Below are positions 1-64,000 of a DNA stretch of 64,000 nucleotides, in pieces; positions within the stretch are counted from its first letter, which is position 1, and every line of letters starts with the position of its first letter. The stretch is from Enterococcus sp. ZJ1622. Its GTDB lineage: Bacteria > Bacillota > Bacilli > Lactobacillales > Enterococcaceae. The notes beneath the pieces are model-generated. The model had not been told where the DNA came from and did not search any database. It saw nothing but the letters and a program-made list of their open reading frames with translations. The translations under genes and the position numbers were made by a program. The stretch is from NCBI RefSeq assembly GCF_011038845.1, contig NZ_JAAKDW010000003.1, positions 186,001 to 250,000 on the forward strand, written 5' to 3'.

Positions 1-1
1 A

Positions 2-130
2 AATGTTTCGATCGGAACAGGAATGGGGGATAGCTTAGATTTTTATCGAAACATCGGTATCACAGCCATGCCTTATGGACAATCCTTGACGGTGCTTTGT
101 TTGACAGAATTGCTAGTCTCTTATTGTTAA
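2..130 (+). CDS. 3' fragment of a probable GH105/GH88 unsaturated glycuronyl hydrolase
   Basis: An open frame enters from the left edge and stops with TAA at 128-130, leaving 42 residues. The fragment has a GTGMGD segment, an aromatic-rich stretch and the ending YGQSLTVLCLTELL. I compare this with the C-terminus of YteR/YesR-type GH105 and GH88 hydrolases, which end with GT-x-G, a Tyr, HG and a hydrophobic helix with TEL. The match is by eye and the catalytic residues lie outside the window. The stop is 16 nt before the TRAP gene dctP, so it is probably in the same operon. If correct, it would cleave unsaturated uronyl-sugar disaccharides to feed the kdu/rha genes downstream. An unrelated family cannot be excluded. 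Confidence 0.45.
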   Translation, partial: NVSIGTGMGDSLDFYRNIGITAMPYGQSLTVLCLTELLVSYC

Positions 131-146
131 AAGAAAGGAAAATAAA

Positions 147-1175
147 ATGAAAAAAACAACACTGCTGTTTGCAGCAGGATCGCTGAGCCTAGGTCTTCTA
201 GGCTTGAGCGGCTGCGGAAGTAATTCGAGTGTAGCGACTGTCGCAGAGGCAGACGCGGATGAGACGGTCACACTGCGCTTTGCTTATGCAAGCAACAGCC
301 AGCCGGTCATTGATGCAATGAACGAATTTGGACGTTTAGTAAAAGAAAAGACAGCCGGCTCTGTACAAATCCAGTATTTCCCAGATGGACAACTGGGAGG
401 TGAGCGGGAATTGATCGAGCTGACGCAATCGGGTGCAGTTGATTTTACTAAAGTAAGCGCTTCGGCATTAGAGAGTTTTTCAAAGGATTATTCGATTTTT
501 TCTGTCCCTTATTTGTTCAACGACGAAGAACATTTCTTCCGAGTGATGGATAATGCAGAAATCATGGATCCAATCTATCAGTCAACGTCAGATTTGGGCT
601 TTACCGGACTGACTTATTATGATTCTGGTCAGCGTAGTTTTTATATGGTAGATGGGCCGATCCATTCGCCAGATGATCTGAAAGGGAAAAAAATCCGTGT
701 CATGCAAAGTGAAACCGCCATCAAGATGGTAGAGCTTTTAGGAGGATCTGCAGTACCGATGGGAAGTGATGAAGTATATACCTCCCTTCAATCCAATCTG
801 ATTAATGGCTCAGAAAACAATGAATTCGTCCTGTATACAGCTGGGCATGGCGGAGTCGCTAAATATTATTCTTATGATGAACATACACGAGTGCCGGATA
901 TCCTGATCATGAACGATGCGATCAAAGAACAATTGTCAGCAGAGCAGGAAGAAGCGATCAGTGAAGCAGCCAGAGAATCCACGATCTTCGAAATCGATGC
1001 ATTCTCAAAAGCGATTGAAGAAGAAAAAGCGAACGCGCAAAAAGAACATGGAGTGCAATTCAATGATGTAGACAATGCGCCGTTTCGTGAAGCTGTTGCG
1101 CCACTTCATGATGCATTCAGGAATGATCCTGCGTATCGAGAGCTGTATCAGATGATCCAAGACCAAGGAGCGTAA
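147..1175 (+). CDS. dctP: TRAP transporter substrate-binding lipoprotein (DctP family)
   Basis: 342 aa, the usual DctP length. The N-terminus is a lipoprotein signal peptide with lipobox LSGC and lipidated Cys23, as expected for a Gram-positive binding protein anchored outside the membrane. The mature protein has the DctP signature with the GGERE/LIELTQSGAVDF stretch near residues 88-105 and a GKKIRVMQS motif near 185, a region that carries the conserved carboxylate-binding Arg in the family. RBS AAGAAAGGA lies just upstream of ATG 147. It captures the substrate for DctQ/DctM encoded next (5-nt gap). The substrate is inferred to be a uronate-containing sugar from the neighbouring kdu/rha genes. 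TRAP systems are rare in enterococci. Confidence 0.93.
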   Translation: MKKTTLLFAAGSLSLGLLGLSGCGSNSSVATVAEADADETVTLRFAYASNSQPVIDAMNEFGRLVKEKTAGSVQIQYFPDGQLGGERELIELTQSGAVDFTKVSASALESFSKDYSIFSVPYLFNDEEHFFRVMDNAEIMDPIYQSTSDLGFTGLTYYDSGQRSFYMVDGPIHSPDDLKGKKIRVMQSETAIKMVELLGGSAVPMGSDEVYTSLQSNLINGSENNEFVLYTAGHGGVAKYYSYDEHTRVPDILIMNDAIKEQLSAEQEEAISEAARESTIFEIDAFSKAIEEEKANAQKEHGVQFNDVDNAPFREAVAPLHDAFRNDPAYRELYQMIQDQGA

Positions 1176-1180
1176 GAAAA

Positions 1181-1660
1181 ATGAAAACGATTTTAAACAA
1201 AGTATTAGAACTCATCGGCGCAGCCTTGCTTATAGGAATGGTTGCTCTTGTGTTATGGCAAGTCTTTTCCAGAACTGTTTTGGGCAATCCGAATACGGTA
1301 ACAGAAGAGCTTGTCCGGTTCGGACTGGTTTGGTTTGCGATGCTTTCTTCTGCGTATGTCGTTGGGCAAAAGGCGCATTTAGCTGTGACGATCCTTAGCG
1401 AAAAATTGACAGGAAAGAAGAGCCAAGCATTAGAAATGATCGTGCAGTGTTTGTTTTTGGCATTTGCGGCGATCATCATGGTGTATGGCGGCTGGAATGC
1501 TGTCACGTTAACGATGGGTCAGATCTCACCATCTATGGGGATTCCGATGGGGTACGTATATCTTTCTGTCCCTGTATCGGGTGTGCTGATCATTATCTAT
1601 AGTCTGATCAATCTGATCGATACATTCAGCGGCAAGCCAGCGATTCAAGAAAAAATTTAA
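1181..1660 (+). CDS. dctQ: TRAP transporter small membrane subunit (DctQ family)
   Basis: 159 aa with four predicted membrane segments, the standard form for DctQ. The WQVFSRTVLGNPNTVTEELVRF segment around residues 26-47 is the conserved loop with the TEEL/R signature. DctQ pairs with DctM to form the membrane unit of the sodium-driven TRAP importer. The gene begins 5 nt after dctP and ends 13 nt before dctM, so the three are one transcript in the normal P-Q-M order. Confidence 0.93.
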   Translation: MKTILNKVLELIGAALLIGMVALVLWQVFSRTVLGNPNTVTEELVRFGLVWFAMLSSAYVVGQKAHLAVTILSEKLTGKKSQALEMIVQCLFLAFAAIIMVYGGWNAVTLTMGQISPSMGIPMGYVYLSVPVSGVLIIIYSLINLIDTFSGKPAIQEKI

Positions 1661-1673
1661 TTGGAGGAATAAA

Positions 1674-2969
1674 ATGGCACTAGAAGCCGGATTAGTCTTA
1701 TTTTTAGTATTTGTTGTGTTGCTCGTATTGGGAATGCCGATCGCGATCAGTATCGCGTTTTCTTCCATGATGACGCTGTTGTTAGTGATTCCGTTCGATG
1801 TTGCAGCTTTCAGTTCTGCCCAAAAAATGGTAGGGAGTATCAATAGCTTCTCGCTGATCGCTATTCCTTTCTTTGTCCTCTCAGGAATTATTATGAATAA
1901 TGGCGGGATAGCAAAGAAGCTGGTGGATTTTGCCATGCTGTTCGTAGGAAGAGTTCCAGGTGCTTTGGCACATACGAATGTTTTGGGGAATGCTTTGTTC
2001 GGCTCGATTTCCAGCTCGGCGATTGCAGCATCTACGGCGATCGGAGGCGTCTTGATTCCTCAGCAAGTAGAGGAAGGATATGATCGGAAATTCGCTACAG
2101 CTGTCAATATCGCTTCTGCACCAACGGGGATGGTGATTCCACCAAGTACGGCGTTCATCATGTACTCGCTTGTAGCTGGAGGTGCGTCGATCTCTGCTTT
2201 GTTCATGGGTGGTTATCTTGTCGGTGCGCTTTGGGCATTTGGGATTATGCTGATCGCTTTCGTAGTTGCGAAAAAGAACAAATATCCAGTTGTTGAAAAA
2301 GGACAGATGAAACATGCAGGAAAAATACTGATTGATGCGATACCAAGTCTGCTTCTGATCGTGATCATCATCGGTGGGATACTGACTGGGATTTTTACGG
2401 CAGTCGAAGCGTCTGCTATTGCTGTGATCTATTCTTTACTGATCGCGATGTTCTATTACAAAACAGTGAAACTGAAAGATATACCAAATATGCTGTACCA
2501 AGCAGTAGCGATGTCTGGCACGATCATGTTCTTACTGGCGACTTCTTCCATGATGTCATTTGCTATGGCATTTACTGGGATTCCTCAAGCGATCAGCTCG
2601 CTGATCATGGGAGTAACAGATAACAAATTCGTGATTTTACTGTTAGTCAATCTTGTTTTGCTTCTTGTTGGGATGTTCATGGATGTGGCGCCTGCGATTT
2701 TGATTTTCACTCCGATCTTTTTGCCTATCGTCACAAGTGTAGGCGTTGATCCTGTGCATTACGGGTTGTTCTCGATCATGAATCTGTGTGTAGGCTCTAT
2801 CACGCCGCCAGTAGGAACTGGATTGTATGTCGGAGCAAGTGTCGGAGGCGTGAAAGCAGAATCTATGCTGAAGCCGCTGCTGCCTTTTTACGGTATGATC
2901 CTGGCTGTCTTGTTTTTGATTACGTATTTCCCGCAAATCGTGATGTGGCTGCCGAATATGTTAGGTTAG
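1674..2969 (+). CDS. dctM: TRAP transporter large permease (DctM family)
   Basis: 431 aa, almost wholly hydrophobic with about 12 membrane segments. Diagnostic motifs include GMPIAISIAFSS near the N-terminus, the IPFFVLSGIIMNNGGI stretch (about residues 64-79), SSAIAASTAIGGVLIP (about 113-128) and a C-terminal ITPPVGTGLY motif. It forms the transport channel and couples import to the sodium gradient. RBS GGAGGA lies 8 nt before ATG. It is followed 10 nt later by the TIM-barrel isomerase gene in the same transcript. Confidence 0.95.
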   Translation: MALEAGLVLFLVFVVLLVLGMPIAISIAFSSMMTLLLVIPFDVAAFSSAQKMVGSINSFSLIAIPFFVLSGIIMNNGGIAKKLVDFAMLFVGRVPGALAHTNVLGNALFGSISSSAIAASTAIGGVLIPQQVEEGYDRKFATAVNIASAPTGMVIPPSTAFIMYSLVAGGASISALFMGGYLVGALWAFGIMLIAFVVAKKNKYPVVEKGQMKHAGKILIDAIPSLLLIVIIIGGILTGIFTAVEASAIAVIYSLLIAMFYYKTVKLKDIPNMLYQAVAMSGTIMFLLATSSMMSFAMAFTGIPQAISSLIMGVTDNKFVILLLVNLVLLLVGMFMDVAPAILIFTPIFLPIVTSVGVDPVHYGLFSIMNLCVGSITPPVGTGLYVGASVGGVKAESMLKPLLPFYGMILAVLFLITYFPQIVMWLPNMLG

Positions 2970-2979
2970 GAGAAAAGAT

Positions 2980-3825
2980 ATGTTGAATCTTGCGATAAGA
3001 GGACATGATCTATCTGATGTCCATACAGTTGAAATGCTAGCTGAAAAAACCAAAGAACAAGGTATCCATACCTTGCAGTTAGCGTTAGGTTTGTCTTTTC
3101 CGGATATCCCATCTGGCGCAGAAGCAATCAACGCTGGTATGGGGAATTTTGTGAAACGGACGTTAGGAGAAAAAGAAATCAGTGTTGGGATCTTGAGTTG
3201 TTATATCAACATGATCCATCCTGATGGGAAAGAGCGGGAGAAACTGCTGAATAAATTCGAAAGATACCTCCAATATGCCTCTTCATTTGGTGCATCGATG
3301 GTAGCTTCAGAAACCGGGGGTGTTTTTCCGGAAATCCAATACACGGAAAAAAATTTCACAGACGAGGCTTTTGCTGAAGCGGTGTCAGTGATCCATCGGT
3401 TGGTTCAAGCAGGTGAGAAATACCAGATGATGGTCGGGATCGAACCAGGATTGAATCATCCAGTGTATTCACTAGATCGTGTGGAGCAGTTGCTTCAAGC
3501 TGTCGATTCGGACTATTTAGGAATCATTTTAGATCCTACCAACCTGATCACTATTGAAAACTACCAGCAGCAAGTCCAATTAGTAGAAGAAGCCTTCGAA
3601 CGTTTTGGCGAAAAAATCTGTGCAGTCCACTTGAAAGATTTTCGTGTAGAAGAGGAAAAAATCGTCCCGACGAATCTGGGTGAAGGGCTGATCGATTATA
3701 CTGGAATCAGTGAGATCATTGAGAAGAAACGTCCTTATCTTTATGTGGTGCTGGAAGAAACGAAAGATGACGGGATTCGTCAAGGAGTGAGTTTGTTGAA
3801 AAGAAGTCGTGGAACCACTGCTTAA
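2980..3825 (+). CDS. Sugar phosphate isomerase/epimerase family protein (xylose isomerase-like TIM barrel)
   Basis: 281 aa with the AP-endonuclease-2/xylose-isomerase-like TIM-barrel pattern: a GIEPGLNHP segment near residue 147 (metal-binding Glu), ILDPTNL near 180 (Asp), CAVHLKDF near 210 (His, Asp) and a terminal VVLEETKDDG segment (Glu). These are the expected metal ligands. It is 10 nt behind dctM, so it probably isomerises or epimerises the imported sugar. The exact substrate cannot be read from the sequence. It is followed by a terminator, so it closes the TRAP operon. Confidence 0.8.
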   Translation: MLNLAIRGHDLSDVHTVEMLAEKTKEQGIHTLQLALGLSFPDIPSGAEAINAGMGNFVKRTLGEKEISVGILSCYINMIHPDGKEREKLLNKFERYLQYASSFGASMVASETGGVFPEIQYTEKNFTDEAFAEAVSVIHRLVQAGEKYQMMVGIEPGLNHPVYSLDRVEQLLQAVDSDYLGIILDPTNLITIENYQQQVQLVEEAFERFGEKICAVHLKDFRVEEEKIVPTNLGEGLIDYTGISEIIEKKRPYLYVVLEETKDDGIRQGVSLLKRSRGTTA

Positions 3826-3856
3826 ACCTTCGTTGCTCAGATCGAAAAATAACATT

Positions 3857-3898
3857 AGGGGCTGTGACAGTTAGCTGTCTCAGTCTCTCTTCTTTTTA
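3857..3898 (+). terminator. Rho-independent terminator after the TRAP operon
   Basis: A GC-containing hairpin, CTGTGACAG-TTAG-CTGTCTCAG, is followed by a T-rich run (tctctcttcttttt). It lies about 30 nt after the isomerase stop and matches the end of the dctP-Q-M-isomerase transcript. The same kind of TGTGACA hairpin is found beside the three modular repeats elsewhere in this window. Confidence 0.7.
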
Positions 3899-3986
3899 TC
3901 AAAGTATTTTGATAAGAAAAAAGGAGGTTTACGTACGCTCACCTCCAATCATCAGAAAATGTTATCTGATCGAAAAAACAGCGTGG

Positions 3987-3992
3987 TATAAT
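3987..3992 (+). promoter_or_regulatory. -10 element upstream of the AraC gene at 4029
   Basis: A perfect TATAAT hexamer lies 37 nt before the ATG of the AraC regulator. No convincing -35 TTGACA is visible at 17 nt upstream, which suggests an activated or weak promoter. Confidence 0.45.
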
Positions 3993-4028
3993 AAGATTGT
4001 TCGTAACTGAACAAAAGGGGTGATAGCC

Positions 4029-4928
4029 ATGAAACAAAAGAAAGTAAATGGCGAACAAGTCAATACGATGGTCTCTGATCAGTACGAGATCTATCACGTC
4101 AAAGACATTGTCAGCCAAAACAAAACGATTTATCATCATCATGATTTTTATGAGATACACGCGACACTGAAAGGTGAAGCGATATTTTATTTGGACGGTC
4201 GTCAATTCACGATCAAAGAAGGAAGCGTCTTGCTGATCCATTCCAATGACTTGCATCGCATCGTCAGACAATCAACCGAGCTTTTTGAACGCGTGTATAT
4301 TTTTGTCACGCCCTCTTTTTTAGAGAGCCGGTCCACTCAATGGTCGAATCTGTCGGCCTGCTTCCAGCCATTGGGAGAAAAGCGCAGCAGAGTGCTGAAA
4401 GTTACGCCTGAACTATTGAAAGAAAAATTATCCTTCATCGATCATCCGCCAGACAGACATGTATACGGCGCAGACATCAAATATGAACAGGCGCTTGTCG
4501 ACTACCTGATCTTTTTGAACCAAGTGGTGAAGCAGGAAGAGAACACTTCTGAACAGACTGCTGCCATCCCTAATGAACGAGTCGACCAGATGATTCAGTA
4601 TATCTCAAAACATTTGTCGAATCCGCTTTCCTTAGAAGAAATGGAGAAACAATTTTTTGTCAGCAAGTACCATATCACGAGAGAATTCAAAAAATACACA
4701 GGTTTTACCTTCCACCAGTATGTCATGAAGAAAAAACTGATTTATTCCAAGCAGTTGCTGAGGGAATACCGAAGTTCAAGTGCTGTCTACAGCAAATGCG
4801 GGTTTTCTTCCTATCCTCATTTTCTGAAAGCGTTCAAAAGAGAATTCGGGATCACGCCAAAAGAATTTTTGAGACGGGATACGCAAAATGAATTGGTCCA
4901 TTATGATCATTTCGAGGACGAGCGATGA
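4029..4928 (+). CDS. AraC family transcriptional regulator
   Basis: 299 aa. The N-terminal half is a cupin sugar-sensing domain (HHHDFYEIHATLKGEA, then GSVLLIHSNDLHR), and the C-terminal third carries two HTH motifs of the AraC/XylS type, ending with the signature GFSSYPHFLKAFKREFGITPKEF. ATG 4029 is chosen over the in-frame GTG at 4020 because AGGGGTG at 4015-4021 is spaced properly only for the ATG. It sits between the TRAP operon and the rha operon, convergent with a second AraC gene, and likely controls one of them. The inducer is unknown. Confidence 0.9.
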   Translation: MKQKKVNGEQVNTMVSDQYEIYHVKDIVSQNKTIYHHHDFYEIHATLKGEAIFYLDGRQFTIKEGSVLLIHSNDLHRIVRQSTELFERVYIFVTPSFLESRSTQWSNLSACFQPLGEKRSRVLKVTPELLKEKLSFIDHPPDRHVYGADIKYEQALVDYLIFLNQVVKQEENTSEQTAAIPNERVDQMIQYISKHLSNPLSLEEMEKQFFVSKYHITREFKKYTGFTFHQYVMKKKLIYSKQLLREYRSSSAVYSKCGFSSYPHFLKAFKREFGITPKEFLRRDTQNELVHYDHFEDER

Positions 4929-4950
4929 CTATCCGCCATGGATCACTGAC

Positions 4951-5001
4951 TGAATAAACGAAACAAGACTGGAATTTTCCTGCACTTGTTTCGTTTATTT
5001 T
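4951..5001. terminator. Bidirectional terminator between convergent AraC genes
   Basis: An inverted repeat AATAAACGAAACAAG / CTTGTTTCGTTTATT separated by 17 nt, with A-rich and T-rich flanks on the two sides. It lies between two convergent regulator genes (stop at 4928, stop at 5041) and can serve both strands. Confidence 0.75.
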
Positions 5002-5040
5002 TCGTGAAAAATACATAAATGTGCGTATTTATTAGATGAA

Positions 5041-5910
5041 TCAGCTGTATCGGCGAAAGTCTCTAGGGGAAAGGCCTGTTTTTGCTTTGAACAACCGGCT
5101 GAAATAAGCGAAATTCTCAATCCCGATCTCGCTAGAAATCGTTTGGATCGTAAATTCTGTATAGCGCAGGAGGTCCTTTGCATAAGAAATCTTTTTATTG
5201 ATGAGATAATCGATCGGTGGTGTCCCGATATATTTTGAAAAATCCTTGCTCAATTGATATTTGTTCAATAAAAACTGATGTTCCAGCTCATCCAGTGTGA
5301 TCACTTTTTTGAAATTCTCATCTAGATAATGCTGTAGTTCATAAATATAAGCAGGGATATCTTTCTCCTCAAAATCCAGCTGATACTTTTGCAGGATCAA
5401 TTCATTCAGCAATTCATGGATGATGACCGACGACTGGAAATCCGTTCGGGCATTAGCTTGTTGTTGCTTGCGGATAAGCTCTGTGAACAAGTGATGGATC
5501 TTGTTGTCTTCAGGAGAATCTGCTGTATGGAAGGTGAATTTCCCGTCTTTGATGAATTCTTGATAAAATGCGTGGATATTCTGTCCGCTCAAATGTACCC
5601 AATCCATTTCCCAAGGTTCCTCGCTGACTGTTTGGTAACGCTGATACTCTTGGCAATCGATGAAGAAAAGATCGCCAGCTTTCAAATGATGGAGCTTGTT
5701 GTGATATGTAAGCGTTCCTTCTCCGGAAAGCGTGAATTTGATCAGATAAGAAGGAAGGTGGGCACGTTCCGTATAGTAAGGGATGGGGGCTTTGAAATGC
5801 CCAATCTCTTGGATATAAAAAAACAGATTTTTACTTTTTTGCGTATGTGTCAAAATCACTCTGCTCGAATCTTCTGACCATGAATGATTGGCTTTTTCCC
5901 AGTAGTCCAT
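5041..5910 (-). CDS. AraC family transcriptional regulator, probable rhamnose regulator
   Basis: 289 aa. It has an N-terminal cupin-type sensor (YLIKFTLSGEGTLTYHNK, then GDLFFIDCQEYQRY) and a C-terminal double HTH with the AraC signature IGIENFAYFSRLFKAKTGLSPRDFRR. The start ATG at 5910 (MDYWEK) is preceded by GGGAG at a good distance; a longer frame to 5973 lacks such a site. It is divergent from rhaB with a 151-nt shared promoter region, the usual arrangement for a RhaR/RhaS-like activator of rhamnose genes. That role is inferred from position. Confidence 0.88.
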   Translation of the reverse strand: MDYWEKANHSWSEDSSRVILTHTQKSKNLFFYIQEIGHFKAPIPYYTERAHLPSYLIKFTLSGEGTLTYHNKLHHLKAGDLFFIDCQEYQRYQTVSEEPWEMDWVHLSGQNIHAFYQEFIKDGKFTFHTADSPEDNKIHHLFTELIRKQQQANARTDFQSSVIIHELLNELILQKYQLDFEEKDIPAYIYELQHYLDENFKKVITLDELEHQFLLNKYQLSKDFSKYIGTPPIDYLINKKISYAKDLLRYTEFTIQTISSEIGIENFAYFSRLFKAKTGLSPRDFRRYS

Positions 5911-6005
5911 GCAATCGCTCCCATTTGTCAAGATAGTGCAATTATATACCAAAATAGTGTGAAGTAAAATCACTCATTCTGTAATATGATAGCTTTGTTA
6001 GTAAA

Positions 6006-6019
6006 TGATAACGTTTTAT
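6006..6019 (+). promoter_or_regulatory. Weak cre-like site upstream of rhaB
   Basis: TGATAACGTTTTAT matches the catabolite-responsive core (TG....CG) but lacks the final CA. It lies about 43 nt before rhaB in the shared AraC/rhaB promoter region, where CcpA repression would be expected. The match is weak. Confidence 0.3.
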
Positions 6020-6061
6020 TCATAAATCAGCATCCAACAATAAAGTAAAAGAGGTGGAGAA

Positions 6062-7522
6062 ATGAATTCGACATTTGTCGCAGTCGACATCGGTGCTTCA
6101 AGCGGACGTTTGATGAAGAGTACACGAAAAAGTGATGGACGGCTGTCTTTAGAAGAAGTGCATCGATTCAAAAACGGTTTTCGTAAAAAAGACGGATATC
6201 AGCGCTGGGAGATTGATTACTTGATCCATGAGATCCTGACAGGGCTGGAAAAACTGAAAAGTTCAGGGGTAGCTACTTGTTTTGTAGGGATCGACACATG
6301 GGCAGTCGATTACTGTCTGCTAGACAAGGATGGCGAACGTTTGGGTGATCCAATTTCTTATCGTGACGATCGCACCACGCACGCAGTTGAAGCTTTTTCA
6401 AAAGAGTATTCTTTGGACAAATTATACGAGCAAACCGGGATTCAGATCCAGCCTTTCAATACATTGTTCCAATTATTCGTGGAAGAAAAAGAGCGATTGG
6501 CAGAAGCACACAAACTGCTCTTGATCCCGGATTACCTCGGCTATGTCTTCACAGAAAGAATGGTCACAGAAAAAACAAATGCATCCACTATGCAGCTTTT
6601 GAATGCAGGAACGAAAGAGTGGGAACCAGAGCTTCTTGAACGAATCGGTGTGGCAAAAGAATTGTTTGCGCCATTAGTTGATCCTGGAACGATCCTGGGA
6701 TCACTGAAAAAAGAAAAATTCCTGAATTATGACCTCCCGGATGCGACATTCATCAGTGTTGCTAGCCATGACACCGCCTCGGCTGTATTGGGGACACCAG
6801 GAGAAGGCGAAAAATGGGGATATATCAGCAGCGGCACGTGGTCGCTTCTGGGGATCGAAACGAAGATTGCCAATGTTTCACCTGCAGCATTCTCAGAAAA
6901 TTATACGAATGAATGGGGCACACATAATACGGTACGTTTCCTAAAGAACATCATGGGGATGTGGCTGATCCAAGAAGTCGCACGAATGCAGGAGTACCAG
7001 TACAGCTACGCAGAACTAGCTGAGCTTGCCAGCAAAGAAAAAGCTTTGCAGCAATTTGTTAATATCAATGATCCGAGATTTCTGAATCCCAAGAACATGA
7101 TCCAGGAAATCCAGACGTATTGTTTCGAAACAGAACAGACAGTGCCGATACGCCCGGGTGCTATCGCACGCTGTGTCTATGACAACTTAGCGTTATGCTA
7201 CGCAAATGAACTGGTGAAGATCGAACATCTCACAGGAACACCGCTCGATCGCCTCCATATCGTAGGTGGCGGTTCGAATAATCGTCTGCTGAATCAGTTA
7301 ACGGCTGATTATGCAGGGATCGTCGTAGAAGCGGGCCCAAGTGAAGCGACAGCAATCGGGAACATATTGATGCAGATGCTGAGTACTGGACAATTCAAGG
7401 ATGTTGCGCAAGCACGAAAAGAAGTCAAACGGTCTTTTCCATGTGAGATTTTTTATCCAGATCCTGCTAAAAAAGAACTGGCGGCTATTTATTTAAGACA
7501 AAACAAAGGAGTAGAAGTATGA
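6062..7522 (+). CDS. rhaB: Rhamnulokinase
   Basis: 486 aa, the usual RhaB size. FGGY-kinase features: [13 protein letters not shown] at residues 7-19 (phosphate 1), [13 protein letters not shown] near 80-92 (sugar/Asp region), and [17 protein letters not shown] near 400 (adenosine-binding). It phosphorylates L-rhamnulose to rhamnulose-1-phosphate. RBS GAGGTGGAG precedes ATG 6062. Its stop overlaps the rhaA start by 4 nt (ATGA-type coupling at 7519-7522), so rhaB-rhaA-rhaD-rhaM is one operon. Confidence 0.97.
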
Positions 7523-8778
7523 ATACGATTGAAAGAAATTATGCTCAAGCAAAAGAAAAATATGCCGATTTAGGCGTAGATACGGACAAAGTATTGGCGC
7601 GCATGCAGGAAATCAAAATTTCGATGCATTGTTGGCAAGGGGACGATGTCAAAGGATTTTTGAACCCGGATGGTGAACTGACAGGTGGGATCATGTCTAC
7701 AGGGAATTATCCAGGAGCAGCACGGACACCGGAAGAATTAAGAAACGACCTTGAAAAAGCGTACGCGCTGATCCCTGGTAAGCATAAGTTGAACCTGCAT
7801 GCCATTTATCTAGACACAGAAGAAGCGGTCGACTTGAATGAGATCGAACCAAAGCATTTTGAAAAATGGGTCGAATGGGCAAAAAAAGAAGAGATCGGAC
7901 TGGATTTCAATCCAACATTTTTCTCCCATCCAATGATGAAGGACGGCTTCACCCTATCACACCCTGATGAAGAAGTCCGTGCCTATTGGATCGAACATGG
8001 CAAACGAAGCAGAAAGATTGCGGAATATTTTGGCAAAGAGACTGGTCAGACCTGTATCAATAACTTTTGGGTACCGGATGGCATGAAAGACAATCCGATT
8101 GATCGCTTTTCTCCGCGTAAACGTTTGATGGAATCTTTAGATACGATTTTCAGCGAAGATTTGGATGAGAATTATGTCCAAGATGCTGTAGAAAGCAAAC
8201 TGTTCGGTCTGGGGGCAGAAGCTTATACAGTCGGTTCCCATGAATTTTATATGGGCTATGGACTGACAAGAGACAAACTCGTTTGTCTGGATGCCGGTCA
8301 TTTCCATCCGACAGAAGTGATCTCGAACAAACTTTCTTCTCTTGCTTTGTTCAGTAAAGGGATCATGCTTCACGTCTCACGACCAGTTCGCTGGGATTCT
8401 GACCATGTTGTCTTGATGGATGATGAACTGCAGGAAATCGCGAAAGAATTGGTTCGAAATGATTTGCTAGGAAAAACGAACATCGGCTTGGATTTCTTCG
8501 ACGGAACGATCAATCGTATCGCTGCTTGGGTGATCGGCACAAGAAATACTCAAAAAGCGCTACTTAAAGCGCTGCTTGAACCGGTCGAAAAATTGAAGGA
8601 AATAGAATCATCATTTGATTTTACATCTAGAATGGCTTACACAGAAGAATTGAAAGACTACCCATATGCAGACGTCTGGAATTATTTCTGTTTCAAAAAC
8701 GAAGTGCCGACTGGCTTGGATTGGCTGAAAGAAGTGCAGCAATACGAAAAAGATGTATTAGAACGAAGAGGAGCGTGA
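7519..8778 (+). CDS. rhaA: L-rhamnose isomerase
   Basis: 419 aa, matching RhaA. The N-terminal segment [16 protein letters not shown] and the [33 protein letters not shown] and [15 protein letters not shown] segments are characteristic metal-binding and active-site blocks of the family. It converts L-rhamnose to L-rhamnulose. Translationally coupled to rhaB upstream; rhaD starts 6 nt after the rhaA stop. Confidence 0.98.
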
Positions 8779-8783
8779 CGAGG

Positions 8784-9629
8784 TTGAAAAAAATAGATAT
8801 TTTACAAGCCCCTTATGTAAAGGAAATGGTACAGACGACATCGAATCTGTATCGTTTAGGCTGGGATGAAAGAAATGGCGGGAATATTTCTTACCTGCTG
8901 AAAGAAGAAGAGATCCTTCCGTTTCTGGACCCGGAAAAAGTGATCCGCCGCATCCCGATGATCTTTGATGCTAGTCGTCTGGCAGGATGTTATTTTATTG
9001 TGACTGGTTCAGGGAAATATTTTAAGAATGTAGCAGATGAGCCCTCAGAAAACTTAGGGATCGTTCGCGTAGCAGAAGATGGGAAAGATCTCGAACTTTT
9101 ATGGGGACTGGACAACGAAGCGAAGCCGACAAGCGAACTGCCAAGCCATTTCATGAGCCATATCGCTCGTCTGGAAACTGATCCGGAAAATCGGATCGTG
9201 ATGCATTGTCACGCGAGTCATTTATTAGCGATGAGTTTTACGCATGTATTAGATGAACGGTCGTTTACACGTACGCTTTGGCAGATGTGTACAGAATGTC
9301 TCGTTGTCTTCCCAGAAGGAGTCTCGATCATTCCGTGGATGGTTCCGGGAACGAATGAGATCGGAGAAGCAACGGCTGAAAAAATGCGGGAAACACGACT
9401 TGTCCTGTGGCCGCAGCATGGGATTTACGGTGCAGGAAAAGACATGGATGAGGTCTTCGGATTGATCGAGACAGCGGAAAAAGCAGCAGAAGTCTATACG
9501 TACGTCAAAGCGCAAGGGCCGATTCTACAAACGATCACAGATGAGAATCTCCTGTGCTTAGCTGAAGCGTTTGGCGTAGAACCAAAAGAAGGATATTTGG
9601 AAGGTTTAAAAGCTGAGGTAGGTGTGTAG
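8784..9629 (+). CDS. rhaD: Rhamnulose-1-phosphate aldolase
   Basis: 281 aa from a TTG start at 8784. GAGGAG at 8768-8773 is about 10 nt upstream; the longer frame back to 8721 would run inside rhaA without an RBS. Class II aldolase features: GNISYLL near the N-terminus, [26 protein letters not shown] (zinc His pair) and [12 protein letters not shown] (third His). It splits rhamnulose-1-phosphate into DHAP and L-lactaldehyde. The lactaldehyde would go to the iron alcohol dehydrogenase at 10030. Confidence 0.96.
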
Positions 9630-9630
9630 C

Positions 9631-9942
9631 ATGCTAAAAAAAGCTTTCTGCATGAAGGTGTATCCAGAAAAGCAACAGGAATATAAAGAACGACATGACA
9701 ATCTCTGGCCGGAGATGAAGTCAGCCCTTCGTGAACACGGAGTCAACAGTTATTCGATTTTTCTCGATCCGAAAACCAGTACATTATTCGGGTACCTAGA
9801 GATCGAAGACGAGACACGCTGGGCAAAAATGGCTGAAACGCAGATCAATCAAAAATGGTGGCATTATATGGAAGATATCATGGAGACAAATCCAGATTCC
9901 TCCCCTGTGAGCCTTGAATTGATGCCTGTTTTCGAATTTTGA
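9631..9942 (+). CDS. rhaM: L-rhamnose mutarotase
   Basis: 103 aa; E. coli RhaM is 104 aa. Typical motifs: YKERHDNLWPEMKSALREHG with the catalytic His, YSIFLDPKTSTLFGYLEIED, and the C-terminal KWWHYMEDIMETNPDSSPV. It interconverts the alpha and beta anomers of L-rhamnose for RhaA. ATG 9631 follows the rhaD stop by one nt, with GAGGTAGGTG as RBS inside the rhaD end. Confidence 0.95.
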   Translation: MLKKAFCMKVYPEKQQEYKERHDNLWPEMKSALREHGVNSYSIFLDPKTSTLFGYLEIEDETRWAKMAETQINQKWWHYMEDIMETNPDSSPVSLELMPVFEF

Positions 9943-10029
9943 TCGGTAAAACGCAAGGATCGGGCAACCGGTTGCTTGCTGTTTTACGGTCGTGTTTGTG
10001 AAAGTATATACAATGAAGGAGAGAGAAAA

Positions 10030-11181
10030 ATGAGTAATCGAATGATTTTAAATGAAACCTCTTATTTTGGCAAGGGAGCAATCGAACATATTGTCCCAGA
10101 ATTCCAGAAACGTGGTTTTAAGAAAGCGGCAGTGATCACAGATAAAGGCTTGATCGAGCATGGTGTAGCAACGAAAGTCACACGATTGTTAGAGGATGCG
10201 GCAATCGATTACGTCTTGTACGACGGCATCGTTCCGAATCCGACCATCCAAAATGTCAAAGATGGGGTAGCGTTTGTGGAAGAAGCATCAGCAGATTGCA
10301 TCATCGCTATTGGCGGAGGATCACCGATCGATACCGCAAAAGCGATTGGGATTATCGTGACGAATCCTGAATACTCCGATGTGATCAGCTTAGAAGGCGT
10401 TGCGGACACGAAGAACCCTTGTCTGCCGATCTTAGCCGTACCAACAACATCTGGTACGGCAGCGGAAGTCACGATCAACTATGTGATCACTGATGAAGCG
10501 AACCATCGCAAGTTCGTATGTGTCGATCCTCATGATATCCCGATCGTGGCTTTTATCGACAGTGACATGATGATGGGAATGCCAAGCAAGCTTGCTGCTT
10601 CAACAGGGATGGACGCGATGACACATGCGATCGAAGGGCTGATTACTAAAGGTGCCTGGGAAATGACAGATATGCTGCATCTCAAAGCGATCGAGATCAT
10701 TGGACATTCACTGGAAGATTCAGTGAAAGGCGATCAGCTTGGCCGAGAACAAATGGCACTGGGCCAGTATATCGCTGGCATGGGCTTTTCAAATGTCGGC
10801 TTAGGACTTGTCCACGGAATGGCGCATCCATTGAGTGCATGGTATAACATTCCTCATGGCGTAGCATGTGCAGCGCTTTTGCCTACAGTCATGAAATATA
10901 ACAAAGACTACACAGGAGAGAAATATCGTGAAATCGCATGTGCACTAGGGATTTCAGGAGCAGGGGCGATGTCATTGGAAGATGTTCGCGATGCTGCGTG
11001 TGGCGAAATCGATCGGTTGAGCAAATCAGTCGGTATTCCAGCCACAATCTCGGAATTAGGTGTAAAAAACACAGATATTCCTGCAATCGCAGAAGATGCG
11101 CTACGTGATGTCTGCACACCGGGCAATCCTAGAGAGACGACGAAAGAAGAGATCATCGAGCTATATCAAAGTTTGATGTGA
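10030..11181 (+). CDS. fucO: Iron-containing alcohol dehydrogenase, probable lactaldehyde reductase
   Basis: 383 aa from ATG 10030 (RBS GAAGGAGAG); the frame extends upstream to 9976 but that start has no RBS. Group III Fe-ADH motifs: GGGSPIDTAKAIG (NAD binding, about residues 97-109), PTTSGTAAEVT (about 140-150), a DAMTHAIEG His, and HGMAHPLSAWYNIPHGVA with the iron-binding His residues. It reduces the L-lactaldehyde made by RhaD to 1,2-propanediol with NADH. The position at the end of the rha operon supports the FucO role over other Fe-ADHs. Confidence 0.9.
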   Translation: MSNRMILNETSYFGKGAIEHIVPEFQKRGFKKAAVITDKGLIEHGVATKVTRLLEDAAIDYVLYDGIVPNPTIQNVKDGVAFVEEASADCIIAIGGGSPIDTAKAIGIIVTNPEYSDVISLEGVADTKNPCLPILAVPTTSGTAAEVTINYVITDEANHRKFVCVDPHDIPIVAFIDSDMMMGMPSKLAASTGMDAMTHAIEGLITKGAWEMTDMLHLKAIEIIGHSLEDSVKGDQLGREQMALGQYIAGMGFSNVGLGLVHGMAHPLSAWYNIPHGVACAALLPTVMKYNKDYTGEKYREIACALGISGAGAMSLEDVRDAACGEIDRLSKSVGIPATISELGVKNTDIPAIAEDALRDVCTPGNPRETTKEEIIELYQSLM

Positions 11182-11212
11182 GAAAGATACAGCAACGCAT
11201 AAAAAACTTCCA

Positions 11213-11236
11213 AAACGTCAACGTTTCCGTTATAAT
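11213..11236 (+). promoter_or_regulatory. Operator-like palindrome and -10 upstream of the IclR gene
   Basis: The palindrome AAACGTCAACGTTT (11213-11226) lies immediately before a perfect TATAAT (11231-11236), 30 nt from the IclR start. Such a site between -35 and -10 would suit autoregulation. The regulator that binds it is inferred, not shown. Confidence 0.45.
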
Positions 11237-11265
11237 TTTCCTATAAAGAAATAGGAGAGTATTAT

Positions 11266-12024
11266 ATGGAAAATAAAAAACCGTACGGCACTGTTTTAAT
11301 CAAAGCAGCCAAAATCTTGGATTATCTAGCAGAAACACCGGATGTTTCCTTGCAGGAAATTGCAAAAGGGACGGGGATGACTTCTTCGACGGTGCTGAAA
11401 ATCTTAGATACCTTACTTCTTATCGGATACGTCAATAAAAACGCAGAAAAAAATTATCGTTTAGGCGCTAAACTGGTCCGATATGCCAACAAAAACATCG
11501 AACAGTTGGATTTGGCAGAATTGACTTTGCCTTTTTTGGAAAAGCTTCAGCAAAAAATTGACGAAACGATTCACTTGGGCGTTTTAGATAACAACGAGAT
11601 CCTATATGTCAACAAGCTGGATCCTAAAAATCAAACGATCCGCATGTCCTCGAAAATCGGGATCACGCGGCCGTTGTACAACTCAGCTATGGGAAAAGCC
11701 GTACTTGCCGAATTCACGGAAGATCAATATGAAGATTACGTAGGTACGCATTCCCTAGTTCCTTACACAGAGTACACGATCACTAATTCTCTGCGCTTGA
11801 AAAAAGAGATTGAGAAGGTCAAGAAAACACATGTCGCTTTCGATGATGAAGAAATCGAGAAAGACATCTTCTGTATTGGTGCGTCAATCGTAAAAGGCGA
11901 TGAGATCATCGGTGCTTTTAGTGTGAGCATGCCGAAATACCGATTGACAGAGGAAGTGAAAGAGCAGATCATCACAGCGATAAAACAAACGAAGCAGGAA
12001 ATCGAAAAAACAATTCAAAAATAA
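11266..12024 (+). CDS. IclR family transcriptional regulator (KdgR-like)
   Basis: 252 aa. The N-terminal winged HTH (SLQEIAKGTGMTSSTVLKILDTL, about residues 26-48) is followed by an IclR effector domain with YNSAMGKAVLAEF and a C-terminal CIGASIVKGDEIIGAFSVSMP. RBS GGAGAG precedes ATG. It is directly upstream of eda-kdgK-kduI-kduD, the typical place and family for KdgR, which responds to 2-keto-3-deoxygluconate or its phosphate. The KdgR role is inferred from family and context. Confidence 0.88.
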   Translation: MENKKPYGTVLIKAAKILDYLAETPDVSLQEIAKGTGMTSSTVLKILDTLLLIGYVNKNAEKNYRLGAKLVRYANKNIEQLDLAELTLPFLEKLQQKIDETIHLGVLDNNEILYVNKLDPKNQTIRMSSKIGITRPLYNSAMGKAVLAEFTEDQYEDYVGTHSLVPYTEYTITNSLRLKKEIEKVKKTHVAFDDEEIEKDIFCIGASIVKGDEIIGAFSVSMPKYRLTEEVKEQIITAIKQTKQEIEKTIQK

Positions 12025-12036
12025 TTGAAAAAGCGT

Positions 12037-12064
12037 TTGCATTTTTTCTTTTCTGCCGTATAAT
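12037..12064 (+). promoter_or_regulatory. Promoter of eda-kdgK-kduI-kduD with overlapping cre-like site
   Basis: TTGCAT (12037-12042), 16-nt spacer, TATAAT (12059-12064). The sequence AAGCGTTTGCAT across the -35 matches the right half of a CcpA cre site, with AA but not TG on the left. Downstream, the AATTTCC and AGGAAAT segments around 12075-12112 form an imperfect palindrome that could be an IclR operator. Confidence 0.6.
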
Positions 12065-12124
12065 ATGGGTATAGAATTTCCAAGTTATAAAATCAAATTT
12101 CTAAATAGGAAATAGGTGGAGAAG

Positions 12125-12769
12125 ATGAAAAAAATTGATATTTTGTCTCGTTTGAAAAAAGCCGGTGTGATCGCAGTTGTACGAGGGAAAACAAAAGAAG
12201 AAGCCCTGAATGCCTGTCACGCAATCATCAAAGGCGGTCTGACAGGGATCGAGTTGACTTTCACTGTCCCTCAAGCAGATCAAGTGATCAAAGAACTATT
12301 AACTGTTTATCAAGATCAGCCTGAAATCGTCATTGGAGCTGGTACGGTTTTAGATGCTGTAACGGCACGATTGGCGATCTTGGCTGGTGCTGAATATATC
12401 GTCAGTCCTTGTTTCGATCAGGAGACAGCAGAGATGTGTAATTTGTACCAGATCCCTTATCTGCCTGGATGTATGACGATCAATGAAATCAAAACGGCTA
12501 TGAAGAGCGGTGTGGACATCGTGAAGCTGTTCCCGGGAAGTGCATATGGACCAAGTATCATCTCTGCATTCAAAGCACCGATCCCTCATTTGAATATCAT
12601 GCCGACAGGCGGTGTAAGCTTGGACAATATGAAAGACTGGTTTGACGCAGGCGTAGTGACAGTTGGCGTAGGAGGCAACCTTTTAGCTCCTGCAGCTACA
12701 GGTGATTTTGACAAAGTAACGGAAGTCGCTCAGCAATACGCGGCAAAAATGAAAGAAATCGCGGGGTAA
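12125..12769 (+). CDS. eda: KDPG/KHG aldolase
   Basis: 214 aa. Class I aldolase motifs: VIAVVRGKTKEEA near the N-terminus, GLTGIELTFTVP (catalytic Glu), VIGAGTVLDA, SPCFDQETA, and VDIVKLFPGSAYGPS with the Schiff-base Lys near residue 133. ATG 12125 follows AGGTGGAG; the in-frame GTG at 12116 overlaps that RBS and is rejected. It cleaves 2-keto-3-deoxy-6-phosphogluconate to pyruvate and glyceraldehyde-3-phosphate, the last step of the uronate branch. Confidence 0.95.
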   Translation: MKKIDILSRLKKAGVIAVVRGKTKEEALNACHAIIKGGLTGIELTFTVPQADQVIKELLTVYQDQPEIVIGAGTVLDAVTARLAILAGAEYIVSPCFDQETAEMCNLYQIPYLPGCMTINEIKTAMKSGVDIVKLFPGSAYGPSIISAFKAPIPHLNIMPTGGVSLDNMKDWFDAGVVTVGVGGNLLAPAATGDFDKVTEVAQQYAAKMKEIAG

Positions 12770-12775
12770 CAGAAG

Positions 12776-13783
12776 ATGGGGAAAGTAGTTACTCTTGGAG
12801 AGATCATGTTGCGATTATCCACTGATCAAGGGATCCGTATCGAAAACAGCGGGCAATTCCATGCGCATTATGGTGGAGGAGAAGCAAATGTCGCTATTTC
12901 TCTTGCTAATTATGGACATGAAGTCTCGTTTGCGACGAAAGTTCCTGATCAAGCTTTGGGAAAAGCGGTAAAGAAGCACTTGCAAGGCTACGGGGTAGGC
13001 ACAAGCCATGTGGTATTGGGCGGTCCGCGTCTAGGAACGTACTACATGGAAGCAGGTGTTGGTGAACGAGCAGCCTCTGTGATTTATGATCGGGCAGGTT
13101 CCAGCTTTGCAGTGATGGATCATTTGGAATGGCAATTAGATGAATTGTTTCAAGACGTGGATATTTTCCATGTTTCAGGTATCACGCCTGCTCTGTCAAA
13201 AAAATGGCAGAAAATGACGAAAACACTGTTGCAAGCCGCCAAAAAAGCTGGCTGCTTAGTCAGTTTCGATATCAACTATCGCGGGAAACTATGGTCGCAA
13301 AAAGAAGCAAGTGGTGTCATCCATCAGCTGCTTCCATTCGTTGATATCTGTTCGGCTGGAAAAATGGATGCGCTCTACTTATTGGGAATCGAAGAGGCGC
13401 CAGAAAATACTGAACAGCCTATTGCCTATTATTATCAGAAGATGCAAGAAAAATTCCCGAATATCCAAGTATTTTACTCGACAGACCGGACCGTTCGATC
13501 TGCTAGTGAGAACCAGCTGATGGGCACAATTTGGATGGATCGGAAATATTTGGAATCACAGACCCACGAAATCAAACCGATCGTTGACAGAGTCGGTGGC
13601 GGAGATGCATTTGCAGGCGGTGTGCTCCACGGTATCCTGTCTCGCATGCAGCCGCAGGAGATCATTGATTTCGCGACTGCAGCTTCTGCTTTGAAGCATA
13701 CGATTCATGGTGACTGCAACCAATTCAACCACGAAGAAGTCGCACAGTTTCTCGCGTGCGGCTCTGGAAAAATCATTCGATAA
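12776..13783 (+). CDS. kdgK: 2-keto-3-deoxygluconate kinase (PfkB family)
   Basis: 335 aa. PfkB features: N-terminal GEIMLRLSTDQG, HYGGGEANVAISLANYG (substrate loop), SFDINYRGKLW and the ATP/anion-hole motif VDRVGGGDAFAGGVLHG near residue 265 with the catalytic Asp. It phosphorylates KDG to KDPG. It starts 6 nt after eda. Confidence 0.93.
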   Translation: MGKVVTLGEIMLRLSTDQGIRIENSGQFHAHYGGGEANVAISLANYGHEVSFATKVPDQALGKAVKKHLQGYGVGTSHVVLGGPRLGTYYMEAGVGERAASVIYDRAGSSFAVMDHLEWQLDELFQDVDIFHVSGITPALSKKWQKMTKTLLQAAKKAGCLVSFDINYRGKLWSQKEASGVIHQLLPFVDICSAGKMDALYLLGIEEAPENTEQPIAYYYQKMQEKFPNIQVFYSTDRTVRSASENQLMGTIWMDRKYLESQTHEIKPIVDRVGGGDAFAGGVLHGILSRMQPQEIIDFATAASALKHTIHGDCNQFNHEEVAQFLACGSGKIIR

Positions 13784-13796
13784 AGGAGCAATTAAT

Positions 13797-14639
13797 ATGC
13801 AAGAAATGGAAACACGTTATACACACAGCCCAGAGGATATCCGTCATTACTCGACGGAACAGTTGAGACAGGAATTTTTAGTCGAAAAAGTATTCGTCCC
13901 TGGAAAAATCAGCTTGACTTACACACATAATGACCGAATGATCTTTGGCGGTGTGACACCCACGAAAGATGCGTTGGAGATCACATTGGACAAGGAATTA
14001 GGTGTTGACTATTTCTTGGAACGTCGTGAACTAGGCGTGATCAATATCGGTGGTCCCGGTTTTATCGAAATCGACGGACAAAAAGAAGAAATGAAAAAAC
14101 AAGACGGCTATTACATCGGAAAAGAAACACGTCATGTCGTATTTTCTTCTCAAGATGCTGACAACCCAGCTAAATTCTATATCAGCTCCGTTCCGGCGCA
14201 TCATAAATATCCTAATGTGAAAATCAGTATCGATCAGGTGAAACCGATGGAAACAGGAGAAGGGATCACACTGAACGAACGTAAAATTTATCAGTATATC
14301 CATCCAAATGTATGCGAAAGCTGCCAATTGCAGATGGGCTATACGATTTTAGAACCAGGAAGCGCATGGAACACCATGCCATGCCACACACATGAACGCC
14401 GTATGGAAGCTTATGTCTACTTTGACTATGCAAATGAAGATACACGCGTGTTCCACATGATGGGCAAACCTGATGAAACAAAACATTTAGTCGTGGACAA
14501 CGAACAGGCGATCATCTCACCAAGCTGGTCGATCCATTCAGGTGTAGGAACAAGCAATTACTCATTCATCTGGGCAATGTGCGGCGAAAATATTACGTAT
14601 ACGGATATGGACATGGTTCAAATGGACCAATTGAAATAA
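13797..14639 (+). CDS. kduI: 5-dehydro-4-deoxy-D-glucuronate isomerase
   Basis: 280 aa from ATG 13797, 13 nt after kdgK, with AAAGGAG as RBS; the frame runs back inside kdgK but has no RBS there. KduI is a cupin with zinc ligands; the segment TMPCHTHERRMEAYVYFD near residue 195 holds the His/Glu metal site, and VGTSNYSFIWAMCGENITYTDMD is the typical C-terminus. It isomerises 4-deoxy-L-threo-5-hexosulose uronate (DKI), the spontaneous product of unsaturated uronates, to DKII. Confidence 0.97.
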   Translation: MQEMETRYTHSPEDIRHYSTEQLRQEFLVEKVFVPGKISLTYTHNDRMIFGGVTPTKDALEITLDKELGVDYFLERRELGVINIGGPGFIEIDGQKEEMKKQDGYYIGKETRHVVFSSQDADNPAKFYISSVPAHHKYPNVKISIDQVKPMETGEGITLNERKIYQYIHPNVCESCQLQMGYTILEPGSAWNTMPCHTHERRMEAYVYFDYANEDTRVFHMMGKPDETKHLVVDNEQAIISPSWSIHSGVGTSNYSFIWAMCGENITYTDMDMVQMDQLK

Positions 14640-14657
14640 GAGAAGGAGAATCGGATA

Positions 14658-15461
14658 ATGGAGTTTAGCATGGATATGTTCCGCTTAGACGGAAAAGTAG
14701 CATTGGTAACAGGTGCAGTTTACGGGATCGGGTTTGAGATCGCTCGTTCTCTTGCCACAGCAGGAGCAACGATCGTTTTCAATAATCTGAATCAAGAATC
14801 GGTGGATGAAGGAATCGCGCATTATAAAGAGGCTGGCATCGATGCAAAAGGGTATGTCTGCGATGTGACTGACGAAGAAGCGGTTCAAGCAATGGTTCAG
14901 CAGATCAAAGAAGATGTAGGTTCAGTTGATATTCTAGTCAATAATGCAGGGATCATCAAACGGACACCGATGATCGAAATGGAAGCGGCTGATTTCCGAC
15001 AAGTGATCGATGTGGATCTGAATGCACCGTTCATCGTGTCAAAAGCAGTCATTCCTGGCATGATCGAAAAAGGCGGCGGTAAAATCATCAATATCTGTTC
15101 AATGATGAGTGAACTTGGACGTGAAACAGTTAGTGCCTATGCTGCTGCAAAAGGCGGTCTGAAAATGTTAACGAAGAATATCGCTTCAGAGTATGGTCAG
15201 TACAACATCCAATGTAACGGAATCGGACCTGGCTACATCGCTACACCGCAAACAGCACCATTACGTGAAACGCAAGAAAACGGCGAACGCCATCCGTTCG
15301 ATCAGTTTATCGTAGGGCGTACACCGGCAGCACGTTGGGGAGAACCAGTCGATTTAGCTGGACCATCTGTCTTCTTGGCATCTAGTGCTTCTGATTTTGT
15401 GAACGGCCATGTGTTATATGTAGATGGCGGGATTCTTGCTTATATTGGCAAACAGCCTTAA
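14658..15461 (+). CDS. kduD: 2-deoxy-D-gluconate 3-dehydrogenase / DKII reductase (SDR)
   Basis: 267 aa. Classical short-chain dehydrogenase with a nucleotide-binding VTGAVYGIGFEIA motif (about residues 17-29; the usual TGxxxGIG), NNAG at about 94-97, the catalytic Ser/Tyr/Lys in SMMSELGRETVSAYAAAKGG and a substrate loop GPGYIATPQTAP. It reduces DKII to KDG. RBS AAGGAG lies 10 nt before ATG. It ends the uronate operon and is followed by a modular repeat element. Confidence 0.95.
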   Translation: MEFSMDMFRLDGKVALVTGAVYGIGFEIARSLATAGATIVFNNLNQESVDEGIAHYKEAGIDAKGYVCDVTDEEAVQAMVQQIKEDVGSVDILVNNAGIIKRTPMIEMEAADFRQVIDVDLNAPFIVSKAVIPGMIEKGGGKIINICSMMSELGRETVSAYAAAKGGLKMLTKNIASEYGQYNIQCNGIGPGYIATPQTAPLRETQENGERHPFDQFIVGRTPAARWGEPVDLAGPSVFLASSASDFVNGHVLYVDGGILAYIGKQP

Positions 15462-15480
15462 TAAAACAAAAAAATAAAAA

Positions 15481-15843
15481 GAGGTTGTGACAGTGTCGTT
15501 CAGCTTTGAGGGATAAGAAAAATTTTGTGAAAATGACTTCTCACATTTTTGCACAAATTAGGCTTATCTCCGAAAAGTTGGCACTGGAACACCGTGAATC
15601 AGAGGTTGTGAACCTGCCGTTCAACTCTGAGGCACAAGGAACAATTTCAACAAACAGCTTCTCATGTTTGCTGTATATTGTTCCTTGTGCCCGAGGAGTT
15701 GGCAGGAGAACACCGTGAATTAGAGGTTGTAAAAAAGCTGTTCTGCATCAAGCAGTAAGAACGATCAGATAAAAATAGCTTCCCATATTTTACAAAGTCG
15801 TGGCTTATTGCCGATAGGCTATCTCTTGAACACCGTTTATTCG
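15481..15843. repeat. EFAR-like modular palindromic repeat, three 121-nt modules (A-B-C)
   Basis: Three modules begin with gaggttgt at 15481, 15602 and 15723, exactly 121 nt apart, and each ends with gaacaccgt. Each can fold on itself: module B has a very long stem (GGCACAAGGAACAA against TTGTTCCTTGTGCC, flanked by CCTGCC/GGCAGG); module A pairs GTG(T)C..GGATAAG with CTTATCTCC..GGCAC. Modules A and C recur as an inverted copy at 27861-28102, and the ends of C recur at 37449-37487. This agrees with the EFAR class of miniature modular repeats described in E. faecalis. It fills the kduD-fni gap; no gene is seen in it. Confidence 0.85.
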
Positions 15844-15848
15844 AAAAA

Positions 15849-15886
15849 CAGGAGCTGAGACAAGATTTTTGTCTCAGCTCCTGTTG
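15849..15886 (-). terminator. Terminator hairpin overlapping the fni stop codon
   Basis: CAGGAGCTGAGACAA-GATTT-TTGTCTCAGCTCCTG is a perfect 15-bp stem. The fni stop (15874-15876) lies inside it, and on the minus strand it is followed by TTTTTCG. It ends the mevalonate operon and separates it from the repeat element. Confidence 0.75.
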
Positions 15887-16929
15887 TTTGTCCGCTTTCC
15901 ATATTTCACCAGATCGATCCCTCTTGCTTCGCACCAGTCCTTCACTGGACCAGAAAAGACAAGTGATTGCTGATGGAGGTCAGTAGTTTTCTTAGCGCCG
16001 ACTAGCGTATAAAGCAATCGTAGTTCTTCTTGCCACTGTTTCATAAGATCGATCGTTGCATCTACGCCGTGAGTCATCAAGTGAGTCAAAATCGTGCCGG
16101 ATACCCCGACCGCTTTTGCACCAAGGCACAAGGCTTTGAAGATATCGTAGGCATTCCGGACCCCGCCAGAAGCAAGAATCTCCAGATCCGTTCCTGCTTC
16201 ATTTGCTTCAAGAAGAGAGGTGACGGTCGATTGTCCCCAGTCTGAAAGATAACTCAATTCGCGTTTCGGCCGGCGTGCATTTTCGATCTGAGTGAAGCTG
16301 GTACCGCTTCGTCCACTGATATCCACCGTTTTGACACCGAGACTTGCTAACTCAGTGATCGTCTCACTTGTCATCCCAAAACCGACTTCTTTTATGATCA
16401 ACGGCACATCGATTTCTTTTTGGATTTCCTGGATAAGTGATTTCCAATCTGAAAAATCACGGTCTCCTTCAGGCATCACTAACTCTTGCGGCGCATTCAA
16501 ATGGATTTGAAGGGCATCCGCATGAAAGAGCTGGACTGCTTCTTTTGCTTTTTCCACAGAAGTGCCAGCGCCGACATTTGCCAAGAGTTTCCCCTCAGGA
16601 TGTTCTTCCCGCACCACGGTATACGTATCCGCCAGTGAAGGATCTTTTAAAGCAGCGCTGACTGAACCGGTAGCCATCATCAATCCAGCTTCTCTGGCAA
16701 TGATGGCTAGCTCACGATTGATTTTTTTCGTTTTTTCACTGCCACCAGTCATTGCATTGATATAAAACGGGCTGCTTAAAGAAAAACCAGCGACCCCAGT
16801 ACTTAGGTTTACTTCATCGAAAGCTGTTTGAGGCAACGCATGATGCACGATTCGAACAGCATCGAATTCGTTTTTTTGTTTATTGTGGAATGCTTTTGCT
16901 AATGAAACATGTTCATCTTTTCGATTCAT
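15874..16929 (-). CDS. fni: Isopentenyl-diphosphate delta-isomerase, type 2 (FMN-dependent)
   Basis: 351 aa from ATG 16929 (MNRKDEHVSLA, the standard IDI-2 start), with AAGGAAAAAGC as RBS; the longer frame has no RBS. Family blocks: SPFYINAMTGGSE near residue 55, HLNAPQELVMPEGDRDF, KEVGFGMTSE, SGRSGTSFTQIENAR and LASGGVRNAYDIFKAL (FMN phosphate site). It interconverts IPP and DMAPP. The start overlaps the mvaK2 stop by 4 nt (16926-16929), so translation is coupled. Confidence 0.96.
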   Translation of the reverse strand: MNRKDEHVSLAKAFHNKQKNEFDAVRIVHHALPQTAFDEVNLSTGVAGFSLSSPFYINAMTGGSEKTKKINRELAIIAREAGLMMATGSVSAALKDPSLADTYTVVREEHPEGKLLANVGAGTSVEKAKEAVQLFHADALQIHLNAPQELVMPEGDRDFSDWKSLIQEIQKEIDVPLIIKEVGFGMTSETITELASLGVKTVDISGRSGTSFTQIENARRPKRELSYLSDWGQSTVTSLLEANEAGTDLEILASGGVRNAYDIFKALCLGAKAVGVSGTILTHLMTHGVDATIDLMKQWQEELRLLYTLVGAKKTTDLHQQSLVFSGPVKDWCEARGIDLVKYGKRTNNRS

Positions 16930-18011
16930 GCTTTTTCCTTTCTTTGATAACTGTAGACATGTAGGGGCAAAGGCGTGATCTCCGCTTTTTCCCAAGCACT
17001 CATCAAAGGCAGTATGCCGGATTTCTGGTCCACGATAACGATTCCGCAGTCACCGCCACCTGCACCAGAGGATTTGGCTGCTCCTTCGTATTCTTCTGCC
17101 AAGTTGCAGAGTTTGTTCAGCGCGGGCGTCTCGATGACAACGCCAGTGATTGCTGATAGTTCACGAAGTAATTGCCGGTTTTTGCGGATCATTTGCTGGA
17201 TCGATGCGACATTGTTTTCTTTGAATCCTCGGATCATTTCAGTGACGCAAGCTGTACTGTCTTGGAGAAATGACTGATAGGCAGTCATCTTGTCTTCTCT
17301 CGAACGATGGACTTGATCCACTAAATCAGAAGTCGAAGCAGGGCTTCCTGTCCAGCCAATCAGCAAGCGAAGATCTTTTGGCGCGGTCAATGGCTCGATA
17401 GAAAGTCCGGGCCAATCCATCGCTAACAAATCACTGATAGAATGCTGTGTTTCTTGTTCTTGCAGCCATTGATGGTCAAAAGTAGAAAAAGCGATCCAGC
17501 CTCCATAACAGCTAGCTGCGATATCGCCACAAGAGCCATTGTCTTGGACAGCTAGATTTGCTAAAGCAGCGATCTTGAAAATCTCCAATTGTGACAGATT
17601 CAGTGCGTAAAAAAGATTGAGTGCTTTGACGGTTGCCACAGTGACAGCACCGCTTGAACCAAGGCCGTATTTTCGACCGTTCGAGCTGTCCAGTTCACTT
17701 GTTACTTTAAGATCATAAAAAGATAGCAAGATGTTTTTTTCCTGTGCATATTTTTCCGTTAACCGGATCGCGGCGAGGATATAATGGAACGGATTCTCCC
17801 GAATGTCCAGAACCAATTCTCCGTTTCGTCTCGTCCAGCGAATCGGCATGCCGCTGTATTGAGCAGATTGGATACTCCCAACTTTGCGTGCAGCTTCTAA
17901 TGTGACAGTAACAAATTGATCCACGGCAACGATCACCGCAGGATGTCCTGTTTCGACGACTGCATATTCTCCGGCAATATAGAGTTTGCCTGGCGCAGAT
18001 ACTTCAATCAT
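16926..18011 (-). CDS. mvaK2: Phosphomevalonate kinase
   Basis: 361 aa. GHMP-kinase motifs: N-terminal APGKLYIAGEYAVVETGHPA (motif 1), KYGLGSSGAVTVATVKAL (ATP-binding motif 2, near residue 105) and SSGAGGGDCGIVIV (motif 3, near residue 310). It phosphorylates mevalonate-5-phosphate. Third gene of the mvk-mvaD-mvaK2-fni operon; it starts 12 nt after mvaD. Confidence 0.95.
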   Translation of the reverse strand: MIEVSAPGKLYIAGEYAVVETGHPAVIVAVDQFVTVTLEAARKVGSIQSAQYSGMPIRWTRRNGELVLDIRENPFHYILAAIRLTEKYAQEKNILLSFYDLKVTSELDSSNGRKYGLGSSGAVTVATVKALNLFYALNLSQLEIFKIAALANLAVQDNGSCGDIAASCYGGWIAFSTFDHQWLQEQETQHSISDLLAMDWPGLSIEPLTAPKDLRLLIGWTGSPASTSDLVDQVHRSREDKMTAYQSFLQDSTACVTEMIRGFKENNVASIQQMIRKNRQLLRELSAITGVVIETPALNKLCNLAEEYEGAAKSSGAGGGDCGIVIVDQKSGILPLMSAWEKAEITPLPLHVYSYQRKEKA

Positions 18012-18023
18012 ATAAATCTCCCT

Positions 18024-19001
18024 TTATTCAATAATCGCGATTCCTGGACCTGCTTGGGCTGAAACCACTTGTTGTTTACTAAATGAATCGATTAACGTGT
18101 CTTGGACGATCGGCAAATTTTTCTTTTCGACTAAGACTTTCACGTTAGGGCCTGCATCCATGGTGAAGTAGCAGGGGATCCCTTCATTGCGCAGTTTACG
18201 AACGAGTTGCATCGCTTTTAAACTGTCTGGAGACCAGTAAGTGAAAGGAGGGAGAGCAGCTAAAGTCGTTCCGTGCATCTTCAGGGCATTTCGCTCCATC
18301 GTCTCTCCAAGAAGCTGAAAGTCTTTTGTTTTTATCGCTTGTTTCAATTGATATAAGTCTGTCTCGACGGAATCGAGCCAGCCTTGGTAAAAACTGGATG
18401 TTTCAACCGTTCGACGCATGCCGTCACGACTAGAGACATCTTTTTTCTGATCATTGATCAAAAGAAAAACCATCGCTAATTCCTCTTCGAACGAGTCCGA
18501 TGCGATCGGCTGAGCGTAAGAGCTCAAATCATCATGTCCTTTTTCCCATTCGACAAAACCGCCAAAAATGCTTCTGCATGCAGACCCTGATCCGCGACGT
18601 GCCAGACGGGAAAGTGCGCGCGAATCCAATCCAAGCGATAGTGCTGAATCACATGCGCCAGCCAAGGCTGCCAGACCGCTAGCAGAAGAAGCTAATCCTG
18701 CTGCGGTAGGGACGAAATTTTGACTGATCACTTTGGCTTTGAGCTGGATATTGGCTTTTTCTCGAACAAGATCAAGAAAATGACTGATTTTTTTTGTTGC
18801 TTGTTCATCTTGTAGCTGATCGTCCAAATAAAATTGATCTTCTTTGAATTCGTCAGAAAAAACAACTTCGGTTTCTGTATAAAACGCATCTAGTGTGAGG
18901 GATAAACTGTTATTCATCGGAATAATGAGTTCTTCGTTTCTTTTCCCCCAGTATTTGATCAATGCGATATTTGTGTAAGCACGTGCTTTGCCTTTAAACA
19001 T
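18024..19001 (-). CDS. mvaD: Diphosphomevalonate decarboxylase
   Basis: 325 aa. Characteristic blocks: ARAYTNIALIKYWGKRNEELIIPMNNSLSLTLD at the N-terminus, PTAAGLASSASGLAALA (ATP loop), RRGSGSACRSIFGGFVEWEKG, and a C-terminal YFTMDAGPNVKVL with the catalytic Asp. It converts mevalonate diphosphate to IPP with ATP. Its start overlaps the end of mvk by 8 nt. Confidence 0.97.
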   Translation of the reverse strand: MFKGKARAYTNIALIKYWGKRNEELIIPMNNSLSLTLDAFYTETEVVFSDEFKEDQFYLDDQLQDEQATKKISHFLDLVREKANIQLKAKVISQNFVPTAAGLASSASGLAALAGACDSALSLGLDSRALSRLARRGSGSACRSIFGGFVEWEKGHDDLSSYAQPIASDSFEEELAMVFLLINDQKKDVSSRDGMRRTVETSSFYQGWLDSVETDLYQLKQAIKTKDFQLLGETMERNALKMHGTTLAALPPFTYWSPDSLKAMQLVRKLRNEGIPCYFTMDAGPNVKVLVEKKNLPIVQDTLIDSFSKQQVVSAQAGPGIAIIE

Positions 19002-19941
19002 AGGTATGTACTCCTAATCCTTGGATCCAAGTTTCAGCAGCGCCTGCTTGTAGAAGTGCCTGACTGATCTCTTGGGCTTCCTTTTTTGTTTTGGCTAATG
19101 CGATCATGCAACCGCCGCGACCGCCGCCGGTTAATTTTGCACCTAGAGCTCCCGCATCCTGTGCAGTTTGAATCAGTAAATCAAGAAAATCATTGCTGAT
19201 CGTCAAACTTTTCAAGAGTTGCTGGGATTGATTCATCACTTGGGCTAATTCTTCAGGTGCATTTTGGATGATCGCTTGTTTTGCCTGTTTGGTCAAGTAT
19301 CCTAGCTGCTGGATCTTTTGTCCAGTTTCATGCGGATTTTTTTCGAACAGATGAGCGACATCTTTCACGGCTTCTCTTGTCTGTCCTTTGATCCCAGTGT
19401 CGGCAACGATCAAAAAAGCGTCGATATTCAAAGAGAAATAATCGAAAGGGTGGCCCTTCGTGAAATAAATCGGTTCAAGACTGCTTGTAGCAGCTGCATC
19501 GATGCCGCTTGGATTGCCGTGAGCGATTTTCTCGGAGATCTGTACCCATTCTAACAAGGTATCACGAGATAATGGAACGCCCAGATAATCATAAAAGGCA
19601 CGAGTGATCGCTGTAGCAACTGCCGCGCTTGAGCCCATCCCGCGTTCAGCCGGAATCGTACTGTCGATCGTTAACAAAAGATTTGTGCTGACGTGGTGCC
19701 TTTTTTTGAGACTAGCAAGCAGTTGTTTGATGTTTTTCAATGCATGAGGCGCCTGTGAAAGCTCTCCTTTATAGTAGGAGGAGGAAAGCTGATCGTATCC
19801 AGCTGATCCAAGCGTTTCAAGTGATGCCGTCGCTTTTGTCGCATAAAAAGGAAAAGCAATCGCTGGTTCGCCGTAGACGACCGCATGCTCACCCATCAAA
19901 ATAATTTTCCCGCTTGATTCTCCTTGGCCATAACTTGCCAT
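18994..19941 (-). CDS. mvk: Mevalonate kinase
   Basis: 315 aa from ATG 19941 (MASYGQGESSGKIILMGEHAVVYGEPA), with AGAAGGGG upstream; an ATG 18 nt further out is less well placed. GHMP motifs: GKIILMGEHAVVYG, AERGMGSSAAVATAITRA and KLTGGGRGGCMIAL. First enzyme of the four-gene mevalonate operon that supplies isoprenoids to the cell. The HMG-CoA synthase/reductase genes are not in this window. Confidence 0.96.
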   Translation of the reverse strand: MASYGQGESSGKIILMGEHAVVYGEPAIAFPFYATKATASLETLGSAGYDQLSSSYYKGELSQAPHALKNIKQLLASLKKRHHVSTNLLLTIDSTIPAERGMGSSAAVATAITRAFYDYLGVPLSRDTLLEWVQISEKIAHGNPSGIDAAATSSLEPIYFTKGHPFDYFSLNIDAFLIVADTGIKGQTREAVKDVAHLFEKNPHETGQKIQQLGYLTKQAKQAIIQNAPEELAQVMNQSQQLLKSLTISNDFLDLLIQTAQDAGALGAKLTGGGRGGCMIALAKTKKEAQEISQALLQAGAAETWIQGLGVHTYV

Positions 19942-20257
19942 AATACAACCCCTTCTCACATAACAGTAACTTTAAAGCAAAAAATAAAGCGCCCTGAATT
20001 AGTTGCGCTACTGAACAGAATTTTTTGCACCAAAATGGGTTTCAAAAAACGTTTCTTCTTTATTTTACTAAAACCAACCGAGAAGTAAAACTAAGAATGC
20101 GTTTTCTAGCAAAAAAACACTTTTTTCTTAAGATTTTTTTGAGTTTTTCCGTATCATCAACAGATGAATTTATAATTGACACCACCAGATATTGGGGGTA
20201 TATTTAAAAAGATCGGAGTTAAACACAATATTTAGTGATGAAGTGAGTTGGAGGTAA
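19942..20257. other. Divergent intergenic region, mvk / deoxynucleoside kinase
   Basis: 316 nt without a supported gene. It holds the start region of mvk on the minus strand and the promoter of the kinase on the plus strand (separate entry). The rest is AT-rich with several A and T runs; no other feature is seen. Confidence 0.6.
20176..20204 (+). promoter_or_regulatory. Strong promoter of the deoxynucleoside kinase with spacer palindrome
   Basis: Perfect -35 TTGACA (20176-20181), 17-nt spacer, -10 TATATT (20199-20204). The spacer and its edges form an imperfect palindrome, ACCACCAGATATTGGGGGT, a place where a repressor could bind. It vaguely recalls an NrdR box (central ATATyTTG), which would suit a dNTP-salvage gene, but the match is too poor to assign. 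Confidence 0.6.
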
Positions 20258-20917
20258 ATGAGCGTGATCGTTTTAGCGGGTACAATCGGTGCCGGAAAAT
20301 CAAGTTTGACGGAAATGATGGCTGAACATTTCAATAGTCAGGCCTTTTATGAATCAATTGATGACAATGAAGTCCTGCCATTATTTTATGCAAACCCTGA
20401 ACAATATGCTTTTTTGCTGCAGATTTATTTTTTGAATAAACGTTTTGCAAGCATCAAACAAGCGATGAAAGAAGATAACAATGTATTGGATCGGTCAATC
20501 TATGAAGATTCTTTACTCTTTCACTTAAATGCAGATCTGGGAAGAGCCACAGAGACAGAAGTTCGTGTATATGATGAGTTGTTGGAAAACATGATGGAAG
20601 AACTGCCTTATGCAGCGCATAAAAAGCATCCTGATTTGTTAGTCCATATCCGTGTATCCTTTGATACGATGCTGGAACGGATCGAAAAACGCGGCCGCTC
20701 CTATGAACAGTTATCATTTGACCCTAGCCTGTATGATTATTATAAAGAATTGAATCGCCGATACGATCAGTGGTACGAAGAATACAGCGAAAGTCCGAAA
20801 ATGCAAATTGACGGCGATCGGTTTAATTTCGTCGAAGATCCGAAGGCAAAAGAACAAGTATTAAAACTGATCGAAGAAAAACTAGCGGAAATCCGCCAAG
20901 AAGAGTACGCGATCTGA
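20258..20917 (+). CDS. Deoxynucleoside kinase (dAdo/dGuo kinase family)
   Basis: 219 aa. P-loop GTIGAGKSSL at residues 8-17, a DRSIYEDSLLF motif (DRS, about 80-90) and an arginine-rich lid region RIEKRGRSYEQ (about 138-148) identify the dNK/dGK family of lactic acid bacteria. It salvages deoxynucleosides by 5'-phosphorylation. ATG 20258 is only 3 nt from GGAGG; the GTG at 20264 has a better 9-nt spacing and may be the true start. Confidence 0.9.
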   Translation: MSVIVLAGTIGAGKSSLTEMMAEHFNSQAFYESIDDNEVLPLFYANPEQYAFLLQIYFLNKRFASIKQAMKEDNNVLDRSIYEDSLLFHLNADLGRATETEVRVYDELLENMMEELPYAAHKKHPDLLVHIRVSFDTMLERIEKRGRSYEQLSFDPSLYDYYKELNRRYDQWYEEYSESPKMQIDGDRFNFVEDPKAKEQVLKLIEEKLAEIRQEEYAI

Positions 20918-20927
20918 CCCATGCCCA

Positions 20928-20970
20928 TCCAATCAAAGGTTTGACCTTTCATTGGATGGCTTTTTTCTTT
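20928..20970 (+). terminator. Terminator after the deoxynucleoside kinase
   Basis: GCCCATCCAAT ... ATTGGATGGC stem with a loop of about 15 nt that can pair further (AAAGG/CCTTT), then TTTTTT. A strong Rho-independent terminator. Confidence 0.9.
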
Positions 20971-21001
20971 ATACTGACAGGAGGAGAAAGGAGTGGTGAG
21001 T

Positions 21002-21907
21002 GTGCGAGAAAAATATTTTTTTAATCATGAACAGAATTTTTGGATAAATGTAGAGCAAAATGATGTGTTGGCAGTAAAGAATCTGAAGGAAGAATATGGG
21101 ATCAGTGACGAGATGCTGACGTATTCCCTAGATAAAAACGAACGTGCACGGGTGGAATATGATTATTTGGATGAAGCGCTGCTGCTTGTCTCGAATGTGC
21201 CGCATCAGCGGAAAAAAGAAAATCATTACGAGACGAGCCCAATCGCATTTATTTTGAAAGATGAAGGCCTGTTCACATTTACGACCCCAAGTACCGAGTA
21301 TGTGATTCGAATGATCCATTCTCTTTTAGAAAGAACGCCAGATATCAGTGTTTACAGTTTATTGTTCCGCACGTTGTTTTTGATCTCAGATTCTTTCTTT
21401 CCACTGCTCGAAGAAGTAAACAGTGAACGTCAGCGATTGAATCAGAAATTAAGAGAGAAAACGACCAATAACAATCTGCTGCAGCTTTCCGATCTGGAAA
21501 TCGGCTTAGTCTATCTAGTGACAGGCACGAAACAAAACGTTGTATTGTTGGAGCAGATCAAAGCCTTAGCGCTGTATCGGAAATTATCGGAAAAAGAAAA
21601 GGAACAGCTGGATGATGCGCTGATCGAAGCGCGCCAAGCAGTAGAAATGACTAATTTGGCCTCGCAAATCTTAGACCAGCTTTCTAGCACATATAATAAT
21701 TTATTGAACAACAATCTGAATGACACAATGAAATTTTTGACAGTATGGTCACTGATATTGACAGTTCCCACGATCGTCACCGGCTTTTTTGGAATGAATC
21801 TCCGTTTGCCGTTTACCCATTCCGTCTTTGGCTGGGGGATCGCGTTGATCATCAGTTTAGTGCTGTCAGTCTGGATGCTTATCGCTTTGTGGCGTAGGAT
21901 CAGATAA
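21002..21907 (+). CDS. corA: CorA family divalent-cation transporter
   Basis: About 301 aa. The C-terminal two membrane segments are joined by the diagnostic GMN motif (GFFGMNLRLPF). The rest is the cytoplasmic funnel with long helices. CorA pentamers import Mg2+ (or Co2+/Ni2+). Three GTG codons (20993, 20996, 21002) compete; AAAGGAG at 20987-20993 best fits GTG 21002. Monocistronic, between the kinase terminator and the infC leader. Confidence 0.92.
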   Translation: MREKYFFNHEQNFWINVEQNDVLAVKNLKEEYGISDEMLTYSLDKNERARVEYDYLDEALLLVSNVPHQRKKENHYETSPIAFILKDEGLFTFTTPSTEYVIRMIHSLLERTPDISVYSLLFRTLFLISDSFFPLLEEVNSERQRLNQKLREKTTNNNLLQLSDLEIGLVYLVTGTKQNVVLLEQIKALALYRKLSEKEKEQLDDALIEARQAVEMTNLASQILDQLSSTYNNLLNNNLNDTMKFLTVWSLILTVPTIVTGFFGMNLRLPFTHSVFGWGIALIISLVLSVWMLIALWRRIR

Positions 21908-21972
21908 TGCTGCAGTTTGTATATCGATAAATCTTACACCTGAGTAGAGTGAAAAGCTTTCTGATAAAAAGA

Positions 21973-22001
21973 TTGACAAATCTATGCGAAAATGTTAAAC
22001 T
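21973..22001 (+). promoter_or_regulatory. Promoter of the infC-rpmI-rplT operon
   Basis: TTGACA (21973-21978), 17-nt spacer, TAAACT (21996-22001). The predicted transcript starts near 22008, giving a 5' leader of about 180 nt. Confidence 0.85.
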
Positions 22002-22009
22002 GATTGAGT

Positions 22010-22189
22010 TGAGAAATAAAAGCAGAAGCACCCGCTTCTCGCCTTAGTGGACAATGTCACTGGGCTAGATAGTTTTCACTGGTTCTTTTTAGGTGAAGTA
22101 CGCGCGGGTTCTGTAAGAGAACTCGTTTTTTTATTGCCGTTAACCCGGCAAGCTTTTCTTTCTCTCATAATATTTGGAGGTGAATGACC
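22010..22189 (+). promoter_or_regulatory. L20-type leader with attenuator hairpin (infC operon)
   Basis: The leader holds an early hairpin AGAAGC-ACCC-GCTTCT (22024-22039) and a terminator-like hairpin CGGGTTCT-GTAAG-AGAACTCG followed by TTTTTTT (about 22104-22133). The CCCGC of the first can pair with GCGGG of the second, which gives alternative structures. In Firmicutes, ribosomal protein L20 binds such leaders to shut off infC-rpmI-rplT. Assignment is by position and architecture. Confidence 0.8.
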
Positions 22190-22708
22190 ATAGCAAAGGA
22201 TATGATGGTTAACGACGGCATTCGTGCACGTGAGTTACGATTGATCGGTTCAGATGGTGAGCAATTAGGAGTTAAGACAAAAGCAGAAGCATTGAATATT
22301 GCAGAACAAGCAAACTTGGATCTTGTGTTAGTTGCCCCTGGTGCGAAACCACCAGTTGCGCGAATCATGGACTACGGGAAATACCGTTTCGAGCAGCAAA
22401 AGAAAGACCGCGAGGCGCGTAAAAAACAAAAAGTGATCAATGTAAAAGAAGTTCGCTTGAGTCCTACGATCGACTTGAACGATTTCAATACAAAACTTCG
22501 TAATGCACGTAAGTTCTTGGAAAAGGGCGATAAAGTGAAAGCTTCTATCCGTTTCAAAGGCCGTGCCATTACCCATAAAGAAATTGGTCAAAAAGTCTTG
22601 AATCGCTTAGCTGAAGAAACTGCTGATATTGCAACAGTGGAACAAAAAGCGAAAATGGACGGACGCAGCATGTTCTTGACGCTGGCACCGAAAAACGACA
22701 GTAAGTAA
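22190..22708 (+). CDS. infC: Translation initiation factor IF-3, probable AUA start
   Basis: 172 aa if translation begins at ATA 22190 (reads [20 protein letters not shown]). GGAGG at 22176-22180 is 9 nt from this ATA, but only 3 nt from the in-frame ATG at 22184. infC genes are known for rare start codons (AUU in E. coli and Bacillus), which let IF-3 repress its own translation, so the ATA is the better choice. Two-domain IF-3: N-domain to about residue 80, lysine-rich linker, C-domain with [14 protein letters not shown]. Confidence 0.93.
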
Positions 22709-22779
22709 TTTGAATGACTAACTGGCTGTTGGACAGCCGATAGTCGGATAACGAAAGATTTTGAGGAGGAAATATAGTC

Positions 22780-22980
22780 ATGCCAAAACAAAAAACACAC
22801 CGCGGATCAGCAAAACGTTTCAAACGTACTGGTAAAGGCGGATTGAAACGCTTCCGCGCGTTTACAAGTCACCGTTTCCACGGCAAAACAAAAAAACAAC
22901 GCCGTCAATTGCGTAAAGCAAGCATGGTTTCTAGTGGCGACTTCAAACGTATTCGCCAACAACTAGCAAAAATGAAATAA
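22780..22980 (+). CDS. rpmI: Ribosomal protein L35
   Basis: 66 aa, highly basic, starting [23 protein letters not shown] and ending with a lysine-rich tail, the standard L35. Perfect RBS GGAGGAAATATAGTC-ATG. Middle gene of the infC operon. Confidence 0.98.
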
Positions 22981-23033
22981 GAAATACAAACGACAGAAAT
23001 TTGAAGATTTATTTTTATTAGGAGGAATTATAC

Positions 23034-23393
23034 ATGGCACGTGTTAAAGGTGGAACAGTAACTCGTAAACGTCGTAAAAGAGTGCTAAAATTAGCAAAAG
23101 GTTACTACGGTTCAAAACACACTTTATTTAAAACAGCAAAAGAACAAGTAATGAATTCATACAACTACGCATATCGCGATCGTCGTCAAAAGAAACGCGA
23201 CTTCCGTAAATTGTGGATTGCTCGTATCAACGCAGCAGCTCGTATGAATGGCTTGAGCTACTCAAAATTGATGCACGGTTTGAAATTAGCTGAAATCGAC
23301 ATCAACCGTAAAATGTTAGCTGACCTTGCTGTCAACGATGCAGCAGCATTTACTGCATTAGCTGACCAAGCAAAAGACGCTTTGGCTAAATAA
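23034..23393 (+). CDS. rplT: Ribosomal protein L20
   Basis: 119 aa, with a basic N-terminal extension ([27 protein letters not shown]) and globular C-terminal domain ([26 protein letters not shown]). It assembles the 50S subunit and is expected to be the autoregulator acting on the leader at 22010-22189. Confidence 0.98.
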
Positions 23394-23407
23394 GCTGAAC
23401 AATCATA

Positions 23408-23455
23408 AAGAGGAAAGAAGATAACGGAAAAGTTATGTTCTTTCCTCTTTTTTTG
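23408..23455 (+). terminator. Terminator of the infC operon
   Basis: AAAGAGGAAAGAA stem paired with TTCTTTCCTCTTT, inner AAC/GTT pairing in the loop, then TTTTTG. Strong Rho-independent terminator. Confidence 0.9.
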
Positions 23456-23557
23456 TTCCAATTCTTTATAAAATAAAGCACAGAAGCGTATATAAGGCTA
23501 AAATAGCATAATTAGGGTTTTTTAATCCGACGATTGTGAAATATATTACAATTTTAA

Positions 23558-23571
23558 TGTAAGCGCTATCC
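23558..23571 (+). promoter_or_regulatory. cre site upstream of the permease-hydantoinase operon
   Basis: TGTAAGCGCTATCC matches the CcpA consensus TGNAANCGNWNNCA at all fixed positions except the last. It lies 75 nt before the permease start, so the operon is likely under carbon catabolite control. Confidence 0.65.
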
Positions 23572-23645
23572 GTTTAGAATAGAATGAAATAGACTGATAT
23601 ATTAGTTACAGCTTATCAGCAGAACGAAATGAACGGAGGAGCAAT

Positions 23646-24983
23646 ATGAGTGATATTATTATTGGTATTTTGTTAGTTATCTCATTCTTTTTTATGGTCT
23701 GGTACTGCGTAAAAGGCTACAATCTGATGGTTGGCTTTGCGGTTATGGCAACGGTATGGATGGGATTGGCACTTGTCGGGAATGTATTTTCGCCGAATCC
23801 AGCGATGGAGGGACAAGGGGTCATAGATGTTTTGACGCATATCTATACTACCGGACCTGCTGAATATGCGAAATCGATCTTAGTGAATGTATTCTTTGGT
23901 GCCTTTTTCGGGCGAGTGTTAGTAGATAGCGGGATCGCGGCTACTTTGATCCGAAAAGTAGTGGAGCTTGGCGGAGACAAGCCGCGTATCACGATGAGTC
24001 TACTGTGTGTTGTAACCGCTATTATTTTTATGTCGATGACAGGGATCGGACCAGTTATTTCGATTGCCGTGATCGTCTTACCGATCTTGATGTCATTAGG
24101 GATCTCAGTGCCAGTGGCTTTGTTCTCGTTCATGGGTTCGATCATGGCAGGGATATTTGCGAACATCGTGAATTTCAAGCAATACCAAACCATCTATGCA
24201 GGGTTCAATCCTGCGGCTGAAAGCTATACTTACAATGACTATTTCCAAATCGGAATGATTGGGATGGTCGTGAGTTTGATCGTTGTACTGACTGTAGCTA
24301 ATATATCAATGAATAAAAAGAAACGTTATGCAATGGCTGTCGATATGCAGACAGCAGGCGGAGATGCGCCAATGATTTCCTGGCTTGCCGTTCTTTTACC
24401 AGTTCTTGGGGTGGTGCTATTAGATTTGCCGATCATTTTAGGCTTTATATTGGCTGGAATCTGGGCTTTGCTCTTCACTGGGAAACTGCGAGGTGGCTAC
24501 AAAGAGATCTGCCGGCAATTCGCTAAATTATTTACAGATGGGGCAGTCGATGTAGCGCCAATGGTAGGTTTCTTGATGACATTGGCGATGTTCAATAATG
24601 CTGCAGCTTATGCATCTCCTTATTTCTCAGCGATTTTTGGTGACTTGATACCGAAATCGCCACTTGTTTTAGCACTTGTATTTGCGATTTTGACACCTCT
24701 AGGATTTTTCCGCGGACCAATGAATCTAGTCGGCTCTGGCTCAGCGATCTTAGCAGTTGTACTAGCAGTGAACCCAACGATGCCTGTTGCGTTCTTGTTC
24801 CCGCTGTTTGCGATTACTACGATTGCTCCTCAGCACTTGGATATCACACAGTCTTGGGTCGCTTGGGGCTTAGGTTATACAAAAGTGACTTCTCGGGAAT
24901 ACATGAAAAAATCGATTCCGACAGGTTGGATCATCGGGGCGATCTTATGTTTAGTCACCTTCTTCTTGTACGGGAATTTCTAA
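23646..24983 (+). CDS. Putative organic-anion permease (ion transporter superfamily)
   Basis: 445 aa with about 11-12 membrane segments and paired re-entrant-type signatures (SMTGIGPVISIAVIVLPILMSLGISVPVALFSFMGS near residues 127-162; TPLGFFRGPMNLVGSGSAIL near 355-375), as in GntP/CitMHS-like members. The substrate cannot be read. It is 48 nt upstream of a hydantoinase/oxoprolinase homologue, so a cyclic amide or related organic acid is a reasonable guess. RBS GGAGGAGCAAT. Confidence 0.75.
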   Translation: MSDIIIGILLVISFFFMVWYCVKGYNLMVGFAVMATVWMGLALVGNVFSPNPAMEGQGVIDVLTHIYTTGPAEYAKSILVNVFFGAFFGRVLVDSGIAATLIRKVVELGGDKPRITMSLLCVVTAIIFMSMTGIGPVISIAVIVLPILMSLGISVPVALFSFMGSIMAGIFANIVNFKQYQTIYAGFNPAAESYTYNDYFQIGMIGMVVSLIVVLTVANISMNKKKRYAMAVDMQTAGGDAPMISWLAVLLPVLGVVLLDLPIILGFILAGIWALLFTGKLRGGYKEICRQFAKLFTDGAVDVAPMVGFLMTLAMFNNAAAYASPYFSAIFGDLIPKSPLVLALVFAILTPLGFFRGPMNLVGSGSAILAVVLAVNPTMPVAFLFPLFAITTIAPQHLDITQSWVAWGLGYTKVTSREYMKKSIPTGWIIGAILCLVTFFLYGNF

Positions 24984-25031
24984 TTAACAAAACGTCAGAA
25001 AAATCATTCAGAGAAAAAGGGGGAAAAGAAA

Positions 25032-27161
25032 ATGAAACGTTTTGTACGAATGGGGATCGATGTTGGCGGTACACATACGAAAGCCGTAGCAATCGATAAT
25101 GCCACACATGAGATCATTGGGAAATCTTCAGTAAAGACAACACACGATGACCTTAGAGGGGTAGCAGCAGGAGTCGTGCAGTCTTTCCAAAACTGTTTGC
25201 AGGAAAACGACATCAGTCCTGATGATGTTGTGTTCGTTGCACATTCAACGACACAAGCAACCAATGCCCTGATTGAAGGCGATGTCGCTAAAGTCGGAGT
25301 CATCGGTATGTCAAAAGGTGGCTTAGAAGGTTTTTTGGCGAAACGGCAAACACGACTAAATGATATCGATCTTGGAAACAAGAAAAAAATCGAGATCGTG
25401 AATGCATTCTTGCCTGTAAAACATTTGAATTTCGATCGCGTCTCCGAAACCATCTCGTCCTTAGAAAAAGAAAAAGCAGAAGTCTTAGTTTCGTCGATGG
25501 CTTTTGGTGTAGATAATGGCGAACCGGAGCGCGTCGTGTACGAAGCAGCCTCTGGGAAGTCCATCCCTACCACGATGGCTTCAGACATCACCAAATTATA
25601 CGGATTGACGAGAAGAACCAGAACAGCAGCTATCAATGCCTCGATTTTACCGAAGATGTTGGATACTGCGACATCTACGGAAAATTCAGTACGTGAAGCC
25701 GGCGTGAATGTCTCATTGATGATCATGCGAGGAGACGGCGGTGTCATGGAAATAAACGAGATGAAAAAGCGTCCGGTGCTGACGATGCTTTCGGGGCCTG
25801 CAGCATCCGTGATGGGCTCATTGATGTATTTGCGTGCGTCAAATGGAGTGTATTTTGAAGTTGGAGGGACGACGACCAATATCGGAGTGATCAAGAACGG
25901 GCGTCCTGCGATCGATTACTCAATTGTCGGTGGACATTCCACTTATATTTCTTCTCTTGATGTCCGAGTACTTGGAGTAGCAGGAGGCTCAATGGTTCGC
26001 GCCAATCAGTCCGGGATCATCGATGTCGGTCCGCGTTCTGCGCATATTGCCGGATTGGATTATGCAGTTTTTACAGAGACCGAAGAAATAAACAAACCGA
26101 AAGTTGTCTTTTTCTCGCCAAAAGAAGGCGATCCAGCCGACTATGTCAAAGTCGTGATGGAAGACGGAAAAGAAGTCACGATCACCAATACCTGTGCGGC
26201 CAATGTTCTAGGATTAGTGCAAGAAGAACACTTTTCATATGGAAATGTCCCGTCTGCACGCAAAGCCATGCAGGCATTAGCCGATTACTGTCAAACGACC
26301 GTGGAGGATATCGCGACACAGATCATGGAAAAATCGTATGCAAAGATCGAACCTGTGATCTTAGAATTAGCTGAAAAATATCATTTGGAAAAAGATCAGA
26401 TTTCTCTAGTAGGCGTAGGTGGAGGTGCCGCCTCGCTTATCACTTATTTCAGTAACAAGATGGGTGTGAAATATTCGATTCCTGAAAATGCAGAAGTCAT
26501 TTCTTCTATCGGAGTAGCGCTAGCGATGGTACGGGATGTGGTAGAACGTATCATTCCTTCGCCAAGTAAAGAAGATATCCGTGCGTTGAAAAATGAAGCG
26601 ATGAATAAAGCCATCGAATCAGGAGCTACGCCAGAATCGATCGAAATCCATGTGGAGATCGATCCGCAGACTTCGAAAGTCACAGCAATCGCTACAGGTT
26701 CAACGGAAGTCAAAGCGACGGATCTAACGAAGGAGATCACGAACGAAGAAGCGCTGGCTCTTGCTGCTGAAGATATGCGATTGACCAAATCAGAAGTTTG
26801 TCTGTTAGAAAATACGCCTTTCTTTTATGTATATGGCGAAGAAAATCGTTCGAAAAACGCGGGGAACCTTCGTATCATCGATCAGAAAGGATTCATCAAG
26901 GTCCAAAGAGGTCATGCCGCTTGTCTGAAGACAACTGCCGCCAATTATATGACAGCCGTCGAACAGTTGTGGGAGGATATGGCTGTTTACCAGACAGAGC
27001 TGATCGCTCGACCGGAGTTTTATCTTTGCCTTGGTGCACGTGTCTCTGATTTTTCCGCAACAGATTTGGAACAGCTTCAATTGCTGATGGATTTGGAAGT
27101 GTCGACATTGGAGCCAGAGGAAGAAGTGATCGTTGTTGCAGGAAATATCAAGCAAACATAG
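25032..27161 (+). CDS. Hydantoinase/oxoprolinase family protein
   Basis: 709 aa. The N-terminus MGIDVGGTHTKAVAIDN is the phosphate-1 loop of the hydantoinase/oxoprolinase ATPase fold, FVAHSTTQATNALIEG is the family block near residue 75, and EVGGTTTNIGVIKNG near residue 280 is the second nucleotide loop. Related enzymes open hydantoin or 5-oxoproline rings using ATP. No partner HyuB-type subunit is present; the next gene is a small HExxH protein. The real substrate is unknown. Confidence 0.85.
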   Translation: MKRFVRMGIDVGGTHTKAVAIDNATHEIIGKSSVKTTHDDLRGVAAGVVQSFQNCLQENDISPDDVVFVAHSTTQATNALIEGDVAKVGVIGMSKGGLEGFLAKRQTRLNDIDLGNKKKIEIVNAFLPVKHLNFDRVSETISSLEKEKAEVLVSSMAFGVDNGEPERVVYEAASGKSIPTTMASDITKLYGLTRRTRTAAINASILPKMLDTATSTENSVREAGVNVSLMIMRGDGGVMEINEMKKRPVLTMLSGPAASVMGSLMYLRASNGVYFEVGGTTTNIGVIKNGRPAIDYSIVGGHSTYISSLDVRVLGVAGGSMVRANQSGIIDVGPRSAHIAGLDYAVFTETEEINKPKVVFFSPKEGDPADYVKVVMEDGKEVTITNTCAANVLGLVQEEHFSYGNVPSARKAMQALADYCQTTVEDIATQIMEKSYAKIEPVILELAEKYHLEKDQISLVGVGGGAASLITYFSNKMGVKYSIPENAEVISSIGVALAMVRDVVERIIPSPSKEDIRALKNEAMNKAIESGATPESIEIHVEIDPQTSKVTAIATGSTEVKATDLTKEITNEEALALAAEDMRLTKSEVCLLENTPFFYVYGEENRSKNAGNLRIIDQKGFIKVQRGHAACLKTTAANYMTAVEQLWEDMAVYQTELIARPEFYLCLGARVSDFSATDLEQLQLLMDLEVSTLEPEEEVIVVAGNIKQT

Positions 27162-27804
27162 ACTGGAAGATTTGCTGCTGGAATTAAGGAAAGTGCCGGA
27201 GGAGATTTGGGGATTGTATCAATTCAGGCGCGACCTTTTAGGAAAGAAGATCTCTGTCCCGCAGCAAAAAAGATTCATCAAACAAGCAATCGCGTGTGGT
27301 GTAGGAACGGCCAAAAAAATCCAGAAGCAGTACCCGCTCATGCCGGTTTCGAAAATTTGCGAGCAAATGGAGATACCTATCTGCCAGGTCGCTTCAGAAA
27401 AACTGGCAGGTCGGATCACCTTCGCTACTTATGATGAGACAGAAGGGATCCGAGTGATGGCCGAGCCGCTTGAAAAGCTGAAACAACTCACTGGAACTGT
27501 CACATCGGTTTCTTTGGATCAGGCACCTGATCTGATTTTGGGGCATGAGCTTTTCCATCATATTGAAACAGTAGATAAGGAAATCTATACACGAACGACG
27601 ACGATCGATCTATGGAGATTTCTTTTCTATACTCACCGTTCATCGATCCGAGCATTAAGCGAGATTGCTGCTATGAGTTTTTCGAAAGAGTTGAATCGAT
27701 CTGAGTTTTCCCCTTACTTGTTAGATGCAGCACTGCTTTGGCTGTACAGTCAAGAGCGGAGCAGTTCCATCTTAAGTGAAGTGAGAGAAATCGAACAGTG
27801 GTGA
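27133..27804 (+). CDS. Uncharacterised protein with HExxH motif, partner of the hydantoinase-like protein
   Basis: Up to 223 aa. Unrecognised family. It contains GHELFHHIET (about residues 138-147), a zinc-metalloprotease-like HExxH, followed by an ALSEIAAMSFSKEL stretch with a Glu about 55 residues later that could be a third ligand, a gluzincin-like arrangement. TTG starts at 27133 and 27136 overlap the end of the upstream CDS by up to 29 nt, so translation is coupled; the exact start is uncertain. Function inferred only as possible metallohydrolase acting with the preceding two genes. Confidence 0.7.
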   Translation: MLQEISSKHRLEDLLLELRKVPEEIWGLYQFRRDLLGKKISVPQQKRFIKQAIACGVGTAKKIQKQYPLMPVSKICEQMEIPICQVASEKLAGRITFATYDETEGIRVMAEPLEKLKQLTGTVTSVSLDQAPDLILGHELFHHIETVDKEIYTRTTTIDLWRFLFYTHRSSIRALSEIAAMSFSKELNRSEFSPYLLDAALLWLYSQERSSSILSEVREIEQW

Positions 27805-27823
27805 GTGTCTTATAAAAATAGAG

Positions 27824-27860
27824 GAAGCTGTGACAAAAGACTTGTCGCAGCTTTTTTTTC
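27824..27860 (+). terminator. Terminator after the permease-hydantoinase operon
   Basis: GAAGCTGTGACAA-AAGAC-TTGTCGCAGCTT followed by TTTTTT. A modular repeat element begins directly after the T run. Confidence 0.88.
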
Positions 27861-28102
27861 GGATAAATGGTGTTCCACCTGCTGATTCTCGGCAATAAGT
27901 TCACTGAACAAGAAAATATGAGGAGCTATTTTTGTTTGGTTGTTCTTATTACTTGATGCAGGACAGCTTTTTCACAACCTCTGATTCACGGTGTTCCAGT
28001 GCCAACTTTTCGGAGATAAGCCTAATTTATGCAAAAATGTGGGAAACCATTTTCACAAAATTTTTCTTAGCCCTCAAAGCTGAACGGCACTGTCACAACC
28101 TC
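27861..28102. repeat. EFAR-like modular repeat, inverted copy with modules C and A (2 x 121 nt)
   Basis: The reverse complement of this segment matches modules A and C of 15481-15843, with the gaggttgt starts again 121 nt apart (28102 and 27981). The B module is missing. It fills the gap between a terminator and the end of the GntR gene; no gene lies in it. Confidence 0.85.
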
Positions 28103-28103
28103 T

Positions 28104-28781
28104 CTATTTTTTCGTCTCATCTTCGAAATAATCGGGATATTCATGGATCACATATTCTTGTTCTTCGATGATCATATGTAAATGCATCGTGCAAAGAAAT
28201 CCGACCTCATCGAAGTTGTGTTCGATCATCGTTTGGAGCATGGTCTGATGCTCATCTAACACACGCCCCCAACCTAATTCACTGATTGTTAGACGTAGCC
28301 ATCTGAAACGATCTAAATGAGTACTATAACTTTCCAGCCAGTCCCAGATTTCAAGTTTTCCAGCAATTTCATAGCAGGTACGATGGAATTCTTTGTCCAA
28401 ATCGAAAAATGCTTTTTTGTTTTGCGTGATGACGGCCTGATCTGTTTTCTCTAAGATTTTTTCTAAGCGTAGCTGATCTTGACGTGACATTTTCGCACTG
28501 CATTCCTGAAGGATCGGTTTTTCTAGCTTTTCCCTAGTATAGCGGGCTAAAGAAGCCGAGCGTATATCGATTTTTGATACATAGGTGCCGGATTGCGGAA
28601 TGGTTTTGATCAGTTCCTGGTTCCGTAATTGGATCAAGGCTTCGCGAATCGGTGTACGACCGATTTTCAGCTGCTCTTCCAGTAGTTTGTCTGAGATCCT
28701 GCTTCCGGGGGCTAATTCAGAATAAATGATTTGTTTGCGTATAGATTCATACGCTTGCTGTTGCAGATTATTGATGACCAT
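28104..28781 (-). CDS. GntR family transcriptional regulator (FadR/FCD subgroup)
   Basis: 225 aa. N-terminal winged HTH (LAPGSRISDKLLEEQLKIGRTPIREALIQLRNQELI, about residues 24-60) and an all-helical FCD effector domain with DLDKEFHRTCYE and MIEHNFDEVGFLCTMHLHMI, which carry the metal-binding Asp/His residues. Convergent with the permease-hydantoinase operon and probably its regulator. RBS GAAAGGAAG precedes ATG 28781. Confidence 0.9.
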   Translation of the reverse strand: MVINNLQQQAYESIRKQIIYSELAPGSRISDKLLEEQLKIGRTPIREALIQLRNQELIKTIPQSGTYVSKIDIRSASLARYTREKLEKPILQECSAKMSRQDQLRLEKILEKTDQAVITQNKKAFFDLDKEFHRTCYEIAGKLEIWDWLESYSTHLDRFRWLRLTISELGWGRVLDEHQTMLQTMIEHNFDEVGFLCTMHLHMIIEEQEYVIHEYPDYFEDETKK

Positions 28782-28889
28782 TTGAACTTCCTTTCTTTTT
28801 CAATAAACCAAGTATACCATGAATCGCTTTCAAAGCGTGTGAAGTAACTGATGAATCGTCTAGATGGGAGGAAAAGGTGTTGGCACACA

Positions 28890-28927
28890 TAAAAAAGCTC
28901 TAAAAGGCAGGCCTTCTAGAACTTTTT
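28890..28927 (-). terminator. Terminator of the small CDS at 28940
   Basis: AAAAAGCTCTAAAAGGC and GCCTTCTAGAACTTTTT form an imperfect 15-bp stem with a 2-3 nt loop region and a T run on the minus strand after the hairpin. Confidence 0.7.
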
Positions 28928-28939
28928 GTCATGGAAATA

Positions 28940-29107
28940 TCAATCAGGTCGGATCTCCTGTAGCGATTTGACGCGTCCGCCGATTTTCTTGGCGAAAGCT
29001 TCTGATTCTTTTTTGTCTTTGAAAATGAGCAGATTGTCTTGGTTTTTTTCCCGTGTGCGGCAGCCAGTTTTATCGATGTAACCGTGCAGTACTTTGACGA
29101 CATACAT
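28940..29107 (-). CDS. Small protein of unknown function, 55 aa
   Basis: A 55-codon frame starting MYVVKVLHGY and ending SLQEIRPD. ATG 29107 is preceded by AGGTGATCATC, and a TATAAT lies about 30 nt further upstream on the minus strand. The protein is basic and contains KDKKESEAFAKKIGGRVK, as in small DUF proteins that pair a strand with a helix. It has its own terminator. Function unknown. An overlapping frame at 28900-29103 has no RBS and is a shadow. Confidence 0.75.
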   Translation of the reverse strand: MYVVKVLHGYIDKTGCRTREKNQDNLLIFKDKKESEAFAKKIGGRVKSLQEIRPD

Positions 29108-29192
29108 GATGATCACCTGCTTTTTTCTTTACATTATACGGGCTCTTTGTCGCAACACAAGAAAAATGCTTGGGAAAGAACTGGTCGATTTT

Positions 29193-29633
29193 TTATTTTT
29201 TATCTAATTCTGCGTACGCCTGAAATAACTGATCGATGCTAGGCGCGACACGTCCGAGTTTCACTAATCGTTGGTTGTCAGCCTGAAGGAAACAATGTTT
29301 ACTCGAGCCTGTTGTTTTGAGCCTCTGATCTTCGCTTCCATAGATCTGATAATCAAAATCCAGCCGAGTCCCTGTGTATTTAGCGATCGTTGGTTGGATC
29401 AGCACTTTTTCCCCATAACGGATCATTTCTTTGTACTGGCAGCTTACATCTAGAACAGGGATGATGATCCCTGTCTCTTCGATTTTTTTATAAGGGAAAC
29501 CTAAGTGATCCAGCAAAGCCACTCGTGCTTCTTCAAACCAGCGGATATAATTGCTGTGATGGATGATCCCCATTTGGTCTGTTTCATAATAAAAAGGTTC
29601 GCGTACGTAACCGGTGAATTTTTCCATGTTCAA
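29193..29633 (-). CDS. Acyl-CoA thioesterase, 4-hydroxybenzoyl-CoA thioesterase/YbgC family
   Basis: 146 aa hot-dog fold protein. VREPFYYETDQMGIIHHSNYIRWFEEARVALLDHLG holds the YbgC signature (Y-x-x-TDQMGIIHHSNY with the active-site Asp). It hydrolyses acyl-CoA or acyl-ACP thioesters. It starts inside the end of the nnrD gene (4-nt overlap), so the two are cotranscribed. Confidence 0.9.
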   Translation of the reverse strand: MNMEKFTGYVREPFYYETDQMGIIHHSNYIRWFEEARVALLDHLGFPYKKIEETGIIIPVLDVSCQYKEMIRYGEKVLIQPTIAKYTGTRLDFDYQIYGSEDQRLKTTGSSKHCFLQADNQRLVKLGRVAPSIDQLFQAYAELDKK

Positions 29634-30478
29634 ACTCCTTGTCCTGATGTGTCTTTTTCACAAAAATAGTTCATCCACTTTGGAAGAGCCGCACTGATTT
29701 GTGTAGGCAATACGACATACTGCTCTTTAGCAAGCTGATCGGCGATGAAGCTGTGGAGGTAGACAGCTGCGGCAATCGTCTGGTCATTCTTAGGGAATTG
29801 GGCTAAAAAGCCAGTAAGAATCCCCGCCAGAGTATCACCAGTGCCACCAGTGGCCATAGCTGCAGAACCAGCTGTATTCTTATAGATGCCATGTTGTCCA
29901 TAGATCGTTGTTTCATGACTTTTCAGGACGACTGTAGCGCCTATTTCTTGCTGTTTCTTCAAATTTGCTTCTGTTGTCTGCTCATTGATGGCTAAAGAAC
30001 TGAGACGCTGCCATTCCATTTGATGAGGCGTCAGAACAGTCTGCTTTGGATAAGGAAGCTGTAATTCATGGGCGGCAAGCAGTGTCAAAGCAGAGCCGTC
30101 GATCACCAGCCACTGATCCTCTTTTTGCTCCTTCAAAATCAAACGTAAAAGTGCCAAGCTCTCAGAAGAGGTGCCAAGGCCAGGTCCGATCAATAAAACG
30201 TCTGCGCTTTGCAGGATCGATAGACAAGCGTTTTTGTCGGTCCAATCCAGTACCATTGCTTCCGGCAGATGCGTATGCAGCGGGATGTGATTGTGCTTAT
30301 CCGTCAAAACAGTGGTCAGACCAGCGCCGCTGTGGACTGTCGCTAGAGCACTCATAATGATTGCGCCGCCATATTGAGCGTTTCCGCCAATCAGTACTGT
30401 TCGTCCAAAAGTACCTTTATGTGACTTTTGCGGTCGCGGTTTGATAACGGATGTTAATAATTGTTCGTTCAAGTGCAT
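29630..30478 (-). CDS. nnrD: ADP-dependent NAD(P)H-hydrate dehydratase
   Basis: 282 aa. Ribokinase-like fold: HKGTFGRTVLIGGNAQYGGA near residue 20, LLIGPGLGTSSESL, VIDGSAL, VLTPHQMEW and the C-terminal signature TGGTGDTLAGILTGFLAQ with the catalytic Asp. It repairs hydrated NAD(P)H. It lacks the N-terminal epimerase domain found in bifunctional Nnr proteins. Confidence 0.94.
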   Translation of the reverse strand: MHLNEQLLTSVIKPRPQKSHKGTFGRTVLIGGNAQYGGAIIMSALATVHSGAGLTTVLTDKHNHIPLHTHLPEAMVLDWTDKNACLSILQSADVLLIGPGLGTSSESLALLRLILKEQKEDQWLVIDGSALTLLAAHELQLPYPKQTVLTPHQMEWQRLSSLAINEQTTEANLKKQQEIGATVVLKSHETTIYGQHGIYKNTAGSAAMATGGTGDTLAGILTGFLAQFPKNDQTIAAAVYLHSFIADQLAKEQYVVLPTQISAALPKWMNYFCEKDTSGQGV

Positions 30479-30625
30479 CCAAAAACCTCCTTTGCCTTAT
30501 TATAGCCTAGTTTTTTTGATGGATGAAATAGAAAGAGAGAGGAATTGTCTGATTTTTTAAACTATTTTTTTCTTCATTTTATGGTATCATGGACACGAAG
30601 ACTTAATAAGTGGAGGAATAACTTT

Positions 30626-32044
30626 ATGACAATCGATTGGCAAAAAGAAGTAGAAGCACGTAAAGATGATCTGCTTGAAGACTTGAAAAATCTTTTACGT
30701 GTCAACAGCGAACGGGATGATTCGAAAGTAACACCCGACGCACCATTTGGACCTGGTCCAAGAGATGCACTGAAACACATGCTTGCTTATGGCGAACGTG
30801 ATGGCTTTAAAGTGAAAAACGTCGACAATTACGCTGGACATATCGACCTTGGTGAAGGAGACGAAACATTAGGGATCTTTGGACACATGGACGTTGTGCC
30901 TGCAGGAGATGGCTGGGATACAGATCCATATGAACCGGTGATCAAAGATGGAAAAATCTTTGCACGTGGTTCAAGTGATGACAAAGGCCCAAGTATGGCA
31001 GCTTACTATGCAATGAAAATCATCAAAGAACTTGATTTGAAATTGTCGAAAAAAGTTCGTTTCGTTGTCGGAAGCGATGAAGAAAGCGGCTGGGGCGACA
31101 TGGCTTATTACTTTGAACATGAAGAAGAACCAGATTTCGGTTTCTCTCCAGATGCAGAATTCCCAATCATCAATGGGGAAAAAGGAAATGTTTCATTAGC
31201 TTTGCGTTTCAAAGGCGATAATGCCGGAGATTACGCGTTGAAATCATTTGCTTCTGGTCTTCGTGAAAACATGGTGCCAGGAACAGCAACAGCAGCACTT
31301 GAAGTCCCAAATGCAGAAGCAGCGATCGCGATGGAAGAAGCCTTCCTGAAATTTATCGAAGCAAACCCAGTCAGCGGGACCATCGAAGCAGACAATACCT
31401 ACGTAAAAATCGAATTAGTCGGTAAAGGTGCGCATGGAGCAAGTCCGCAATCTGGGATCAATGCCGGTTCATTCTTAGCATTGTTCTTGGACAACTATGA
31501 ATTTATGGAATCAGCAAAACGATTCATCCATGTGGCAGCAGCGTACGTGCATGAAGACTTCTACGGTGAAAAACTAGGCGTTGCTTACGAAGATGAAAAA
31601 ATGGGCAAATTGACAATGAATGCCGGTTTGTTTGCTTTCAAAGAAAACGGGACAGAAGAAGAGAACTTCATCAACATGAACTTCCGTTATCCTAAAGGTG
31701 TGACAGTCGACAGCTTGGAAAGCGGGATCGAAAAAACAGCAGGACAAGAAGGCGCAACGATCACACGCGGCGCACGTGTCATGGAACCTCATTATGTACC
31801 AATGGATGATCCATTGGTTGCAACCTTACTGCAAGTCTATGAAGATCATACTGGCGAAAAAGGCTACGAACAAATCATCGGCGGCGGTACTTACGGACGC
31901 TTGCTGAAACGTGGTGTAGCTTACGGTGCGATGTTCCCAGGCTATACAGATACTATGCACCAAGCAAATGAATTCATGAGCTTAGACGATCTGTTCCGAG
32001 CAACAGCAATCTATGCGGATGCGATCTATCGTTTGGCGAAATAA
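30626..32044 (+). CDS. pepV: Dipeptidase PepV (M20 family)
   Basis: 472 aa from ATG 30626 (MTIDWQKEVEARK) with GTGGAGGAA as RBS; the longer frame to 30545 lacks one. Metal-site blocks: GIFGHMDVVPAGDGW (His, Asp), ARGSSDDKGPSMAAYYAM (bridging Asp), VGSDEESGWGDMAYY (Glu pair) and a C-terminal YTDTMHQANEFM (His). It removes N-terminal residues from dipeptides in the cytoplasm. Confidence 0.96.
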   Translation: MTIDWQKEVEARKDDLLEDLKNLLRVNSERDDSKVTPDAPFGPGPRDALKHMLAYGERDGFKVKNVDNYAGHIDLGEGDETLGIFGHMDVVPAGDGWDTDPYEPVIKDGKIFARGSSDDKGPSMAAYYAMKIIKELDLKLSKKVRFVVGSDEESGWGDMAYYFEHEEEPDFGFSPDAEFPIINGEKGNVSLALRFKGDNAGDYALKSFASGLRENMVPGTATAALEVPNAEAAIAMEEAFLKFIEANPVSGTIEADNTYVKIELVGKGAHGASPQSGINAGSFLALFLDNYEFMESAKRFIHVAAAYVHEDFYGEKLGVAYEDEKMGKLTMNAGLFAFKENGTEEENFINMNFRYPKGVTVDSLESGIEKTAGQEGATITRGARVMEPHYVPMDDPLVATLLQVYEDHTGEKGYEQIIGGGTYGRLLKRGVAYGAMFPGYTDTMHQANEFMSLDDLFRATAIYADAIYRLAK

Positions 32045-32057
32045 TCATATAAGAATA

Positions 32058-32098
32058 CTAAAAAAACTCCGGCTATTTTTGATAGCCGGAGTTTTTTG
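32058..32098. terminator. Bidirectional terminator between pepV and the membrane protein
   Basis: AAAAAACTCCGGCTAT-TTTTG-ATAGCCGGAGTTTTTT, a 10-bp GC-rich stem with A and T tails on both sides. Confidence 0.95.
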
Positions 32099-32105
32099 AT
32101 GATAA

Positions 32106-33332
32106 TCATTTTACAGAATGGATATGTTCTTTTTCTAAAAATAGTTCATCGTTTTTTTCTTCAGGGGGAATTAAAAAGGCAAAGGCACTCAATATGGCAA
32201 AACTTGTGATGATTTGCGTACGATACGTAAACCAATAATGTATTTGTGAGTGATTAGCTAAAATATTGTACCAAATATACGGAGTTACAGCAGCTAAGAC
32301 AAATAAAACAAGAAAATGGAACGGATGCCAATTATTTCGTTTCCGATAAGCAATATAAATAAAGAAAAGACAAGTGATTACTAAAATCAATATCGTTACT
32401 TTCGGATACATTAATTTGAAGTTGTTTTTTAACATTTCCAGACGGTGTAGAGGATAGTCGTCATTACCTTCTGTTCGAAAAATGATTTGATTTATCGCAT
32501 CTTTTATTATATTTTTTCTCAGAATAATTGAAGATATACACCATTTAGCAACCCATGTTAGCCCATATCCTAATCCCCAAAAAATACCAGTGAGAACAAA
32601 ATTAATTAATTGATTTTTTAGTTTTTCTATGGGTCTATTTAATTTCTTATTGTTTAAATAAAAAATAATCACTATTGGTATACCCCATGAAACAATGGGG
32701 GTTGTTAGCAAATCAAAAAAATTAGCTAGGGAACCAATAATAAAAAAATATAAGAACATGTTTTGATTTGTTTTTAGTATATTTGGTTTTATTAAAAATA
32801 ATAATGTAGCTAATAATGTTAAAATCCAAATGTTTGAAAATTGCATACTAAAGAAAAAGGTAGACGCATTTCCTAATGCGATAGCAATTAAAAATGCAAT
32901 TCCTAAATAAATATCGCTATGCTTAATCAAAAAGTAAGTAGTTAATCCAATTGTGACAAAGAGAACAGTCGCATAAATAGTACGGATACTGCCGAGAGTC
33001 ATTACTATGAGTAAAGGACGTAAAAATAATTGGTAGCCATGCCAATAACGCGGATAATTTCCCATAAACATCGCATTTTCTAATGGATTAAGTGTAGCGT
33101 TTGATTTGGCTTTAAATATCATCAAGTTGTCAGTGAAATTATCTAATCTTGTACCAAAAGCATTTCCTTTGTTTATGGTGGGATACAGCCCTTCATTTGC
33201 TAACATTTGTATTGATTTATCCACATTTGTATCAATAAATTTTTGTGGGATAGAATAAATAATTGTCAGCAAAATACAATAACTAATGAGTAAAGTGATA
33301 AAAGTAAAAATAATCTTTTTCGAGAGCTTCAT
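32106..33332 (-). CDS. Multi-pass membrane protein, possible polyprenyl-linked glycosyltransferase
   Basis: 408 aa with an N-terminal membrane anchor, a roughly 80-residue extracellular loop (TNVDKSIQMLANEG ... GTRLDNFTDNLMI ... NYPRYWHGYQ) and about 9-10 further membrane segments. The topology resembles GT-C-like glycosyltransferases that use lipid-linked sugars. It is AT-rich relative to its neighbours, and lies downstream of a GT2 with a membrane tail (same strand), a pairing seen in Gtr-type glycosylation systems. Family not recognised; role inferred from topology and neighbour. Confidence 0.6.
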   Translation of the reverse strand: MKLSKKIIFTFITLLISYCILLTIIYSIPQKFIDTNVDKSIQMLANEGLYPTINKGNAFGTRLDNFTDNLMIFKAKSNATLNPLENAMFMGNYPRYWHGYQLFLRPLLIVMTLGSIRTIYATVLFVTIGLTTYFLIKHSDIYLGIAFLIAIALGNASTFFFSMQFSNIWILTLLATLLFLIKPNILKTNQNMFLYFFIIGSLANFFDLLTTPIVSWGIPIVIIFYLNNKKLNRPIEKLKNQLINFVLTGIFWGLGYGLTWVAKWCISSIILRKNIIKDAINQIIFRTEGNDDYPLHRLEMLKNNFKLMYPKVTILILVITCLFFIYIAYRKRNNWHPFHFLVLFVLAAVTPYIWYNILANHSQIHYWFTYRTQIITSFAILSAFAFLIPPEEKNDELFLEKEHIHSVK

Positions 33333-33590
33333 TTGTTTCTCCTAACTGTTTTTGATTTTTCTAATTAATAAATAAGAAGGAAATTACAAGGCGAAATAAA
33401 GATAAAATATAAACTAAAATTGTCAAGAAGACATAAATGTAGCAAAAAAATATAATAATTTAAACAAGCTAATAATTATTAATAAAATCAATAGTTATGT
33501 TTCCTAAGAAGTAAAGAGATTCCGGATACAAATAAAGTTATGAAAAAGGTGGAAAGAAGAATATCTTTTTTTTATACATAATATCCTCAC
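33333..33590. other. AT-rich intergenic region with possible broken small membrane peptide
   Basis: 258 nt. Just after the GT2 stop, on the minus strand, AGGTGAGG precedes ATG 33579, which reads MYKKK and then ends after 13 codons. One nucleotide more in its A8 run would open a 30-residue hydrophobic peptide (DILLSTFFITLFVSGISLLL). No other gene is seen. Confidence 0.35.
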
Positions 33591-34544
33591 CTACTTCATT
33601 TTTTGGTTTTTGTATTCATGATAAACATGGTATAGATTCAATTCATATTCTTTTTTCGCATTCGTGACGACGGTGTCTAAAATCAGACCTGTCACAAGCG
33701 AAAGAAGGGCCAAAGTCATCAAACCTGTACTTAAAATCGCGGAAGGGACACGGGTAATAAAGCTCGTTAACATGAATTCACGAATAACCGGGATCCCTGT
33801 CAATAGACCGAATAAAAAGAAGAAGGCCGTCCAGATACCGAAAAATAACAAAGGTTTGTAATCTTTGAACATTTTGATGATCATCATGATCACTTTGAAC
33901 CCGTCAGAAAAAGTATTCAATTTGGATTCACTACCTTCCGGGCGGTCACGATAATCGATCGGAAGCTCCACTAGCTTGAATTTTTTATCTAAGGCATGGA
34001 TCGTCAATTCTGTTTCGATTTGAAAGCCAGAGCTCATGATAGGGAAGCTTTTGACAAATACCCGGTTGAATCCTCGATAGCCGGTCATTACGTCCCGGAT
34101 TTTTGTTTTGTACATTTTTGTGATCGTATTTTTCACTAAATTGTTTCCGAAATCATGGAATGGACGTTTATTTTCATCGAAATACGTACCATTCGACAAT
34201 CGGTCACCAATCACCATATCCGCTTCGCCAGAACGAAGCTTATCAAGTAAACTGTGAACTGCTTCGGCAGGGTACGTATCGTCGCCATCGACCATCAGAT
34301 AATAATCGGCGTCGATATCGAAGAACATCTGACGGATCACATTTCCTTTCCCTTGCCGCGGTTCTTTTTTTACAATGGCACCACCTTGAACGGCGAGCTC
34401 ATACGTATGATCAGTCGAATTATTGTCATATACATAAATATCTGCCTCTGGTAATTCCCGTTTAAAGTCGGCGATGACGGTCGAGATCGTCGCTTCTTCA
34501 TTGTAGCATGGAATTAATACAGCAATTTTTTCACTTTTTTCCAT
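33591..34544 (-). CDS. Family 2 glycosyltransferase with C-terminal membrane segments
   Basis: 317 aa. GT2 catalytic domain: VLIPCYNEEATISTVIADF (nucleotide binding), YVYDNNSTDHTYE, MVDGDDTYPAEAV (DxD-type metal site) and MTGYRGFNRVFVKSFP. Two membrane helices follow (about 230-255 and 262-295). This resembles polyprenyl-phosphate glycosyltransferases (DPM1/GtrB type), which charge a lipid carrier with a sugar. It likely supplies the neighbouring multi-pass protein. RBS GGAGAG lies before ATG. Confidence 0.88.
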   Translation of the reverse strand: MEKSEKIAVLIPCYNEEATISTVIADFKRELPEADIYVYDNNSTDHTYELAVQGGAIVKKEPRQGKGNVIRQMFFDIDADYYLMVDGDDTYPAEAVHSLLDKLRSGEADMVIGDRLSNGTYFDENKRPFHDFGNNLVKNTITKMYKTKIRDVMTGYRGFNRVFVKSFPIMSSGFQIETELTIHALDKKFKLVELPIDYRDRPEGSESKLNTFSDGFKVIMMIIKMFKDYKPLLFFGIWTAFFFLFGLLTGIPVIREFMLTSFITRVPSAILSTGLMTLALLSLVTGLILDTVVTNAKKEYELNLYHVYHEYKNQKMK

Positions 34545-34673
34545 TGTTCACTCTCCATAAATAATTATAAAACACATTCTATCTAAGAATACCGTATCGC
34601 CAAGGCAAATACCAGTTCCTGCATAGGAAAATTAAGTTATTTTTTCTTTTTGAGTAATTAAAAACTGTTCCTA

Positions 34674-34742
34674 CAAAAAAACCGCTATAAAAGAAAACAA
34701 GTCATGACTGTTCACTCGTCTTTTCGATAGCGGGATTTTTTC
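34674..34742. terminator. Bidirectional terminator between the GT2 promoter region and the PepSY gene
   Basis: AAAAAAACCGCTAT...AAAGA pairs with TCTTTTCGATAGCGGGATTTTTT over a long loop; runs of A and T flank both sides. Confidence 0.75.
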
Positions 34743-34759
34743 TTTCGATCGTTGTATAG

Positions 34760-35119
34760 TTAAATTGATTCTGCTGATTCGCCTTTTTTTCTTGTAATGT
34801 CTAAAACGGTGCCTGTACGTGCATCAGCCAGGAATTCATAATAGACGATTTCGCCATCTTCAACACGGGAGATGCCACCTCGATAAGCATTTGATCGAAC
34901 AGCAAATTTACGGATAGGTTCTTTTTCAAAAGAGATCCAAGAGCCTTCGATCGCGCCTTCTTCCAAAAATGACTCTTTGATCTGCGCCAAAACCTGATCG
35001 GCTGTAAGGGCTTTTTTGCGATGATACAGTATCGTCGAAGCAACACCGCTTAAAAGACCAAGGCTGATCCCTACAGCAAGTCCGCCTTTGAAATAACTGC
35101 GTTCACTTTCTTCATACAT
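34760..35119 (-). CDS. PepSY-domain-like membrane-anchored protein
   Basis: 119 aa. A membrane helix (GGLAVGISLGLLSGVASTILY, about residues 12-32) precedes a PepSY-like domain with the pattern ADQVLAQIKESF ... IVYYEFLADARTGTVLDI. PepSY domains often modulate proteases; this one faces either side of the membrane depending on topology. Monocistronic, function unknown. Confidence 0.75.
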   Translation of the reverse strand: MYEESERSYFKGGLAVGISLGLLSGVASTILYHRKKALTADQVLAQIKESFLEEGAIEGSWISFEKEPIRKFAVRSNAYRGGISRVEDGEIVYYEFLADARTGTVLDITRKKGESAESI

Positions 35120-35323
35120 TCGGATATACCTCCTTTTTCCGTTCCTTTCTATTCCTTGTGTTTATTCTACCACACTCTATGAATTTCTTTGAAATAAATA
35201 ACCGCTCCTTGCGAAAATAAGTTATAATAGTGACAAAAGATTCGTTCTCAAAAAACAAATACTTGTGGATGGATCAATTATAAGTTTGAGAGGAGTTTAG
35301 TCTGAAATTTAGACGAATTGAAT

Positions 35324-36403
35324 ATGGAAGAAAAAACATTTCAACGCATCAAAGAATTAACTGAGCTTCAAGGAACAAGCGGGTTTGAACAAGACATACG
35401 CGCATACATGGAAAGCCATATGGCCCCATTAGTGGACGAATTACAGCAAGATGGTCTAGGTGGGCTATTTGGTCTGCGCCACCACAAAGAAGAAGATGCA
35501 CCACGAGTGATGGTTGCTGCACATATGGATGAAGTCGGATTCATGCTGACTCAAATTCAAGAAAACGGCTTATTCAAAGTTGTACCATTAGGCGGCTGGA
35601 ATCCATATGTCGTTTCTGCGCAACGCTTTACTTTGAAAACATCTTCTGGTAAAAATTACCCATGTATCTCTTCATCAGTTCCACCTCATTTATTGCGCGG
35701 AACAAGCGGACAAAAATCTGTCGAAGTCACCGATATCTTGTTTGACGCTGGATTTGAATCTCGCGATGAAGCTATGAGTTACGGCGTCTTGCCAGGGGAT
35801 ACGATCGTTCCTTATGCAGAAACGATCAAGACCGCAAACGGAAAAAATATCATCAGCAAGTCTTGGGACAACCGTTACGGCTGTACGATGGTCCTTGAAG
35901 CGCTAGAAGCTTTGCAGAATGAACAATTAGGTCATACCCTGATTGCAGGGGCAAACGTACAAGAAGAAGTCGGACTACGCGGATCGAAAGCCTCCGTCAA
36001 TAAATTCAAACCAGATCTGTTCTTTGCTGTCGATTGTTCAGCAGCGGATGATACAGTGACAAAAAATGGCACATTCGGTCATTTAGGAGAAGGGACTTTG
36101 ATGCGTATCCAAGATCCAGGTCTGATCATGCTTCCTCGTTTGCGTGAGTACTTATTGGATATCGCAGAGACAAACAATATCCCTTATCAGTATTTCGTTT
36201 CAAAAGGCGGAACCGATGCAGGCGCTGCTCATACGCAAAATGAAGGAATCCCAAGTACAGTTATCGGCGTAGTGGGTCGTTATATCCATACACATCAAAC
36301 GATGTTCAGTATCCGCGATTTTGAAGCAGCAAGAGAAATGCTGATCCAGACGCTTAAGGGACTGGACAAATCCACTGTGAATACCATCGTGTACGGAAAA
36401 TAA
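35324..36403 (+). CDS. pepA: Glutamyl aminopeptidase, M42 family
   Basis: 359 aa from ATG 35324. M42 motifs: VAAHMDEVGFML (metal His/Asp near residue 68), a SWDNRYG bridging Asp near 182, NVQEEVGLRGSK (catalytic Glu pair near 215), a VDCSAADD metal Asp and a C-terminal RYIHTHQTMFS His. Cytosolic cobalt/zinc aminopeptidase. No good RBS is visible directly upstream; the TTG at 35318 is in frame too. Confidence 0.93.
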   Translation: MEEKTFQRIKELTELQGTSGFEQDIRAYMESHMAPLVDELQQDGLGGLFGLRHHKEEDAPRVMVAAHMDEVGFMLTQIQENGLFKVVPLGGWNPYVVSAQRFTLKTSSGKNYPCISSSVPPHLLRGTSGQKSVEVTDILFDAGFESRDEAMSYGVLPGDTIVPYAETIKTANGKNIISKSWDNRYGCTMVLEALEALQNEQLGHTLIAGANVQEEVGLRGSKASVNKFKPDLFFAVDCSAADDTVTKNGTFGHLGEGTLMRIQDPGLIMLPRLREYLLDIAETNNIPYQYFVSKGGTDAGAAHTQNEGIPSTVIGVVGRYIHTHQTMFSIRDFEAAREMLIQTLKGLDKSTVNTIVYGK

Positions 36404-36412
36404 AAGAACTTA

Positions 36413-36451
36413 ACGAATCTGGCGAGAACATCCTCTCGCCGGATTTTTTTC
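36413..36451 (+). terminator. Terminator after the M42 aminopeptidase
   Basis: AATCTGGCGAGA-ACATCC-TCTCGCCGGATT followed by TTTTT. Confidence 0.92.
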
Positions 36452-36539
36452 AGTACAAAAAAGGTCACAGTTGGTCAGTTTGACATAAAGGTGTATAATT
36501 TAGGTGAACATGCACAGAAAAATAGAAAGAGGTAGATTT

Positions 36540-36860
36540 ATGATCATTCCAGAAAACTTAGAAGACTTGGCAGGTTACGTAGAAAAAGGGAAAAATGTGT
36601 TTTTCTTTACAGCGGACTGGTGTGGCGACTGCCGATTCATCAAGCCGCAAATGCCGGAAATCGAAAAAGATTTTTCAGACTGGCAGTTTATCGAAGTCGA
36701 TCGTGACAAATACATAGATGTAGCCGCTGAATGGAGTATCTTCGGGATCCCAAGCTTCGTCGTGATCCAAGATGGTAAGGAACTTGGCCGTCTTGTCAAT
36801 AAAGACCGTAAAACGAAGCAAGAGATTGAAGATTTCCTGAATAAAGTGATTGAAAGCTAA
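36540..36860 (+). CDS. ytpP: Thioredoxin-like protein (YtpP family)
   Basis: 106 aa from ATG 36540 after AAGAGGT. Thioredoxin fold with redox motif TADWCGDCRF (CGDC, about residues 25-28) in place of CGPC, and cis-Pro in FGIPSFVV. It sits with uspA and ytpR, as in other Firmicutes. Likely a thiol-disulfide reductase with a less usual redox potential. Confidence 0.9.
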   Translation: MIIPENLEDLAGYVEKGKNVFFFTADWCGDCRFIKPQMPEIEKDFSDWQFIEVDRDKYIDVAAEWSIFGIPSFVVIQDGKELGRLVNKDRKTKQEIEDFLNKVIES

Positions 36861-36881
36861 CATCTTTTAGGAGGGATCAAG

Positions 36882-37346
36882 ATGGAGCAAGAGTATAAAA
36901 ATATTTTAGTCGGTATCGACGGTAGTGACCAAGCATTTGCAGCATTCAAGAAAGCAGTGGAGGTTGCCCGCAGGAATAATGGTACCGTGTATGTAGCACA
37001 CGTCATCGATCAGCAATTCTATAATTTTATGGGGTATGCACCGATTGACCAGAACTTAGTTGATCAGCAAACAGAAACTGCGAAGCAAATGATCGAGGAC
37101 TGTAAAGCCTACGGGAAGACCGTTGATTACCAGTCTATTGAAGGGATCATTGCGTACGGATCTGTTCGTGAATCGATGGCTGTCAAGTTACCTGATAAAT
37201 ATCATATCGATCTGATCATGGTGGGTCAATCAGGGCTGAATGCGGTCGAACGTTTCATGACAGGAAGTGTTGCAAGCTATGTCATACGTCGTGCACCTTG
37301 TGACGTCTTGATCGTATCTGACGAAGAAGAACAATCAAGCAATTAA
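36882..37346 (+). CDS. Universal stress protein (UspA family)
   Basis: 154 aa. ILVGIDGSDQAFAAFKKAVEVA at the N-terminus and the ATP-binding pattern GQSGLNAVERFMTGSVASYVIRRAPCDVLIV at the C-terminus (G-2x-G-9x-GS type) mark an ATP-binding Usp. It starts 21 nt after the thioredoxin gene, with TTAGGAGG as RBS; probably one transcript. Confidence 0.93.
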   Translation: MEQEYKNILVGIDGSDQAFAAFKKAVEVARRNNGTVYVAHVIDQQFYNFMGYAPIDQNLVDQQTETAKQMIEDCKAYGKTVDYQSIEGIIAYGSVRESMAVKLPDKYHIDLIMVGQSGLNAVERFMTGSVASYVIRRAPCDVLIVSDEEEQSSN

Positions 37347-37406
37347 GAGAGACAGCTTTATTTGGTCGATTGTTCTGATTCATAACGGCATGTTGGTTCT
37401 AAAAAA

Positions 37407-37448
37407 TAGAGAGGTGTGACAAAATTTTTGTCATGCCCCTTTTTTTTG
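37407..37448 (+). terminator. Terminator after the thioredoxin-uspA transcript
   Basis: A GAGGTGTGACAAAA / TTTTTGTCATGCCCC hairpin followed by TTTTTTTT. It is directly followed by a minimal copy of the modular repeat. Confidence 0.75.
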
Positions 37449-37487
37449 AATAAATGGTGTTTAGAAACAGCTTTTGTCACCACCTCT
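37449..37487. repeat. Minimal EFAR-like repeat remnant (ends of module C)
   Basis: About 39 nt, GAATAAATGGTGTTT ... AACAGCTTTTGTCACCACCTC. Reverse-complemented, this joins the first ~24 nt and last ~15 nt of module C of the 121-nt units, without the middle. Like the two larger copies, it lies immediately after a TGTGACA terminator hairpin. Confidence 0.65.
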
Positions 37488-37590
37488 CATTTTTTCGTAA
37501 AAAGAGAAACAAAGCATGAAAAAAATCTCATGCAGCGAATGCTTTTTTTTGTTAAGATAAATTCCAGCAAAGGATAATGGAGGAAAGAAC

Positions 37591-38208
37591 ATGATTTTTG
37601 CTTATAACAAAGCACACGTCGGTGATACCTTGATGGTCATTCTAGCCGATGATAAAGGAACAGAAAATACTGTAGAACGTAAATGGAATGTCGCACAAGT
37701 GAAAGACAGCACTGGTCAGACAGTCGCTTGGAACTTTTTCCATATCTCCGAACATTTGACGATCGAAGGAAATGGACAAGTGTCCTTGACAGAAGAACAA
37801 GTATCAGAATTGAATCGTCTGATCAGAGAAGCAGGATTTGAGGAACAGTTAGAAGCAGATAATGAACCGAAAATCGTTGTCGGTTACGTGAGAACTTGCG
37901 TACCGCACCCAGATTCAGACCATTTATCGATTACTGAAACAGAAGTAGGGGATGGGGAAGTGCTACAAATCGTATGTGGTGCGCCAAATATCGAAGCTGG
38001 GCAGAAAGTCGTGGTTGCAAAACCAGGTGCGATGATGCCTGATGGGATGATGATCTGGCCAGGGACCTTGCGTGGAGTGGACAGTTTCGGGATGATCTGT
38101 TCGGCACGCGAATTGCATTTGCCGAATGCACCTGAGAAAAAAGGGATTCTGGTATTGCCAGAAGATGCAGTGGTCGGCGAAGATTTCTTGAATGAAAAAA
38201 ATAAATAA
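37591..38208 (+). CDS. ytpR: YtpR family tRNA-binding protein
   Basis: 205 aa. N-terminal DUF4479-like part (about 1-90), then an EMAP/Arc1p-type OB-fold tRNA-binding domain (VVGYVRTCVPHPDSDHLSITETEVGDGEVLQIVCGAPNI and VVVAKPGAMMPDGMMIWPGTLRGVDSFGMICSARELHLP), as in the beta subunit of PheRS. RBS GGAGG. Role in vivo unclear. Confidence 0.92.
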   Translation: MIFAYNKAHVGDTLMVILADDKGTENTVERKWNVAQVKDSTGQTVAWNFFHISEHLTIEGNGQVSLTEEQVSELNRLIREAGFEEQLEADNEPKIVVGYVRTCVPHPDSDHLSITETEVGDGEVLQIVCGAPNIEAGQKVVVAKPGAMMPDGMMIWPGTLRGVDSFGMICSARELHLPNAPEKKGILVLPEDAVVGEDFLNEKNK

Positions 38209-38209
38209 A

Positions 38210-38263
38210 AAAAAGACTCGTTGTATCCCTGTTATTCAGGAATACAACGAGTCTTTTTTTTTT
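38210..38263. terminator. Bidirectional terminator between ytpR and htrA
   Basis: AAAAAAAAGACTCGTTGTAT...ATACAACGAGTCTTTTTTTTTT, a 14-bp perfect stem with A and T tails on both sides, between convergent genes. Confidence 0.95.
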
Positions 38264-38265
38264 GC

Positions 38266-39552
38266 TTAATTTCCTGATTTACTTTGGTTTTGCTTCAAGG
38301 CAGATTGGTCTAGAGTCAATTCAACTGTTGTTGTCTTTTCTTTAGAACCTTCGTAGTAAGTGATCTTCACTGAATCGCCCACTTTTTTCTTGTAAAGCGC
38401 TGATTGAAGTTCGACGCCAGAAGAAACTTCAGTGTCATCGATTTTAGTGATGACATCGTATTGTTTCAGCCCAGCTTTTTCAGCAGGGGTAGCTGTTTGG
38501 ACGTTTGTGACGATCACACCATTCGTGACAGATGAAGGAATCTTCAAAATCTGTTCCTGCTGCTGGGTAGAGACTGCGGACAGATCGACCATTGTGATAC
38601 CAAGTGCCGGACGTGTCACTTTGCCGTCTTTTTCCAGCTGGTTGATGATATTCACCACATCGTTACTTGGGATCGCAAAGCCCATTCCTTCTACACTGAC
38701 ATTAGAAGAAGATTCGGAAGTACTTGCGATTTTGCTTGAGTTGATCCCGATCACTTGTCCTTCGATATTGACTAATGGTCCTCCAGAGTTCCCTGGGTTG
38801 ATTGCCGCATCAGTTTGGATCGCATTGATATTGACTGTTTCATTAGATTCGTTGGTACTTGTGACTTGTCGATTCAAGGAAGAAATAATCCCGGAAGTGA
38901 CAGAGTTCGCATATTCTGAACCTAAAGGCGATCCGATCGCAATCGCTGGTTCACCGACTTTCAACGCGCTCGAGTCACCGAATGAAGCAACTGTGTCGAT
39001 TTTATCTGATTTGATTTTCAGCACGGCTAAGTCGGAATAAGCATCTGTACCGACTAATTCTGCTTTCACTTTCGTTCCGTCTTTCATCAAGACTTCAAGC
39101 CCTTGCTGACCATCCACCACGTGATTATTTGTGACGATATAAGCGGTATCGCCTTCTTTTTTGTAAATCACGCCACTACCTTCGCTGTAAGCTTCCAGAT
39201 TGCTGTCATCTGAGCTGTTTTCTTCCTGTTGACCGAACAATTGGCCAAAACCGCTTGACTGGCTTTGATTTTGAAGATTGATCACAGAAACAACTGCGTC
39301 TTGTACTTTATCTACAGCATTTGTGATATCAGAGTCGACATTGACTTTGACGTTTTCCACAACTGTTTCTCCTGATGAATTCTGGTTTCCGCTCGTGCTA
39401 GTTGTAGAGGGACTGCCGGCGCCCATTGCTGCATAAAAAATCCCAGCAGTAATCAATCCGCCGATAATTCCGCCCACAAGGCCTAGCCCCAGTTTGCGAA
39501 AAATGCCATTGTTTTTCTTTTTCATTTTTGGTGTCACATCTTTTCTATCCAT
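38266..39552 (-). CDS. htrA: Serine protease HtrA/DegP
   Basis: 428 aa from ATG 39552 (MDRKDVTPK). A cytoplasmic tail and one membrane helix (GLGLVGGIIGGLITAGIFYAAMG) anchor it outside the membrane. The trypsin-like domain has the catalytic His in VTNNHVV, Asp in DAYSDLAVL and Ser in PGNSGGPL; one PDZ domain occupies the last ~110 residues. It degrades misfolded exported proteins. The first ~19 nt of the coding region and its RBS GGAGGAGGAG are tandemly duplicated upstream (next entries). Confidence 0.96.
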   Translation of the reverse strand: MDRKDVTPKMKKKNNGIFRKLGLGLVGGIIGGLITAGIFYAAMGAGSPSTTSTSGNQNSSGETVVENVKVNVDSDITNAVDKVQDAVVSVINLQNQSQSSGFGQLFGQQEENSSDDSNLEAYSEGSGVIYKKEGDTAYIVTNNHVVDGQQGLEVLMKDGTKVKAELVGTDAYSDLAVLKIKSDKIDTVASFGDSSALKVGEPAIAIGSPLGSEYANSVTSGIISSLNRQVTSTNESNETVNINAIQTDAAINPGNSGGPLVNIEGQVIGINSSKIASTSESSSNVSVEGMGFAIPSNDVVNIINQLEKDGKVTRPALGITMVDLSAVSTQQQEQILKIPSSVTNGVIVTNVQTATPAEKAGLKQYDVITKIDDTEVSSGVELQSALYKKKVGDSVKITYYEGSKEKTTTVELTLDQSALKQNQSKSGN

Positions 39553-39643
39553 GTGCTCCTCCTCCATTGTGATTGATCTATAGTAAGTTCACATCTTTTC
39601 TATCCATGTGCTCCTCCTCCATTGTGATTGATCTATAGTAAGT
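39534..39643. repeat. 55-bp tandem duplication covering the htrA start and RBS
   Basis: The segment TCACATCTTTTCTATCCATG... recurs with a period of 55 nt (copies at 39534-39588 and 39589-39643), apparently identical. Copy 1 includes the htrA start codon and RBS; copy 2 places an identical RBS and ATG 55 nt upstream. Confidence 0.95.
39578..39607 (-). CDS. Upstream nine-residue leader ORF created by duplication (MDRKDVNLL)
   Basis: In the upstream copy the htrA start codon and its GGAGGAGGAG are intact, and the frame reads MDRKDVNLL and stops with TAG at 39578-39580, about 8 nt before the genuine htrA RBS. If transcription begins upstream of both copies it would be translated, and could couple to or compete with htrA initiation. 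No function is claimed. Confidence 0.5.
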   Translation of the reverse strand: MDRKDVNLL

Positions 39644-40033
39644 ATAGTTTTATTCGTTAAGATAAGTCTACTTTTAGACTGTGAAGTTTTTATGAAAAAC
39701 TTTAGGAAAAATCATTGCTTCCAGATGAAAAAAGAATAAAAGGTGTTTTTCCACAGCATTTGTGTAAAACTCTGGCAATAAACAGAGGAAAAACAAAAAC
39801 AAAAGTTATCCACAACCTGTGGGTAAAGTGGATAAAATTGTGAGAAACATATGTTTGCTTAAGAAATACTTATGAAATAAGGAACAATAACGCTTGTTTC
39901 TGTGGATAAACCTGTGGATGATGTGCATAACTCTGTGGGGAAATCTTTTTAGATAAAAAGAAGAAAGAAACAGGCAAAGAAAGAATATCTTTTATATAAT
40001 AGAAAAGCAGACAATTACTGAAGGAGAAAAACC
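39644..40033. other. Intergenic region with DnaA-box cluster (htrA-rlmH)
   Basis: Perfect TTATCCACA boxes lie at 39806-39814 (plus) and 39901-39909 (minus). TTWTNCACA matches lie at 39747-39755, 39761-39769 (minus) and 39922-39930 (minus). One-mismatch boxes lie at 39818-39826, 39827-39835 and 39913-39921, with a weaker one at 39934-39942. That is eight or nine boxes in under 200 nt of AT-rich DNA. dnaA and dnaN are not in the window. It could be an origin-region or DnaA-titration locus. The rlmH promoter also lies here. Confidence 0.75.
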
Positions 40034-40513
40034 ATGAATATCAAAATCATTTCTGTTGGGAAATTAAAAGAAAAATACCTGATCCAGGGAATCAATGAAT
40101 ACACCAAACGGCTACAAGCATACGCCAAGATCGAGCTAATCGAAGTCCCAGATGAAAAAGCCCCGGAAAATCTTAGTGAAGCTCAGATGCGCCAAGTCAA
40201 AGAAAAAGAAGGCGAACGCATCCTGGCCAAAATCAAAGAACAGGAATATGTCTACGCCTTGGCAATCGAAGGGAAAAATCCGACAAGCGAAACTTTTGCG
40301 AAACAGATCGATCAATTAGGTATCCAAGGGAAAAGCCATCTTGTCTTCGTCATTGGCGGCTCCTTGGGACTCAGCGAAGCCGTCATGAAAAGAAGCAACG
40401 CCCAAATCTCATTCGGGAAAATGACCTATCCTCATCAGCTGATGCGTCTGATCCTCGTCGAACAAATCTATCGAGCCTTCCGGATCAATGCGGGGGCGCC
40501 GTACCATAAGTGA
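40034..40513 (+). CDS. rlmH: 23S rRNA (pseudouridine1915-N3)-methyltransferase RlmH
   Basis: 159 aa, the full OrfX/RlmH length. SPOUT fold: [16 protein letters not shown] at the start, the SAM-binding knot with [13 protein letters not shown] near residue 105, and the C-terminal [34 protein letters not shown]. It methylates pseudouridine 1915 in helix 69. RBS GAAGGAG. No SCC-like insertion is present at its 3' end. Confidence 0.97.
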
Positions 40514-40669
40514 GGTGCTTTTAGGAATAATCAAACATAGCAGCAGAATAAAGAGTATGAGCAGATTCGTTATTATTCTAGATGTTTGTTTGGTATAAAG
40601 AATTGAGTGCATGTTATGGAATTCGATTCACGCTTGCCATGATCCTACAATTAAATAAACAATATCAAA

Positions 40670-40706
40670 CAGTCGTATCCAAACCAAAGGATACGACTGT
40701 TTTTGT
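40670..40706 (+). terminator. Rho-independent terminator downstream of rlmH
   Basis: CAGTCGTATCC-AAACCAAA-GGATACGACTG followed by TTTTTG. Confidence 0.92.
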
Positions 40707-40849
40707 ATCAAAAAATAGTGGAATGTAGTCAATAGGATCAAAATCCACTGATTTAAATCTGTCATCTGTTTTCGTATGTTTCATGGGTAAGTGATATAAT
40801 AAAAGAGAAGTAAGTCGTGTGAGGATTCACAATTTGTTATCACAGACGG

Positions 40850-41123
40850 AGAAAAAGAACGTTAGATGATCAAAATATGACCAGATAGATGGCGTTCGAA
40901 CTGGTTGCTGATTTTCTAGAAAGACCTAACTAGCTGCAGGAATAAGTGCTTCTTTGAAGGATAGATTATAGGTATGAAAAATAATTTGAAAAAAGAATTA
41001 GGAAAGGTCATCGACTGGAATGAAGTAGATAAAAATTAGTACCTCACAGCAATGCTTAAGGTCTACGTGTCTTGGATTTCTGCTGGCCCTAATTTCAAAA
41101 ACATTCAGGAGAGACGATCATGA
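40850..41123 (+). pseudogene. Decayed coding remnants ahead of the gene at 41120
   Basis: Between the rlmH terminator and 41120 there is no intact gene. One frame reads MAFELVADFLERPN and a stop from 40889. Another starts at ATG 40974 (MKNNLKKELGKVIDWNEVDKN), meets an in-frame TAG at 41037-41039, and continues as YLTAMLKVYVSWISAGPN to a TGA at 41121-41123, where it overlaps the next start as ATGA. This looks like two broken small genes, the second interrupted by a single stop. Family unknown. Confidence 0.5.
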
Positions 41124-41452
41124 AAAAAATAATTTGGATCACTTCAATTAATACAGATGGTGTATATCCTTTTGGGTATGGAGGGTTAGCAGTTACTCCT
41201 CTAACGTCAGTGCATTTGAAAAAAATCCAAAGGGAACTAAAGTCAGCCTTTGAACCGGAATATGAGCTCGAATTTATTAGTTATAACGTAAACAGTCAGG
41301 AAATGCCGTTAGCTGATAGGGTCATATACAATGAAAGAGATGAAGTATATATGGATGAAGAAATGAAGAAACACGGGATAAAAATGCCATTTCTACTTTT
41401 TTACCAGGGAAAAGTTGAAGAAATAAAAGATTTCATTAAATCCAACTTATAA
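41120..41452 (+). CDS. Hypothetical protein, 110 aa
   Basis: Starts with a hydrophobic strand (KKIIWITSINTDGVYPFGYGGLAV) and ends with a Lys/Glu-rich helix; no signal peptide or motif that I recognise. RBS AGGAGAG lies 7 nt upstream, and the start overlaps the stop of the decayed frame. The terminator-like hairpin at 41522-41572 follows. Probably soluble; function unknown. Confidence 0.65.
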   Translation: MKKIIWITSINTDGVYPFGYGGLAVTPLTSVHLKKIQRELKSAFEPEYELEFISYNVNSQEMPLADRVIYNERDEVYMDEEMKKHGIKMPFLLFYQGKVEEIKDFIKSNL

Positions 41453-41521
41453 ATCCAAGTTTTATTAGTAAGTCCAAGAAAAATATAAAGTAAATATCTA
41501 TTAATAGCGTGATGCTGTTAT

Positions 41522-41572
41522 TAAATTCCTCAATGGTGCGTTTGTAAACGAAGCGTCATTGGGGAATTTTTT
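41522..41572 (+). terminator. Terminator after the 110-aa hypothetical gene
   Basis: TTCCTCAATG-GTGCGTTTGTAAACGAAGCGT-CATTGGGGAA, with an inner CGTTT/AACG stem, followed by TTTTTTT. Confidence 0.85.
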
Positions 41573-41692
41573 TCGTCTGGACTGAGGATTTACTGTTATC
41601 CCTTGAGAAATAATTCATAAAAATACTAGTATTTTTCTAATAATCATTTGATAAACTAAAGGAGTGGGAGAATAGTCGAAGGGAGACAGTGA

Positions 41693-42430
41693 ATGAAAAA
41701 ATGGGCTTTATTGATCGTTGGAATGGGGGCTCTGTTAAGCGGATGCACGTCCAATGGAACAAAAGAGGAAACGAATAAGGAAAAAGCAGCATCAACAGCA
41801 GAGACCGTAGTGAGCAGTACTCGGTCATCAGAAAAAACAACAGCATCTACTCAATCAGTCGATGCCAGTTCTTCAACAAAAAACAGCGAATCGACATCCG
41901 TTGAGTCGAGTGCTTCAACAACAAGCAGTGAAACAGCATCAGCTGGATCTAGTACTTCAACAGAAGTCAGTCAATCAGCAACTGCTAGCAGTGTAGTAGA
42001 ACAGACTTTATGGAATCCGAACAAATCGGCCCAATTAGCTGCATTCATGTCTTCATGGAGCCAAACGATGGGGCAGCAGTATAAGAGTTATACAAGCCAA
42101 ATGAATGTGGATTTATACGGTCTTCAGATCCCGCAGGCTATTTTGAATGGAGAATGGACCATGGCAATCGGTGAATCACCTGTATCAGCTGAGTGGTCAG
42201 AAAACGGCACTGGCCAAGCAGGTTATCAAATCGTTGCAGTTTATTCTGATGCAGAAACTGAACCGTATCTGAAGAAACATGTGTATCTCTTTGGATTTCA
42301 GCAAGGTCAGCCAAAAGTACTGGTGACCCAGCAAAATCAGGGGAATCCAAACAATTATCTTTATTTCAAAGAAACAGAGAACGTAGAATTGAAAAATGGC
42401 TATGCTCGTATCGTGAACGGAGAAGCTTAA
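41693..42430 (+). CDS. Ser/Thr-rich lipoprotein with DUF4767-like domain
   Basis: 245 aa. Lipoprotein signal with LLSGC (Cys18), then a low-complexity Ser/Thr/Glu linker to about residue 103 that would span the cell wall, then a domain beginning LWNPNKSAQLAAFMSSWSQTMGQQYKSY that I match to DUF4767 of lactobacillales lipoproteins. Extracellular; function unknown. Confidence 0.85.
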   Translation: MKKWALLIVGMGALLSGCTSNGTKEETNKEKAASTAETVVSSTRSSEKTTASTQSVDASSSTKNSESTSVESSASTTSSETASAGSSTSTEVSQSATASSVVEQTLWNPNKSAQLAAFMSSWSQTMGQQYKSYTSQMNVDLYGLQIPQAILNGEWTMAIGESPVSAEWSENGTGQAGYQIVAVYSDAETEPYLKKHVYLFGFQQGQPKVLVTQQNQGNPNNYLYFKETENVELKNGYARIVNGEA

Positions 42431-42504
42431 GTGCGTGAGAAAAAGATATTGAACCGCACATTCGGCCGAATTCTACAAAGAATAGACAAATAAAAAGAGA
42501 CAAA

Positions 42505-42562
42505 AAAGGATTTTATGCGTACTTTAGAAAGAAAAGTAACGTAGAATCCTTTTTTTATTTTT
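42505..42562 (+). terminator. Terminator after the DUF4767 lipoprotein gene
   Basis: AAAAAGGATT ... AATCCTTTTTTT, with inner complementarity (TACTTT/AAAGTA) in the loop. Confidence 0.75.
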
Positions 42563-42679
42563 AAGAGAAAACAGATAAATAAAACAAGTTATTATAAAAT
42601 TCAGAAAATTCCACCTATCGTTCTTGTGAATAAAATGGTAAACTGATGTTCAAAATAGAAAGAAGAAAGGGTGTATGGT

Positions 42680-43915
42680 TTGATTGATAAGTTTTTGAAT
42701 ATGTCGTTTGTCCAGCGAATCATTTGTGGTATGTTAGTCGGTATTATTTTAGGGATCTTTTTGCCCACATGGACATTTATTTCAATACTAGGTACGTTTT
42801 TTGTCAGCTGCTTAAAAGCGATCGCACCGATCCTTGTATTTTTGTTGACGATGGCTTCCATTGCCAAACATAAGGTCGGGAATAAAACATTCGTGAAGCC
42901 AATTTTAGCTTTGTATCTGTTTGGTACGCTGTTATCTGCTTTTGTTGCTGTGATTATTAGTACATTCATCACTGTGCCTATCACGTTGCAAGAAGCGACT
43001 TCGCAGCAGGCACCGCAAAATTTAGAGAGTGTTTTGACGACTATGATCACCAATATCACTCAAAATCCGGTTCAGGCGATCGTTGATTCGAACTATCTTG
43101 GTGTTTTGTTCTGGGCCGTTTTATTAGGGCTTGCCTTGCGCACTCGCGCGAAAGAAACGAAAGAATTAGTAGACCAACTGTCGATCGCTCTTTCACATGT
43201 AGTCCAGCTCATCATCTCTTTTGCGCCTATCGGTATTTTAGGTTTGGTGTATCAATCGATTGCGACGACAGGGATTTCCGGCTTGGCAGAGTACCTCCAG
43301 TTAGTACTTGTGCTAGTAGGGACGATGCTCTTTGTGGCGTTAGTCGTCTATCCTTTCCTTACGTTTTTATTTATCAAAGAAAATCCGTATCCACTGGTCC
43401 TGTTTTGTCTGAAAGAAAGTGCACTTCCAGCTTTCTTCACACGAAGTTCTGCGGCGAATATTCCCATCAATATGATGCTGGCCGAACAATTGAAGCTGAC
43501 GAAAGAGTCCTACGCCATCTCTATTCCGTTAGGTGCAACGATCAACATGGGTGGAGCAGCGATCACCATCACAGTGATGACATTGACCACTGTCCACACG
43601 TTAGGGATAGAAGCTTCTTTTGTATTGAAGCTCATTTTATGTGTGTTAGCAGCTTTAGCAGCTTGTGGCGCATCAGGAGTCGCCGGCGGTTCTCTTTTAC
43701 TCATCCCGCTTGCATGCAGCCTGTTTGGTATCTCAAATGATATCGCGATGCAAGTAGTGGGGATCGGTTTTATCATCGGAGTGATCCAAGATTCTGTTGA
43801 AACAGCGTTGAATTCTTCTAGCGATTTGTTATTCACAGCAGTGGGAGAGCTAGGGGCGAGAAAAAGAAACGGTGAAGACATCGGTTTGAAGGGTCGATTG
43901 AAAGAATTACGATAA
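42680..43915 (+). CDS. sstT: Sodium:serine/threonine symporter SstT
   Basis: 411 aa from TTG 42680 (AAAGG 9 nt upstream); GTG 42671 touches that RBS. Dicarboxylate/amino acid:cation symporter family: SFVQRIICGMLVGIILGIFLP at the start, the serine-rich hairpin FTRSSAANIPINM (about 258-270), and INMGGAAITITVMTLTTVHTLG and a terminal QDSVETALNSSSDLLFTA. It imports Ser/Thr with Na+. Confidence 0.93.
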   Translation: MIDKFLNMSFVQRIICGMLVGIILGIFLPTWTFISILGTFFVSCLKAIAPILVFLLTMASIAKHKVGNKTFVKPILALYLFGTLLSAFVAVIISTFITVPITLQEATSQQAPQNLESVLTTMITNITQNPVQAIVDSNYLGVLFWAVLLGLALRTRAKETKELVDQLSIALSHVVQLIISFAPIGILGLVYQSIATTGISGLAEYLQLVLVLVGTMLFVALVVYPFLTFLFIKENPYPLVLFCLKESALPAFFTRSSAANIPINMMLAEQLKLTKESYAISIPLGATINMGGAAITITVMTLTTVHTLGIEASFVLKLILCVLAALAACGASGVAGGSLLLIPLACSLFGISNDIAMQVVGIGFIIGVIQDSVETALNSSSDLLFTAVGELGARKRNGEDIGLKGRLKELR

Positions 43916-44060
43916 TCTATTATAAAAAAGTTGCCGAATGTGAAAAATATGGATCCAGCCAATACTTGATAAATCAATCAAGTGTCTCCCTGTCAAATAA
44001 GCATCAAGTCGTTTATAATAACATCTGTAGTATCATGTGTGAGTTCAATGGAGGCATCTT

Positions 44061-44696
44061 ATGGAATTTGTACGTAAATATGGTTTTTATTTTTTGCTTT
44101 TAGGGGTTATGAGCGACTTTTTGACACCTTACATTCTAGGATTCTTTTATCCAAAGTTGGATCAGATGACTGATGTGATCAGTGTATTTGGCGATGTGGA
44201 TAGCCCGGTGCGAAAGGCATTTCTGATTTGGTCAGTGGTCTCAGGTATGTTCTTCTTGTTCTCTTTGCCTACTTTGTATCAGATCTTTTCAGGGATTTCC
44301 CGTCCGCTTGCCAGTTTACTTACAGCGGCGATCGGTTTTTATGGCTTGGGTGATTGTATTTTTACCGGGTTGTTCAGTATCAATACGAATGAAGCCACTT
44401 GGAATGTTTCGACTTGGGTGCATAATATCGGTTCGGGATTAGGCTATAGCGGTTTTCTGCTATTTCCGGTATTGCTGTTTCTTTTGTACCGTAAAGACGG
44501 GCAGTACGCATTCAGTCAGTTTTATTTGATATTGACTGTGATCAGTTTGGTATTTGCTGTGATTTACGGACTGGCAAGGATCCCTTCGATCAATCAGTTG
44601 CCGATACTGAATAAAATAGGATTTTGCCAGAGAATCAGCTTTTTCTTCAATTATGTGCCAATCGCCTGTTTAAGTATCTGGCAAATAAGAAGATGA
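44061..44696 (+). CDS. DUF998 family membrane protein
   Basis: 211 aa with six predicted membrane segments; short polar loops such as DVDSPVRKAFLIWS and CIFTGLFSINTNEATWNVSTWVHNIGSGLGYSG fit DUF998. Upstream is the palindrome CTTGATAAATCAATCAAG (43965-43982), possibly an operator. RBS GGAGGC. Function unknown. Confidence 0.8.
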   Translation: MEFVRKYGFYFLLLGVMSDFLTPYILGFFYPKLDQMTDVISVFGDVDSPVRKAFLIWSVVSGMFFLFSLPTLYQIFSGISRPLASLLTAAIGFYGLGDCIFTGLFSINTNEATWNVSTWVHNIGSGLGYSGFLLFPVLLFLLYRKDGQYAFSQFYLILTVISLVFAVIYGLARIPSINQLPILNKIGFCQRISFFFNYVPIACLSIWQIRR

Positions 44697-44713
44697 ACAA
44701 AAGAATATGTGTT

Positions 44714-44757
44714 TCGCGCAGTCTCTCAGCAAGTTCGCTGATTGGCTGCGTTTTTGC
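44714..44757 (+). terminator. Terminator after the DUF998 gene
   Basis: CGCAGTCTCTCAGC-AAGTTC-GCTGATTGGCTGCG followed by TTTTTG. Confidence 0.9.
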
Positions 44758-44882
44758 GTATAATAAATAAAGAAGTGTTCAGCTTTTCTCCATTTGGCTA
44801 AAGAAAGCGTCCTTTGTTTGTGCTACAATCATAAGATAATGAACGAAATAATGAGCAACAGCTAAAGGAGCAAAAAAGGTAA

Positions 44883-45623
44883 ATGCGAAATATCAAATTA
44901 ACGATCGAATATGACGGAAAGAGATACTCAGGTTGGCAAAGACTGGGTGATGACGACAAAACGATCCAAGGGAAAATCGAGAAAATACTGACACAGATGA
45001 CAGGCGAGACCATCGAGATCATCGGTTCAGGACGTACAGATGCCGGTACCCATGCAAGAGGGCAAGTAGCGAATTTCAAAACAAACGCAGAGATGGGACG
45101 ACCGGAAATGCTTGAATTCATGAATCGTTATCTGCCAAGGGATATCGTGGTAAAAAAAATCGAAGAGATGCCTGAGCGCTTCCATGCTAGATATAATGCA
45201 AAAGGGAAAAAATATAGCTATTATGTTTGGAACAATAAGATTCCTTCTGCTTTTGAACGGAATCACAGTTTTTATTTTCCGCAAGAACTGGATATGGCTA
45301 AATTGACTGCTGCTTGCGAAAAATTGACTGGTACGCATGATTTCATCGGATTTTCTGCTCTCAAAAAATCAAAGAAATCTACCGTGCGTACTATTGAAGA
45401 GTTGTCTGTCGAACGAGAAGGAGAAATGCTTCATTTTACCTTTGTCGGAGACGGTTTTTTGTATAAAATGGTCCGGATCATCATGGGAACATTGCTAGAA
45501 ATCGGGACAGGCGCCATGAAATTAGAAGTGATCGATGAAGTATTTGAAAACAAAGTACGCCAGCATGCAGGAGAAACCGTTCCAGCACAAGGCTTGTTTT
45601 TAGATGAAGTGTATTATCGTTGA
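44883..45623 (+). CDS. truA: tRNA pseudouridine(38-40) synthase TruA
   Basis: 246 aa, standard TruA. RNIKLTIEYDGKRYSGWQR at the start, the catalytic Asp in GSGRTDAGTHARGQVANF (about residues 48-65), FHARYNAKGKKYSYYVWN and FVGDGFLYKMVRIIMGTLLEIG. It modifies U38-40 of tRNAs. Confidence 0.97.
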   Translation: MRNIKLTIEYDGKRYSGWQRLGDDDKTIQGKIEKILTQMTGETIEIIGSGRTDAGTHARGQVANFKTNAEMGRPEMLEFMNRYLPRDIVVKKIEEMPERFHARYNAKGKKYSYYVWNNKIPSAFERNHSFYFPQELDMAKLTAACEKLTGTHDFIGFSALKKSKKSTVRTIEELSVEREGEMLHFTFVGDGFLYKMVRIIMGTLLEIGTGAMKLEVIDEVFENKVRQHAGETVPAQGLFLDEVYYR

Positions 45624-45633
45624 TTAATAATCA

Positions 45634-45694
45634 GAATCGACCGATCTTTGAAGGCTGGAGGTTACTCCAACTTTTGGAGGTCGGTTTTTTGTTA
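45634..45694 (+). terminator. Terminator after truA
   Basis: AATCGACCGATC ... GGTCGGTTTTTT with an inner GGAGGTTACTCC hairpin. Confidence 0.6.
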
Positions 45695-45801
45695 TCTGTT
45701 TTTTAAACTACCTTGAAGAGAGTTTGTCGCTTATTTACTTGTTTTATGATAAGTTACAGTAAAGTTGCTAATCTGATACGCTTCACAAAGGAGGGCTCTC
45801 C

Positions 45802-46347
45802 ATGGATAATGAAAAAGCACTCACACCGATTCTTTATAACCTCATCTTGAATCCGAACACAAGAGAGTGGGAACGAAAAGTACTCACTCGAGCAAAAGAG
45901 CGTTTGGCTGAAAACAGATCTGTCGCTGACGCCTTTGTAAAATTAGAAGCAGAGCTGCGGCCACTTGCGCTTCGAAATAATTTGACCCCAGATGTCATGG
46001 ATTTCTACTCGCTTCTTACTGGTGAGACAAGTGATGAAGCAACATATGATTTTTCGAAACATATACTGGAAGATCCTATTCATCAGGAAAAAGCCGTTTT
46101 TTCGGGAGGCTGTTTTTGGTGTATGGTGGAGCCGTTTGAAACGAAGCGGGGGATCGTATCTGTATTATCCGGTTATACAGGTGGCCTGATAGAAAACCCG
46201 AACTACGATCAAGTAAGCGGCGGATACACAGGACATGTGGAAGCTGTCGAGATCATTTTTGACACACGAGTGATCAGTTATGAGGAAATAGTAGCGATTT
46301 ATTGGCAGGTAACAGATCCAACCGATGCATTTGGTCTGTCATGTTAA
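45802..46347 (+). pseudogene. msrA: msrA truncated by prophage integration (methionine-S-sulfoxide reductase)
   Basis: 181 aa remain. An N-terminal helical extension (about residues 1-95) precedes the MsrA domain. The catalytic Cys is intact in [14 protein letters not shown], and [15 protein letters not shown] is present. After [12 protein letters not shown] the normal family sequence, with the downstream conserved Asp/Tyr block (D-x-G-x-x-YR-x-x-IF), is replaced by LSC and a stop. The prophage integrase gene starts within 80 nt. The protein lost part of its active site and is probably inactive while the prophage is integrated; precise excision would restore it. Confidence 0.9.
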
Positions 46348-46350
46348 TTT
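46310..46350. other. attL region of the prophage (junction inside msrA)
   Basis: The msrA reading frame leaves family consensus within GATGCATTTGGTCTGTC (about 46325-46341), so the crossover core lies here. The exact core cannot be defined because attR is outside the window. Confidence 0.7.
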
Positions 46351-46391
46351 TCATTTGTTGATTTAGCGCCTTTTAGGAGCTTTTTTTTAAC

Positions 46392-46413
46392 TTTTGACTA
46401 CCCCTTTGACTAC
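46392..46413. repeat. Two direct repeats TTTGACTACC at the integrase 3' end
   Basis: TTTTGACTACC and CTTTGACTACC are 12 nt apart, between attL and the integrase stop. Short direct repeats here are typical arm-type sites for tyrosine integrases; this role is inferred. Confidence 0.5.
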
Positions 46414-46417
46414 CATT

Positions 46418-47548
46418 TTATAAATCCATGTACCTTAAGAATTTCTCTGCACTTTCTTTTTCTGCTTCTTTAGTAACGTGGGTATAGATTTCTAGTGTTG
46501 TATTTATATTGGTATGACCTAGTCTTTCTTGAACCTGTTTGATACTTGCTCCAGCTTCGAATAATAGAGAAGCGTGAGTATGTCTAAATCCATGTGGAGT
46601 AATATTATATTGAGGATATTTTCTTAATGTTTCATTCAAAAATGCATTATGAATGAGTTTGTTGCTATTACTAGAAAATATCAATTGTTTTTCGTCAGAT
46701 TTGATTGGTATTCCACGAGAAAGCAAGAGCTTCTTTTGTTCTAACTTCCATTGTTTTAATAAAGAAATTGTGGACTTGTCTACAGAAATTATCCTTGTGG
46801 ACTTATTTGTTTTGGTAGACGTGATATAAGGATTTCCATTCAAATAATATCCTGTTTTATTGATAGATAAAGTTTGGTTAGTAAAATCTATATCACTCCA
46901 TGTAAGAGAGACTAGTTCTCCTTTTCGAAGTCCTGTGTAAGCTAGGACATGGAACATTGTGTAAATACTGAAATTCTCTTGCTGTTTTACTATTCCTAAA
47001 AAATCTTTTAATTGGTAACGATCTAAAAAGTTTTCTTTCTTTGCTTTTTGATGATTTCTTTTTCTAGGGACTAAAATATTATCCATTGGATTTGAAGAAA
47101 TAAGATTGAGTGACATTGCATAAGTAAAAACCTTTTTAGTGTAACTTCTGAGACGAGTAGGGGCATTTTCTTCATTCCACTCATTTACTATTTTTTGACA
47201 GATTGCTGTATTTATTTTATTAATTCTCATATGACCGAATTTAGGCAATATCTGATTATTGAATAGATATTGAACTCTTTGAACGCTCGATTCTTTTACG
47301 GTATTTTTATAGTTAGCAAACCATAATTCATAAACTTCTTTAAATGTGCTATAATCTTTTTTGGAAAAACTATTAGATTCTATTTCTATTTGAAGCTGAG
47401 CTAGTGCAAGCTTGGCTTCTTTTTGTGTTTTAAATCCTCGTCTAGTAGTGCGTTTCTTTTTCCCAGTTATTGGATCAACGCCTATATATGCCTGAAACAT
47501 ATAGGCTGTTGATCCATCTTTTTTTGTGTATTTTTTTATTGTAGTCAT
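46418..47548 (-). CDS. int: Phage tyrosine recombinase (integrase)
   Basis: 376 aa. An N-terminal AP2-like arm-binding domain (IKKYTKKDGSTAYMFQAYIGVDPITGKKKRTTRRGFKTQKEA), a SAM-like core-binding domain (about 65-165) and a catalytic domain with Arg in YTGLRKGEL (about 213), H319-x-x-R322 in PHGFRHTH, LGHTNINTT and nucleophile Tyr355 in EIYTHV. It catalyses integration into msrA and excision. Transcribed toward attL. The catalytic set is complete, so it should be active. Confidence 0.96.
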   Translation of the reverse strand: MTTIKKYTKKDGSTAYMFQAYIGVDPITGKKKRTTRRGFKTQKEAKLALAQLQIEIESNSFSKKDYSTFKEVYELWFANYKNTVKESSVQRVQYLFNNQILPKFGHMRINKINTAICQKIVNEWNEENAPTRLRSYTKKVFTYAMSLNLISSNPMDNILVPRKRNHQKAKKENFLDRYQLKDFLGIVKQQENFSIYTMFHVLAYTGLRKGELVSLTWSDIDFTNQTLSINKTGYYLNGNPYITSTKTNKSTRIISVDKSTISLLKQWKLEQKKLLLSRGIPIKSDEKQLIFSSNSNKLIHNAFLNETLRKYPQYNITPHGFRHTHASLLFEAGASIKQVQERLGHTNINTTLEIYTHVTKEAEKESAEKFLRYMDL

Positions 47549-47665
47549 TTTAAATTCCTCCTTAAATCATGATCTATTTCCATTCATTTCTATCTACTTC
47601 CAAGTAAAAATATCAATTAGGTAGTTTTTTATTGGAAATTAACGGAAGTGAGCGGAATTTTATTC
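47549..47665. other. Region upstream of int with candidate Int/Xis sites
   Basis: Contains the int RBS/promoter region on the minus strand, the motifs ATTTCCATTCATTTC and CTACTTCC, and GGAAATTAACGGAAGTGAGCGGAA. These GGAA-type repeats in both orientations could be arm or excisionase sites. No gene is seen. Confidence 0.35.
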
Positions 47666-47692
47666 TTGCTTTTTTTCACGTTACACTATAAT
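47666..47692 (+). promoter_or_regulatory. Promoter of the type III antitoxin RNA
   Basis: TTGCTT (47666-47671), a 15-nt spacer and a perfect TATAAT (47687-47692). The predicted start near 47699 falls just before the first antitoxin repeat at 47709. Confidence 0.65.
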
Positions 47693-47708
47693 ATAAACAT
47701 ATAGATAA

Positions 47709-47827
47709 GCGTTTAGTAATGTACGCCACAGAAACATTATTGAGACAATAGCATTTCACAATGTATGCCAAGAAACATTGTAGTTATAATTGCGTTTAGT
47801 AATGTACGCCACAGAAACATTACAGTT
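47709..47827 (+). ncRNA. Type III antitoxin RNA: three tandem ~42-nt repeats
   Basis: Repeats begin at 47709, 47751 and 47792 (42 and 41 nt apart; the third runs into the terminator). Repeats 1 and 3 share GCGTTTAGTAATGTACGCC then ACAGAAACATTA; repeat 2 reads GCATTTCACAATGTATGCC. Each can form a short stem: TAATGT/ACATTA in repeats 1 and 3, CAATGT/ACATTG in repeat 2. The U-A to C-G change on both sides of the stem is a compensatory pair, evidence for RNA structure. Promoter upstream and terminator downstream give the ToxI/CptI/TenpI layout; processed repeats would bind and neutralise the toxin. Confidence 0.82.
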
Positions 47828-47861
47828 AGTCTCTTTGGATTTTTTCAAAGAGACTTTTTTT
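47828..47861 (+). terminator. Terminator between antitoxin repeats and toxin gene
   Basis: AGTCTCTTTG-GATTTTTT-CAAAGAGACT followed by TTTTTT. In type III modules such a leaky terminator sets the ratio of RNA antitoxin to toxin mRNA. Confidence 0.9.
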
Positions 47862-47875
47862 ATTTAGGAGGTAAG

Positions 47876-48370
47876 ATGAAAGAACGAGGAATGTACTTTG
47901 GAAAAGATAGTATCTATCAAAAAATTAGAGAAGTTGGTGGTGTCTGGAACGACAACAAACAACGACCTATTGTTTGTTTGATAAAATCTACCGAACATGA
48001 TTCTTTGTATTGGGCCATACCTGTTGGCAATTGGAAACACAGAAATAATGAAGCACAACAGAGAATTATTAGTTATATGAATCGTCCTAAGCGTGATATT
48101 GCTTCTTGTTTTTACCATGTTGGGAATACAACTACAAAATCAATCTTCTTTATAAGTGATGTAATACCGATTACAGAGAACTATATAGAAAGAGAATATG
48201 TCCAATATAATGGGATTACTCAGTATGTTATAAAGAATAAAAAATTATTATCAGAACTTGAAAGAAAACTCTTTAGGATATTGGCTTTTGAAAATAGTAA
48301 GCCTAATTACTTTAGGCAACATATTACAGATTTAAAAAATAATCTTTTAAAAGAATTAACTCAGTGTTAA
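47876..48370 (+). CDS. Type III toxin-antitoxin system endoribonuclease toxin (ToxN/CptN/TenpN-like)
   Basis: 164 aa from ATG 47876, with a perfect AGGAGG 5 nt upstream; the frame runs further up through the repeats without an RBS. The core has RPIVCLIKSTEHDSLYWAIPVGNWKHR, DIASCFYHVGNTTTKSIFFISDVIPI and an ITQYVIKNKKLLSELERKLFRILAFE tail, a compact beta-barrel-type pattern I relate to the CptN/TenpN branch of the ToxN superfamily. The preceding tandem RNA repeats and terminator support this more than sequence alone. The toxin would cut mRNA and its own precursor; known relatives cause abortive infection. Exact family needs a profile search. Confidence 0.78.
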   Translation: MKERGMYFGKDSIYQKIREVGGVWNDNKQRPIVCLIKSTEHDSLYWAIPVGNWKHRNNEAQQRIISYMNRPKRDIASCFYHVGNTTTKSIFFISDVIPITENYIEREYVQYNGITQYVIKNKKLLSELERKLFRILAFENSKPNYFRQHITDLKNNLLKELTQC

Positions 48371-48390
48371 TTCTTTTTTGTTTCTAAGTG

Positions 48391-48705
48391 TTATTCCAAT
48401 TCTATCTCCAAAATACTGTTGTCAAATGATTCTAAAATCTCGTTTTTTTCTATAAAATCAATCCATTCTTGATATCCATTGTATTTTGGAATTCCTAAAT
48501 GTGATTTAAGTTTTTGATAGGTATTTGTCACGATCTTTTTCCATTCTTCTTCGCCAGTACGAATTATTTTATCATCATCCCACTTTTTTGTTTTTCCAGT
48601 TCGTTTACTATTTTTTGATATTTGATAGTCTTTCCATTTAGTCAAAAATATATGTTTTGAGTTAGAATTATTCTCTAACCATTCGCTGAATTCTTGATAC
48701 TGCAT
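48391..48705 (-). CDS. Hypothetical prophage protein, 104 aa
   Basis: Highly charged, Lys/Glu/Trp-rich protein (QYQEFSEWLENN at the start, EEWKKIVTNTYQKLKSHLGIPKYNGYQEWIDFIEKN later) with no signal or membrane segment. RBS AAAGGAG precedes ATG 48705. Convergent with the toxin gene, only 20 nt apart. Family not recognised; an accessory (moron) gene. Confidence 0.65.
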   Translation of the reverse strand: MQYQEFSEWLENNSNSKHIFLTKWKDYQISKNSKRTGKTKKWDDDKIIRTGEEEWKKIVTNTYQKLKSHLGIPKYNGYQEWIDFIEKNEILESFDNSILEIELE

Positions 48706-48743
48706 GTTTTTCTCCTTTCGAATGTATGTTCTTATTGAGCTTT

Positions 48744-48815
48744 AAAGAAAAGCCCGAAGGCTTTTCACATTTTAGCCAATGATAAATATTTGTTTTTCAT
48801 CGGCTAAATTAAAGA
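48744..48815. terminator. Two hairpins between the 104-aa gene and the lipoprotein gene
   Basis: GAAAAGCC-CGAA-GGCTTTTC (48748-48767) and TTTAGCCAATGA/TCATCGGCTAAA (48773-48811). They may end the lipoprotein transcript on the minus strand; neither has a strong T run. Confidence 0.45.
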
Positions 48816-48822
48816 TACTTTA

Positions 48823-49452
48823 TTAGTGTTCTAATGGGACTTTAAATGATAAGGAACCTTCAAAATCCAACGAAAAATCATTAGAATAATCAATTTCAAT
48901 TTCATTCATATCTTTCAGATCACTATTCATTTCAAACCACATTGTTGATTGTGATGCCTTTCCACCGGAGCTGACTTCTGTTTGGCCATGCATATATCCT
49001 AAATCTTTACCAGCAATCCCATTAGTATCATAAGCTGAAAGGAATTGAGATTTAACAGACATGGCTTTAGGATAATTATAATTTTTATATTCATAGACAA
49101 CTTCAATTAAATTGTTGTGTTCTTCGTTAGTTAAGACAGAATCTGGACTAGTAGAAGTAGTTGTTGCTTTAAGTATTTTTAGACTATAAATATTGTTACC
49201 TTGATCGTCTTTTAAAATTGCTTCTTCATTCAGACCATATGTCTTTTTTTGAGATAAATCTGTCTCAGTTCTTGAGGAAGTTGTCGATTCTATTGTTTTT
49301 TTCGAATCATTGATTTGTGATTTTAATTCACTGTTTTCTTTACGTAAACTATCAATTGTTTTTTGTGCATTTGAATCAGTAGAACTCGCTGTATTTCCAC
49401 ATGCTCCTAATATTATGCTACTAAAAACTAATCCCAAAATTATTTTTTTCAA
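48823..49452 (-). CDS. Prophage-encoded lipoprotein with DUF5067/DUF4352-like domain
   Basis: 209 aa. Signal peptide with lipobox LGAC (Cys18), a short coiled coil (TIDSLRKENSELKSQINDSKKTIES, about 31-55), and an Ig-like beta domain (NLIEVVYEYKNYNYPKAMSVKSQFLSAYD ... SQSTMWFEM). Lipoproteins between int and cI in Gram-positive prophages can block DNA entry of related phages (superinfection exclusion, as in phage TP-J34 Ltp). That role is an inference from position. Confidence 0.8.
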   Translation of the reverse strand: MKKIILGLVFSSIILGACGNTASSTDSNAQKTIDSLRKENSELKSQINDSKKTIESTTSSRTETDLSQKKTYGLNEEAILKDDQGNNIYSLKILKATTTSTSPDSVLTNEEHNNLIEVVYEYKNYNYPKAMSVKSQFLSAYDTNGIAGKDLGYMHGQTEVSSGGKASQSTMWFEMNSDLKDMNEIEIDYSNDFSLDFEGSLSFKVPLEH

Positions 49453-49532
49453 TTTAAACTTTGACTCCTTAATAAGTAAGAACTACCACTAACTTTATTG
49501 AATAGTTCTTACTACAATAAATATTCTTAATA

Positions 49533-50300
49533 TTAACCTCTTTTACATAATGTATATCCTTGAGCTTCTGCATCTTGTTTTGATATCGGTGCGATCGAGT
49601 TTGCATTATTAAGCCCAGGACAATTAGGATTTAGATGATACTTCGTTCCGTGTTCAGGAGCTATATAAACTGTTTCCTGATTATTTTGTTGCTGAGCTTG
49701 AGCAGTGGCATGGTCTTGAGCTGCCTGTGCTTGTTTTTGCTGTTCCGCTTGAGCAGCAGCTTGTCTAGCTTGTTCCTGAGCAATTGCTTGTTGTCTTTGT
49801 TCTTCAGCTACTCTAGCAGCTTCAGCTTGGGCTGCTTCATTTGCTTTGATTGTAGAATCAACACTAGCTAATCGATCGGATAGTGATTGATTTCCATCAG
49901 GTATTGCTTGGATAGCAGAAAGGGCTGAATTATAGTTATCTCTAGTCGGGTTGGTTTCAGCTTGGGCAAGAATAGTTTCAGCAGCAGCAGTCTTTTGAGA
50001 TATTTCAGCTTTTTTTTGTTCTTCTGCTTTACGTTCCTCTTCTTGTTGTTTCTCAGCTTCTTCTTTAGCTTTTTGTTCCTCAAGTTTCTTTTTCGCCGCT
50101 TCTTGAGCTTGTTTTTTCTTTTCAGCTATTTCTTTAATTTTTTGTTCTTCTTTTGCTTTACTTTCAGAAGAAGTATCCAGCGTTTTTGAGCTGCTTATTG
50201 TTGTACTACTTTGAGAAGATGCGTGATGAGTGTTGCTGCATGCACCTAGACTAAGAGCTATTCCTAGAGACAGTATAGAAGTAAGTAATTTGTTTTTCAT
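49533..50300 (-). CDS. Prophage lipoprotein with long coiled coil and C-terminal Cys/His domain
   Basis: 255 aa. Lipobox LGAC (Cys21), then a Lys/Glu/Ala/Gln-rich coiled coil over about residues 45-205, and a C-terminal YIAPEHGTKYHLNPNCPGLNNANSI-type module ending GYTLCKRG. The H-x-x-x-x-C and terminal Cys pattern is a small domain common in lactic acid bacterial surface proteins, perhaps metal-binding. The coiled coil would lift it through the cell wall. Preceded by copy A of a duplicated 112-nt leader. Function unknown. Confidence 0.8.
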   Translation of the reverse strand: MKNKLLTSILSLGIALSLGACSNTHHASSQSSTTISSSKTLDTSSESKAKEEQKIKEIAEKKKQAQEAAKKKLEEQKAKEEAEKQQEEERKAEEQKKAEISQKTAAAETILAQAETNPTRDNYNSALSAIQAIPDGNQSLSDRLASVDSTIKANEAAQAEAARVAEEQRQQAIAQEQARQAAAQAEQQKQAQAAQDHATAQAQQQNNQETVYIAPEHGTKYHLNPNCPGLNNANSIAPISKQDAEAQGYTLCKRG

Positions 50301-50312
50301 AAGTTCCTCCTC

Positions 50313-50424
50313 CGCCAGTCCAAATTATTTTCTTTCAGATATTAAAATCTAAGAATTATGGACTTAGATTTCCGTATATAATTTATTTATCATTCGTAAT
50401 ATACGGGCGAGGAAACTCACTGTA
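50313..50424. repeat. Duplicated 112-nt leader, copy A
   Basis: A 112-nt segment from CGCCAGTCCAAA to CTCACTGTA, repeated at 50799-50910 with about a dozen differences. It has inverted repeats CCGTATAT/ATATACGG, AAATCTAAG/CTTAGATTT and AGTCCA/TGGACT. Each copy lies directly upstream of a minus-strand gene, including its Shine-Dalgarno side, and is bordered on the other side by a plus-strand terminator hairpin. Confidence 0.9.
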
Positions 50425-50433
50425 TTTTTTATG

Positions 50434-50472
50434 TATCGATCTGTGTTTGGGGGCACAGATCGATTTTATTTT
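50434..50472 (+). terminator. Plus-strand terminator hairpin after leader copy A
   Basis: ATCGATCTGTG-TTTGGGGG-CACAGATCGAT followed by TTTATTTTT on the plus strand. No plus-strand protein gene precedes it, which suggests a short plus-strand RNA made from the leader region. It also ends near the stop of the YbjQ gene on the other strand. Confidence 0.75.
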
Positions 50473-50783
50473 TAAATGAATTTAACAGCAGTGCCATATG
50501 CAACGACTGATTGCATATCTTGACCTATTGAACCAGAATCAAAACGCATCATTACAACAGCATCTGCACCTAATTTTTCAGCACTTTCTTTTAATCGATC
50601 TAGCGCGATGTTTCTTGCTTCTTCTTGCATCTCTGTATAAGCTCTAATCTCGCCACCGACAATATTCTTAAAACTAGCACCAAGGTTTTTAAAAACATTT
50701 TTAGATTGGGTTGTTAAACCGAATACCTCTCCAATAATTGAATAGTTTTGTGAGGGAATCCTTTCCGTAGTTGTTATTAACAA
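50472..50783 (-). CDS. YbjQ/DUF74 family heavy-metal-binding-like protein
   Basis: 103 aa from TTG 50783, with AAGGAGG 8 nt upstream; the frame to 50828 has no [28 protein letters not shown] at the start, [45 protein letters not shown] in the middle are the YbjQ signature, a small pentameric fold. Usually chromosomal; here a prophage accessory gene under leader copy B. Biological role unknown. Confidence 0.9.
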
Positions 50784-50798
50784 AATATTTACCTCCTT

Positions 50799-50910
50799 CG
50801 CCAGTCCAAAATATTTTCTTTCAGACATTAAAATCTAAGAATTATGGACTTGGCTTTCCGTATATAATATTTTTATCATTCGTAATATACGGCTGAGGAA
50901 ACTCGCTGTA
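50799..50910. repeat. Duplicated 112-nt leader, copy B
   Basis: Second copy of the segment at 50313-50424, of the same length and orientation, upstream of the YbjQ gene. The palindromes are conserved. The internal TATAAT (in CCGTATATAAT) is also conserved and could be a promoter element on the plus strand. Confidence 0.9.
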
Positions 50911-50915
50911 TGTAG

Positions 50916-50948
50916 GCGGCTTGTGCCATCAACACAAGCCGCTTTTTG
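50916..50948 (+). terminator. Plus-strand terminator hairpin after leader copy B
   Basis: GCGGCTTGTG-CCATCAA-CACAAGCCGC followed by TTTTTGCTTTT. Its sequence differs wholly from the hairpin after copy A, yet position and form are the same. Confidence 0.8.
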
Positions 50949-50980
50949 CTTTTAGATAAAGCAAAACCCGAAAGTTTATT

Positions 50981-51259
50981 CTAAAATAAGTCACTGTGTG
51001 TTCCAGTTTCAATTAACAGAAGAACAAGTTCATCTTCTAATATTTGATATATGAGTAGCCAATCTGGTTTAATATGCAATTCTTTAAAGCCAGAATAGTT
51101 ACCAACTAAATTGTGATTTTTATATTTTTGGGGTAGTTCTTGCCGAGTTTGTAATAACTCAACAACTTCTTGTAAGTCTTTTTCTTTATAGCCCATTTTT
51201 AACGCTTTTTTTAGTTGTTTTTTGAAACGATTTGTATAACGTAGCTTTAATTTATTCAT
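50981..51259 (-). CDS. Type II toxin, YafQ/RelE family mRNA interferase
   Basis: 92 aa. The pattern LRYTNRFKKQLKKALKMGYKEKDLQEVVELLQTRQELPQKYKNHNLVGNYSGFKELHIKPDWLLIYQILEDELVLLLIETGTHSDLF is YafQ-like: basic N-terminal helices, H/N-LVG, E-x-H-I-x-PDW-L-x-Y and a terminal GTHSDLF with the catalytic His. It would cleave mRNA in the ribosome. It overlaps the antitoxin gene by 8 nt. Confidence 0.9.
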   Translation of the reverse strand: MNKLKLRYTNRFKKQLKKALKMGYKEKDLQEVVELLQTRQELPQKYKNHNLVGNYSGFKELHIKPDWLLIYQILEDELVLLLIETGTHSDLF

Positions 51260-51455
51260 TGATTGATCTCATCATTTCTTCAAAAGAATCAAAATCATCA
51301 GAAGTTTTATTTTGGTTAACCTCATTAAGTGCTTGGTCTAAATCTATTTTAAATTCTTTTTGTAAAGTCAGAGTATAGATATATTCGATGACTAGATTAA
51401 GTTCTTCTGAATCTAAGTTGCTGATTAATTGTGTAATTTCTTCTGTTTTGTCCAT
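51252..51455 (-). CDS. Type II antitoxin partner of the YafQ-like toxin
   Basis: 67 aa from ATG 51455 (MDKTEEITQLI), with AGGTGG at 9 nt inside the CI end; it starts one nt after the CI stop. Acidic protein (LISNLDSEELNLVIEYIYTLTLQ ... DDFDSFEEMMRSINE) that lacks an obvious ribbon-helix-helix start. The acidic tail would wrap the toxin. Being without its own visible promoter, it depends on CI transcription. Confidence 0.8.
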   Translation of the reverse strand: MDKTEEITQLISNLDSEELNLVIEYIYTLTLQKEFKIDLDQALNEVNQNKTSDDFDSFEEMMRSINE

Positions 51456-51456
51456 T

Positions 51457-52239
51457 TTACATAACCACCTTTCCAACGATTCTGAATTCATCATTTTCAG
51501 TAACAATAATATCTTTATATTTTTTATTCAGTGATTCTAATCTAACATCACCGTTTTCGAACCAAATTCGTTTTAAAAATGCTTCGCCGTTTAAAATAGC
51601 AACACCAATTTTTCCACTAAATATATCTAACTGTTTTTTTACAAAAACATACTCACCGTTATGAAAAGTAGGCTCCATAGAATCACCATTTACGCTTAAA
51701 CAAAAATCTGCTTCAGTTGGTATTTGTTCAATAGGTAATTCTATTTCTTCACAAGTTTCATCTGTTAAAAACTCACCTGTTCCTGCTGATACGGGGCCAC
51801 ACCACTTTGTTGTTCCGTAAATTGTTTCTTCTTCTTTTTTCTTTCTAAACTGTTCTAAAGAAGTGAGAGGATTATTTTTTTGTTTAGTTTCACACTTTTG
51901 TTCTTTTAGTTGAGATTCTACAAAATCGTAAACTTTTTGTTGTCGAGGTGGGGTGAGTTGAGAAGAAGTTTCATTGATTAGAGATAGTAGAGAGCTTTTC
52001 TTTTTTTCTACCTCGAATCCCATTAACCACGGTTCGCTAACACCTAAAGTTTTGGCTAATAAAACTAATTTCTGTTGATCAGGGTTAGATTTACCACTAA
52101 CATATTGAGATAAAGCGCTTTTTCCCATTTTAACCCCTAATTTTTTTTGAAATGGCAAAGATTTATTTAGAATATCTATTTGTTTTAAATTTTGCTCTCT
52201 CATAATTTGTTTTAATCTTGTTGAAGTATTTTCTCTCAT
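51457..52239 (-). CDS. CI-like phage repressor with S24 (LexA-type) autoproteolytic domain
   Basis: 260 aa. N-terminal HTH (KQIDILNKSLPFQKKLGVKMGKSALSQYVSG region; STRLKQIMREQNLKQIDIL start) and a C-terminal S24 domain: cleavage site Ala-Gly in VSAGTGEF, catalytic Ser in SVNGDSMEPTFHNGEYVFV and Lys in NGEAFLKRIWF. It maintains lysogeny and should self-cleave with RecA after DNA damage. ATG 52239 is preferred; AGGTGGTG lies upstream. Drives the toxin-antitoxin pair in the same transcript. Confidence 0.95.
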   Translation of the reverse strand: MRENTSTRLKQIMREQNLKQIDILNKSLPFQKKLGVKMGKSALSQYVSGKSNPDQQKLVLLAKTLGVSEPWLMGFEVEKKKSSLLSLINETSSQLTPPRQQKVYDFVESQLKEQKCETKQKNNPLTSLEQFRKKKEEETIYGTTKWCGPVSAGTGEFLTDETCEEIELPIEQIPTEADFCLSVNGDSMEPTFHNGEYVFVKKQLDIFSGKIGVAILNGEAFLKRIWFENGDVRLESLNKKYKDIIVTENDEFRIVGKVVM

Positions 52240-52265
52240 AAATCTATTCACCACCTTTTGTTTGT

Positions 52266-52294
52266 ATTATATATAGTATTGAACTTAAATTCAA
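52266..52294 (-). promoter_or_regulatory. Lysogenic promoter of cI with overlapping operator O1
   Basis: On the minus strand TTGAAT (52289-52294), 17-nt spacer, TATAAT (52266-52271). The palindrome TTGAACTTAAATTCAA (52279-52294) covers its -35, so binding there would repress or autoregulate cI. Confidence 0.75.
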
Positions 52295-52300
52295 CAAAAA

Positions 52301-52322
52301 AAGTTCAAAAAAATTAAACTTT
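52301..52322. promoter_or_regulatory. Operator-like repeat O2
   Basis: AAGTTCAAAAAAATTAAACTTT, an imperfect palindrome with the GTTCAA half-site, between the two divergent promoters. Confidence 0.5.
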
Positions 52323-52327
52323 TTTTG

Positions 52328-52356
52328 TTGACAAGCAAATTTCAAGGAGGTAAGAT
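52328..52356 (+). promoter_or_regulatory. Lytic early promoter (PR)
   Basis: TTGACA (52328-52333), 17-nt spacer, TAAGAT (52351-52356). It lies between O2 and O3 and drives the Cro-like gene and the early region. Confidence 0.75.
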
Positions 52357-52367
52357 ATAAATATAAA

Positions 52368-52384
52368 GTTCAAGTTATTTGAAC
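52368..52384. promoter_or_regulatory. Operator O3, 17-bp palindrome
   Basis: GTTCAAGTTATTTGAAC, a perfect 6-bp inverted repeat around 5 nt, just downstream of the PR -10, 23 nt before the Cro start. An almost identical site (O4) lies at the end of the Cro gene. Confidence 0.75.
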
Positions 52385-52406
52385 AAAAAAGAGAGGGGTG
52401 ACCAGT

Positions 52407-52631
52407 ATGTCTTTTGATTATTCGAAGTTGACAGGTAAAATTATTGAGTTATATAAAACTCAACATAATTTTTCGATTGCTATTGGATTATCGGAAAGAA
52501 GTTTGTCTTTAAAATTGAATAATAAAGTTAGATGGAAAGACACAGATATTAAGAAGGCATGTGAATTGCTTGGTATCGATGATGAAGATGTAGGCGAATA
52601 TTTTTTTAAGCAGAGAGTTCAAGTTGTTTGA
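52407..52631 (+). CDS. Cro-like small DNA-binding protein (DUF739 type)
   Basis: 74 aa from ATG 52407 (MSFDYSKLTGKIIELY), with GAGGGGTG as RBS. HTH pattern HNFSIAIGLSERSLSLKLNNKVRWKDTDIKKACELLGI is the DUF739 phage family. First gene under PR and the likely opponent of CI at the shared operators. Its stop codon overlaps operator O4. Confidence 0.88.
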   Translation: MSFDYSKLTGKIIELYKTQHNFSIAIGLSERSLSLKLNNKVRWKDTDIKKACELLGIDDEDVGEYFFKQRVQVV

Positions 52632-52633
52632 AC
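52617..52633. promoter_or_regulatory. Operator O4, 17-bp palindrome at the cro 3' end
   Basis: GTTCAAGTTGTTTGAAC differs from O3 by one base in the centre. A repressor site 250 nt inside the early transcript could act as a roadblock or support looping with O1-O3. Confidence 0.7.
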
Positions 52634-52712
52634 AAAGGGCGTACCAGTTGAAAGATTAAAATTATCTTTTTACTAACGATGTCAAACAACCAGCGTGAGG
52701 AGGTGAGAGAAG

Positions 52713-52934
52713 ATGAAAAAGTTTGAAGAAAGAGTAATCGAGTCTAGAAATAGTATTGAAAACTTAATTGATGACTTGGTAAATGAAACTTTAGAAATTT
52801 TTGATACGTATGAAGAAGCTATAAACACGATACGTCAATTAAAGTTTAGTTTCACTGGAAGTGTAGGTCATCTGATAATTGAAGAATCCATCGAAAGAAT
52901 AAAGAAATTAGCTTTAAAAAATGCCGCTAAATAA
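52713..52934 (+). CDS. Small early prophage protein, 73 aa
   Basis: Mostly helical acidic protein (MKKFEERVIESRNSIENLIDDLVNETLE...). RBS GAGGAGGTGAG. No motif recognised; the early position suggests a small regulatory or host-takeover protein. Confidence 0.7.
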   Translation: MKKFEERVIESRNSIENLIDDLVNETLEIFDTYEEAINTIRQLKFSFTGSVGHLIIEESIERIKKLALKNAAK

Positions 52935-52977
52935 ATAGCAACAAGATTGTTAACAGTATAGTAGGAGGTGAGAAAGA

Positions 52978-53103
52978 ATGATAAGCAAAGAAACACGTGA
53001 TTCTATTGAAAAATTCATTAATGAGTATTTTAACTCTAATAAAAAGAAAAGCCCTGCAATGATTTGGGCTATTGCAAAGCTAATTCGAAGTATTGCATTT
53101 TAA
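52978..53103 (+). CDS. Small early prophage protein, 41 aa
   Basis: Starts MISKETRDSIEKFINEYF and ends AMIWAIAKLIRSIAF, with a basic middle NKKKSP. AGGAGGTGAG lies 7 nt before ATG 52978. Its last 4 nt overlap the end of a convergent gene. Amphipathic C-terminus; function unknown. Confidence 0.7.
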   Translation: MISKETRDSIEKFINEYFNSNKKKSPAMIWAIAKLIRSIAF

Positions 53104-53306
53104 TCTTTGATTCGAATCCAACTAACTGTAGATAGATTAATTATTCGACTAGTATTGTCTGCATAATTATCTGTTTTAACTTGAATATAATTTTTGTCAT
53201 TTGGTAGTGCATTAATTAAAGAATCTGCAGAAAATTGGACATCTTTATCAAAAACAAATGTCACTCTTTTTTGATTTAATAAAGCGTTTATGATTGTTTG
53301 TTTCAT
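53100..53306 (-). CDS. Hypothetical prophage protein, 68 aa, minus strand
   Basis: Starts MKQTIINALLNQKRVTFVFDKD and ends IINLSTVSWIRIKD; a beta-rich small protein. AAAGGAGTGAC lies upstream; the in-frame GTG at 53318 is inside that RBS. It opposes the early transcript, as immunity-region morons often do. Family unknown. Confidence 0.65.
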   Translation of the reverse strand: MKQTIINALLNQKRVTFVFDKDVQFSADSLINALPNDKNYIQVKTDNYADNTSRIINLSTVSWIRIKD

Positions 53307-53408
53307 TTTATTTGTCACTCCTTTTTAGTTATTTCAGCGGACCACTCACTGATAAGGAAATTTTAGCAAAAGAAATGAATGAAAATCAACAGCGTAGGAG
53401 GTGTACTC

Positions 53409-53726
53409 GTGGAAACATCAAGCGAATTAGCAGGATTGATTGAAAAGCTAATTGAAGAAAAAGTAGATGAAAAAATACAAGTACTAGAAGCTACTTATTT
53501 TGCAAAGGCTAAGCAAACTCTTTTTACCATAAGGGAACTAGCTGATAAATGGGGGTGTTCAGAAAAAACAGTTGATATTTATTTAAAGCAAGGGAGAGTT
53601 GAACCAGTTGATAAAAGAGGTCGATGCTACCTGTACGATTTAGCCGAAGCTGAAAAAGCAAAGCAAAATTATACTAAAAAAGTTTTGTTTGATCAAAAGC
53701 TAAATTATCGTATGAGAGCTATGTAA
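53409..53726 (+). CDS. Phage helix-turn-helix (excisionase/MerR-like) protein
   Basis: 105 aa from GTG 53409 with TAGGAGG 8 nt upstream; the ATG at 53379 has no RBS. Helical N-terminus (ELAGLIEKLIEEKVDEKIQVLEA), then a winged-HTH: FTIRELADKWGCSEKTVDIYLKQGRVEPVDKRGRCYLYDLAEAEKAKQ. Such proteins act as excisionases or early regulators. Confidence 0.75.
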   Translation: METSSELAGLIEKLIEEKVDEKIQVLEATYFAKAKQTLFTIRELADKWGCSEKTVDIYLKQGRVEPVDKRGRCYLYDLAEAEKAKQNYTKKVLFDQKLNYRMRAM

Positions 53727-53749
53727 ATTCTACACTCACCACTTCCGAA

Positions 53750-53824
53750 AAGAGGAGTTGCAATTTCCTTCAAAAACTACAAAAAACACAGCACATATAC
53801 CTACTTGCATGGGCAACTCCTCTT
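53750..53824. other. Long-range hairpin, 12-bp stem
   Basis: AAGAGGAGTTGC (53750-53761) and GCAACTCCTCTT (53813-53824) are perfect inverted repeats 51 nt apart in the intergenic region after the HTH gene. The GAGGAG and CTCCTC could also pair with ribosome binding sites. No T run follows, so it is not an ordinary terminator. Confidence 0.6.
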
Positions 53825-53863
53825 CTTGGAGGTGGTGACGGTGAGAGACGAAGGAGGGATAAC

Positions 53864-53992
53864 ATGGAGGACATAGTTATTAAAGTTGATTTGCAAAAAT
53901 TAAAGAAGTTGATCAAACAAGCTGAAGAGCAAGCTGACCAACTTCAAAAGACTTTAGATGAGATTAATGAAATTAGAAACCTAATCTCTTAG
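53864..53992 (+). CDS. Small coiled-coil prophage protein, 42 aa
   Basis: MEDIVIKVDLQKLKKLIKQ, then a heptad-like stretch AEEQADQLQKTLDEINEIRNLIS. AAGGAGGGATAAC precedes ATG 53864. Overlaps the convergent gene at 53973 by 20 nt. Confidence 0.7.
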   Translation: MEDIVIKVDLQKLKKLIKQAEEQADQLQKTLDEINEIRNLIS

Positions 53993-54287
53993 TTACCCAT
54001 TCTGAACCAGCAGCAGACTTCATATCTTCCCAGGATTCAAAGTCTGTATTGGAGCTAACGAAATTATCTAATTCATTGTCGTCGATTGATTCTATATCAG
54101 AAAAATCAAATCCAGATTTTTCAATAAAATCATCAATATTAGAAAAATTAGTATTTTCAATCATAAATTTTTCATTGAAAAGCTCATCGAATGGTACAGA
54201 ATGTTCACCATCTAATTCCTTAGCGTTTTTAGATAATTGATTTAGATTTTTCTGTAAATCATCAAGTCCATTTAATTCAAACTTCAT
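53973..54287 (-). CDS. Acidic hypothetical prophage protein, 104 aa
   Basis: Begins MKFELNGLDDLQKNLNQLSKNAKEL, is very rich in Asp/Glu/Asn in the middle, and ends MKSAAGSEWVTKRLGF. AGGTGAAACATA precedes the ATG. A strongly acidic protein could be a DNA mimic, but no evidence beyond composition. Minus strand within the early region. Confidence 0.7.
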   Translation of the reverse strand: MKFELNGLDDLQKNLNQLSKNAKELDGEHSVPFDELFNEKFMIENTNFSNIDDFIEKSGFDFSDIESIDDNELDNFVSSNTDFESWEDMKSAAGSEWVTKRLGF

Positions 54288-54363
54288 TATGTTTCACCTC
54301 CATTTCTAAAAATATTTTATCAAATAGAAATGGAGAAATTCAATAAACGAAAGGAGGAATCGA

Positions 54364-54540
54364 ATGACGTTACAAGAGCATCAACGCTTGATGCAAAAAC
54401 TAAATCAGGAATATCACAAAGATGTGAAACCTGATTTGTTAGGTAATCAATGGCGTGAACGTCAGAAGAAGTGGCAAGAAATAAAAAAAGACCGATCAAC
54501 GAGTGCAATCGCTAATCGGCAACAAACAAATTATACCTAA
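54364..54540 (+). CDS. Small prophage protein, 58 aa
   Basis: MTLQEHQRLMQKLNQEYHK at the start, NQWRERQKKWQEIKKDRSTSAIANRQQ later; basic and helical. AAAGGAGGAATCG lies before ATG 54364. First of a run of plus-strand early genes to 62182. Confidence 0.75.
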   Translation: MTLQEHQRLMQKLNQEYHKDVKPDLLGNQWRERQKKWQEIKKDRSTSAIANRQQTNYT

Positions 54541-54554
54541 GGAGATTTTATCAC

Positions 54555-54887
54555 ATGAACGAAAAAATTGAAAATCTTATTGAAGAATTGATGATAATTT
54601 GTCACGAAGAAAATATTGGTTTAGCTGTCACTGCAGTAGATGGACAGGGAGAGATTATCAAAGCAGAAACTGGACCAGCAAAATTGGTTGTTACAGGTGT
54701 GCTTGAACAATATAAATGGGCTCAAGATGAATTGGCAAAAACATCTTGTGATTGTGCTGAGTGTACAAAATTAAAACACCAGTTTGGAGTGGCTGATGGA
54801 ATTTCTGCAGACCATACCTTTGTTATTAATAGCGAGGAAGATTTCGCTGATGTGATGACCCGTATTCTCAAGGGGGAATTTCAATGA
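54555..54887 (+). CDS. Hypothetical phage protein, 110 aa
   Basis: MNEKIENLIEELMIICHEENIGLAV..., with CDCAECTKLKHQFG that could bind a metal (three Cys, one His). RBS AAGGAG. The stop overlaps the next start (ATGA at 54884). Confidence 0.75.
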   Translation: MNEKIENLIEELMIICHEENIGLAVTAVDGQGEIIKAETGPAKLVVTGVLEQYKWAQDELAKTSCDCAECTKLKHQFGVADGISADHTFVINSEEDFADVMTRILKGEFQ

Positions 54888-55030
54888 AAAAGACACGAAT
54901 TAATGTGAAAGGAGCATATGCCCTCATTGGTGTGGGTATGTGCTTCGCCACAATTAATATTTTCTATGGTTGGATTTACTTCATTACTTTAGGTTTGACG
55001 TATCTTGCCAACTCTACACTTAAGGAGTGA
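54884..55030 (+). CDS. Small membrane protein, 48 aa
   Basis: MKKTRINVKGAYALIGVGMCFATINIFYGWIYFITLGLTYLANSTLKE, with two short hydrophobic segments. It starts within the stop of the preceding gene (translational coupling). Phage-encoded membrane peptide of unknown role. Confidence 0.7.
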   Translation: MKKTRINVKGAYALIGVGMCFATINIFYGWIYFITLGLTYLANSTLKE

Positions 55031-55037
55031 CAAAAGA

Positions 55038-55142
55038 ATGAAAGAGTTAGCAAACTTAGACAGCTATTTAACGAGTGAAAGTTGGGGAGTTCCTCAATAT
55101 GAAGCACCAATCGATGAGGAGGATGAAGATGAGTCATTTTGA
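55038..55142 (+). CDS. Small acidic protein, 34 aa
   Basis: MKELANLDSYLTSESWGVPQYEAP and a highly acidic end (IDEEDEDESF). AAGGAGTGAC lies before the ATG. It overlaps the start of the Gam-like gene by 14 nt. Confidence 0.6.
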   Translation: MKELANLDSYLTSESWGVPQYEAPIDEEDEDESF

Positions 55143-55644
55143 AGGCCATGATTTGGAATGGATCACGAAAAAAATCGAGGAATTGGAGCAAGCGAAGAAA
55201 CATCGGCTTAATCAATACGATCTTGAAATTGCACAGATAACAGAAAGAAAGAATCGTGTATGTGCAGATTTACAAAAAGAAATTGATGAAGCTGTCGCTA
55301 TCCAAAGACAGTTGATGGGAAATGCAGAACTAGTAGAAACCAAAAGCTTTGTTTTGACGATGAAGCCTGTAGATTTGCGTAAGCCATCGCAATTTAAATT
55401 ACAACCATCAAAAGTAAAAGAAGAGAAAGAACAATTTATTCAATACCTTCGAAACGAACATCCTGAATTGGTTAAAGAATCAACTGAATACAAACCAAAG
55501 AAACTAGACATCAAGAAGTTGATTGCTGACGGTGTGTTTCAACTAACGGATGATCTTCGAGTAATAGATGAGAATGGTTGTTATATTCCAAATCTAACAG
55601 TTGATATCAAAGAGCCAGAAGTGAAAGTGAAGGTGAAAAGTTAA
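55129..55644 (+). CDS. Host-nuclease inhibitor Gam-like / Gp157-like protein
   Basis: 171 aa from ATG 55129, RBS GAGGAGGATG. A long N-terminal coiled coil (LEWITKKIEELEQAKKHRLNQYDLEIAQITERKNRVCADLQKEIDEAV) and a C-terminal domain with LRKPSQFKLQPSKVKEEKEQFIQYLRNEHPELVKE are typical of the Gam superfamily, which protects linear DNA ends from host RecBCD/AddAB. Next to an annealing-like gene, which supports a recombination role. Confidence 0.7.
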   Translation: MSHFEGHDLEWITKKIEELEQAKKHRLNQYDLEIAQITERKNRVCADLQKEIDEAVAIQRQLMGNAELVETKSFVLTMKPVDLRKPSQFKLQPSKVKEEKEQFIQYLRNEHPELVKESTEYKPKKLDIKKLIADGVFQLTDDLRVIDENGCYIPNLTVDIKEPEVKVKVKS

Positions 55645-55645
55645 A

Positions 55646-56632
55646 TTGAATAATGAAGTAGCAATACAAAAGAATAGCGCTATGGACATGGTTATGGGAG
55701 CTGATTTAGATAAAGTTACGAAACAACTCCAAGCCATCGCTAATTTTCAAAATGTTGTCCAAAATAACTTGAAGAGTGGACAAGATTTTGGTGTGATACC
55801 TGGAACTAATAAACCTACTCTACTGAAGCCTGGTGCGGAAAAAATACAAATGTTGTTTGGAGTAACAAGTGAATATGAAGAAATCGAGCGAATTCAAGAT
55901 TATGACAACGGATTTTTTGCTTATACGATCAAATGCACACTATCAAAAGATGGAATGAAAATAACTGAAGGTATGGGGCATTGTAATACCAAAGAAAAAA
56001 AATACATCAAACAAGATCCGTTTACCTTGGCTAACACGTGTCTCAAAATGGCTAAGAAAAGGGCACAAATAGATGCCACATTAACGATTGCTAGTTTATC
56101 TGAAGTATTCACACAGGATATGGAAGATTTACAAGATTTTTCAGAGCGAGAACAAATGGAAACAATGAATAAACAAGATGCGTTAGCAATGAAGGTAACA
56201 TTTGGTAAATATAAAGGACGCACTCTTGGAGAAATAGTGAAAGAAGATCGTTCGTATATAGAATGGTTAGCGAAAAATGCGAAACAAGAGGCTATGAAAA
56301 AAGCATCAGACATTCTTTTAAATGATCGTCTAGAACAACAAACTTCAATACCTCTTGTAACGAACGAGCAAATAGAGGAGATTTGTACTTTAGCAGATGT
56401 GATTGCTAAGGCAAATAATCTTTCACAAGAAGAAGTAATCAAAGCTTATGGAATTGATGATCTTAAACAAATTAATGAAGTGACTGGAAAAGATTTGATC
56501 AGACGTTTAAGTGACAAAGTTTCTTCATTGATGCCAAAAGAAGAGAACAAACAGGAAGAATTATTTGATGATATGAATCCTCATTTTGAGGGAAAAGAAG
56601 TAGATATTTCAGATGATGACCTTCCCTTTTGA
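55646..56632 (+). CDS. Phage recombination/ssDNA-associated protein with DUF3820-like C-terminus
   Basis: 328 aa from a TTG start (55646). The N-terminal domain (residues about 15-175) has GADLDKVTKQLQAIANFQNVVQNNLKSGQDFGVIPGTNKPTLLKPGAEKIQMLFG and MAKKRAQIDATLTIASLSEVFTQD, a conserved phage/ICE family near recombination genes. The segment VTFGKYKGRTLGEIVKEDRSYIEWLAKN (about 183-211) is DUF3820-like. The C-terminus is acidic and ends DDDLPF, like the acidic tips of SSB-interacting proteins. Exact activity uncertain. Confidence 0.65.
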   Translation: MNNEVAIQKNSAMDMVMGADLDKVTKQLQAIANFQNVVQNNLKSGQDFGVIPGTNKPTLLKPGAEKIQMLFGVTSEYEEIERIQDYDNGFFAYTIKCTLSKDGMKITEGMGHCNTKEKKYIKQDPFTLANTCLKMAKKRAQIDATLTIASLSEVFTQDMEDLQDFSEREQMETMNKQDALAMKVTFGKYKGRTLGEIVKEDRSYIEWLAKNAKQEAMKKASDILLNDRLEQQTSIPLVTNEQIEEICTLADVIAKANNLSQEEVIKAYGIDDLKQINEVTGKDLIRRLSDKVSSLMPKEENKQEELFDDMNPHFEGKEVDISDDDLPF

Positions 56633-56714
56633 TCAACAAACGACATTATTTGATTCAATGAATCCACCACTATAGCGAGAGAGTTCTCTCTCGCTTATCT
56701 AAGGAGGTGATAGT

Positions 56715-57584
56715 GTGGCAAGACCAACAAAAGAAGGTCTTGATTATTTTCCTCTTGATGTTGATGTTTTCGAAGATGAAAAAATAGAGGCTATTGCTGG
56801 GGAGTTTGGCATAAAAGGAGAAATTGCGGTAATCAAACTGCTTTGTGCGATATACAAAAAAGGATATTTCATTCTGTGGAATGATTTAACGCAAGCTACT
56901 CTTTTAAAACGCCTGCCCGGAGTAAGTAAGGAAATGCTCAATCAAATAGTGAACCGCTTAGTCATATGGGGATTTTTTGATAAAAAACTGTTTGACTCGG
57001 TCGAGGTGCTTACGAGTGAGAATATCCAAGCCACATACTTTGAAGCAACAAAAAGAAGGAAATCACCAAAACCAACTAAGTACGTAATTAATGCAAACAA
57101 TAATACACAAGATGAAAGAGTTAATGATGACATTAATCCCCAAAGTAAAGTAAAGGAAAGTAAAGTAAATAAAATAAAAGATTATGAAGAAGATATAGGC
57201 GTGTACGAGTTCATTCAAAAAAGCTGGGGAAAACCACCTACTGGCGTTTTGCAAGGAGCATTAGGTCCATGGATTCGTGACTGGGGATCAGAAATTGTTT
57301 TGTTTGCTTTTCAATCCGCTTATGAGAATAGCGTGGAAATGTACGGTCTAAAAAAATACGTGGATAAAATCTTTACTACGTGGAAGTCAAATAACGTTTC
57401 TACACTACAGGATGCAATCAAAGCGAAAGAAGATTGGGAAGCGAAGAAGAACAAAAAGATTTTTTCCAACTCTCAACCTAGAACACGTAAAGAGCCTATT
57501 CCTAATTGGCTTGATGATCCAGAAGGATATAACAAACGCAAAGAAGAAGAGCTAAAACGTGGATACGAAGATGTGCCATTTTGA
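56715..57584 (+). CDS. Phage replication initiator / DnaD-domain protein with DUF4373 N-terminus
   Basis: 289 aa from GTG 56715 with AAGGAGGTGATA. The N-terminal Lin1244/Lin1753-like (DUF4373) domain has GLDYFPLDVDVFEDEKIEAIAGEFGIKGEIAVIKLLCAIYKKGYF; the C-terminal DnaD-like domain runs from about 160 to 240 (YEFIQKSWGKPPTGVLQGALGPWIRDWGSEIVLFAFQSAYEN). It opens the phage origin and recruits the helicase. The helicase loader itself is not obvious; the two small genes after may contribute. Confidence 0.85.
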   Translation: MARPTKEGLDYFPLDVDVFEDEKIEAIAGEFGIKGEIAVIKLLCAIYKKGYFILWNDLTQATLLKRLPGVSKEMLNQIVNRLVIWGFFDKKLFDSVEVLTSENIQATYFEATKRRKSPKPTKYVINANNNTQDERVNDDINPQSKVKESKVNKIKDYEEDIGVYEFIQKSWGKPPTGVLQGALGPWIRDWGSEIVLFAFQSAYENSVEMYGLKKYVDKIFTTWKSNNVSTLQDAIKAKEDWEAKKNKKIFSNSQPRTRKEPIPNWLDDPEGYNKRKEEELKRGYEDVPF

Positions 57585-57600
57585 GAGGAGGATGTGACGA

Positions 57601-57885
57601 ATGGATTACTTAGACATTATACATCGTTTAGAGAAAATCACCACGACAGAGTCAGCAAAACAAGATTTACGGCTAGCTTACAGAGGAATTCGAGATGAAA
57701 AAGTAAATCAAATTCCAGAGGAACAAGCAAAAGAGCGATTTGTTTATTATATGCGTCCGTATTTCATTTTTCAGCTCTATCCTCGGTTGTATCGTGAAAA
57801 AAGATGGCTCGGGTTAACATTCGATGACTATCTTAAAGGCATTCATAAAGCTTTGGAAAAACATGGCAAAGGAGCGATAGCATAG
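57601..57885 (+). CDS. Hypothetical phage protein, 94 aa
   Basis: MDYLDIIHRLEKITTTESAKQDLRLAYRGIRDEK..., basic, with the RPYFIFQLYPRLYREKRWLGLTFDDYLKGIHKALEKHGKG end. RBS GAGAGGAGG. Possibly replication-associated by position. Confidence 0.75.
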   Translation: MDYLDIIHRLEKITTTESAKQDLRLAYRGIRDEKVNQIPEEQAKERFVYYMRPYFIFQLYPRLYREKRWLGLTFDDYLKGIHKALEKHGKGAIA

Positions 57886-58080
57886 GTGGGACAGCCAAAA
57901 CAAACAGGTGGGACACCTAAGAAAAGGCCGAGATTTTCCCTTGATGACGAGACGATAGAACAACTTAATTGGATGCATGAGGAAGATGTTAAGAAAGTAA
58001 AACATCGAATCTATCCGTCGGATACATTGAAGAAAATCATTAACGAAGCGTATACAGTGCGCAGAGCATTTAGAAATTAG
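57886..58080 (+). CDS. Hypothetical phage protein, 64 aa
   Basis: GTG start directly after the preceding TAG. GQPKQTGGTPKKRPRFSLDDETIEQLNWMHEED ... DTLKKIINEAYTVRRAF: a basic N-tail plus a ribbon-helix-helix-like C-terminus. No strong RBS, so it likely relies on coupling. Confidence 0.65.
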   Translation: MGQPKQTGGTPKKRPRFSLDDETIEQLNWMHEEDVKKVKHRIYPSDTLKKIINEAYTVRRAFRN

Positions 58081-58097
58081 GTATTGGAGGTTTGAAC

Positions 58098-58343
58098 GTG
58101 GCATACGTTGTAAAAGCAATGTGTTATGTCGATTCAGAAGGATATGGAGTCCCTGATTTGAAAAAGGCAAATCGATATAACACAAAAGAAATGGCCGAAC
58201 TAGCCGCTTATGTAAGTAATGGTGAAGTGGTAGAAGTGAAAGATTATTCTAAGAATCCTAATACCAATAAACAATCTAAAAAATTTGAGCAGGAAAAAAG
58301 GAAACAAGCTAAATCTAATCAGGCTTGGATGAAAAAGAGGTGA
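58098..58343 (+). CDS. Hypothetical phage protein, 81 aa
   Basis: From GTG 58098 (GGAGG 7 nt upstream; TTG 58092 is too close). AYVVKAMCYVDSEGYGVPDLKKANRYNTKEMAELAAYV and a very basic C-tail (SKKFEQEKRKQAKSNQAWMKKR). Unknown function. Confidence 0.7.
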   Translation: MAYVVKAMCYVDSEGYGVPDLKKANRYNTKEMAELAAYVSNGEVVEVKDYSKNPNTNKQSKKFEQEKRKQAKSNQAWMKKR

Positions 58344-58348
58344 ATCAA

Positions 58349-58582
58349 ATGAGCAGAAAAAAGAACTTTATTCCAGAAGTTGGCCAAGAAGTCGAATGCT
58401 TTTGTTGCGATTCAAAGCGTGATACGCCATGGTTATATCCGTTTGAAGGATACGTAAAAGAAGTTTATGACAATTCAGCAATGATCACCATTAAAACTAC
58501 TCATCCAGAAGATGACAGTTTAGTGGTTAGATATGGTGGTCGAACGATTGTTTCTTTTTCAGAAATGAGGGCTGCAGAATGA
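58349..58582 (+). CDS. Hypothetical phage protein, 77 aa
   Basis: From ATG 58349 with AGAGGTGA. SRKKNFIPEVGQEVECFCCDSKRDTPWLYPFEGYVKEV, an SH3-like beta-barrel pattern with a Cys pair. The stop overlaps the next start (ATGA at 58579). Confidence 0.7.
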   Translation: MSRKKNFIPEVGQEVECFCCDSKRDTPWLYPFEGYVKEVYDNSAMITIKTTHPEDDSLVVRYGGRTIVSFSEMRAAE

Positions 58583-58710
58583 ATTATTTTAAATACTTAC
58601 TAGATGTCGCTGCTAATTTTTTAGGATGTGGACTTGTTTTGGCAATGGCAATGATTGTATTAGCAGGAGTAGTCAAATTTGGTGTACTGCTTTGGCAGAT
58701 GATTTTTTAG
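58579..58710 (+). CDS. Small membrane protein, 43 aa
   Basis: MNYFKYLLDVAANFLGCG followed by a single hydrophobic helix ending VKFGVLLWQMIF. Coupled to the preceding gene by ATGA overlap. Confidence 0.7.
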   Translation: MNYFKYLLDVAANFLGCGLVLAMAMIVLAGVVKFGVLLWQMIF

Positions 58711-58720
58711 GAGGAAAACA

Positions 58721-59035
58721 ATGGACGAACTAATTACAAAAGTAGAGAAATGGGCAAGAGAAAAAGGCTTGGATCAAGCTGATTCTAGCAAGCAAATGCT
58801 TAAAACGGTCGAAGAAGTTGGTGAGGTTGCTGCTTCTCTAGCTAGAAAAGATAAGCATGGTTTAAGAGACGGAATTGGAGACGTAGTAGTAACCTTGATT
58901 ATTTTAGCTATGCAAAACGATATGGATCTGTACGAGTGTCTGAACCAAGCATACAACGAAATCGAAGGACGTAAAGGTGTAATGGTTGATGGTGTGTTTG
59001 TGAAGCTAGAAGATTTACTGGAGGACGGCGAATGA
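58721..59035 (+). CDS. MazG-like nucleotide pyrophosphohydrolase
   Basis: 104 aa. All-alpha NTP-PPase pattern: LKTVEEVGEVAASLARKD (EExxE-type) and DGIGDVVVTLIILAMQ (GD-x-x-x-x). RBS TAGGAGG. Phage MazG-like enzymes hydrolyse (d)NTPs or alarmones; the specific substrate is unknown. Confidence 0.85.
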   Translation: MDELITKVEKWAREKGLDQADSSKQMLKTVEEVGEVAASLARKDKHGLRDGIGDVVVTLIILAMQNDMDLYECLNQAYNEIEGRKGVMVDGVFVKLEDLLEDGE

Positions 59036-59241
59036 AATTTTATGTAATTAAGTTTGGTCAATATTTTTACAGAAAAAGTAATCAATTTATAAATGTTGCT
59101 TCATTGAATTTAACTCCTTTATTACAAGATTCTCAGTGGTTTCGTAGCTATGAAAATGCAAGGGAAACTGCGGAAAAATTTGGTGGTGAAGTTAAGGAAT
59201 GTAGTGTATTGGGGGTGGAAAATATGGAGGACAGCAAATGA
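59032..59241 (+). CDS. Hypothetical phage protein, 69 aa
   Basis: MKFYVIKFGQYFYRKSNQFINVASLNLTPLLQDSQWFRSYENARETAEKFGGEVKECSV: a beta-alpha-beta pattern used by phage DUF proteins that read YENA-type helices. It overlaps the MazG stop and the next start by 4 nt each. Confidence 0.75.
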   Translation: MKFYVIKFGQYFYRKSNQFINVASLNLTPLLQDSQWFRSYENARETAEKFGGEVKECSVLGVENMEDSK

Positions 59242-59456
59242 TAGGTTTAACAATATTTTGGTGTGTGATTGGTGGCTTATTAGCAATTCTAGGATTTCAC
59301 CTTATTTGTAAAAGTAGAAAAGGGGAAAAATATACAGTGGCAGGGATTGTCCTGTTAATTATCGGCATTCTAGTTGCGATTGGTGCAGAAGTGAACCTTT
59401 ATTTAAACGGTACGACAGAAGATTTGATGTGGTTCTTATTATGGACAAGGAGATAG
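59238..59456 (+). CDS. Small membrane protein, 72 aa
   Basis: Two membrane helices (LTIFWCVIGGLLAILGFHLI and VAGIVLLIIGILVAIGAEVNL), with a short charged loop KSRKGEKY. Start overlaps the preceding stop. Confidence 0.75.
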   Translation: MIGLTIFWCVIGGLLAILGFHLICKSRKGEKYTVAGIVLLIIGILVAIGAEVNLYLNGTTEDLMWFLLWTRR

Positions 59457-59467
59457 GAGTATAGCAA

Positions 59468-60331
59468 ATGATAACTGCGAAGAGTTATTTCAGCGGTGCA
59501 GGCGGTATGGATTTAGGCATGCTAGAAGCGGGAATCGAAATTTTAGAATCCTTCGAGATTGACCAAAAAGCAGTCAATACTTTGAAAAAGAATTTTGATC
59601 ATAAAATCAATCAAAGTGATATCACTAAAATTACAGTGTTGGATCAACAAGATGCAGATGTGTACATCGGTACTTTTCCGTGTACGAGATACTCGAACAT
59701 CGCTGACATAAGCGGGACAAGAACAGGAGATGATTTATTCCTTCACTTCTTTCGTCATATTGCACTTGCAAAACCAGAGGCATATGTGATTGAAAATGTT
59801 CCTGGAATGCGTAAATTTCAAGTTGTAATGGAGTGTATGACAAAACTACCTGATTACTATGTACGAGTCGAATGTCCTGTAAACGCGAATTGGTGGTTAC
59901 CGCAGGAAAGGAAGCGGCTGATCGTCATAGGTACGAGGAAACCATTTGATAATCTTGAATATCCAATGGCTGTCGAACAAACGCCAATAACAGTTGGGGA
60001 TATTTTAGAAAATGATCCTGAAATCCATATTCCAGACTACGTTTACAAGCGGCTAAATGGAGAGTATCGTGACAAACCGATTATTACAACGAGAGACGGA
60101 ATTGCGCCGACTTGCGTCGCACATTATGCCAAAGATCGTAGCACCCGCTTAGTTGATGATGGTAATAATATCAGACCATACAGCGTACTGGAATATCAAC
60201 GACTCCAGGGATTCCCAGACTGGTTCAGATTTGAAGGTACAGATAACGACGCTTATCGTCAAATAGGAAATGCCGTACCTGTAGATATGGGTAGATGGAT
60301 TGGTAAACAGTTAGTTAAATATTTTAGTTAG
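59468..60331 (+). CDS. Phage DNA (cytosine-5) methyltransferase
   Basis: 287 aa. Motif I SYFSGAGGMDLGMLEAG (residues 6-22), motif IV GTFPCTRYSN with catalytic Cys72 (PCTRYS instead of the usual PCQ-x-FS), motif VI AYVIENVPGM (ENV 109-111), motif VIII-like QERKRLIVIGTR, motif IX RLQGFPDWFRF and motif X YRQIGNAVPVDMGRWI. The target-recognition region is short. A solitary methyltransferase without a restriction partner, so likely protective against host restriction. Confidence 0.93.
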   Translation: MITAKSYFSGAGGMDLGMLEAGIEILESFEIDQKAVNTLKKNFDHKINQSDITKITVLDQQDADVYIGTFPCTRYSNIADISGTRTGDDLFLHFFRHIALAKPEAYVIENVPGMRKFQVVMECMTKLPDYYVRVECPVNANWWLPQERKRLIVIGTRKPFDNLEYPMAVEQTPITVGDILENDPEIHIPDYVYKRLNGEYRDKPIITTRDGIAPTCVAHYAKDRSTRLVDDGNNIRPYSVLEYQRLQGFPDWFRFEGTDNDAYRQIGNAVPVDMGRWIGKQLVKYFS

Positions 60332-60342
60332 GAGGAGCAGCG

Positions 60343-60960
60343 ATGAAAATAATTGAAGATATTATTCGTGAGCTAAATCTAAAGTGTACTGCTTTAAAAA
60401 CAAATTCAGTGACTATTGAACAGACAGATGGAAATGACGAATTTAAATGTAATTCTCATGTATCTGATTTTAATAAAGGGAAAATAGAAGGGTTAAGCGA
60501 AGCTAAAAAGTTGTTAGAAGAAGTCAAGCAACTAGACGAACCGCAGAAGCCAGTGGTGCCGAAGTTTGTGGCTGATTGGTTTGAAGAGAACAAAGATGAT
60601 TTAGATAATGCTATTTTTGGATATCTTGTATTTTGGGAGGAACGAGACACCGATAGCGCCCTATATCAGTGGTTTGCTAAATCCGAAAATAAACCAATCG
60701 AAACCCTCATCCGTATGAAAGACGGCTATGAGGTCGAGAAAGAGCCGTTGTATTATGTTTATTTACCGAAAATAATCGCGTCACCAGAAATGTTTTTTCC
60801 AGACATCGAAGGGGCTTATTTAATGAAGAGTGACGATGAAATTGAACTAGCCGATAATAATGACTTCGACGATATGAAATTCACAGAACAAGAAATCAAA
60901 GCAATTGATGAAAGATATTGGCCATTTGCTGTGCCAGTGGAAGAGGTGGCTGAAGGATGA
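60343..60960 (+). CDS. DUF1642 family phage protein
   Basis: 205 aa. The segment PVVPKFVADWFEENKDDLDNAIFGYLVFWEERD ... WFAKSENKPIETLIRMKDGYEVEKEPLYYVYLPK is the DUF1642 pattern common in lactic acid bacterial phages. RBS AGGAGGAG. Function unknown. The stop overlaps the next start. Confidence 0.88.
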   Translation: MKIIEDIIRELNLKCTALKTNSVTIEQTDGNDEFKCNSHVSDFNKGKIEGLSEAKKLLEEVKQLDEPQKPVVPKFVADWFEENKDDLDNAIFGYLVFWEERDTDSALYQWFAKSENKPIETLIRMKDGYEVEKEPLYYVYLPKIIASPEMFFPDIEGAYLMKSDDEIELADNNDFDDMKFTEQEIKAIDERYWPFAVPVEEVAEG

Positions 60961-61310
60961 AGCACAAAGACAAACTGCTAGATATCAGAGAACACTTGGA
61001 TAATGCGTTACATCAAGCGATATCTATAGAAAGGATCAGAGAGGAAACCGAAACTGCTTATGAGCTGGTTGATAGCTTAGTCAAAGATGAACCACAACTT
61101 AACGACAACCAGAAAATCGTGTTGGAGTGGTTGAAAGAGAAAACTTGTAAATGTAACAAACCTGTCTATCCAATGAATTTAGTAAGAAAAGCAGTTGAAA
61201 AAATGCCTGTAGAAATTGTTAATTACTACGATCACTTAAGTGATAGAGAAGAATTCCAAGTTCTAGCAGCATTCGCTCAATGGGGATTAGAACAGGAGGA
61301 AAAAGAATGA
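60957..61310 (+). CDS. Hypothetical phage protein, 117 aa
   Basis: Helical N-terminus (KHKDKLLDIREHLDNALHQAISIERIREE), a Cys pair (TCKCNKP) and the end EEFQVLAAFAQWGLEQEEKE, which resembles the C-terminal part of other phage early proteins that accompany DUF1642. Coupled to both neighbours by 4-nt overlaps. Confidence 0.75.
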   Translation: MKHKDKLLDIREHLDNALHQAISIERIREETETAYELVDSLVKDEPQLNDNQKIVLEWLKEKTCKCNKPVYPMNLVRKAVEKMPVEIVNYYDHLSDREEFQVLAAFAQWGLEQEEKE

Positions 61311-61381
61311 TCTATCCTTTTATCTTTATTGTACTTTTCATTGTCATGTTAGTAATTATCCAAGAGGGGAATAAGAAATAA
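61307..61381 (+). CDS. Membrane micropeptide, 24 aa
   Basis: MIYPFIFIVLFIVMLVIIQEGNKK: one hydrophobic helix with a charged end. ATG 61307 overlaps the preceding TGA, and AGGAGGAAAAAG is the RBS. Its last base is the first base of the next start codon. Confidence 0.6.
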   Translation: MIYPFIFIVLFIVMLVIIQEGNKK

Positions 61382-61518
61382 TGGGAAAGACGAAATCGAA
61401 AATCAAGAAGAAAAAACGCCGTTTGGAACAAAAGTCGATCCAGAATGGAACGGCTAACGCAAAGCTTTTGAAGAAGGGAGAAATTATGGATGGAAAAAAT
61501 CGAAAGAACGATTACTAG
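61381..61518 (+). CDS. Small basic phage protein, 45 aa
   Basis: MGKTKSKIKKKKRRLEQKS..., extremely Lys/Arg-rich. Start overlaps the preceding stop by one base, and its 3' end overlaps the Rha start by 29 nt in another frame. Nucleic-acid binding is plausible from charge alone. Confidence 0.55.
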   Translation: MGKTKSKIKKKKRRLEQKSIQNGTANAKLLKKGEIMDGKNRKNDY

Positions 61519-62182
61519 TAACGAAGTAGCGGAAATGGTGGGGCGTACACATGACAACGTGTTGAAAGATATTCGAAATATCATCAAACAAATCGGTGGC
61601 GTGAAAAATCACGAGTCCTATTTTATTGAATCAACGTATACAAATTCTCAAAATAAAGAACTACCAAACTACTTGTTAACTAAAAAAGGATGTGAGTTAT
61701 ACAGTACACGTATGACAGGAGCCAAAGGTGCACAATTTGCAATGGCCTATATTGAACGGTTCAATCAAATGGAAAATCAATTGAAGGAAGTAACACCACC
61801 GATTAGTAATACCGAATTGCTTTTAGAAACAGCGCTAAAACATGAACGAAATTTAGCAGCAGTAAATGAACTATTAGATAAATTAGAGACGGAAACGATC
61901 ATCAATTCTAGTCAACGTCGTAAAATACAGGGATTAGTTCGATCTACAGTAATAAAAATACTAGGCGGTAAGAAAAGTAATGCCTATAAGAATAAGAGCA
62001 TAAACAGAGCTGCGTTTAGTAATTGTTACAATCAATTGAAAGCAGTATTTGATGTGGCTTCTTATATGGATATTCCAAAAGCTAGATTCATAGAAGCTAT
62101 AGATTTAATCCCAAAATGGAAACCAGATTTAGAATTACAAGCTAGGATTAATCAAGCGAACGGGATTTCTAGTTTGTGGTAA
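61490..62182 (+). CDS. Rha family phage regulatory protein with ORF6C domain
   Basis: 230 aa. The N-terminal Rha domain (TSNEVAEMVGRTHDNVLKDIRNIIKQI ... ESTYTNSQNKELPNYLLTKKGCELYSTRMTGAKGAQFAMAYIERFN) is followed by an ORF6C C-terminal domain from about residue 115. Rha/ORF6C proteins act as antirepressor-like regulators. RBS GAAGGGAG. Confidence 0.92.
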   Translation: MEKIERTITSNEVAEMVGRTHDNVLKDIRNIIKQIGGVKNHESYFIESTYTNSQNKELPNYLLTKKGCELYSTRMTGAKGAQFAMAYIERFNQMENQLKEVTPPISNTELLLETALKHERNLAAVNELLDKLETETIINSSQRRKIQGLVRSTVIKILGGKKSNAYKNKSINRAAFSNCYNQLKAVFDVASYMDIPKARFIEAIDLIPKWKPDLELQARINQANGISSLW

Positions 62183-62192
62183 AAGAACATAA

Positions 62193-62222
62193 AAATAGAC
62201 AGTCACTTTGTGGCTGTCTAGA
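62193..62222 (-). terminator. Terminator of the minus-strand membrane gene
   Basis: TAGACAGCCACAAAGTGACTGTCTA on the minus strand followed by TTTTTATG. A similar hairpin lies on the far side of that gene. Confidence 0.65.
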
Positions 62223-62238
62223 TATATTATATTTGTTA

Positions 62239-62607
62239 TTAAAATAAAAAATTCCGAAAATTTTTAGATAGAGGAAATAAAAAAGCACAACTTAATAAAA
62301 GTATTTGAGCAATGCATAAAATAAAGAGAATACTCTTGTGATAGGTATAAAAGAAATAAATATGCACAAGTTCTTCTAATATGTTGAGCAAAAGAAAAGT
62401 GATGTAATTTCTTTTTTTAATTTTTTTATTATAAAGTAAGTTGAATCCTAATTTGATATCTAACATCAATAAAATTAAAAGAAGTAATTTATATATAATT
62501 ACAATTCCAGTAAGCTGCTCTGTAAATTTAAAAAATAAAAAAATAATTGTTGGTACAGGAATATAAATGATAACAAATGTCATAAAAAAATAAACAATAA
62601 AAGGCAT
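62239..62607 (-). CDS. Four-helix membrane protein, moron gene on the minus strand
   Basis: 122 aa from ATG 62607 (MPFIVYFFMTF), preceded by GGAGGAAATT. About four membrane segments with Lys-rich loops (NKKIKKRNY). Very AT-rich. It is inverted relative to the whole early operon, has its own terminator, and is flanked by similar TAGACAG hairpins, all signs of a late insertion. Possibly a lysogenic conversion or exclusion protein; no evidence for a particular role. Confidence 0.7.
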   Translation of the reverse strand: MPFIVYFFMTFVIIYIPVPTIIFLFFKFTEQLTGIVIIYKLLLLILLMLDIKLGFNLLYNKKIKKRNYITFLLLNILEELVHIYFFYTYHKSILFILCIAQILLLSCAFLFPLSKNFRNFLF

Positions 62608-62717
62608 AATTTCCTCCAGAGTTTTTAAGATAAAAAACATTGTTTATTTTATGATAACAGAAATTCATATTATTATTTATAACTTAAAATTATAACTACT
62701 ATAGTATTTTTATATAA

Positions 62718-62746
62718 AAATAGACAGCCAGTAATGGGCTGTCCCT
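62718..62746. repeat. Hairpin resembling 62193-62222
   Basis: AAAAATAGACAGCC-AGTAAT-GGGCTGTC, sharing AAAAATAGACAG and GGCTGTC with the hairpin at 62193-62222. The pair brackets the minus-strand gene as direct repeats about 525 nt apart. Confidence 0.6.
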
Positions 62747-62812
62747 ACATAGTATGGCGAATTGTAACAAAAATCTTCTCTCATTATAACATAAAAGGAG
62801 CGATTTTGCTTG

Positions 62813-63226
62813 ATGGATTTATTACGAGAAGTAGATTTCAAACAAACAAGAGATAATGCTAGAAATGTTTTAAAGAATTTTAGACGTTTAGAGCGTATAG
62901 CAGGTCGCTCTTTGATAGATATTAAGTCGCCGATTATTACGGATATGCCGAAGGCACCGAAATACGGAAACAAGGCAGAGGATGCATTGGTCCAGATGAT
63001 GGATATAGAAGCGGAGAGAGATGCGATTCTAGCGGCTTTGATGTCTCTTAGTCTTATTAGTCGTCAGATACTTTACTACAGCTTCTGTGTACCAGATAGC
63101 TTCTCAAACTACAGGATTAGCCGTGAAGTGGGCTATTCAGAAAGAAGCATACAACGGATGAAGTCGGAAGCTCTAGTAGAGTTCGCAGAAGCGTATAAAC
63201 ACGGAAGAATAATTGCATATAAATAA
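62813..63226 (+). CDS. ArpU family late transcriptional regulator
   Basis: 137 aa (ATG 62813; TTG 62810 fits GGAG spacing slightly better). DFKQTRDNARNVLKNFRRLERIAGRS at the start and a C-terminal sigma-4-like HTH (ISRQILYYSFCVPDSFSNYRISREVGYSERSIQRMKSEALVEFAEAY). ArpU/RinA-like proteins activate phage late genes. It marks the end of the early region. Confidence 0.9.
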   Translation: MDLLREVDFKQTRDNARNVLKNFRRLERIAGRSLIDIKSPIITDMPKAPKYGNKAEDALVQMMDIEAERDAILAALMSLSLISRQILYYSFCVPDSFSNYRISREVGYSERSIQRMKSEALVEFAEAYKHGRIIAYK

Positions 63227-63636
63227 TTTGGCGGTTTTTTGGCGGAATGATGGCGGTTTTTAGCCATTTACCAGTGATATTATGGTAGTGTCGAAAGATT
63301 AGTGATAGGTCTGAGACAAAATAAAAAAGAACATCGTTGTCTATTGTCACATGATTAAGCTTGATAGACAGCAGCAAACAAACTAAAGGATGTGGGGTTC
63401 AGCTCCTACAACATTAGTTCATATGTTGCTGTCTATTATAAAATTGTTTAGAAATAGACAAAAACTATATATAAATCAAAACATTTTGTTTCCTTTATGT
63501 ATTTAGTGTTTGTTCTATAGATATATGTTAAAGTCTTAGTTAAGATAATACTTATATAATAAATAAAAAGTGATTATGGGTTTAAAGGATTATTTTGAAA
63601 GTTAAGCCAAAAACATTGTGAAAAAAAGGTGATAAT
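63227..63636. other. Intergenic region after arpU with structured RNA candidate
   Basis: 410 nt with no supported gene. It contains a nested hairpin at 63364-63436 (separate entry) and the repeated GGCGGTTTTTTGGCGG / GGCGGTTTTTAG motif right after the arpU stop (63231-63260), perhaps a regulator site. The rest is AT-rich. Confidence 0.5.
63364..63436 (+). ncRNA. Nested 73-nt hairpin, candidate structured RNA
   Basis: ATAGACAGCAGCA (63364-63376) pairs with TGTTGCTGTCTAT (63424-63436). Inside it, AACTAA pairs with TTAGTT and TGTGGGG with CTCCTACA, around a TTCAG loop. There is no clear T run after it on the plus strand. It lies between arpU and the next gene. Confidence 0.5.
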
Positions 63637-64000
63637 ATGGAAAAAATTCTTTCTATAATAGGTACAGGTATACCAGGTTTTTTAAGCTATTGGTATTTAA
63701 GTAAGCAAGGTTTACTAGATTTTAATAAAGACCGAAAAGATGAAAAAATAATTGTTTTATCGGCATTTTCAGCGTTAAATATTTTTTTTACGTTAATTGC
63801 TTCAATTTTATTATATAAATATTTCAATATAAATTTGAAATTTGAAAATATGAATATTTCTCAGATATTGATTGTTTTTATTTTGGGAGTCCTAATCAGT
63901 ATACTGTTTACAACTACTCTATACCCTTTTGTTATTGATAAAGCAATACAGAAAATCGATAATAAAATTAATGAGAAGGGAAAACCCAATTTAATAAACA
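63637..64000 (+). CDS. Membrane protein, 5' part (runs off the window)
   Basis: 121 codons from ATG 63637, RBS AAAAAGGTGATA. MEKILSIIGTGIPGFLSYWYLSKQGLLDFNKDRKDEK then two membrane helices (IIVLSAFSALNIFFTLIASILLYKY; ILIVFILGVLISILFTTTLYPFVI) and a charged region that continues past the edge. Much more AT-rich than the phage genes before it, and not a terminase or HNH protein as expected after arpU. Probably an accessory gene; possible defence or exclusion role is only a guess. Confidence 0.7.
   Translation, partial: MEKILSIIGTGIPGFLSYWYLSKQGLLDFNKDRKDEKIIVLSAFSALNIFFTLIASILLYKYFNINLKFENMNISQILIVFILGVLISILFTTTLYPFVIDKAIQKIDNKINEKGKPNLIN

Follow-up and report, generated by a model that had tools for sequence, protein, structure and literature searches.

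We find that a prophage of Enterococcus sp. ZJ1622 very probably carries a type III toxin–antitoxin system that pairs a pseudoknot RNA antitoxin with a toxin of the CptN fold. The DNA analysed, hereafter the window, spans 64,000 nt (GCF_011038845.1, contig NZ_JAAKDW010000003.1, positions 186,001–250,000, forward strand). Computation establishes the layout of the module, the homology and predicted fold of its toxin, the covariation of the pseudoknot and the linkage of RNA and toxin across genomes; similar RNA–toxin pairs are found in many gut bacteria and phages. Against this reading stand an NF047359 score under its cut-off, PADLOC and Pfam results without a toxin family, the loss of a Ser-Ser pair and some RNA sites without a toxin, each taken up below.

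Organization of the module

The features are as follows (S1 and S2, first and second stems of a unit; L1, its first loop).

45802–46347, plus strand: 5' part of msrA, interrupted by the prophage (comparison with relatives of the genus)
46418–47548, minus strand: prophage tyrosine integrase (Pfam Phage_integrase, 3.7e-29; SAM-like and arm-binding domains)
47666–47671, plus strand: weak –35-like TTGCTT (3 of 6 consensus positions, 15-nt spacer)
47687–47692, plus strand: perfect –10-like TATAAT
47705–47823, plus strand: antitoxin RNA array, Rfam RF02920 "Fusobacteriales-1" (77.3 bits, E 2.2e-10, gathering score 52.1)
47709–47740, plus strand: predicted pseudoknot unit 1, from covariation (S1 47709–47712/47723–47726; L1 47713–47715; S2 47716–47722/47734–47740)
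47751–47781, plus strand: predicted pseudoknot unit 2 (S1 47751–47754/47765–47768, GCAT/ATGC; S2 47758–47764/47775–47781)
47792–47823, plus strand: predicted pseudoknot unit 3 (S1 47792–47795/47806–47809; S2 47799–47805/47817–47823)
47828–47862, plus strand: Rho-independent terminator between antitoxin and toxin (12-pair stem 47828–47855, then a T run)
47866–47871, plus strand: ribosome-binding site AGGAGG
47876–48370, plus strand: toxin gene, 164 aa, ATG to stop, PHROG 33519 (sequence and predicted CptN-like fold)
48349–48377, no strand assigned: inverted repeat over the toxin stop codon with 12-nt perfect arms, a possible terminator

The first-pass annotation of this DNA had described a type III layout beside a prophage integrase: a promoter, three tandem ~42-nt repeats, a Rho-independent terminator and a 164-aa open reading frame with a perfect ribosome-binding site. 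All of these hold except the promoter, which stands only in part: the –10-like element is perfect, but the –35-like element is poor and a consensus scan reported no promoter on the plus strand of the region. A type III system, in the cited part of PMC5086642, combines a ToxN-like toxin with tandem repeats and a Rho-independent terminator before the toxin gene. In the window, the repeats precede the terminator, the terminator precedes the toxin gene and the toxin is homologous to ToxN in structure.

Terminator-like sites number 2 in the region, both strands counted, against 0.2 expected, and one occupies the same position in 54 of the 56 related loci that have a unit (L127 and L147 being the misses). 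The inverted repeat over the stop codon is absent from the output of the terminator scan. The mechanical ORF list begins the frame at an earlier ATG, 47765, which lies within the repeats and would give 201 aa; in homologues, the alignment starts at the equivalent of 47876, not at this upstream codon.

The anatomy of the module appears to support the following mechanism well. A single transcript would bear the three tandem RNA units; most transcripts would end at the internal terminator and supply antitoxin alone, while readthrough would yield the toxin mRNA. The 164-aa MazF/CptN-fold protein, probably an endoribonuclease, would cut the A-rich linkers between units, and each freed unit, an H-type pseudoknot, would cap the toxin active site in a closed RNA–protein ring. 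If the module were lost, or if transcription were disturbed by a second phage, the labile RNA would run out and the toxin, presumably toxic to its host, would be released; the prophage would thereby be retained, and infection may be aborted.

Prophage setting and possible role

Left of the integrase, the msrA reading frame meets a stop after 181 aa. Among 14 relatives of the genus, 11 have an open frame of 270–305 aa within which the match breaks off at residue 178 of these 181 (the other three, G002, G003 and G009, give partial or weaker matches), and the prophage therefore most likely sits inside msrA. The first-pass annotation had also placed the module at an attL edge, from which it suggested a phage-against-phage defence cargo. 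The split msrA at the left end points to such an edge; attR and the remainder of msrA were not found on the contig, which stops 10.4 kb past the window.

Prophage addiction, rather than defence, is a reading to which we give even weight. The module adjoins the integrase, and CptIN of E. rectale, in the cited part of PMC4627078, gave 100% plasmid retention and left >200 coliphages unaffected. ToxIN systems, however, abort phage infection in the passages cited (PMC5377504, PMC5772629), and relatives of the module lie in phage contigs (L004, L001) and, in one case, inside a type I restriction-modification locus. In this last locus, from Selenomonas ruminantium ATCC 12561 (L158:4354-7863), the RNA–toxin module lies between hsdM and hsdS, a position that may point to a role in guarding the restriction system.

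The same prophage holds other genes of possible interest. Positions 50984–51506 encode a second likely toxin–antitoxin pair, a YafQ/RelE-family toxin preceded by a small ORF for which we found no clear family match. A small ORF convergent with the toxin gene (48391–48705) belongs to PHROG 7823, of unknown function, and is present in 10 of 50,697 phage records at <60% identity. Two ORFs at 48823–50300, with weak matches only, are lipoprotein-like by eye (Cys after the signal peptide), and could be lysogenic conversion or superinfection genes.

The toxin and its active site

By eye, the first-pass annotation had assigned the toxin to the ToxN/CptN/TenpN superfamily, perhaps as a divergent branch, and the profile search and structure prediction that it proposed, both now run, agree with this placement. 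On NCBIfam NF047359 (CptIN equivalog), the toxin scores 60 bits against a cut-off of 90, and its predicted structure shares the fold of CptN (4RMO) over 148 residues, with 22% identity in the structural alignment. NCBIfam, PHROGs and PDB searches each assign the protein; PADLOC and Pfam return no toxin family for it, and the PDB sequence search gives no match to ToxN/AbiQ. All 31 members of its clade match NF047359 (best E 9.2e-18, which we read as about 65 bits), and the clade lies beside CptIN, separate at a support of 100/99.

The module may be ordinary CptIN with nothing distinctive, its Fusobacterium relatives having already been counted as cptIN, and we put this at somewhat below an even chance. 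The Fusobacterium cptIN toxins in Table 3 of PMC6315513 measure 156–159 aa, with 40–41-nt repeats in 2.9–3.1 copies, like those of the window; RF02920 is named after Fusobacteriales, and these Fusobacterium loci are probably RF02920 loci. With CptIN of Eubacterium rectale, the window shares its toxin fold, sequence homology, the repeats–terminator–toxin operon and an H-type pseudoknot antitoxin with an A-rich second loop (L2). However, three strict CptN proteins score 110–202 bits on NF047359, far from the 60 bits of the window toxin, the toxin clade is well separated, the active-site motif differs, and three strict CptIN loci that we scanned have other repeats and no RF02920 match. CptI, as described in the cited part of PMC4627078, has a 1-nt L1, a 9-nt L2 and two 45-nt repeats, whereas the units studied here have a 3-nt L1, an S1 of 3–5 bp, a 7-bp S2 and an A-rich L2, usually in three copies of ~42 nt, a geometry outside that of the CptI loops. 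In sum, the module is clearly related to CptIN, scores below the family cut-off, and differs in both its RNA and its active-site motif.

Some loci combine or bridge these types. Proteins of L216, L217 and L220 fall between CptN and the RF02920 clade, and their upstream two-unit arrays look CptI-like by eye; they may represent intermediate stages in a switch of RNA type. The Acetivibrio ethanolgignens genome (G110) holds four CptIN matches, one of them in the RF02920 clade. On a Fusobacterium polymorphum plasmid (L005:4995-7185), a strict CptIN locus precedes a gene annotated ToxN/AbiQ, and the two have separate repeats.

The cited passages describe the CptN active site as a [Ser]-[Ser/Thr]-[Arg] triad (PMC4627078) and that of ToxN as Lys33, Thr52, Ser53 and Lys55 (PMC8860590). 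Profile and sequence alignment with 4RMO, in which S51-S52 is our reading of the Ser-Ser of the triad, reveals that the pair is absent in all 31 aligned members: Gly stands at position 51, and position 52 holds N, K, D or A. RNase activity therefore cannot be assumed. His55-Arg56, just after the replaced pair, is invariant in 31 of 31; Arg30 is invariant too. His55 and Arg56 might take over catalysis. Invariant His81 was dropped as a new catalytic residue, since 4RMO has a His at the aligned position.

With the Ser-Ser pair lost, the toxin could keep the fold without RNase activity, for example as a CcdB-like poison of another target held by the RNA; invariant Arg30 and the conserved His55-Arg56 make this improbable in our judgement, and the cutting of tandem RNA repeats presumably requires an RNase. 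The CptN fold gains a clade with a replaced active-site motif, a natural test of the RNase mechanism.

A probable tandem pseudoknot antitoxin

The window RNA passes the RF02920 gathering threshold; of 14 relatives that were scanned, 12 pass it too. Units 1 and 3 are identical over 31 of 31 nt (47709–47739 and 47792–47822; unit 2 starts at 47751), and a 41-nt register joins two repeat copies at 73%. The compensatory change that the first-pass annotation had noted in the hairpin stem of unit 2, TA to CG relative to units 1 and 3, is real. That annotation had overlooked a second, pseudoknot-forming stem in every unit (GCGT/ACGC, GCAT/ATGC and GCGT/ACGC), in which bases 5' of each hairpin pair with bases just past the hairpin's 5' strand; unit 2 shows compensatory changes in both stems. 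The window and RF02920 share three hairpins, but the Rfam structure line holds the hairpins only, without S1. Folding of 47705–47860 with a program that does not allow pseudoknots gave z = –3.7, with an equally good fold in 1 of 200 shuffles; the best such fold contains the three hairpins and one pairing between units.

We examined S1 in 133 unique units from 58 loci, collected without use of S1 (14 look false by eye and were retained). Its three pairs form in 125, 124 and 127 units, against maxima of 106, 101 and 110 over 2000 permutations, and, among offsets 0–7, an L1 of 3 nt is the sole length with three consecutive pairs in >90% of units. Covariation was examined in 66 units (64 distinct), aligned with MAFFT and drawn from 22 of the 45 three-unit loci. 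All 192 cells of the three S1 core pairs are paired, and two-sided changes number 54; 76% of cells pair after shuffling and 5–81% after a shift of 1 to 3 columns. Counted for S1 by itself, pairs with a two-sided change (3, matched by 238 of 500 shuffles) and further pair types (8, matched by 23 of 500) are unremarkable in number. The fourth, outer S1 pair forms in 18 of the 64 distinct units only, those of the window included. Covariation of both stems thus argues that the antitoxin unit is an H-type pseudoknot.

Adjacent units mostly have different S1 stems, and those of units 1 and 3 agree. Across 41 distinct three-unit arrays, S1 is shared by units 1 and 3 and different in unit 2 in 25, different in all units in 8, shared by units 1 and 2 in 5, alike throughout in 3 and shared by units 2 and 3 only in 0; by distinct signature, the first four categories count 12, 6, 2 and 2, numbers that come from related loci and are not usable as a probability. 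Within loci, mean core identity is 0.88 between units 1 and 3, against 0.73 and 0.77 between neighbours. Between loci, same-position identity (0.74, 0.79 and 0.84 for units 1, 2 and 3) barely exceeds cross-position identity (0.74–0.78), and strict positional inheritance is therefore not established. In several strict CptI arrays, neighbouring repeats are nearly identical, and slippage alone therefore does not explain the A-B-A pattern. We propose that differing S1 stems in adjacent units avoid cross-pairing between neighbours. A fourth type III family, with an RF02920 antitoxin, a rewired His-Arg active site, an S1 address code (A-B-A against cross-pairing) and three units feeding a three-toxin/three-RNA ring, would unite these traits, and we regard it as rather unlikely.

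Other RNA antitoxins offer further comparison. ToxIN/AbiQ differs in its 34–36-nt repeats and, in the same cited part of PMC12373285, AbiF-RCd22 of Clostridioides difficile resembles the window module in having an Rfam motif (RF03085), reported as antitoxin, repeated upstream of a phage-borne toxin; it differs in its unrelated HEPN toxin and Rfam family, and no processing was seen between its motifs. As antitoxins, a survey of 2021 put forward other structured RNAs that lie upstream of ToxN; in the part cited, it excluded known Rfam families (PMC8040213).

In the literature full text searched, we found no paper naming "Fusobacteriales-1" or "RF02920"; the motif-defining paper and Blower 2012 lay outside this scope, and the RF02920–toxin link may already be in print. 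The motif was reportedly defined by Weinberg 2017. For an Rfam family so far classed as cis-regulatory and no more, the present analysis provides a probable function, and it corrects the structure by the missing pseudoknot stem.

Linkage of RNA and toxin across genomes

The toxin-side set comprised 49 genome loci, eight viral loci, one phage record and the window; L012, whose toxin and upstream DNA duplicate those of L011, was left out, giving 58. Three units are present in 45 loci, two in 3, one in 8 and none in 2. The first-pass annotation would have been contradicted by homologous ORFs lacking the repeats; units stand at 56 of 58 toxin loci, and in both loci without them (L152, L156) the toxin N-terminus is missing. 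Contig ends shorten the arrays of L121 and L141. In L130, L135 and L146, a full-length toxin has one recognised unit, and the RNA too can therefore degenerate. Arrays of three or more units occurred at toxin loci only, among 206 loci (counts that include a few spurious extra units).

A single RF02920 match was found in 24 of 28 toxin genomes (23 above the cut-off), every one in the toxin-bearing locus; the remaining four are the genomes of L121, L152, L156 and L161. RF02920 is absent from the two strict-CptIN plasmids and matches the phage record once. Searches from the RNA side, whose stricter filters lose weak matches, covered 105 genomes of the window's family (1 with RF02920), 391 of the class of G110 (2 with it), and 397 and 400 genomes of two families (7 and 3 with it, respectively). 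They yielded 12 distinct sites, 6 already known via the toxin, with the toxin intact in 8, broken in 2 (L234, L236) and absent in 2 (L237, L239). Among 20 neighbouring proteins scanned from 13 of the 58 loci, 13 match Pfam and no family occurs twice (they include argG, serS, folP, a phage antirepressor and topoisomerase). Homologous toxins carrying the same upstream RNA in such diverse neighbourhoods support a type III toxin–antitoxin module.

RF02920 as a cis-regulatory leader (attenuator or riboswitch-like) for translation or transcription of the downstream gene would fit its Rfam type "Cis-reg" and its place upstream of a gene, usually with a terminator between, and attenuation of toxin synthesis may well form part of its function, but we consider this reading very improbable as the whole account, because A-rich linkers join the units, which are tandem pseudoknots, the fold of the downstream protein is that of a toxin held in check by RNAs of this kind, and intact three-unit RNA is kept upstream of some truncated or frameshifted toxins (L162, L163, L166, L167, L168).

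Two looser searches were set aside: a DNA pattern scan of viral contigs matched 106 stretches, mostly by chance, and a three-base pseudoknot search by itself was unspecific, with many two-unit chance arrays. With the RNA of L129, blastn gave no match against plasmids and two Clostridioides records against phages, one of them covering 30% of the query only. We note that, in L129, an Rfam "skipping-rope" RNA (RF02924; L129:6493-6570) begins immediately 3' of the toxin gene.
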